This document shows positions 1-32,815 of a DNA stretch of 32,815 nucleotides, piece after piece. A program made the position numbers and the translations under genes. Each line of letters opens with the position of its first letter. Position 1 is the stretch's first letter. Source of the stretch: Actinomycetota bacterium (GTDB lineage: Bacteria > Actinomycetota > Actinomycetes > Nanopelagicales > Nanopelagicaceae); assembly GCA_010032125.1 (NCBI GenBank), contig RHAU01000002.1:1-32815 (forward strand). Reading direction: 5' to 3'. Below the pieces are notes generated by a model. The model did not search any database and was not told where the DNA came from. It was given only the letters and a program-made list of their open reading frames with translations.

Positions 1-147
1 CGCGAAGAGTATCTGGAACTCATCGAAACTTACAGTGAAGATGGTTTCGCCCAAGGTCTCGTAGCCCTAGCAATACCTGTAGACATTGAGAGCGGCTTAG
101 GAGTGGACAAGATAAAAGCTTCTCTTTCAAACCTCACCAAGCTTTAG
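1..147 (+). CDS. C-terminal fragment of an unidentified protein (5' end outside window)
   Basis: Open frame from base 1: [48 protein letters not shown]; 3' end overlaps the convergent HIT gene. Family not recognised. Confidence 0.6.
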   Translation, partial: REEYLELIETYSEDGFAQGLVALAIPVDIESGLGVDKIKASLSNLTKL

Positions 148-676
148 AAAGTTCGTCTCTACTCTCGGAAAGTAACTTTGGGAGGACTTTTGTTTGTCCA
201 ATAAGCGGCATGAAGTTTGCGTCACCGCTCCATCGGGGAATGATGTGTTGATGGATGTGCTCGGCAACACCGGCACCTGAAATCGCTCCTTGGTTCATGC
301 CGAGGTTGAAGCCGGCAGGACGTGAAACTTTGCGAAGTGTCTCCATAGCGTGCGAGGTGAAAAGACTCATTTCATTCCGCTCACTCTCCGTCAGATCGGT
401 GAAATCTGCGACATGTCGGAAGGTGCAGATAAGTAGATGTCCGGGGTTATACGGATAGAGGTTCAGTACCGCATACACCTCTACTCCTCGAGCAATAATC
501 AATCCGTCTTCATCGTTTTTCTTCGCAATGTCGCAGAAAGGACAACCGACGTCATTAGATGACAGTGGCCGATTTTCGCCGGAGAGATAGGCCATTCGAT
601 GGGGAGCCCACAGTCGCGCCCATCTATCGGGAACTCCTACTCCCTCATGTCCCTTCTCTGTCGATTCGGTACTCAT
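134..676 (-). CDS. HIT family hydrolase/phosphorylase (AP4A phosphorylase-like)
   Basis: [10 protein letters not shown] histidine triad; N-terminus [14 protein letters not shown] typical of actinobacterial HIT proteins next to thrS; overlaps the thrS 3' end. Confidence 0.93.
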
Positions 677-2694
677 ACTTGTTTCTGATCGGCGATGGCA
701 ACAAGGACTTCGTTAATCGCATCCTCAATTGAGACTCCATTTTTCTGCTCGCCATTTCTATACCGAAAAGAAACTTTGCCGGCAGCCTGGTCCTCGCCAC
801 CTGCGATAAGCATGAAGGGAATCTTTTCCGTCTGTGCGTTACGAATCTTCTTCTGCATTCTGTCGTCGGAATCATCAATCTCAGCTCGAATACCTTTTTT
901 CTTCATCTGAGAAACAATTTCATTCAAATATGGCGCAAAGGCCTCAGCAACAGGGATTGCACGCACCTGTACCGGAGCCAACCACGGAGGAAACGCACCT
1001 GCATAATGCTCGGTGAGTACTCCAAAGAAACGTTCTATCGAACCAAAAAGCGCTCTGTGGATCATGACCGGGCGTTTGCGCGCACCGTCCGCATCTTGAA
1101 ATTCCAATTCGAAACGCTGCGGTAGTTGGAAGTCCAATTGGATGGTGGACATTTGCCAGGTTCGACCGATCGCGTCCTTCACCTGTACTGAAATTTTCGG
1201 ACCGTAGAAAGCCGCACCGCCCTTGTCGAGTACGAGTGTCAGATTCTGACGTTCGGCAACCTTGCGCAACGTTTCGGTTGCCACTTCCCAATCTTTATCT
1301 TGCCCCACGTACTTCTCATCATTGCGCGTTGAAAGTTCTAAGTAGAAATCATTTAAGCCGTAATCTCGAAGCAAATTAAGAACGAATGTCAAAAGAGAAT
1401 CCAGCTCTCCCGCCATCTGCTCGGTTGTGCAATAAATATGGGCATCATCTTGTGTAAATCCTCGTGCTCGAGTGAGTCCGTGAATAACTCCCGATTTTTC
1501 ATAACGGTAGACCGTTCCAAACTCAAAGAGCCGCAACGGTAAGTCACGATACGAACGTCCCTGTGAGGCGAAGATGAGATTGTGAAATGGACAGTTCATG
1601 GGCTTCATGTAGTACTTCTGTCCCGCTCGTTTCACAGTGCCATCGGCATGCAACTCTTCATCCATGACCATCGGCGGGTACATTCCTTCTGAATACCAAT
1701 CCAAATGTCCAGACTTCTCGAACAATATGGATTTAGTCAGATGCGGTGAATAGACAAACTGATACCCCTCTTCAACATGGCGTTTTCGCGAGTACTCCTC
1801 CATCGCCATCCGAACAATTCCGCCCTTGGGATGAAAGACCGCGAGACCTGAACCAATCTCCTCAGGAAATGAAAAAAGATCGAGTTCGGCTCCAAGTCTT
1901 CGATGATCTCGCCGTTCAGCTTCGGCTAACAGGTTGAGATAAGCATCGAGTTTTTCCGTGCTCGGCCAAGCAGTTCCATAGATTCTCTGAAGCATCGGAT
2001 TCTTTTCCGAACCGCGCCAATAAGCTCCCGCAGTCCGCATCAATTTGAAGGCAGGAATGTATTTCGTCGAAGGAAGGTGCGGACCACGACAGAGATCGCC
2101 CCACACCGCTTTTCCATCTCGTCCGAGATTGTCATAGATAGTTAACTCGCTTCCGCCAACCTCAACCGATGCGCCTTCAGCGGCCTCGCCGGATTTAAGT
2201 TTTATTAATTCACACTTGTAAGGTTCCGATGCAAGTTCGGCTAGCGCCGATTCATCGCTGACCACTCGCCTCTTGAATCTTTGACCATCCTTAATGATTT
2301 TCTTCATCGCACTTTCAAGCGCGACTAAATCTTCTGGAGTAAAAGGTCTCTCAGGATCAAAGTCATAATAAAAGCCATCTGTGATGGGTGGTCCAATACC
2401 CAATCGCGTCTGGGAAAAAAGGTGTTGAACTGCTTGCGCTAAGACGTGCGCAGTCGAATGACGTAGAACGTTGAGCCCGTCGGCAGAATCAATCGAGATG
2501 AATTCAATGACATCCCCGTCTCGAAGATCACTCCAAAGATCACGAAGCTCGCCATTGATTCGACAAACGATAATTGCCTGCTCTGAAGGTTTGACTCGCT
2601 CGGGAAACATTTCCTCCAATACATGAGTTGCTTTCGCATCTAAGGAGACGTCGCGCTTCATTCCATCTGCCGTTATCTGAATACGTTGCGACAC
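673..2694 (-). CDS. thrS: threonyl-tRNA synthetase
   Basis: TGS domain, [21 protein letters not shown], class II motifs. ORF track starts at 2697 (GTG GTG); the second GTG (2694) fits the 6-nt promoter spacing better. Confidence 0.96.
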
Positions 2695-2722
2695 CACGGC
2701 AGGTTACCAGCGAGCCTTTCTC

Positions 2723-3043
2723 TTAGGCGTAATGAATTGCAATGAGAATGATCGAGATGATCGTTGCAACAGCGGCGATTGCGTATTTGAGCCATAAAGG
2801 AATTCCAACTTTTTCCGACGCTGCAGCCGCAAAAGTTTTTGTCTTAAGAATTGCTCGAGATGCCCAGGCAAACTCCGTTGCCAAAATTCCGAGACCGGCA
2901 AGGAGAATTAATAGTCCTGGCCCTGGCGCAAAAAGAAGAATCGTTCCAATTGTGGTAACTAACCCGCCTGTCACTCCGATGAAAAGGCGCCATACAAGCG
3001 ATCCATATGCGGTGCTACGTAGCTGAGCGATAAACCTTTTCAC
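2723..3043 (-). CDS. small actinobacterial membrane protein, TIGR02611/PGPGW type
   Basis: PGPGLLILLAGLGILATEFAWA motif, two TM segments, GTG start. Confidence 0.8.
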   Translation of the reverse strand: MKRFIAQLRSTAYGSLVWRLFIGVTGGLVTTIGTILLFAPGPGLLILLAGLGILATEFAWASRAILKTKTFAAAASEKVGIPLWLKYAIAAVATIISIILIAIHYA

Positions 3044-3110
3044 GCAGTAATTTTACCTTTTCGAACTTTGCGGCGATACGGTAGATTCGCCCTCTCGAAA
3101 ATCGAGAAAT

Positions 3111-3183
3111 GCGGACGTAGCGCAGTTGGTAGCGCGGAACCTTGCCAAGGTTCAGGTCGCGGGTTCGACCCCCGTCGTCCGCT
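3111..3183 (+). tRNA. tRNA-Gly (GCC)
   Basis: Acceptor GCGGACG/CGTCCGC, anticodon loop TTGCCAA, T arm GGGTTCGACCCC; CCA not encoded. Confidence 0.95.
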
Positions 3184-3216
3184 CTTAGTGCCAGTTAGCA
3201 ATCAGTACGTTGATTT

Positions 3217-3287
3217 GGTGGAGTGGCCGAGAGGCGAGGCTCGGGACTGCAAATCCCGCTACACGGGTTCAAATCCCGTCTCCACCT
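3217..3287 (+). tRNA. tRNA-Cys (GCA)
   Basis: Acceptor GGTGGAG/CTCCACC, anticodon GCA in GGGACTGCAAATCCC, T arm GGGTTCAAATCCC; CCA not encoded. Confidence 0.95.
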
Positions 3288-3322
3288 CGATCGTTTTTTA
3301 CAAATGTATAGTTAGCAGAGAC

Positions 3323-3397
3323 GGACGATTAGCGCAGCGGTAGCGCACTTCCTTGACATGGAAGGGGTCACTGGTTCGATCCCAGTATCGTCCACCA
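3323..3397 (+). tRNA. tRNA-Val (GAC), CCA encoded
   Basis: Acceptor GGACGAT/ATCGTCC, anticodon loop TTGACAT, discriminator A at 3394, CCA at 3395-3397. Confidence 0.95.
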
Positions 3398-3440
3398 GAA
3401 ATACCATTCCCAATTCATCCCATCTCTACACTTCCACGTC

Positions 3441-4247
3441 ATGAAGACCTTCGCTTATCCCCCGCCAAGCGACGGGAAACCTTTCCGATTAACAATGGGT
3501 CTTCGCGAACTTAATCCCGCTGTCTGGTTTGAAATCGATGGCATTGAAGCCGATTTAATTGAGCGAAAAACTTTGATAGACGTGAAGCGTGAGATTGTTT
3601 TCCAGGAACTGCCCGGACATCGGGCTGCAGCGATCGAATTCTCTAATCTCATTTCCGCAAACCTAGATACTTTTCATGGCAAGAGGTTCAGAATCAATCC
3701 CGACGGAGATCATCCCTTCATTCAATTGAGTGACGAGATAGCAGAAGATCTCTGTCTCTTAAAAAAGATTGAAGGGCGTTGGATTCTCGTGGCAGCGCTC
3801 GTTGTTTTTCCCTCCCGATGGGACTTGCGAGAGAAGATCGGATTGGACATTGATGCAATTCATGGACCGGTCCCTGGATACACAACAGATCTTCAACCTT
3901 TGATGTCATACACCTTTGATCGAATCACGGAGACCCGACCGGTCTGGCGAAGAAACTGGTCGCTACATTCGACTCCAGAGTTACACGAGCCCACTTATAC
4001 GCCTCATAATGCAATGCCGAATCAGTATTGGTGGCGAACAGAGCGTCAAACATTGACTCGACTGCCGCAACAGGACTATCTCCTTTTCACTATCCGAAAT
4101 CGCGCTGAACCATTGAGCTGGATACTCAACGATCCCGTTGCTAAATCCGCCTTTGCCGAGACTTTGCGATCATTAACTCCCGAGATGGTGGAATACAAAA
4201 GAATCGTTCAGGATCGCGACGCGCTTGTTGCTTACCTAACAGATTGA
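3441..4247 (+). CDS. DUF3445 family protein (heme-dependent oxidative N-demethylase alpha-subunit-like)
   Basis: Family-like segments LGLRELNPAVWFEID-type N-terminus, NWSLHSTPELHEP, YWWRTERQTLTRLPQQDYLLFTIRNRAEPLSWI. Confidence 0.8.
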   Translation: MKTFAYPPPSDGKPFRLTMGLRELNPAVWFEIDGIEADLIERKTLIDVKREIVFQELPGHRAAAIEFSNLISANLDTFHGKRFRINPDGDHPFIQLSDEIAEDLCLLKKIEGRWILVAALVVFPSRWDLREKIGLDIDAIHGPVPGYTTDLQPLMSYTFDRITETRPVWRRNWSLHSTPELHEPTYTPHNAMPNQYWWRTERQTLTRLPQQDYLLFTIRNRAEPLSWILNDPVAKSAFAETLRSLTPEMVEYKRIVQDRDALVAYLTD

Positions 4248-4258
4248 TGAGCGGGCGG

Positions 4259-4271
4259 TAGTTTTTCGACA
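4259..4271 (+). promoter_or_regulatory. putative -10 (TAGTTT) 7 nt before uppP ATG; leaderless
   Basis: TAGTTT 4259-4264 + TTCGACA + ATG 4272; no SD. Confidence 0.45.
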
Positions 4272-5102
4272 ATGGGAAATTTCCTAGAGCCGATCTTTCT
4301 TGGTTTGATCCAAGGTCTCACAGAATTTCTACCTATTTCATCGAGCGCCCATCTGCGCATTGCGGGCGAATTTTTCAACACGCCCGTTGATCCTGGCGCG
4401 ACCTTTACCGCGATCACTCAAATAGGAACTGAATTGGCAGTTCTTCTTTATTTCAGAAGGGAAATTCTCTCCATTCTCCGGTCTTTGCTCCGGTACGTGA
4501 CAACGCGCAATCTGGAACCAGATGGACGACTTGGACTCTTGATTATCGTAGGAACCTTGCCCATCGTCATTTTTGGATTCCTAGGTCAGGAGACCATTCG
4601 CTCAACTTTTAGATCATTGTGGCTCATCGCAACTGTTTTGATTGTTTTTGGATTAATTCTGGGCGCCGCGGACCGTTTTGGACGAAGCGAGAAAAAGATT
4701 GATCAACTCAATGCGCGTGATGCAATTCTTTATGGCCTAGCCCAATCCCTAGCCCTGATACCTGGAGTTTCACGGTCAGGTGCAACGATTGCTATGGGCA
4801 GAATCATGGGATACGACCGTGTCACCGCACTTCGTTATTCATTCCTCCTCGCACTCCCCGCAGTTTTCGCCAGCGGATTCTTTGAGTTGTATAAAGCGGT
4901 CAATGAAGCAACTCCAACTGGGGGCTACTCGCTCGTCGATACTGGAATCGCCACTGTGGTTGCCTTTGTCGTTGGTTATCTGATGATCGCTTGGTTACTC
5001 AAGTTTGTTTCGACAAAGAGTTTTATGCCCTTCGTCGTCTACCGAGTCTTCCTCGGTTCCCTCGTACTATTCCTGCTGTCGCAAGGAATGATCAACGCTT
5101 AA
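4272..5102 (+). CDS. uppP: undecaprenyl-diphosphatase
   Basis: LGLIQGLTEFLPISSSAHLRI and IPGVSRSGATIAMGR motifs; polytopic. Confidence 0.96.
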   Translation: MGNFLEPIFLGLIQGLTEFLPISSSAHLRIAGEFFNTPVDPGATFTAITQIGTELAVLLYFRREILSILRSLLRYVTTRNLEPDGRLGLLIIVGTLPIVIFGFLGQETIRSTFRSLWLIATVLIVFGLILGAADRFGRSEKKIDQLNARDAILYGLAQSLALIPGVSRSGATIAMGRIMGYDRVTALRYSFLLALPAVFASGFFELYKAVNEATPTGGYSLVDTGIATVVAFVVGYLMIAWLLKFVSTKSFMPFVVYRVFLGSLVLFLLSQGMINA

Positions 5103-7156
5103 TTAAGACCGCGCCTTTTGAGCAACGGTTCAATCACAGCATCTCGTCCCCGGAAATTTCGAAACATCTGCATCGAATCTATGGAGCCACCACGGCTGAG
5201 AAGTTCATTTCTAAAATGATCACCATTTGCTCGCGTTAACCCACCATTTTCCTTAAACCATTCGACGGCATCAGCATCAAGAACTTCGCTCCAGATATAG
5301 CCGTAATAACCCGATGAATATCCGCCCGCGAAAATATGCGAGAAATATGTGGTTCGATAGCGAGTAGGAACTGGGGTGTAATCAAACCCATAGTTGCGAA
5401 GCGCTATAGCTTCAAACTCTTCGACCTCGCCAAACTCAGTAGTTGAATCAATTTCATGCCATGCGAGATCGAGAATTGCAGCGGCAAGATAACTTGTCGT
5501 TGCGTGACCTTCGTTGAAAGTTTCTGACTTTCGAATGCGATCAATCCACTCCTGCGGTAAAGGCTCTTGCGTTTGGTGATGACGAGCGTAGTTATTTACT
5601 ACTTCGGGCCAGAGAATCCACATCTCGTTTACTTGGGAAGGGAACTCCACAAAATCACGCTGGACACTCGTTCCCGAAGTTCGAGGGTACGTAACGTTCG
5701 ATAAAAGTCCATGCAATGCGTGGCCAAATTCGTGGAAGAGAGTGGTCGTCTCGGCCAAGGTCAGTAACGTCACTTCACCGGCAGCAGGCTTGGGAATATT
5801 GAGGTTGTTCACAACAACTGGTTTTTGATTGAGAAGCCGGGATTGATTAACTAACGAATTCATCCACGCTCCCCCACGCTTGGATGGTCGGGCGTAGAAA
5901 TCAGCAATATAAAGACCGAGTTTGGAGCCATCTTCATTGTGAACCTCGAAAACTCGCGCATCATCATGATAGGCCTTGAGATCTACACGTTCAGTAAACG
6001 TTAGACCAAAAAGTTTTTCAGCCGCGTAAAAGACGCCATCATGAAGAACTTTCTCCAATTCAAAATATGGTTTAAGAAGAGTTGTATCGAGTTCGTACTT
6101 TTCTTTCCGTACTTTTTCCGTGTAGAAATCCCAATCCCAGCTTTCCAAAGTGAAACTCTCGCCCGATTTTTCAATCATCTTCTGGAGGTCTGCGCCTTCG
6201 GCACGGGCATTCTTGAGAGCAGCGGGCGCGATTCGGCGCAGCATTTCATGAACGTTTTCTGGCGTCTTTGCGGTCTGTCGCTCCGTCACATGTTCGGCAT
6301 GGCTTCGCTTTCCGAAAAGTTCGGCGCGACGCGCTCGTAGGCGCGCCATAGTTCGGGCAATTTCTCTGGTGTCATGTGCGTTCCCACGTGCGCCCTTGGA
6401 AAGTGAGGCCTTCATGATTCTCTCTCGTAGCTTCCGATTAGTAAGGGATGCGAGGAGAGGGTGCCCGGTGAAATTGACCATGGTAATTACCCACTTACCG
6501 ATGAGGCCGCGAGATTCTGCCGCAGCCTTGCACGCAGCTATTTGTTGTGGCGAAAGGCCATCAAGATCGGAGATGGAATCAACAGTAATTGCCAAATCAT
6601 TACTGTCATCAAGAACCCTTTTTGAGAATTGAGTTTCTAATTTTGAGAGCTCCTCATTTATCAACATCAACTCATCGCGCTGGGCTTGGGATAGATGCGC
6701 TCCGGCATGACGAAAATCTTTGTAATACAGCTCCAAGAGCCATTCATCCTCCGGTTGAAGATTGAGGGACTCCCTCGATTCGTAAAGCCCAGTTATACGT
6801 TCAAATAAAGCGGGGTTGAGTCGTATCCAATCCTCATGAGCGGAGAGTTCTGGCGCAATTTTCTCCTCGATTGAATCTAGGTTTGGATTCGTATCACTTG
6901 ATGTTTTATTGAAAAATACATTGAGCACTCTCGTTAACGTCTGCCCGCTTCGCTCGAGAGCGACAATTGTATTTTCAAATGTTGGTTGGGTCGAAGAACT
7001 AATGATGGCTTCAACTTCTTCCCGCTGCTCCGCAACTCCACGTTGGAATGCCGGGTAGTAGTGATCTTCAGCAAGAGATTCGTACTCGGGAAGCTCATAT
7101 TCCAATGGGCTTTTATGCAGTAGTGGGGGAACAGAACATGTTGACGCATAGCGCAC
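5099..7156 (-). CDS. dcp: M3 family metallopeptidase (peptidyl-dipeptidase Dcp/oligopeptidase A-like)
   Basis: HEFGHALHGLLS zinc motif and M3 C-terminal signatures. Start uncertain (GTG 7156, or ATG 7139 if a homopolymer indel exists). Confidence 0.93.
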   Translation of the reverse strand: MRYASTCSVPPLLHKSPLEYELPEYESLAEDHYYPAFQRGVAEQREEVEAIISSSTQPTFENTIVALERSGQTLTRVLNVFFNKTSSDTNPNLDSIEEKIAPELSAHEDWIRLNPALFERITGLYESRESLNLQPEDEWLLELYYKDFRHAGAHLSQAQRDELMLINEELSKLETQFSKRVLDDSNDLAITVDSISDLDGLSPQQIAACKAAAESRGLIGKWVITMVNFTGHPLLASLTNRKLRERIMKASLSKGARGNAHDTREIARTMARLRARRAELFGKRSHAEHVTERQTAKTPENVHEMLRRIAPAALKNARAEGADLQKMIEKSGESFTLESWDWDFYTEKVRKEKYELDTTLLKPYFELEKVLHDGVFYAAEKLFGLTFTERVDLKAYHDDARVFEVHNEDGSKLGLYIADFYARPSKRGGAWMNSLVNQSRLLNQKPVVVNNLNIPKPAAGEVTLLTLAETTTLFHEFGHALHGLLSNVTYPRTSGTSVQRDFVEFPSQVNEMWILWPEVVNNYARHHQTQEPLPQEWIDRIRKSETFNEGHATTSYLAAAILDLAWHEIDSTTEFGEVEEFEAIALRNYGFDYTPVPTRYRTTYFSHIFAGGYSSGYYGYIWSEVLDADAVEWFKENGGLTRANGDHFRNELLSRGGSIDSMQMFRNFRGRDAVIEPLLKRRGLN

Positions 7157-7466
7157 CTGCGCCCACTAGGGACATTCCGTTTCCGTTAGGTGTAACCGGA
7201 TCCAATACTTTAGAGATCGCAGACCAGAGAAATGCCCCCGCGGGAGCCAGAAGAAGCGCTGCAAGGAAATAACTGAGTCGAGCACGTGCCGTCACGCTCC
7301 AGGCAAAGGCAAGAAAAATCAAGGCATTTACTGCAGCATCTTCTAGAAAATCTAATGAGTCCGAGAAAAGCGCCACCGAATTAAATTGGTGCGCAAAATA
7401 GAATTCAACTCCGAAATAGATTAAATTCAGAACTCCCACTATAACAACGGTTCGTCTCAGTGTCAT
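7113..7466 (-). CDS. truncated cation diffusion facilitator-like membrane protein (N-terminal TM helices only)
   Basis: NLIYFGVEFYFAHQFNSVALFSDSLDFLEDAAVNALI resembles CDF TM1-TM2 (S..L..D.LDFL.D); terminates at 117 aa and overlaps the M3 gene by 44 bp. Confidence 0.6.
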   Translation of the reverse strand: MTLRRTVVIVGVLNLIYFGVEFYFAHQFNSVALFSDSLDFLEDAAVNALIFLAFAWSVTARARLSYFLAALLLAPAGAFLWSAISKVLDPVTPNGNGMSLVGAGALCVNMFCSPTTA

Positions 7467-8248
7467 CGACGTGAACCCACAACTTTTTCGATGAACTGAA
7501 CTGAGTTCGCAAAAATGGTTTCGGCATCGAAATCTAAAGTCGCAACGTGGTAACTGTTTGCCAATTCGATGCGCACTTTATCTGCGCTACCAATTTCATC
7601 CATGATGATCTCTGAATTAGATGCTTTGAGTACGTGGTCATCAATGCTATGAAATAGGAGCAGTGGCACTTCAATACTTGGAAGTGACTTTCGAGTTATT
7701 TTGAGGAATTTGTGCAATTCAGCAACGCCTTTCGTAGGTAAAGCGTCATAGCCCCACTCGGTGACACCGGGCTTCTTAATGTCATCGCCAACGCTAGGTC
7801 GTTTTGCGACGAGGTGCTTGATCAAACCTACAAAATTTATTGCGAGGTCAGGAATATGAATCATCGGATTAACTAGCACTATTCCAGAAATTTTCTCTCT
7901 TAACTTCGCACGCGCTGCTACATGAAGGGTGTTACCGCCTCCCATGGAGAGTCCAAAGACAAAGACATAGTCACATTCCTCTGCGAGAAGTGAGAGTTCG
8001 GATTCAGCCTTTGCTGGCCATTGGGGCCACTTCACTTTGTTGAGATCCTGCCATCGAGTTCCATGACCCGGTATCAAAGGAACCCGAACGGTAAAACCAC
8101 GATCGTTGAGAAAGTGTGCCCACGGACGCATCGATGCAGGCGAACCTGTGAAGCCATGAAGTAGTAGCACTCCGATTTTCTTATGCGAACCATGTCCGGG
8201 ACCATAAAAATCTTGAAGATACCCAGCGGGAGCGCCTTCGACAGCCAT
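7463..8248 (-). CDS. alpha/beta hydrolase (carboxylesterase/monoacylglycerol lipase-like)
   Basis: LLLHGFTGSPASMRPWA oxyanion region, GLSMGGG nucleophile elbow, SIDDHV and SYHVATLD catalytic Asp/His regions. Confidence 0.9.
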   Translation of the reverse strand: MAVEGAPAGYLQDFYGPGHGSHKKIGVLLLHGFTGSPASMRPWAHFLNDRGFTVRVPLIPGHGTRWQDLNKVKWPQWPAKAESELSLLAEECDYVFVFGLSMGGGNTLHVAARAKLREKISGIVLVNPMIHIPDLAINFVGLIKHLVAKRPSVGDDIKKPGVTEWGYDALPTKGVAELHKFLKITRKSLPSIEVPLLLFHSIDDHVLKASNSEIIMDEIGSADKVRIELANSYHVATLDFDAETIFANSVQFIEKVVGSRR

Positions 8249-8260
8249 AAGCGCACATTA
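8249..8260 (-). promoter_or_regulatory. putative -10 (TAATGT) 6 nt before hydrolase ATG; leaderless
   Basis: Minus strand TAATGT + GCGCTT + ATG (8248). Confidence 0.5.
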
Positions 8261-8293
8261 GGGCCAATTCCAAGTGATGTCACCGATCTCTCG

Positions 8294-8305
8294 TACTTTC
8301 TACCA
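8294..8305 (+). promoter_or_regulatory. putative -10 (TACTTT) 6 nt before GTG 8306; leaderless
   Basis: TACTTT 8294-8299 + CTACCA + GTG 8306; start lies in frame with the exonuclease ORF. Confidence 0.5.
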
Positions 8306-9823
8306 GTGGATCGTGATCACGCCTGGCAACCAAGTTTCGATGATGTAGATCGAAATCTCATCGATACCACATTTGTTGTTGTTGATCTCGAGACAACAGG
8401 TGGTTCACATGTCAACGATGCAATCACTGAAATTGGCGCAGTCAAAATTAGAGGCGGAGTCGTTATTGGAGAGTTTCAAACTCTGATCAATCCCCAAATC
8501 CCCATCCCTGCATTTATCACTGTATTGACCGGCATCACTGATGCGATGGTCATTACCGCACCGCCGATTGGTGAAGCGCTCTTCTCCTTCTTTGAATTCG
8601 TTGGTTCACCAGAAGAATCTGTTCTTGTTGCACACAATGCGCCTTTCGATATTGGATTCTTAAAAGCCGGCGCTCGGAAATTTCAGATTACCTGGCCAGG
8701 ATATTCGGTCCTTGATACCGTCAAACTGGCCCGTAACTTGCTCAATCGAGATGAGGTAATTAACTTCAAGTTGGCGAGTCTCTCTGAGTTCTTTCACTCA
8801 AAGACAGATCCTTCACACCGCGCTCTTTCAGATGCACGCGCAACTGTCGATGTATTTCATGGATTGCTTGAGCGTGCCGGTTCGTATGGTCTTTCATCGC
8901 TTGAAGATCTACGCTCTTTCACACACCGCTTAACTCAGGCCCAAATTTCCAAGCGACCTCTGGCTGAGGGTCTACCTACATCGCCCGGCGTCTATATCTT
9001 TCGCGGTATTCAAAACGAAGCTCTGTATATCGGAACGACGCGAAATCTTAGAGCGAGAGTTCGCACCTACTTCACTTCCTCTGAAACGCGAAGCCGGGTC
9101 CTTGAGATGATTGGACTAGCCCATCGAATTGACGTCATTCCAACTCCGACAATTATCGAAGCTGAAATTCGAGAGATTCGACTCATTGCCGAGAAGCAAC
9201 CTCGATTCAACCGCAGATCCAAATTTCAGGAAAAAGCCGTCTGGGTGAAAATTACAGATGATGCTTTTCCGAGACTTACATCAGTGCGTGGCCATACATC
9301 TCTTGATGATGAGATTGGATGGTGCGGCCCATTCAATGGCCGTGATGCGGCAGCCTTAGCTATTGAGGCTTTGTATGAGATATCGATGATTCGTCAATGC
9401 ACCCCAAGGATTACGTTGCGATCAATGAAGAGCGCAAGCCCATGCGCGCTCTTTGATATGAAAAGGTGTAACGCCCCATGTATTGGCAATCAATCCGTGG
9501 ACTCCTATCAAACCGAAGTCTCCCTAGTGAAAAGCGTCATGATGGATGACGCGACTCCTCTTCTGACCGCTGCACAGGATCGAATGTCGGAACTTGCGCT
9601 TCATGAACGTTTCGAAGAAGCAACAGACGAAGCACTACTGAGATACCTGGAAGATCCGAATATTCGATTGGTCCATCTTGATGGCCAATGGACTTTGCCA
9701 ATGCGAAGTGGAGCGGCGCTACGGGAGAGGCTTGTGAGCGCTCGCAAGAAAGGCGAGCAATCTCGCTACAAAGATCGATTCGCTAATTCGTTAGAAAGTT
9801 CTGACCAGCGGTCAAGAAGTTGA
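8306..9823 (+). CDS. DEDDh 3'-5' exonuclease fused to GIY-YIG/UvrC-N-like nuclease domain
   Basis: FVVVDLETTGG...DAITEIGAVKI exonuclease motifs, HRALSDARAT; then TSPGVYIFRG...LYIGTTRNLRARVRTYF GIY-YIG. ORF track begins 8183, inside the divergent hydrolase; 8306 GTG preferred. Confidence 0.85.
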   Translation: MDRDHAWQPSFDDVDRNLIDTTFVVVDLETTGGSHVNDAITEIGAVKIRGGVVIGEFQTLINPQIPIPAFITVLTGITDAMVITAPPIGEALFSFFEFVGSPEESVLVAHNAPFDIGFLKAGARKFQITWPGYSVLDTVKLARNLLNRDEVINFKLASLSEFFHSKTDPSHRALSDARATVDVFHGLLERAGSYGLSSLEDLRSFTHRLTQAQISKRPLAEGLPTSPGVYIFRGIQNEALYIGTTRNLRARVRTYFTSSETRSRVLEMIGLAHRIDVIPTPTIIEAEIREIRLIAEKQPRFNRRSKFQEKAVWVKITDDAFPRLTSVRGHTSLDDEIGWCGPFNGRDAAALAIEALYEISMIRQCTPRITLRSMKSASPCALFDMKRCNAPCIGNQSVDSYQTEVSLVKSVMMDDATPLLTAAQDRMSELALHERFEEATDEALLRYLEDPNIRLVHLDGQWTLPMRSGAALRERLVSARKKGEQSRYKDRFANSLESSDQRSRS

Positions 9824-10806
9824 AGAGCGGCTCCGCTATCTACCGCACTCTTTGCCCACGTATAACCATTTGCAAATTGTTCTGAGATACCCAAATCAAA
9901 GTCGCCTCGGAATGCGGCGATTGCTGCTCCGGCATTGATAAGGATTGCCTCGCGATCTGCGCCCTCTCGTCCCGCAAAAACGCTTCGGATTCGAGCGGCA
10001 TTTTCTTGCGCGTCCCCGCCGCGAAGTTCCTCAAGTGAATAATGTGGAATTCCAAGTTCATTGAGATCGAGAGTCTCTCCCTTAATCTTTCCTCGCGATA
10101 TCTGTTGCACAGTAGTTGGTCCGGAGATGGATATTTCATCAAGGCCTTCATTACCCCTGAAAACAAATCCCTCACACTCCCGACGCGAGAGCACTCCAGA
10201 AACGATGTGCAGAAATTCGGCACGGGCAACACCGATCGCAACCGCTTTAGGCTTCGCGGGATTTGCCAGTGGCCCCAAGATGTTGAAAATAGTGGGTTGC
10301 CCGAGCGCTTTCCGCGCAGGAGCTGCAAACCTCATCGCCGGATGAAAATTTGGTGCGAAAGCAAAGCCAATCCCAATTTTACGGACGCACTCCGCAACGT
10401 CGTCAGCTTTTAAAGTGATATTAATTCCCAAGGCTTCCAGCACATCAGCCGAACCAGATTTTGAAGTAGCCGAACGATTTCCATGTTTGATTACCCGCGC
10501 CCCAGCTGCAGTTGTCACCATCGCTGCCGCCGTCGAAATGTTTATCGTGTTGAAACCATCACCGCCCGTTCCGACACAATCGACGGCACGATCCGCGATG
10601 GAGATTGGCAAACAATGTTGGTACATGACATCGATCAGTGCCAAGACTTCGGTTTCACTCTCGCCGATTGATTTCAATCCAAGAAGAAATTGTTTGATCT
10701 CATCCTCGCTTGCAAGACCATCCAGAATTTGATTCATGGCCCAACGAATTCCTTCTTCAGGTATTCGTTCTTTCGATTGATAGTGGCGCTCTAGTTCGCT
10801 CCACAT
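9766..10806 (-). CDS. trpD: anthranilate phosphoribosyltransferase
   Basis: DCVGTGGDGFNTINIST, KHGNRSATSKSGSADVLEALG, FNILGPLANP. Confidence 0.96.
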   Translation of the reverse strand: MWSELERHYQSKERIPEEGIRWAMNQILDGLASEDEIKQFLLGLKSIGESETEVLALIDVMYQHCLPISIADRAVDCVGTGGDGFNTINISTAAAMVTTAAGARVIKHGNRSATSKSGSADVLEALGINITLKADDVAECVRKIGIGFAFAPNFHPAMRFAAPARKALGQPTIFNILGPLANPAKPKAVAIGVARAEFLHIVSGVLSRRECEGFVFRGNEGLDEISISGPTTVQQISRGKIKGETLDLNELGIPHYSLEELRGGDAQENAARIRSVFAGREGADREAILINAGAAIAAFRGDFDLGISEQFANGYTWAKSAVDSGAALQLLDRWSELSNELANRSL

Positions 10807-10811
10807 CGGCG

Positions 10812-11207
10812 TTAGGCGGACACTCTTCGCTTCAGCAATTCGCCGGTCTTCTTCGCGATGGCGAATGGATCGATGGGATGAGCGACGACGGCATCTGCTC
10901 TCGACCAGCCAGCCAACCAGGCATCTTGCTCACGCGCAACGATGAGGAGAATCGGCGCGCAGTTAAAAACTTCATCTTTGAGCTGTCGGGCAACGCCCAT
11001 GCCCCCTTCCGGGGTGGCCTCACCGTCCAAAATAAATAGATCGAAGGCCGACTTGGCATCCACTTTCATTCGTAGAGCATCCGCAGTGGCAAACTCAGTA
11101 ATCGTGTGTTCTGCCAACTCTGGTGAAATCTGCCGACCTAACGCTGAAATAACGCTCTTTCGCACTGAGGCATCATCGGAATAGAGAGCAATTTTCAATG
11201 TTGTCAT
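10812..11207 (-). CDS. stand-alone response-regulator receiver-like protein (degenerate)
   Basis: Receiver-like order: acidic pair SDD, LFILDGEATPEGG, LLIVARE, HPIDPFAI; no output domain. Confidence 0.65.
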   Translation of the reverse strand: MTTLKIALYSDDASVRKSVISALGRQISPELAEHTITEFATADALRMKVDAKSAFDLFILDGEATPEGGMGVARQLKDEVFNCAPILLIVAREQDAWLAGWSRADAVVAHPIDPFAIAKKTGELLKRRVSA

Positions 11208-11314
11208 GACTTGCGAAGTCTAGACGACCCCGGGTGACGAGTCTCACCGACCAATCAAGGTGGCAAGGTTATGGAATGGGCGATTTTTACTCCTTTTCGG
11301 GAATAATCACCTCT

Positions 11315-11941
11315 ATGTCCAGCACTGTGGCCCAACCGGCCCGGCTCAACCGCCCCAACATTGTTGCGGTAGGAACCATCGTTTGGCTCTCCAGTGAGTT
11401 GATGTTTTTCGCAGCGCTTTTTGCAATGTATTTCACCACTCGCGCCGTGCAGGGTCCGAAAGTTTGGGCCGAATCTGTCGAACTCTTGAATATCCCGTTT
11501 TCGGCAATCAACACCACCGTTCTTGTTCTCTCCTCAGTCACCTGCCAATTTGGTGTTTTCGCCGCGGAACGTTTCCAAAACGCGCGAACCGGTTCACTTT
11601 GGCAAGTTTCACGATGGGGAATGCGCGAATGGTTCGCACTGACGTTTGCCATGGGAGCGTTCTTTATCGGCGGGCAGGTATATGAGTACGCAGAACTCGT
11701 TGTAGAAGGATTAACTATTTCCTCTGCTCCGTATGGTTCAGTTTTCTATTTAGCGACAGGGTTCCACGGACTTCACGTCACCGGTGGCCTCATCGCATTT
11801 CTCATAGTCATGATCCGAGTTTCTAAGGCGCGACGCTTCGGTCATTCGCAAGCGACTACCGCAATCGTTGTCTCTTACTACTGGCATTTTGTTGACATCG
11901 TCTGGATCGCCCTCTTCTCTGCGATCTACTTGGTGCAATAG
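11315..11941 (+). CDS. ctaE: cytochrome c oxidase subunit III
   Basis: [46 protein letters not shown] 11315 preferred; AATAAT hexamer 7 nt upstream. Confidence 0.95.
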
Positions 11942-11957
11942 GAAAGTATCGGGGAAC

Positions 11958-12752
11958 ATGGCGCGGATATCGAGATACAGACGACATCGATTGGCTGGCC
12001 CTGTTCTCCTTCTTATTGCGCTATCCACAGTCGGCGCTGGTTTTTCCATGGCGAGAGCTGAGACAACAAAAGTTGTTGCTGCACAATCAGATAAAGCAAC
12101 ACTTATTGCTGAAGGCAAGGAGATATTTGCTCGGGGATGTTCCTCCTGTCACGGACTGAATGCTGAGGGCGCTGGTATTGCTCCATCGCTGATCGGGGTT
12201 GGCGCCGCTTCCGTTGATTTTCAAGTTGCAACTGGTCGTATGCCGATGGCTGACATGAGCCAACAAGCGATGAGAAAGCGTCCGGTCTATAACGAACGTG
12301 AAATTGCAGCGTTAGCAGCCTATGTTGCTTCACTTGCACCTGGCCCTGCTGCAGTGACAAATGAGGAACTCGCGTGGGAACGCGATGGAAATACTGCACA
12401 AGGTGGCGAGCTTTTCCGTAATAACTGCGCGATGTGTCATAACTTCGCAGCACAAGGTGGCGCACTTACTGCCGGTAAATACGCACCAACTCTCATGGGA
12501 GTTGAACCGCGCCATATTTATGAAGCGATGTTGACTGGTCCACAAGCTATGCCAGTTTTCTCAGATAAAGTGCTAACACCGCAAGAGAAACTCTCCATCA
12601 TTAAATGGATCAAGCACGCAGAAGAAGAACCAGCCATCGGCGGCGCCGCGCTAGGTCGTGTAGGTCCGGTCACTGAGGGCTTATTAGCGTGGGTTCTCGG
12701 GCTCGGAATATTTATTGGTATTGCAGTCTGGCTTACAACGAAGGCTCGATAA
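11958..12752 (+). CDS. qcrC: diheme cytochrome c subunit of the bc1 complex
   Basis: CSSCHGLNAEG and CAMCHNFAAQGG heme c motifs; N- and C-terminal TM; ATG at 11958 behind GGGGAA. Confidence 0.95.
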   Translation: MARISRYRRHRLAGPVLLLIALSTVGAGFSMARAETTKVVAAQSDKATLIAEGKEIFARGCSSCHGLNAEGAGIAPSLIGVGAASVDFQVATGRMPMADMSQQAMRKRPVYNEREIAALAAYVASLAPGPAAVTNEELAWERDGNTAQGGELFRNNCAMCHNFAAQGGALTAGKYAPTLMGVEPRHIYEAMLTGPQAMPVFSDKVLTPQEKLSIIKWIKHAEEEPAIGGAALGRVGPVTEGLLAWVLGLGIFIGIAVWLTTKAR

Positions 12753-13747
12753 TGTCTAAAGAATTAACTCCCATCGCAGATCCTGGATTGCCGGAACATC
12801 AACACCGCAAGACTGATGTTGATCCGCGCGCTGCAAAGAAAGCTGAGCGGCAAGTTGCAATTCTCTTCTCATTGTCAGCCCTGGGAACGGTCCTGTTTGT
12901 ATACGCCTACGTCGGTATTGATCAAGATCTACTTATTTTCTTGCCGATTCTTGGAAATACCAATGCTCATCAACTCTTCCTCGGCCTAGGCCTTGCGATG
13001 GCGCTCTTCTTCATCGGAATGGGAGCAGTTCATTGGGCAAAGACTCTGATGCCAGATCATGAAGTTGTTGATTATCGAAAAGAACAACGTTCGACCGATG
13101 AAGATCGCGCGGCTTTCGTTGAGGCGGCAAAAGAAGGCGCTGCCGCTGCAGGAATTGGTCGCAGACCCGTCATTAAAAGGACTCTCGGACTCGCGCTAGG
13201 ACTTGTGGGTATCTCTCCAATCTTGCTTTTGAGAGATCTTGGTCCCTTACCGGAAGATGAATTAGAGAAGACGAATTGGGCTGCAGGAGTTCGCCTCGTT
13301 ACAGATCCAGGCGATCGTCCTATCAAACCCTCCGATTTAGAAGTCGGCGGCGTGGCCCAAGTGCAACCCGCATTTCCAGCCGGAAAGAAACGAAAACTTG
13401 AAGATATTGCCAAAGATTCAGTTCTCTTAATTCGCGTCAGGCCGGAGGAATTCAATTTGGATCCAGAGCGTCTCTCGTGGACGCATGAAGGAATTATTGC
13501 CTTCTCAAAAATATGTTCTCACATGGGTTGTGCGGTGGCTCTCTACGAACAGACCACCAAGCATTTGCTCTGTCCGTGTCATCAATCAACCTTTGATGTT
13601 ACTCGCGCTGCGAAAGTTATCTTTGGACCGGCCGCGCGTCCTCTGCCACAATTACAGATCGGCGTTGATAACGAGGGGTATCTCATCGCAAAGGCGCCTT
13701 TCAATGAAGCAGTTGGACCAAGTTTCTGGGAGCGTGATTCAGCATGA
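12752..13747 (+). CDS. qcrA: Rieske iron-sulfur subunit of bc1 complex
   Basis: CSHMGC...CPCHQSTF Rieske motifs; ATG overlaps qcrC stop (TAATG). Confidence 0.95.
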   Translation: MSKELTPIADPGLPEHQHRKTDVDPRAAKKAERQVAILFSLSALGTVLFVYAYVGIDQDLLIFLPILGNTNAHQLFLGLGLAMALFFIGMGAVHWAKTLMPDHEVVDYRKEQRSTDEDRAAFVEAAKEGAAAAGIGRRPVIKRTLGLALGLVGISPILLLRDLGPLPEDELEKTNWAAGVRLVTDPGDRPIKPSDLEVGGVAQVQPAFPAGKKRKLEDIAKDSVLLIRVRPEEFNLDPERLSWTHEGIIAFSKICSHMGCAVALYEQTTKHLLCPCHQSTFDVTRAAKVIFGPAARPLPQLQIGVDNEGYLIAKAPFNEAVGPSFWERDSA

Positions 13748-15336
13748 GTGCACGTGAACGTGTTGCAGGAACTGTCGCGAATTATGTTGATGAGCGAACT
13801 GGTGCGGCGAAATGGCTTAAGAAGAACCTGAAGAAAGTCTTCCCAGATCATTGGTCTTTCATGTTGGGCGAAGTGGTTCTCTATTCATTCATTATTTTGC
13901 TTCTCTCCGGAACATTTCTCACTTTCTGGTTTGACCCGTCAATGCGCGAAGTGGAGTATGAAGGTTCATACGAACCGCTTGAAGGCTTAAAGATGTCAGC
14001 CGCTTACGCATCGACTCTCCACATTTCATTTGATGTTCGTGGTGGTTTGTTGATGCGACAGATTCATCACTGGGCCGCACTTATTTTTATGGCGGCGATG
14101 GTCGCCCACTTACTTCGAGTCTTCTTCACCGGAGCGTTCCGAAAGCCGCGCGAGATGAACTGGGTTATCGGAGTCGGACTGCTCACCTTGGGCATTGTTG
14201 AAGGATTTCTTGGCTATTCACTTCCTGACGATCTTCTCTCCGGAACTGGAATACGAATCGCTGAAGCGATTATTCAAGCTGTCCCAGTGGTGGGTTCATA
14301 TCTTGCCTACTTCGTCTTTGGCGGAGCGTTTCCCGGCGAGGTATTTATTCCGCGCATCTATACAGTCCACGTTCTTTTGATTCCAGGAATCTTTTTGGCT
14401 CTCATCACCGCTCACTTGATGTTGGTCTGGTACCAGAAACACACTCAATATCCAGGTCCAGGTCGTACCGAGAAAAATGTTGTTGGATATCCGCTCCTTC
14501 CTGTTTATATGGCGAAGGCAGGCGGTTTCTTCTTCATCGTCTTCGGAGTAACAGCATTCCTTGGCGCCGTTGCCTCTATTAACCCGGTTTGGTTATTCGG
14601 ACCATATACACCGGGGCAGATTTCGGCCGGATCGCAACCGGATTGGTACATGGGCTGGCTCGATGGTCTTGTTCGTATGGCGCCACCGCTAGAAACTCAC
14701 GCTTTCGGTCACACCATTTCATGGAACATTCTTATTCCAGGCCTAATCATCCCCGGAATTATTTTCACTGGAATGGCGCTCTACCCGTTTATTGAAAGCT
14801 GGATGACGGGAGACAAACGGGAACATCATCTCCTTGATCGCCCTCGCAACAATCCAAATCGCACCGCTCTCGGCGCGATGTCCCTTACATTCATGCTCGT
14901 CGCCCTCATTAATGGTGGAAATGATTTGATTGCTACTCACTTTGATTTATCAATTAACCAAATCATGTGGGGAACTCGTATCGGCATCATTGTTTTGCCG
15001 CCACTTGTCTTTGTCATCACCAAGAGAATTTGTTTATCGCTTCAACGCGCTGATCGTGACCTAGTCCTCCATGGACGCGAAACTGGTCGACTCGTCATGT
15101 TGCCGCATGGTGAATTTATTGAAGTCCACGAACCTCTCACGCCAGAGCGAGCATATTTACTGACGCAGCACGAACAGTTACCTGCACTTGCAGTTCCAGA
15201 AACTGATGAGATGGGCGTTGCAAATCCTCAAGGCGCGAGAGGCAAGTTACGCGCACGACTCTCCCGTGCCAGCCAAGAGCAGATTCCAAAACCGTCTGTT
15301 GATGAAATCCGTGAACTAGAAAGCGGACATCACTAA
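13744..15336 (+). CDS. qcrB: cytochrome b subunit of bc1 complex
   Basis: QIHHWAALIFMAAMVAHLLRVFFTGAFRKPREMNW, PDDLLSGTGIRIAEA; ATGA overlap with qcrA. Confidence 0.96.
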   Translation: MSARERVAGTVANYVDERTGAAKWLKKNLKKVFPDHWSFMLGEVVLYSFIILLLSGTFLTFWFDPSMREVEYEGSYEPLEGLKMSAAYASTLHISFDVRGGLLMRQIHHWAALIFMAAMVAHLLRVFFTGAFRKPREMNWVIGVGLLTLGIVEGFLGYSLPDDLLSGTGIRIAEAIIQAVPVVGSYLAYFVFGGAFPGEVFIPRIYTVHVLLIPGIFLALITAHLMLVWYQKHTQYPGPGRTEKNVVGYPLLPVYMAKAGGFFFIVFGVTAFLGAVASINPVWLFGPYTPGQISAGSQPDWYMGWLDGLVRMAPPLETHAFGHTISWNILIPGLIIPGIIFTGMALYPFIESWMTGDKREHHLLDRPRNNPNRTALGAMSLTFMLVALINGGNDLIATHFDLSINQIMWGTRIGIIVLPPLVFVITKRICLSLQRADRDLVLHGRETGRLVMLPHGEFIEVHEPLTPERAYLLTQHEQLPALAVPETDEMGVANPQGARGKLRARLSRASQEQIPKPSVDEIRELESGHH

Positions 15337-15812
15337 CGCTGTGCGGACTTTTCTTCAGTAATCTTCTTCAGGCGTACTAGCGTTTTTGCGGTAGCGATTT
15401 CTGCATAACCATAAGATTTTCGAAGCTTGAGCCACCACTTCAGATGCGACGGACGGGCATCGAAAGTCTCCACTACCAAAGTTTGATCAGGAGTAATCGA
15501 TGTGAGTTCGTAGCGCCAGACCCATCTCCCCAAGTGGCGCCAAGCAATTTTCTTCTCCTCTTCAAACTCCACGACAGTATTGGTGATTCGATAAGAGATG
15601 CCAACCTTCATATTCATTCCGAATTTGGCACCCAACGAGAGACGCTCTGGCCCAAAGTGAAGTGATTTCACGGTATGGGAACCGTCAATGAGAGAGTGCT
15701 GACGTGGATTAGCGAGAAGATTGAAGATATCGCCCGCCGGTGCATTGATAATGAGCGAAGCGCCCTTCACTTGTGGGTTTCCCGTTGTGAGAATTTCAGC
15801 TCGAACGGACAT
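15333..15812 (-). CDS. SRPBCC family protein
   Basis: INAPAGDIFNLLANPRQHSLIDGSHTV typical of polyketide-cyclase/SRPBCC proteins. Confidence 0.8.
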   Translation of the reverse strand: MSVRAEILTTGNPQVKGASLIINAPAGDIFNLLANPRQHSLIDGSHTVKSLHFGPERLSLGAKFGMNMKVGISYRITNTVVEFEEEKKIAWRHLGRWVWRYELTSITPDQTLVVETFDARPSHLKWWLKLRKSYGYAEIATAKTLVRLKKITEEKSAQR

Positions 15813-15827
15813 TCACGAATCTTTCTC

Positions 15828-16232
15828 TTAGTGATGTGAGGACGAAGAAGGACGCTCGTACTCGAGCACAAAACCCAAGACCGAGACCAAAAGTGCACCA
15901 ACAGCAATTAGCGTAAGCCACCACCCAATGATTAATCCGACTCCCGCCGCTGTAGCTGATAGCGCAACCGGAAGTGGCCACCATGAATGAGGACTAAAGA
16001 AACCAAGTTCACCCGCGCCATCAGCAATCTCTGCCTGGAGATTATCTTCTGGAAGGACCCCACCGGTTCGACGATTAATAAACCAGAAGTAATACCCGAT
16101 GATCAAAGCCAATCCCGCGCTCAGGGCAAGTGCCACAATTCCAACTGGTTCTTGTGCGAAATAGGCGTAAACGCCAGTGACGATTGCGTAAAAAATGAAG
16201 AGGAAGATAAAGAGACGGTAGCCAAATTTCAT
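15828..16232 (-). CDS. ctaF: cytochrome c oxidase subunit IV, actinobacterial type
   Basis: Position next to ctaD, TM pattern, FFSPHSWWPLPVALSA. Confidence 0.88.
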   Translation of the reverse strand: MKFGYRLFIFLFIFYAIVTGVYAYFAQEPVGIVALALSAGLALIIGYYFWFINRRTGGVLPEDNLQAEIADGAGELGFFSPHSWWPLPVALSATAAGVGLIIGWWLTLIAVGALLVSVLGFVLEYERPSSSSHH

Positions 16233-17896
16233 CAGTGAGATTCAGCTTTCTGCGCAAACTGCGGATGATGTAGATCAAAGGCTGGGCGTTCGGAACGAAT
16301 CTGTGGCATCGAATAGAAGTTATGACGAGGTGGTGGGCAACTCGTAGCCCACTCGAGGGAAGCGCCATAACCCCATGGATCATCCACTTCAACTTTCGGA
16401 GATTTCCGAGTAATCCATACGTTTATTGCGAAAGGAATCATCGAGATGGCCAGGAGCGTCGAACCAACCGTGGAAACCATATTCATAAATGTGAAACCAT
16501 CAGTTGCCAAGTAATCAGCGTAACGGCGTGGAAAACCTTTGATTCCTAACCAATGTTGAATGAGGAAGGTGGTGTGGAATCCGATAAAGAGCGTCCAGAA
16601 ATGGATTTTGCCCAAAGTTTCATTGAGCATCTTTCCGGTCATCTTGGGCCACCAGAAATAGAACCCGCCAAACATCGCAAATACCACGGTCCCAAAGAGA
16701 ACGTAGTGGAAATGTGCAACGACAAAGTACGAAGCCGAAACAGCGAAATCCAGCGGTGGGCTCGCCAAAATCACGCCGGTCAGTCCACCAAGCAAGAATG
16801 TAACTAAGAAACCAATAACCCAAATCATCGGTGTCTCAAAGGTGATGGAACCTCGCCACATCGTTCCAATCCAATTGAAGAATTTCACGCCAGTTGGAAC
16901 CGCGATCAGAAAGGTCATAAACGAAAAGAACGGAAGTAGGACTTGTCCTGAGGCATACATATGGTGGGCCCAAACAGCAACCGATAAAGCGGCGATTGCG
17001 ATTGTTGCTGCAATTAGCCCTTTATAACCGAAGACAGGCTTGCGGCTAAAGACGGGAAGAATCTCTGTTGCAATTCCAAAGAATGGAAGTGCCAAAATAT
17101 AAACCTCGGGATGGCCAAAGAACCAGAAAAGATGCTGCCATAACATTGCGCCACCATTTGCAGGTTCAAATACTTGTGCGCCAAATAAACGATCGGCCTC
17201 TAATCCCAGTAGCGCCGCAGCAAGAGGTGGGAAGGCGATGAGAACAAGTATTGAAGTAAGGAGTACGTTCCACGAGAAGATCGACATTCGGAACATCGTC
17301 ATTCCCGGTGCGCGCATGGTGAAAATCGTGGTCACAAAGTTCACGCCGCCAAGGATGGTGCCAAGTCCACCAATAGCTAATCCAACTATCCAGAGATCTG
17401 CGCCAATGCCTGGTGAATAAACGTCATTTGATAATGGCGCATACGCGGTCCAACCAAACGATGCCGCTCCACCGGGAGTCAGGAATCCTGTAAAGGCCAT
17501 AATCCCGCCAAAGAGATATAGCCAGTACGAAAGCATGTTCATTCGTGGGAAGGCAACGTCCGCGGCACCAATTTGCAACGGCATGATCACATTCGCAAAT
17601 CCAACAAAAAGTGGCGTTGCAAACATCAGCAGCATGATGGTTCCGTGCATTGTGAAAACTTGGTTGTACTGCTCTGCGCTCAAAAATTGCAATCCAGGTC
17701 GCGTGAGTTCTGCTCGAATTGCTAGTGCGAGTAAGCCAGCGATGAGAAACCAGGCAAATGATGTAATGAGGTAGAGGTAGCCAATCGTCTTATGGTCTGT
17801 TGTCGTCAACCACTTGACGATGAGGCGGCCTTTACTTAGAGGTTTTTTTGATGGCGGAAGAAAATCTTGGGTTGGCCTTGTGGCATATGTGGTCAT
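16232..17896 (-). CDS. ctaD: cytochrome c oxidase subunit I
   Basis: [56 protein letters not shown]. Start taken at 17896 (ATGA overlap with ctaC) instead of 18007. Confidence 0.96.
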
Positions 17897-18648
17897 GACG
17901 AAGCGCCCGCTTTCAATTTCTCGATGTATGCATCGTATTCGGCCGGAGTAACTACTTTGACGGTGAAGAGCATCTGTGAATGTTGCCGGCCGCAAAGAAT
18001 GTTGCAACGTCCTGGGTACTCTCCCAATTTCTCCGCGGTGAATTCCAGTTGATTTTCAACGCCAGGCAAGTTTTGGATTTGGATCATAAATGCAGGTATC
18101 CAAAATCCATGAACAACATCTGATGCTGTGATCTTGAATCGGACTTTCTCTCCTTGCGGAAGATAGAGAACCGGACGTTGGGCCGGTGTTCCAGTAACGG
18201 TTGCCTTCTCCCCCGCCTCTTTGTAGGTGAATTGCCACGACCATTGAATCGCATTAACTGTGATGTCGTGAATATCGGTGACCGATGCTGGAGTTTTGGC
18301 AACAATCTTGCTCTCAGCCTTCACCGTGTAGCCGAAAAGCACTGCGATGATGATGAATGGAATGACTGTGTATGCGATTTCTGTCGGTATGTTGTACTGG
18401 GTCTGTTTAGGAAACTCTTCATTCTTCTTTCTGTGAAATACCGCTGGCCAAAGAATGAGGACGAGAGTCAGCGCGCCTACGATCGCGGCCGCAAGCCACG
18501 CACCTTGCCAGAGTCCGAAAGCGTGTTTATTTACGCTGGAAACATCGCCCTGGAAACCAACACCGCTCAACTCTTCAGAGGAGCAGCCTGCAAGCAATGG
18601 AAGAAGCGACGCTGTCGCGAGTCCACACAATCGCTTTACCGCACGCAC
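17893..18648 (-). CDS. ctaC: cytochrome c oxidase subunit II (lipoprotein signal)
   Basis: Lipobox [17 protein letters not shown], CuA motif [12 protein letters not shown]. Confidence 0.95.
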
Positions 18649-18660
18649 GCACCAAGGATA
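18649..18660 (-). promoter_or_regulatory. putative -10 (TATCCT) 6 nt before ctaC GTG; leaderless
   Basis: Minus strand TATCCT + TGGTGC + GTG (18648). Confidence 0.5.
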
Positions 18661-18692
18661 GTCGTCGCTCGCGTGGGCACTTAGAGGTGAGG

Positions 18693-18705
18693 TACCGTTC
18701 CAAGG
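18693..18705 (+). promoter_or_regulatory. putative -10 (TACCGT) 7 nt before GTG 18706; leaderless
   Basis: TACCGT 18693-18698 + TCCAAGG + GTG. Confidence 0.4.
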
Positions 18706-19791
18706 GTGTCGCCCATCACAACAGAGTCTCGGGACTATCGAAGCGAAGAACCGTTACATCCCAAGGCGCAGGAACTTCTCAGTGAGTATTTCGCTGAGGG
18801 CTGGGTTGACCCTTCGAAGATGCATCATCAATCCCGACGCCTTGCAATCCTTTTCAATCAAGCGCGAGATGAGATAGCGGCAAACCTTGGAGTTTTCCCC
18901 GACGAAGTGGAATTTGTGGGCGAACTCGGTTTTGGTTTTTGGAGCGCGATTGCCGGTGTTCTTCAGAATTCACCGTCGAGATTCATTCACAGCACGATTG
19001 ATCGTCAAGTCATTCATGCTTTTGCGCGAACGTTGAAGAGTTCAGAGAAGATCGTGGAGCTGGCGCCGGACCAGAATGGAAGAATTGATTTCAATAGATC
19101 TGAGCCGGATGTTTCTGATTTCCTTGTGTGGCAAGGAGTTAATCGAGAGGTTGGCGTCGCTCAAGATCCGCTCGATGCAAAATTCAATCCCATTCTCTTT
19201 GCCGATATGACGGCGGCCACCCCATTCAATCCCCTCCCGCCCAAGTGGGATCTCGCACTCTTTGATCCGAGGAGTTTCCGTGGCCCGTCTGGGATTTCCA
19301 TCCTTACTATTTCGCGGAAAGGTCGTTGGACTTCTCCTTTGCCGCCGATGGATAAACGTCGGGTCTTTGGAAGTTTTTCGATTCCTCTCGCACTTGCTAC
19401 AGCGGTGTCGCTCAATGAAGCGGTGAAGGCACAAGATCATGACCGAGGGAAGATTGCCGAACTGAATCAATTCATCAGGAAAGAACTTCGCGATGCAATA
19501 ACCGGTCTGCACATGACCGACCCGAATTCAAAGGACGATCCGCGTTACGTCGCCATCGGAATTCAGGGCGTCGTTGCAGAAAAACTCTTGCAGCGAATGG
19601 AGAATTTTGGTTTTCTGATTGATGCGGGTTCAGCATGTGGCGCAGGAGCGCTCTCTCCTTCACATGTTCTTGATGCATTAGGTTGGGGAAATCTGGCACA
19701 CGTGAGATTGACGCTCAAGGCGAATCAGAGCCAAGAAGATGTTAAGAACGTTGTTACCGCTTTAAGCCAAGCGGTGAGTGCGGAACGCTAA
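18706..19791 (+). CDS. class V aminotransferase/cysteine desulfurase-fold protein lacking the PLP lysine
   Basis: NifS-like framework (VNREVGVAQD, ADMTAATP, FRGPSGIS, DAGSACGAGALSPSHVLDALGW), but the SxHKxxGPKG motif reads DPRSFRGPSG. Confidence 0.8.
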   Translation: MSPITTESRDYRSEEPLHPKAQELLSEYFAEGWVDPSKMHHQSRRLAILFNQARDEIAANLGVFPDEVEFVGELGFGFWSAIAGVLQNSPSRFIHSTIDRQVIHAFARTLKSSEKIVELAPDQNGRIDFNRSEPDVSDFLVWQGVNREVGVAQDPLDAKFNPILFADMTAATPFNPLPPKWDLALFDPRSFRGPSGISILTISRKGRWTSPLPPMDKRRVFGSFSIPLALATAVSLNEAVKAQDHDRGKIAELNQFIRKELRDAITGLHMTDPNSKDDPRYVAIGIQGVVAEKLLQRMENFGFLIDAGSACGAGALSPSHVLDALGWGNLAHVRLTLKANQSQEDVKNVVTALSQAVSAER

Positions 19792-19793
19792 AA

Positions 19794-19811
19794 AAGCAAT
19801 ACTCGTTGCTT
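19794..19811. terminator. weak candidate bidirectional hairpin between convergent genes
   Basis: AAGCAA-TACTCG-TTGCTT inverted repeat flanked by an A run; only a 6-bp AT-rich stem. Confidence 0.3.
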
Positions 19812-20154
19812 AGTTAAAGGAATCTCCACAAGCACAAGATCCTTTAGCGTTGGGGTTATCGATCGTGAAACCTTGTTTCTCTATAGTGTCCACGAAATCA
19901 ATGGTTGCGCCCATGAGGTAGGGAGTACTCATCTTGTCTGTGACAACTTTTACTGTGCCAAAAGTGACTACCGAGTCGCCATCGAGGGAACGATCATCAA
20001 AATAAAGTTGGTAACGAAGGCCAGAACAGCCGCCAGGTTGAACTGCGACTCGAAGACTGAGGTCGTCGCGACCTTCCTGAGCAAGAAGTGCAGCAACTTT
20101 GGTGGCTGCGCCATCAGTGAGTGCGATGCTCGTAGTCTGGGTATCAGATGACAT
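19810..20154 (-). CDS. erpA: A-type iron-sulfur cluster assembly/insertion protein
   Basis: VQPGGCSGLRYQLYFDD and GSCACGDSF cysteines; ATG 20154 preceded by GGAG. Confidence 0.92.
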   Translation of the reverse strand: MSSDTQTTSIALTDGAATKVAALLAQEGRDDLSLRVAVQPGGCSGLRYQLYFDDRSLDGDSVVTFGTVKVVTDKMSTPYLMGATIDFVDTIEKQGFTIDNPNAKGSCACGDSFN

Positions 20155-20245
20155 TCGTATCTCCGTTTTCAACTGTTGTGCTCCGTAGTCTATCCCTTCG
20201 CGCTGCTTTCCTCTCTTCAGCGGAGCCTTCCGCGCTTTTTTAAGA

Positions 20246-20257
20246 GATAATCAACGT
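20246..20257 (+). promoter_or_regulatory. putative -10 (GATAAT) 6 nt before nadA ATG; leaderless
   Basis: GATAAT 20246-20251 + CAACGT + ATG 20258. Confidence 0.5.
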
Positions 20258-20981
20258 ATGTCCGGTTCGCTCTCTGACCTTCTTCTTCTTGGACGAGAGA
20301 GAGACCTGTCCAGTGAACGTGGTGTTTCTTGCACCGGTGAACTTCCGCCAGCCAGCGATCCCAATCTCGTTAATCGCGCACGTCTTGCAAGAGCCACCCT
20401 TGGAAATCGGGCAATGATCTTGGGACATCACTATCAACGTGACGAGGTGATTGAGTTTGCCGATATCACGGGAGATTCCTTTAAATTAGCGCAAGCTGCT
20501 GCAGAGAATCGCGACGCCGAATTTATTTTCTTCTGCGGGGTTCACTTCATGGCCGAAAGCGCTGACATTCTCACAAGTGCAGATCAGAAATAATGTTGAA
20601 GAAGTTCGTAAGCGCATCCCTCAAGTGAATGTTCTCGTCCACCCCGAATGTCAACACGATGTCGTTAAAGCAGCAGACCATGTCGGTAGCACGGAAGGCA
20701 TTATCAAGACGGTGACGGCCGCCCCTGCCGGAAGTGCATGGGCTATTGGAACCGAACTCAATTTAGTAAAGCGCCTAGCCGCTGCAAACCCAGATAAGAC
20801 CGTTGTCTTCCTTGATAAGACTGTCTGCTATTGCTCCACAATGAATCGGATTGATCTTCCACATCTTCTCTGGTCAATGGAGTCACTCGTTGCCGGCAGA
20901 TTGGTAAACCAGATCAAGGTTGATGAGAGAACAGCGAATTTTGCTCGACTTGCGCTGGAAAGAATGCTCGCCCTACCGTAG
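20258..20981 (+). pseudogene. nadA: quinolinate synthase with internal deletion and frameshift
   Basis: 5' ORF (20258-20593) ends ...[21 protein letters not shown]; 3' ORF (frame change near 20580-20593) continues [22 protein letters not shown]...DKTVCYCSTMNRIDLPHLLWSMESL...LERMLALP*. Central part of NadA is absent. Confidence 0.88.
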
Positions 20982-20985
20982 CGAT
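20974..20985 (+). promoter_or_regulatory. putative -10 (TACCGT) 6 nt before DUF3043 gene ATG; leaderless
   Basis: TACCGT 20974-20979 + AGCGAT + ATG 20986; sits in the 3' end of nadA. Confidence 0.45.
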
Positions 20986-21504
20986 ATGGCCGAGAAAAAG
21001 AACCGTCCGACCCCAAAGCGGCGTGATGTCGAAAAGATGAAGTCGACTCCCCGATTAGCTCCCGCAGCTACAAAAGAGGCGAAGAAGCTTCAAAAACAAC
21101 AAGCGAGAGTACTTCGCGCGCGACAACGAGATGCGTATCTGCGTGGCGAGGAAGGCGCACTACCTCCGCGTGATCGTGGACCAGTGCGACGTTTCGTCCG
21201 CAACTATGTTGATTCACGCAGAACGGTTGGTGAATTCTTCTTGCCAGTCATTATCTTGGTTCTTTTTATGACAGTGATGCCGATTATGGAGATTCGTATC
21301 GCTTCAATCTTCTTGATGTACGGAGTCCTCATCATCTCCGTTATTGACGGGATATTTATTGGCCGCAAAGTGAAGCGCGAAGTGAAGAATCGTTTTCCAG
21401 ATGCGGAAACTAAAGGAATCGCGATGTACGCCTGGCTTCGTTCAACGCAGATGCGACGACTACGGGCACCTCTTCCACACGTCAAGCGCGGGGAGAAAAT
21501 TTAA
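20986..21504 (+). CDS. DUF3043 family membrane protein
   Basis: Basic N-terminus (MAEKKNRPTPKRRDVEK), RRFVRNYVDSRRTVGEFFLPV, two TM segments; syntenic position of Rv2206. Confidence 0.85.
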   Translation: MAEKKNRPTPKRRDVEKMKSTPRLAPAATKEAKKLQKQQARVLRARQRDAYLRGEEGALPPRDRGPVRRFVRNYVDSRRTVGEFFLPVIILVLFMTVMPIMEIRIASIFLMYGVLIISVIDGIFIGRKVKREVKNRFPDAETKGIAMYAWLRSTQMRRLRAPLPHVKRGEKI

Positions 21505-22538
21505 GCGCGCGGATTCGGACTTTTAGTCTTGGAAGGATCTCGCTCGGGCAAGTTACCAAGTGCTGCATCGATATCACGCATCGTTTCTGCCGACAATTTC
21601 ACACCACTTGCTTTCGCATTTTCGCGAATCTGGGAAGGTTTTGTCGCGCCAACAATTGCGCTCGATACGTTGGGATTTTGCAGAACCCACGCAATAGCAA
21701 GTTGAGCCATCGTTAATCCCTCACGTTTTGCCACCGGTTCAAGTTTTTGAACCGCAGAGAGAACTTCTTCTCGAAGCCATCCTGAAATCATGTTTGCGCC
21801 ACCTTTCTTATCGGTAGCGCGCGTTCCTTTCGGGGGCTTCTTGCCTGGGAGATATTTCCCGGAGAGAACTCCCTGGGCGATAGGTGACCAGACAATATGT
21901 CCAATACCTTCAGCGCGACATAGAGGATCGACTTCACTTTCAATAACGCGCCACAACGCCGAGTATTGAGGCTGGCTTGAAACAAAACGGTTATAGCCAC
22001 GAGCATCTTGGATTTTCAACGCATCTGAAATCTGCGACGCGTTCCATTCTGAAAAACCGATGTACATGACTTTTCCTTGACGAATCAAGTCATCAAATGC
22101 GCTAAGGCTCTCTTCAAGCGGGGTTTCATAATCAAAACGATGAAATTGATAGAGATCGATATGGTCAGTCTGGAGTCTTTTCAAAGAACCGTGAACCGCC
22201 TCCATAATGTGTTTTCTAGAAAGGCCGCGGTCATTTTTGCCTTCACCGATTGGCCAATACACTTTCGTAAACAATTCATACGATTCGCGCTTTATCCCTT
22301 TCAACGCTTTACCGAGAACTGTTTCGGCTCTCGTTCGTGCATAAACATCGGCGGTATCAAATGAAGTTATGCCTTCGTCAAATGCCGCGCGTACGCATTT
22401 AACGGCGGCGTCCTGCTCAACTTGGGATCCGTGGGTGATCCAGTTTCCGTAGGTAATCTCACTTACGTACATGCCAGATCGGCCGAGTCGTCTATATTCC
22501 ATAGCGGCGAGCGTAGTGCCTCCTTGCGAAATACTCAT
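21501..22538 (-). CDS. aldo/keto reductase (potassium channel beta-subunit-like)
   Basis: MEYRRLGRSGMYVSEITYGNW, FDTADVYARTRAETVLGKAL, DLYQFHRFD, SSAIVGATKPSQIREN. Start 22538 or 22502. Confidence 0.93.
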   Translation of the reverse strand: MSISQGGTTLAAMEYRRLGRSGMYVSEITYGNWITHGSQVEQDAAVKCVRAAFDEGITSFDTADVYARTRAETVLGKALKGIKRESYELFTKVYWPIGEGKNDRGLSRKHIMEAVHGSLKRLQTDHIDLYQFHRFDYETPLEESLSAFDDLIRQGKVMYIGFSEWNASQISDALKIQDARGYNRFVSSQPQYSALWRVIESEVDPLCRAEGIGHIVWSPIAQGVLSGKYLPGKKPPKGTRATDKKGGANMISGWLREEVLSAVQKLEPVAKREGLTMAQLAIAWVLQNPNVSSAIVGATKPSQIRENAKASGVKLSAETMRDIDAALGNLPERDPSKTKSPNPRA

Positions 22539-22565
22539 TCCGATGGTTTATTTCGCCTACAACTC

Positions 22566-22734
22566 AATAGCGGCAGTGACTGGGGAAGTCGGTGAAAATC
22601 CGACGCTGACCCGCAACCGTGAACATCTATTGATGTAAGTCGGATTACCACCACCGCCGCGTACCAACCACCCGTCGAGGTTTGCGGGGCGGAGATTTTT
22701 TTCGCCGTCGTGAACCCTTTTTCGAAAGGTTCAC
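22566..22734 (+). promoter_or_regulatory. cobalamin riboswitch with translational expression platform
   Basis: GGGGAAGTCGGTGAAAATCCGACGCTGACCCGCAACCGTGA ... AAGTCGGATTACCACCACCGCC (B12 box); closing pair GCGGC 22570-22574 / GCCGC 22656-22660; hairpin 22710-22734 abuts the ATG. Confidence 0.93.
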
Positions 22735-23179
22735 ATGAAAGTCAATCGTCTTATCTCGCTTTTTTCTCTCTCACTTCTTATATCGTCACTCTTCACTTCG
22801 CTCTTTACAGGTCGCGGGCAAGATTCGCGTCGGACTCGTCGTTGACTTCGGTGGCGCTGAAATAGCTCCCGAAGGAGAAACTCCCAAAGAGTTCTTCTCT
22901 GATTGCGTCGTCGTAGCGGAAGGTTCCACCGGTCTCGATGTCCTATCAAGCGCACTTGAAGTGCGTTCAGATAAGTCGGGTTTGATTTGCGGGATTGCTG
23001 GATATCCCGCACAAGAATGTGGCGTCGAAATAACGATGCCTTCTGTTAATGCCTCCCCTATCGCTGCATCAGCAACGAATGAAAGCCCCATGAAATCATC
23101 TAATTCATTGGCTCTTGGTGCATTAGCGTTCATTGCACTTGTGGTCGCAATTGTCGCGCTACGACGTCGTTCAAAGTAA
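22735..23179 (+). pseudogene. secreted, C-terminally membrane-anchored DUF4430-like protein, split by a frameshift in/after the signal peptide
   Basis: Frame from ATG 22735: MKVNRLISLFSLSLLISSLFTSLFTGRGQ... stops at 22845; +1 frame: AGKIRVGLVVDFGGAEIAPEGE...STGLDVLSSALEV...GLICGIAGYPAQECGVEI...LALGALAFIALVVAIVALRRRSK*. No ATG/GTG/TTG in the second frame upstream of the domain. Confidence 0.7.
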
Positions 23180-23201
23180 CGCGGAAGATCGAAGCAACAA
23201 G

Positions 23202-24050
23202 ATGAAGAAGACCCATAGTCACGATTGGCATCCCCTTTTCTGGTGGCTATGGGCGTGTGCAGGTTCGGTAATGCTCCTTCGGAACTCGCGCGCAGACTCG
23301 TCCTGGATTATTGCGCTCTCTTTCTCCATCATTCTCGCCGCGATTACCTTAACTCGACAGTTTCCTCTCTCAAGCAGCTCTCGTCGATTACTCCGACTTG
23401 GCTACATCATCGCCTTGGTCGCAACAGGTTTTCGAATGATCATTGCGATAACACTCGGAGTTCCTATGCCAGGAAGGGTACTTTTTCAGTTACCGCAAAT
23501 AGATCTGCCAAATTTTCTCGTCGGCATCACGATTGGCGGGCCAGTGACGAGCCAACGACTCGCGGGAGCGATGAGCGAATCCTTAGTTTTCGCTGGAATA
23601 GTAATTCTTTTTGCCACGGCCAATGCACTTACTACGCCTCATCGCCTACTTCGAGTGCTGCCGTCACGGCTTCACGGCATTGGCTTGGCAACAAGTATCG
23701 CCACATCCGTTGCACCGCAAAGTGCTGAGAGTTTCACCCGCGTCCGGCAGGCACATCGTCTTCGAGGTCGTCAACTCAATAGCTGGAATTCAATTGGACG
23801 TGTTGCAGTGCCTGTATTAGAGGAGTCTCTCGAGAGATCCATCGACCTGGCAGTTGCTCTGGAATCACGTGGGTACGGTTATTTCCAATCGCCTTCGAGA
23901 TATCGCCCCGAGAAGTGGAAGCGCGAAGAACTGCTGCTTCTATCTTCTTTTGCCGCCCTTGTGATAGTTAGCGTTCCATCTGGGTCTACATCGCTTGTGT
24001 TTTCACTCTTCGCATTCTTCTTTCTCTTCGCCCCGGGGCTTTTCGCATGA
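23202..24050 (+). CDS. ECF transporter transmembrane component (EcfT/CbiQ-like)
   Basis: Polytopic; RVRQAHRLRGRQLNSW and LAVALESRGYGY (A-R-G type coupling motifs); ATG 23202 preferred. Confidence 0.88.
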   Translation: MKKTHSHDWHPLFWWLWACAGSVMLLRNSRADSSWIIALSFSIILAAITLTRQFPLSSSSRRLLRLGYIIALVATGFRMIIAITLGVPMPGRVLFQLPQIDLPNFLVGITIGGPVTSQRLAGAMSESLVFAGIVILFATANALTTPHRLLRVLPSRLHGIGLATSIATSVAPQSAESFTRVRQAHRLRGRQLNSWNSIGRVAVPVLEESLERSIDLAVALESRGYGYFQSPSRYRPEKWKREELLLLSSFAALVIVSVPSGSTSLVFSLFAFFFLFAPGLFA

Positions 24051-25657
24051 TTGATTTCAAAGAGGTTTCACTTATCTACCCGGGTTCAGAGCGAACCGTT
24101 TTTGATCGAGTTTCATTTTCTGTTGATGAAGGCGAGATGGTTCTTGTCATTGGACATACAGGTGCAGGGAAAAGCAGCATCCTCAAACTTATTAACGGCA
24201 TCGTCCCCCATCACACTCACGGAATCCTTAATGGAGATATCTGCGTTGACGGTCGATCGACAAAGGATCACAAACCTGGGGCACTCTCCGACCTCATTGG
24301 GGTGGTTTCGCAGAATCCTCTCCATGGCTTTGTCTGCGACATCGTCGAAGATGAAATTGCATTCTCGATGGAGACCCGTGGTTTTACCCCCGATGTGATG
24401 CGAAAGAGGATGGAGGAAGTACTTGATCTGCTCTCACTCTCTGAACTTCGTCGCCGCGATATTCGAACCTTGAGTGGCGGTGAGCAACAGCGAGTAGCAA
24501 TCGCTTCAGCACTCGTAACTCAGCCACGAGTCCTTCTTCTTGATGAACCAACAAGTGCACTTGACCCGATAGCGGCAGAAGAAGTTTTGGCGATTCTCAA
24601 TCGCCTCGTTGATGATCTTGGACTTACGGTGGTCTTGGCAGAGCACAAATTGGAGCGAGTTATCTCGTTTGTCGATCGCATACTTTTGATCGGTGATTCG
24701 GGTGACGTCGCATTCGATAACACTCGCGCAATTCTCTCGTACTCCCCTATCGCTCCGCCGCTCGTCGAATTAGCTCGAGTGGTGGGCGCCGATGAGATAC
24801 CACTGAGTGTTCGTGAGTTTCGAAAGAACTCTTTTGATATTGGAGTGATGGAACCTCGCAAGGCTTCGTCGAATCCCTCCGTAATAGCCTCTTTGCAGGA
24901 CGTCACTGTTATTTACGATGGCTTTAACAAGGTTTCTGCGCTTCGCAACCTCTCTTTGAAAGTACATGAAGGCGAAATTGTGGCGATCATGGGGCGAAAT
25001 GGCGCTGGAAAGTCGACACTTCTCAAATCATTCCTTGGTCTATCGCCTGTTATCTCTGGAGATATTCGCATCAAGGATGTAGAGCCGCTTAAAACTTCTA
25101 CTGAAGCAATCTCCACATTAGTTGGCTATGTTCCACAAGATCCATCTGATCTGCTCTTTGCTACTTCCATTAACGAGGAGTGTGCGATATCGGATGAGGA
25201 TCATAATCTTCAGGCAGGAACAACACTTGCGATTTATCAAGATCTGATGGATATCCCAAACGTTAACGCTCATCCCAGAGATATTTCTGAAGGTCAAAGA
25301 CTAGGACTCGTGTTGAGTATCGTCCTTTCTCGTTCGCCATCTCTGATCTTGTTAGATGAACCAACTCGCGGTCTTGATTATGAGGCGAAGCGATCTCTCG
25401 TTGAAATTTTGAAGCGTCTATCCAGCGAGAAGAACTGTGCGATTGTGATTTCGACACATGATGTTGAACTCGTCTCAGAACTTGCAGGGCGAGTAATTTT
25501 CGTAGCGGAAGGCGAAGTAGTCGCCGATGGATCTACCCGCGAGATTCTCACGGCGTCACCTGCGTTCGCGCCACAAGTTGTCAAGGCATTTCCCAATAGT
25601 GGTGCCCTTACCCTCAATGATGTTAAAAAGCTCCTCTCAAAGAGAGTTGGGCGATGA
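24047..25657 (+). CDS. ECF transporter duplicated ATPase (two fused ABC domains)
   Basis: Walker A GHTGAGKSS and GRNGAGKST; LSGGEQQR and ISEGQRLG signatures; LLLDEPTSALDP and LLDEPTRGLDYE. Confidence 0.95.
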   Translation: MIDFKEVSLIYPGSERTVFDRVSFSVDEGEMVLVIGHTGAGKSSILKLINGIVPHHTHGILNGDICVDGRSTKDHKPGALSDLIGVVSQNPLHGFVCDIVEDEIAFSMETRGFTPDVMRKRMEEVLDLLSLSELRRRDIRTLSGGEQQRVAIASALVTQPRVLLLDEPTSALDPIAAEEVLAILNRLVDDLGLTVVLAEHKLERVISFVDRILLIGDSGDVAFDNTRAILSYSPIAPPLVELARVVGADEIPLSVREFRKNSFDIGVMEPRKASSNPSVIASLQDVTVIYDGFNKVSALRNLSLKVHEGEIVAIMGRNGAGKSTLLKSFLGLSPVISGDIRIKDVEPLKTSTEAISTLVGYVPQDPSDLLFATSINEECAISDEDHNLQAGTTLAIYQDLMDIPNVNAHPRDISEGQRLGLVLSIVLSRSPSLILLDEPTRGLDYEAKRSLVEILKRLSSEKNCAIVISTHDVELVSELAGRVIFVAEGEVVADGSTREILTASPAFAPQVVKAFPNSGALTLNDVKKLLSKRVGR

Positions 25658-26433
25658 AAAGTCGAATCGCCTTTTACCTCTCTAACTCTCTTGGATTGGT
25701 TGCGTTTTTCTGGCCGTTTATCGGCGCTATTTCCAACCTGGATTTCTCACTTATTCAAAGTTCTTCACTTGCCATCGTGGTTGCAATTTTCGCGATATCT
25801 ATCGTGGCCTTTGATCTCAGCGCGGGGCTTATGGATAGCAAAGCGGTTGCGATTGTCGGCGTGATGACTGCACTCATTGCGGCGCTTCGTCTCTTAGGTG
25901 CAGGAGCTATTGGGGTGGAACCGATGTGGTTTTTACTCATACTCACAGCACGGGTTTTCGGTGCACGACTTGGGTATGCAATGGGAGCTCTCTCCATGGC
26001 CGTAAGCGCCTTTCTTACCGGCGGCGTAGGTCCATGGCTTTCATTCCAAATGTTCGCGGCAGGGTGGGTCGCGCTAGGAGTCGGAATCATTCCCCGTGAC
26101 CTGCGCGGTAAATTAGAGATTTCAATTCTTGCAATCTACGGCGCTTTTTCATCTTTTCTCTTTGGATTACTGATGGATCTTCAGCTGTGGCCGTGGCTTG
26201 CTGGAAACTTGACTCAACTTTCTTTTTCACCCGACTTAGGAACTTCAGAAAATGTCTTTCGGTATCTCACTTTTCATTTTGCAACCGCTTTATCGTGGGA
26301 CATTCCACGTGCAATAACCACTTCAGTTTTGATCCTTCTTGCGGGACCCGCCATCGTTCATTCGCTCCGACGGGCTGAAGGAAAAATCAGAGTTACCTCA
26401 CATGAGAAGGTACGAGTGGAGCCTTCGCGATAA
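25654..26433 (+). CDS. ECF transporter substrate-specific (S) component, probably cobalamin/corrinoid
   Basis: Polytopic; ARVFGARLGYAMGALSMAVSAFLTGGVGPWLSFQMFAAGWVALG is typical of S components; in the riboswitch operon. Confidence 0.82.
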   Translation: MKSRIAFYLSNSLGLVAFFWPFIGAISNLDFSLIQSSSLAIVVAIFAISIVAFDLSAGLMDSKAVAIVGVMTALIAALRLLGAGAIGVEPMWFLLILTARVFGARLGYAMGALSMAVSAFLTGGVGPWLSFQMFAAGWVALGVGIIPRDLRGKLEISILAIYGAFSSFLFGLLMDLQLWPWLAGNLTQLSFSPDLGTSENVFRYLTFHFATALSWDIPRAITTSVLILLAGPAIVHSLRRAEGKIRVTSHEKVRVEPSR

Positions 26434-27493
26434 CGGCAGCGATTCGCTTTCCGCGGATATCTACTGTTACTACTTCGCCGACCTGCACCTTCGGATCCAG
26501 CAACGCCAATGCAATTCCAGTCTTGAGCGTGGGAGAAAAAGTGCCACTTGTTGTGACACCAATCAGAGCGTCATCAATTGAATACACATTCATCTCTGCC
26601 CGCGGCACACCGCGGTCAGTGAGACGCAAGGCTCGGAGAATGCGCTTCGAGCCCGACTCACGCTCTGCGAGTAAGGATTGACGCCCGATGAAGTTCTCTT
26701 TTTTCCACCCTACCGCCCAAGAAGCATCTGCTTGCAGCGGAGTTATCTCGAGGGAGAGCTCGTGACCATGGAGTGGGTAGCACATCTCAGTCCGCAACGT
26801 ATCGCGCGCGCCAAGTCCAGCAACCAAACCTGAATTTGAATGAACTGCGTTTAACAATGATGACCAGATTTTGGTGGCGTTACTCCAGGTTGGGATAATT
26901 TCGAACCCAAATTCACCGGTGTAGCCAGTTCTACAAATAATGAGTGGATCTCCATCGACATCAAGTTCCACAAAAGACATGTAATCCAATTCAGGAACTG
27001 CGACAACTTTTTCGAGCGTACCCTTTGCTAACGGTCCTTGTAGAGCAAATACAGCATATTTTTCATGACAATCCTCAATCTGGATATCAGAACTCGCTTG
27101 TTCTTGGAGAACGTGCACGACTGAAGCAGTGTTTGCTGCATTCGGTATTAAAAAAACTTCGTTCTCCGACATTAGGTAAGCAATGAGATCGTCGATAACT
27201 CCACCATTGGCATCACAGAGCATCGTGTATTGCGCTCGACCCGGTGTGATCCGATTGAGATCATTTGTAAAAACTGAATTGAGAAATTCTTTGGCGTTCC
27301 TACCTTTTACCCGAACCTTGCCTAAATGGGAGACATCAAAAAGCCCTACACGTTCTCGTACTGCGTTGTGTTCATTAATTACTCCACCGCCAGATGCGGC
27401 CGGATACTCGATCGGCATCTCCCAACCGCCGAAATCCGCCATCTTTGCGCCGCTTTCTCGATGAAAAGCATCTAATGGCGAATAGCGAGGCAC
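26393..27493 (-). CDS. gcvT: glycine cleavage system aminomethyltransferase T protein
   Basis: GAKMADFGGWEMPIEYP, VFDVSHLGKVRVKG-like, GYTGEFGFEII, GLGARDTLRTEMCYPLHGHEL. Confidence 0.95.
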   Translation of the reverse strand: MPRYSPLDAFHRESGAKMADFGGWEMPIEYPAASGGGVINEHNAVRERVGLFDVSHLGKVRVKGRNAKEFLNSVFTNDLNRITPGRAQYTMLCDANGGVIDDLIAYLMSENEVFLIPNAANTASVVHVLQEQASSDIQIEDCHEKYAVFALQGPLAKGTLEKVVAVPELDYMSFVELDVDGDPLIICRTGYTGEFGFEIIPTWSNATKIWSSLLNAVHSNSGLVAGLGARDTLRTEMCYPLHGHELSLEITPLQADASWAVGWKKENFIGRQSLLAERESGSKRILRALRLTDRGVPRAEMNVYSIDDALIGVTTSGTFSPTLKTGIALALLDPKVQVGEVVTVDIRGKRIAAVIAKAPLVPSHVR

Positions 27494-27510
27494 TCCAATA
27501 ACCTAGCCCA
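27494..27510. promoter_or_regulatory. symmetric bidirectional leaderless promoter between gcvT and pepA
   Basis: TCCAAT-AACCTA-GCCCA: + strand TAACCT (27499-27504) 6 nt before pepA ATG 27511; - strand TAGGTT (27505-27500) 6 nt before gcvT GTG 27493. Confidence 0.55.
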
Positions 27511-29007
27511 ATGACCTCCATTAGCGCGACAGAAAACGGCGTTACAGATGACGTCCTCGTCGTCGGACTCTCCTGCGATTCGGCCAAAAAGTTAAGAATT
27601 CATAGCGGTTCCATTAAGCTCGATGAGAAGGAACTCATCTCTGCGTTGACTGATCTTGGCGCGACAGGTTCATATGACGAAGTAGTAAAGATTCCAGGCA
27701 CCTCAACCAAACTCTTAGTGTTTACCGGACTTGGAGCGCCATTGCAGGATGGAAGCTTTTCGCATGAACGCCTAAGGAGAGCGGCTGGTGCGGCTGCTCG
27801 CCAATTATTTGGACATACAAGTGCGACCTTTGCTCTCACGCATCGCGACGATGCTGGTTTTGCTGCGGTAGCAGAAGGTGCCTTGCTCGGCTCTTATGAA
27901 TTTATTGAATTTAAAGGTGCATCTGCTGTGAAAGATCACAAGCCGCCGCTAAAGAAAATTGCAATTCACTCCACGATAACCCGAGCAACACGAGCTAAGG
28001 CGTTGGTTTCTCGCGCTGAAGTTATTTCAAGGTACACAGCGCTCGTTCGCGATCTCATCAATACACCGCCGAGCCACCTGACACCCGACTCTTTTTCTCA
28101 GAGATTTAAGAAATTAGCCGCATCATCTAAGGCTTCGATCGAAATTCTCAATGATGCGCAATTGAAGAAATTCGGTTACGGCGGAACGATTGCAGTTGGA
28201 CAGGGTTCTGCAAGCAAACCACGACTTGTTCACATCTCTTACTCGCCGAAAAAAGCCAAGGCGCGTCTGGCTTTTGTTGGTAAGGGAATTACATTCGATA
28301 CCGGCGGACTCGCACTCAAGCCTGCTCAAGGAATGGAAGCGATGAAATCGGATATGAGTGGCGCTGCTGCTGTTTGTGCTGCCGCGCTAGCAATCGCAGA
28401 AATGGGTTTGGAGATTGCCGTTGACGCATGGGCACCGCTTGCAGAGAATATGGTGAGCGATACAGCTACTCGCCCCAGCGACATCATCACTATTTATGGC
28501 GGAAAGACAGTTGAAGTTCTTAATCCAGATGCGGAAGGACGATTGATTCTCGCTGACGCATTGGTTCGTGCTGCCGAATTTGGCAAGAAGGCTGGCGGCC
28601 TTGATCTCATCGTCGATGTTGCAACACTCACAGGTGCTCAATCTGTTGCTCTTGGAACAAGAACAAGTGCGGTGATGACGAATAATCAATCGTGGAGCGA
28701 TCGCTTTTTAGAAATATCTGAAAGTACTGGCGAATTATTCTGGCCGATGCCGCTTCCCGAAGAGTTGCGCCCATCTTTGGATTCACCTGTCGCCGATATC
28801 GCAAATATTGGAGATCGCATGGGTGGGATGCTCGTCGCAGGTCTATTCTTAAAAGAATTCGTCTCTGATGATCTTCCCTGGCTTCATCTAGATATTGCCG
28901 GTCCGGCGTTTAACACCGGAAAACCTCACGGATATACCCCTGTGGGCGGAACAGGTGTCGCACTTCGCACTCTCGTCGCATTGGCTGAGCAGTCTGCCGG
29001 CAAATAA
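27511..29007 (+). CDS. pepA: leucyl aminopeptidase (M17)
   Basis: VGKGITFDTGGLALKP, NPDAEGRLILADAL, VDVATLTGA. Confidence 0.96.
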   Translation: MTSISATENGVTDDVLVVGLSCDSAKKLRIHSGSIKLDEKELISALTDLGATGSYDEVVKIPGTSTKLLVFTGLGAPLQDGSFSHERLRRAAGAAARQLFGHTSATFALTHRDDAGFAAVAEGALLGSYEFIEFKGASAVKDHKPPLKKIAIHSTITRATRAKALVSRAEVISRYTALVRDLINTPPSHLTPDSFSQRFKKLAASSKASIEILNDAQLKKFGYGGTIAVGQGSASKPRLVHISYSPKKAKARLAFVGKGITFDTGGLALKPAQGMEAMKSDMSGAAAVCAAALAIAEMGLEIAVDAWAPLAENMVSDTATRPSDIITIYGGKTVEVLNPDAEGRLILADALVRAAEFGKKAGGLDLIVDVATLTGAQSVALGTRTSAVMTNNQSWSDRFLEISESTGELFWPMPLPEELRPSLDSPVADIANIGDRMGGMLVAGLFLKEFVSDDLPWLHLDIAGPAFNTGKPHGYTPVGGTGVALRTLVALAEQSAGK

Positions 29008-29072
29008 TGCTGGCAAGATAGGCGTATAGAAGTCATCATGGTTTCAGTTGAGAACGAGAAGTAGAGGTTGGC

Positions 29073-30440
29073 GTGGCGGAATTTGATGTCGTAATTCTTG
29101 GCGGCGGTAGCGGCGGTTATGCATGTGCGTTGCGTGCATCTCAACTCGGACTCAAAGTAGTGCTTATTGAGAAAGATAAACTTGGCGGGACTTGTCTCCA
29201 TCGCGGCTGCATCCCAACAAAAGCGCTTCTACACGCTGGCGAAATTGCTGACAACACTCGCGACGCCGCTGAATTCGGCGTCAAGGCTGAGTTCAAAGGT
29301 ATCGATATGCCGGCCGTCAACCAATATAAAGATGGCGTCATTTCTAAGCTTCATAAAGGTCTTCAAGGTTTAGTTAAATCACGAGCGGTCACATATGTTG
29401 AAGGAGCCGGCAAACTCGTGGCCAAAGACACGGTAGAAGTTAACGGTCAGCGCTACACGGGAAAGAACGTCGTCCTTGCAACAGGTTCATATGCTCGAAC
29501 ACTGCCGGGCCTTGAGATCGATGGAAAACAGATTGTCACAAGTGATCACGCCCTTCACCTGGATTACGTACCGAAGTCGGTCATCGTTCTTGGTGGCGGT
29601 GTTATTGGATGCGAATTTGCTTCCGTTTGGAAATCGTTCGGAGCGGATGTAACCATCATAGAAGCGCTGCCGCACTTGATTGCGCTCGAAGATGAGTCTT
29701 CAAGTAAGCAACTGGAACGAGCCTTCCGCAAACGAGGAATTAATTTTGAACTCGGTTCGAAATTCACTGGAGCGACAAAATCTGCAGGTGGCGTTACTGT
29801 CACGCTAGAGAATGGAAAAACTTTTACCGCTGACATGTTGTTGGTTGCTGTTGGTCGTGGCCCTACTTCTGCAAATCTGGGTTACGAAGCACAAGGTATT
29901 GCGATGGATCGAGGATATGTTCTTGTAGACAATAAGTGCCGCACAAATATTCCCGGAATCTTCGCCGTCGGCGATCTCATTCCAACTCTCCAACTTGCGC
30001 ACGTCGGTTTCGCGGAAGGAATTCTCGTTGCAGAAGAAATCGCAGGCTACAACCCACGTCCTATTAATTACGACGGTGTACCACGCGTGACCTACTCGGA
30101 ACCTGAAGTTGCATCAGTTGGATTAACAACTGCTGCTGCGAAAGCCAAAGGTTATGACGTCGTCGAACTTAACTATGACTTGGCTGGAAATGGAAAAGCG
30201 CAGATTCTTAAAACCGCAGGTTCAGTTAAGTTGGTCGCAGAGAAGAATGGTCCAGTTCTAGGTATTCACATGGTTGGCGCAAGAGTTGGCGAGCTCTTGG
30301 CAGAGGCCCAACTCATCTTTAATTGGCAGGCAGATGCTGAGGATGTCGCCCCGTTGATTCACGCTCACCCGACGCTCTCCGAGGCTATGGGTGAAGCCCA
30401 CCTCGCGTTGGCTGGCAAACCTCTGCATGCGCATGGATAA
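29073..30440 (+). CDS. lpdA: dihydrolipoyl dehydrogenase
   Basis: VVILGGGSGGYACALRA, GGTCLHRGCIPTKALLH redox disulfide, HAHPTLSEAMGEAHLA; GTG start after AGAGG. Confidence 0.97.
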   Translation: MAEFDVVILGGGSGGYACALRASQLGLKVVLIEKDKLGGTCLHRGCIPTKALLHAGEIADNTRDAAEFGVKAEFKGIDMPAVNQYKDGVISKLHKGLQGLVKSRAVTYVEGAGKLVAKDTVEVNGQRYTGKNVVLATGSYARTLPGLEIDGKQIVTSDHALHLDYVPKSVIVLGGGVIGCEFASVWKSFGADVTIIEALPHLIALEDESSSKQLERAFRKRGINFELGSKFTGATKSAGGVTVTLENGKTFTADMLLVAVGRGPTSANLGYEAQGIAMDRGYVLVDNKCRTNIPGIFAVGDLIPTLQLAHVGFAEGILVAEEIAGYNPRPINYDGVPRVTYSEPEVASVGLTTAAAKAKGYDVVELNYDLAGNGKAQILKTAGSVKLVAEKNGPVLGIHMVGARVGELLAEAQLIFNWQADAEDVAPLIHAHPTLSEAMGEAHLALAGKPLHAHG

Positions 30441-30497
30441 TCCACCCGTTCGAATCGATCGAGATCTCGAAATAAGGAAGAGTTGGAGGAAGAGCAG

Positions 30498-32234
30498 ATG
30501 ACATTCTCAGTCAAGATGCCCGCTCTCGGTGAGAGCGTGACTGAAGGAACTGTCACTCGTTGGCTCAAGGCCGAAGGCGATTCAGTCGCTCTTGATGAAC
30601 CACTTCTAGAAGTTTCTACCGACAAAGTCGATACCGAAATTCCATCACCTGCTGCTGGAGTGCTCTCCAAGATTGTTGTTGCAGTAGATCAAGTTGCCGC
30701 TGTCGGTGCGGAATTGGCTCTGATAGCGGATGGTTCGTCGTCTACAACCGCGCCTGCTGCTCCACACAATATTCCGGCAACACCGCCAGTTGCTCCGCGC
30801 GTTGAACCTGTTGCGCCTCCACAAGCAACACCTGCTCCTGTCTCGACTCCACCACAGAGTGCACCAGTTGTAGCGAGTGCCGGAAGCACGATTGTTCTTA
30901 TGCCTGCCCTTGGTGAATCCGTATCTGAGGGAACTGTGACACGTTGGCTGAAATCTGTCGGCGATCAGATCAATGTTGATGAACCGCTTCTTGAAGTTTC
31001 TACCGACAAAGTCGATACCGAAATTCCAGCGCCGGCGAGCGGAACTTTGATTTCCATTGATGTACCAGTTGATTCAACTGTTCCGGTTGGGGCGAGATTG
31101 GCAACCATTGGTTCAACCTCTGCAGCATCTCAAACTCCTGCTACGCCAACTCCGGTCGCACCAGTCGTCGCAACGCAAGTCCCGCCAGTATCGGCTCCTA
31201 AACCAATCCCAACTCCGCCTCAAACACCGCCTCCATTAATTCCTAAACCCGCAGCATCTGCACCAGCTCCTCGCAGCGCTGCTCCAGCCGGAACCACTGT
31301 TCTTGATGATTCCTATGTCACCCCTATTGTTCGCAAACTCGCACAAGAAAAAGGTGTAGATCTAGCAAGAGTTCGCGGAACCGGCGTTGGTGGAAGAATC
31401 CGTAAAGAAGATGTGATGGCTGCTGCTGCACCTGTTGCCACAAATGTTCCTACATCCACTCAAGTTTCGAGCGCACCTTCCCAGACCGCTCCTGCTAAAC
31501 CAATTCAAGTTTCTCCGCTTCGAGGAACTACCGTCACGATGTCGCGACTTCGCAAAGTTATTGCGGCACGAATGCTCGAATCACTACAAACAAGTGCTCA
31601 ACTCACAACCGTAGTTGAAGTTGATATAACGAAAATCGCTCGACTACGAGATCGCGCGAAGGCCACATTCGAAGCGCGCGAAGGTGTGAAACTCAGTTTC
31701 TTGCCATTCTTTGCCGTGGCAGCATGTGAAGCTCTCAAGCAACATCCGGTAGTTAACGCCTCGGTTGACGGCGACCAGATTACATATCACGGTGCAGAAC
31801 ATCTTGGAATCGCAGTCGATACAGAGCGGGGACTTCTCGTTCCGGTGATTCGCGATGCAGGTGATTTGAACATGGGTGGTATCGCGCGCCGAATCGCAGA
31901 AGTTGCTACACGTACTCGTGAAAACAAAATCACTCCTGATGAACTTGGTGGTGGAACATTCACACTGACAAATACCGGATCTCGCGGTGCACTTTTTGAT
32001 ACTCCGATCATCAATCAGCCACAAGTTGCAATTCTCGGCGTTGGCTCTGTCGTCAAGCGTCCGATGGTTGTCAAAGGAGAGGATGGTGGCGAGACAATCG
32101 CCATTCGCTCCATGGTTTACCTCGCGCTTTCGTATGATCATCGAATTGTTGACGGTGCAGATGCGGCACGATTCTTAAGCACCCTCAAAGAGCGCCTTGA
32201 AGAAGGGCGTTTTGAGTCCGATTTAGGACTCTGA
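30498..32234 (+). CDS. sucB: 2-oxoacid dehydrogenase E2, dihydrolipoyl acyltransferase with two lipoyl domains
   Basis: Two [12 protein letters not shown] lipoyl motifs, E3-binding domain [28 protein letters not shown], catalytic [19 protein letters not shown] 30498 behind GGAGGAAGAG. Confidence 0.96.
30609..30644 (+). repeat. 36-bp exact direct repeat, copy 1 (lipoyl domain 1)
   Basis: GAAGTTTCTACCGACAAAGTCGATACCGAAATTCCA, identical to 30993-31028. Confidence 0.9.
30993..31028 (+). repeat. 36-bp exact direct repeat, copy 2 (lipoyl domain 2)
   Basis: Same 36 nt as 30609-30644. Confidence 0.9.
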
Positions 32235-32240
32235 GGCGAC

Positions 32241-32815
32241 GTGCCACATCACTCAGTTCCACAACGCATAGCCATCACTGGCGCGTCGGGATTGATAGGA
32301 AGCGCACTCGTTGGCCATCTCAAATCCGAGGGGCACACAGTTCAACGGCTCGTTCGTCGTAAGCCAGTTTCATCAGATGAAATATTTTGGGATCCCATCA
32401 AAGGCGAAGTTGATCTTGCTCCATTGGAGGGCGTTGACGCTCTGATTCATCTTGCTGGTGCAAATGTCGGCGATAAGCGCTGGACAAAAAAGTATCGTGC
32501 GGAGATTTTAAATTCGCGCCTACTTGGTACCACCACTATCGCTTCCGCTGTGAATACCGTGAAGCCTCAAGTTTTCATCTCATCAAGTGCGATCGGTTGG
32601 TATGGAGAAACTGGAAATCGCGCCGTGAATGAATCGGATCGCCCTGGTGATGACTTTCTTGCTGCTGTATGTCGGGAGTGGGAATCCGCAGCCGATGCAG
32701 TCACCGGTACGCGTGTGGTGAAGATTAGAACTGGACTTGTCTTAGATCCAACCGGTGGTGCGCTTGGAAAAATGTTGCCTCTCTTCAAATTTGGATTAGG
32801 CGGAAAATTAGGAAG
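32241..32815 (+). CDS. TIGR01777 family NAD(P)-dependent epimerase/oxidoreductase, 3' end outside window
   Basis: GTG start; RIAITGASGLIGSALVGHL Rossmann motif, HLAGANVGDKRWTKKYRAEILNSR, SSSAIGWYG; no stop before window end. Confidence 0.9.
   Translation, partial: MPHHSVPQRIAITGASGLIGSALVGHLKSEGHTVQRLVRRKPVSSDEIFWDPIKGEVDLAPLEGVDALIHLAGANVGDKRWTKKYRAEILNSRLLGTTTIASAVNTVKPQVFISSSAIGWYGETGNRAVNESDRPGDDFLAAVCREWESAADAVTGTRVVKIRTGLVLDPTGGALGKMLPLFKFGLGGKLG

Follow-up and report, generated by a model that had tools for sequence, protein, structure and literature searches.

A NifS-family protein lacking the PLP lysine is linked to nadA in Nanopelagicaceae and is a candidate NadA accessory

Cysteine desulfurase-fold proteins whose PLP lysine is missing include IscS of Archaeoglobus fulgidus (PDB 4hvk, 4eb5, 4r5f) and IscS1 of Methanosarcina acetivorans. 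In A. fulgidus IscS, replacement of this lysine by Asp is reported to leave the protein inactive, and its cysteine ligates the cluster on IscU (PMC7585200). Other NifS-type proteins are genetically tied to NadA or NAD biosynthesis: NadS of Corynebacterium glutamicum is described as a NifS-type desulfurase of the nadA operon (ndnR-nadA-nadC-nadS) involved in [4Fe-4S] assembly (PMC11995493), and NifS of Bacillus subtilis is placed with NAD biosynthesis in a published listing (PMC6522883). Loss of the lysine in a PLP-family protein that nevertheless persists is also found in LCB1 of serine palmitoyltransferase, which forms a heterodimer with LCB2.

We analysed a window of 32,815 nucleotides from a member of the Nanopelagicaceae, which are tiny freshwater Actinomycetota, and observe that it encodes a NifS-like protein with the A. 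fulgidus pattern of a replaced lysine and a kept cysteine. The archaeal proteins were studied with IscU, whereas the window protein is bacterial, has lost further PLP-site residues, and is linked to TusA, ErpA, and NadA, and the neighbours examined showed no evident IscU. Its gene shows both genetic linkage to and co-occurrence with NadA, as does NadS. However, the nadS-like genes near nadA in other actinomycetes lack ctaDC and erpA as neighbours and keep the GHK or AHK motif in all seven aligned, whereas the window gene is Lys-less and lies in a ctaDC-erpA-nadA locus (Table 1). In contrast to the LCB1 heterodimer, the window protein is known from its sequence and a predicted monomer fold.

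Table 1 Features of the window discussed in the text, with example TusA positions in other genomes.
Feature	Position	Strand	Basis
Lys-less NifS/IscS-family protein, 361 aa	18706..19791	+	ORF, translation, HMM, AF2, Foldseek
DPRSFRGPSG, former Schiff-base motif	19264..19293	+	phmmer alignment to PDB desulfurases
PLP Lys position, Ser190	codon 19273-19275	+	Lys in 0/69 family orthologues
Arg100 in place of PLP-stacking His; DRQ replaces EHS	19003..19005	+	orthologue alignment
Asn146, kept (IscS Asn155 equivalent)	19141..19143	+	69/69 family, 49/50 intact orthologues
Asp167, kept (pyridine-nitrogen Asp of IscS)	19204..19206	+	69/69 family orthologues
Cysteine loop SACGAGALSPSHVL with Cys311 (codon 19636-19638)	19630..19671	+	Cys in 69/69 family orthologues
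Arg334, kept (substrate-carboxylate Arg of IscS)	19705..19707	+	68/69 family orthologues
ctaD, next gene of conserved locus	16232..18007	-	tblastn synteny
ctaC, divergent upstream neighbour, defines conserved locus	17893..18648	-	tblastn synteny, nearly all loci
erpA, A-type Fe-S carrier, convergent neighbour	19810..20172	-	translation; near the gene across Actinomycetes
nadA (quinolinate synthase), about 425 bp missing inside, and frameshift	20258..20981	+	PF02445, relatives
Example TusA positions	G026:C2:389725-389913; G032:C1:951097-951273; L047 residues 444-514 (fused)		

The ORF is uninterrupted from its GTG start, which is backed by an N-terminal PIT conserved within the genus. HMM searches place the protein in the aminotransferase class V/NifS group, with Aminotran_5 (PF00266) above its cut-off and the NCBIfam NifS models far below their equivalog cut-offs. 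The AlphaFold2 model (pLDDT 93.1, pTM 0.91, from a 79-row alignment) has IscS and Nfs1 as top Foldseek matches, with TM-scores of 0.82-0.89 by query length, and together with PF00266 it indicates a fold-type I aminotransferase class V fold. Only residues 313-316, beside Cys311, fall below a pLDDT of 50, in keeping with a cysteine carried on a flexible loop.

The former Schiff-base motif DPRSFRGPSG aligns on TAHKMYGPKG of cysteine desulfurases in a phmmer search against PDB chains (E 9e-16). Against the residues with established roles in E. coli IscS, Lys206 is replaced by Ser190, His104 by Arg100, Gln183 by Ala170, Thr76 by Gly75, Ser203 by Asp187, and His205 by Arg189, so that the stacking His, the Gln, and the phosphate-binding Thr, Ser, and His are all missing along with the lysine; the equivalents of Asn155, Asp180, Cys328, and Arg356 are kept as N146, D167, C311, and R334. 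The Schiff-base lysine is absent from all 69 aligned Nanopelagicaceae orthologues, in every one of which Cys311 is present, a pattern well beyond chance. Position 100 is basic throughout (Arg in 59 of the 69, Lys in the other 10) and position 187 is Asp in 60. The comparison orthologues from other families have Lys, His100, and Cys in 50/50 each; they were picked as Lys-bearing, and the informative part is the retention of Cys together with the family-wide absence of Lys. These results bear out most of what a sequence-only reading of the window had proposed, namely an intact 361-aa ORF, a Schiff-base motif with Lys changed to Ser and His to Arg, a lost stacking His and Gln, and a preserved cysteine loop, Asp, and fold framework. 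The same reading had also given the gene its own promoter-like signal, which was not confirmed: no sigma-70-like site was found at positions 18400-20000, where shuffled sequences average 1.0.

A relocated PLP lysine, which that reading had named as evidence that would count against it, has no family-conserved candidate in the 69-orthologue alignment. The sole widely conserved family lysine (column 38, 56/69) corresponds to Arg in the intact orthologues. The losses recur in 69 orthologues drawn from numerous assemblies, some of them single-contig genomes, and we therefore reject an artefact of sequencing or assembly. We infer that the protein is a cysteine desulfurase-fold pseudoenzyme without most PLP-site residues, which would be PLP-independent in the Nanopelagicaceae.

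Orthology across the class is backed by synteny (tblastn), with ctaD-ctaC followed divergently by the NifS-like gene, which lies 57 bp from ctaC in the window. The locus conserved across Actinomycetes consists of ctaDC, the NifS-like gene, often tusA and a kinase, erpA, and often nadA; the usual extra gene before erpA is presumably sugar-kinase-like. The nadA of the window has PF02445 matches at 20402-20593 and 20586-20972 that cover only profile positions 9-70 and 173-295, and nadA of the relatives checked is longer by about 425-430 bp. This copy may have become a pseudogene recently, or the assembly may have collapsed there; the host assembly has 832 kb and is 68% complete.

In most Actinomycetes families, tusA lies directly 3' of the NifS-like gene or is fused to it. 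The fusion occurs in nearly all rows of family f19, where the orthologous gene also adjoins ctaC; one such 516-aa ORF (L047) combines an intact SAHKWGGP motif with a C-terminal TusA domain, whereas the window genus has neither. A separate tusA is found in most other Nanopelagicaceae genera, with the CPxP motif kept in 36/36. No tusA was found beside the gene in genera g1, g2, g3, g14, and g40. Those g1, g2, and g40 genomes that were searched in full contained no TusA at all, and none was found in the 68% complete window genome. Gene order across the class indicates that the ancestral unit takes in TusA. Both a SufS-type and an intact NifS-type desulfurase are encoded elsewhere in complete relatives, including both in a 99% complete member of the genus (G022), a point that the sequence-only reading had proposed to check for SufS.

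Most families other than the Nanopelagicaceae have an intact HK motif at the same locus. Lys-less orthologues occur in families f1, f22, f23, f29, f32, f33, f34, and f40 (one genome each for f22 and f23), two further f40 genomes likewise have an orthologue without the lysine, and the cysteine is kept in every aligned orthologue outside the Nanopelagicaceae too. A tree built on the full alignment unites the Lys-less rows in a single group (support 66/85). The active-site columns were then removed because they could draw Lys-less rows together, and the resulting tree, from which f29 and f32 are absent, has four changes (bootstrap 3-4), at least two of them forced by well-supported branches. A single origin of the loss, weakly supported with all columns, is therefore not retained; on the second tree the lysine was lost at least two times, and probably three to four times. 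The loss in the Nanopelagicaceae probably predates the family, since the lysine is absent from all of its aligned members and the cysteine loop is invariant.

Some individual loci show further peculiarities. In f29 (L252, L254), the loop reads GASC rather than GSAC and several pocket residues are gone, and the gene still lies between ctaC and tusA. Genome G035 contains two diverged Lys-less copies (L024, L035) on different contigs, each followed by tusA, which may reflect mixed bins or a true duplication. A frameshift that probably stems from a sequencing error interrupts the orthologue L039/L142 (G005:C2:8644-9701).

For close pairs, dN/dS of the NifS-like gene is 0.07-0.19, compared to about 0.00-0.07 for ctaC, ctaD, and erpA, counting usable estimates only, as some ctaD and erpA values are alignment artefacts and were ignored. 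The ratio of NifS-like to neighbour protein distance rises from 0.57 in intact lineages to 2.1 in Lys-less family lineages for CtaC, from 1.7 to 6.7 for CtaD, and from 2.2 to 4.5 for ErpA, so that, measured against its neighbours, the gene changes 2-4 times faster in the Nanopelagicaceae than in intact lineages. Taken together, these values suggest that the gene is constrained, yet freer than before. The interpretation given in the sequence-only reading is thus supported in part: its proposal of a non-catalytic paralogue under selection is supported by the family-wide lysine loss, the low dN/dS, the invariant cysteine loop, and the desulfurases encoded elsewhere.

Among the neighbours, nadA appears to be of greatest relevance to the NifS-like gene. 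We searched 151 Nanopelagicaceae genomes, by alignment for the NifS-like gene and with PF02445 for NadA. Among the 83 with a completeness of 90% or more, 75 have both, 8 have neither, and none is mixed. The corresponding Fisher p of 2.5e-11 overstates independence, because the gene-less genomes placed in the tree (six, all g40) form one clade, and the co-loss of the gene and nadA within the family is probably a single event. In these six of the 8 gene-less genomes, whose locus was read, ctaDC, the intervening gene, and erpA remain and nadA is absent there; the retention of erpA and the intervening gene indicates that the two genes were not lost in one contiguous deletion.

The same association is seen across the class, where NadA of 198 genomes falls into two groups by score, a longer type, which in the loci read has at least 383 residues between stops, and a short type, set by a PF02445 E below about 1e-105 (with G319, at 7e-103, added by its length and weak match). 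NadA was typed by score and in part by length, the E thresholds were chosen after the results, and the counts were made by hand and include related genomes. Among non-family genomes with the longer type, the search found the orthologue in 104/127 (E at most 1e-63); the remaining 23 comprise 5 in which synteny identifies it, 10 with a nadS-like NifS gene close to nadA, and 8 in which the locus is cut by contig ends or was not located. The orthologue was found in 0/39 short-type genomes searched, and 17 of the 18 short-type loci read, some of them short, have no NifS-like gene at all, the remaining one (G193) having only a distant SufS-like match. Families f9, f14, f17, and f33 contain both states, and NadA type and gene are matched in each. 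The exceptions, with the gene and no detected NadA, are two incomplete genomes (G057, G202) and G300, a 98% complete genome in which the gene lies close to the end of a contig.

NadA is oxygen-sensitive and needs a [4Fe-4S] cluster. NifS-type partners of NadA are known in NadS and B. subtilis NifS, and we infer that the gene is another: it would be the syntenic orthologue of a NifS-family protein that serves NadA in actinomycetes, a role like theirs. The window protein is probably a NadS-like NadA accessory turned PLP-independent pseudoenzyme, with a cysteine loop that would handle persulfide or cluster. Sulfur would be mobilised by a canonical desulfurase elsewhere in the genome, either SufS or an intact NifS, the flexible Cys311 loop could act as persulfide relay or transient cluster ligand, and the protein would load the NadA cluster, repair it, or protect it, perhaps with the help of ErpA and, in genera that keep it, of TusA. 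Such a pseudoenzyme would retain a delivery function after losing its desulfurase role. The nadA match, the TusA of the ancestral unit, and the archaeal Lys-less precedent are all points that the sequence-only reading had missed.

Several other explanations have to be weighed. The protein might be a pseudo-subunit that forms a heterodimer with an intact NifS- or SufS-type desulfurase of the same cell, thereby regulating or redirecting that enzyme. NifS enzymes are dimeric, and their active site lies close to the interface (PMC8300815), hLCB1, which lacks the PLP lysine, pairs with active hLCB2 (PMC3794620), and intact paralogues exist in complete relatives; however, these paralogues persist where the NifS-like gene was lost, and the gene tracks nadA rather than them, which makes such a pairing unlikely in our view. 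Slow decay, in which a redundant desulfurase-TusA relay is dismantled in streamlined genomes by loss of the lysine, then of TusA in several genera, then of the gene in part of g40, is a case that the sequence-only reading had raised as simple decay. It fits the faster evolution, the genera without adjacent or genome-wide TusA, and the disappearance of the entire gene from one g40 clade, but within the Nanopelagicaceae it is disfavoured by an omega of 0.07-0.19, by a lysine absent from all aligned members next to an invariant cysteine loop, and by a gene loss tied to that of nadA, so that we consider it improbable.

The two remaining explanations keep a chemistry of some kind. The pocket might bind another anionic ligand through Arg100, Arg334, and Asn146, with Cys311 serving new chemistry or sulfur or redox sensing, as the near-invariant residues specific to the family (basic 100, Asp 187) would suggest; this would leave the link with NadA to be explained, and we find it highly doubtful. 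Finally, the protein could still be a working desulfurase that holds PLP without the Schiff-base lysine, given that Asp167, Asn146, Arg334, and Cys311 are kept and that PLP can be seen in a published figure of 4EB5, the complex of A. fulgidus IscS with IscU (PMC9769115), although the lysine of that IscS is Asp (PMC7585200). Nevertheless, the loss extends to the stacking His and to the Thr, Ser, His, and Gln anchors, Asp occupies the phosphate-binding Ser position, and even A. fulgidus IscS is reported to be inactive (PMC7585200), all of which make a residual desulfurase very improbable.

Returning to the NadA accessory, the repeated loss of the lysine raises the more tentative possibility, which we put forward as a conjecture, that a PLP-free NifS-fold factor arose repeatedly in Actinomycetes for assembly or repair of the NadA [4Fe-4S] cluster, its cysteine serving as transient persulfide carrier or cluster ligand. 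The Lys-less IscS proteins that we found described are archaeal only (A. fulgidus, M. acetivorans), with no bacterial Lys-less desulfurase in the literature searched, whose coverage leaves out most subscription journals. A Lys-less NifS is found here throughout one bacterial family and in some members of others, with the cysteine kept in every case and the gene matched to NadA presence and type. "Cysteine desulfurase" annotations at the ctaDC-erpA-nadA locus may refer to proteins that are not desulfurases. If the proposed role is true, these bacteria would have split the making of persulfide from the handover of sulfur or clusters, two normally inseparable jobs of NifS, and would offer a natural system for testing client delivery without persulfide production.
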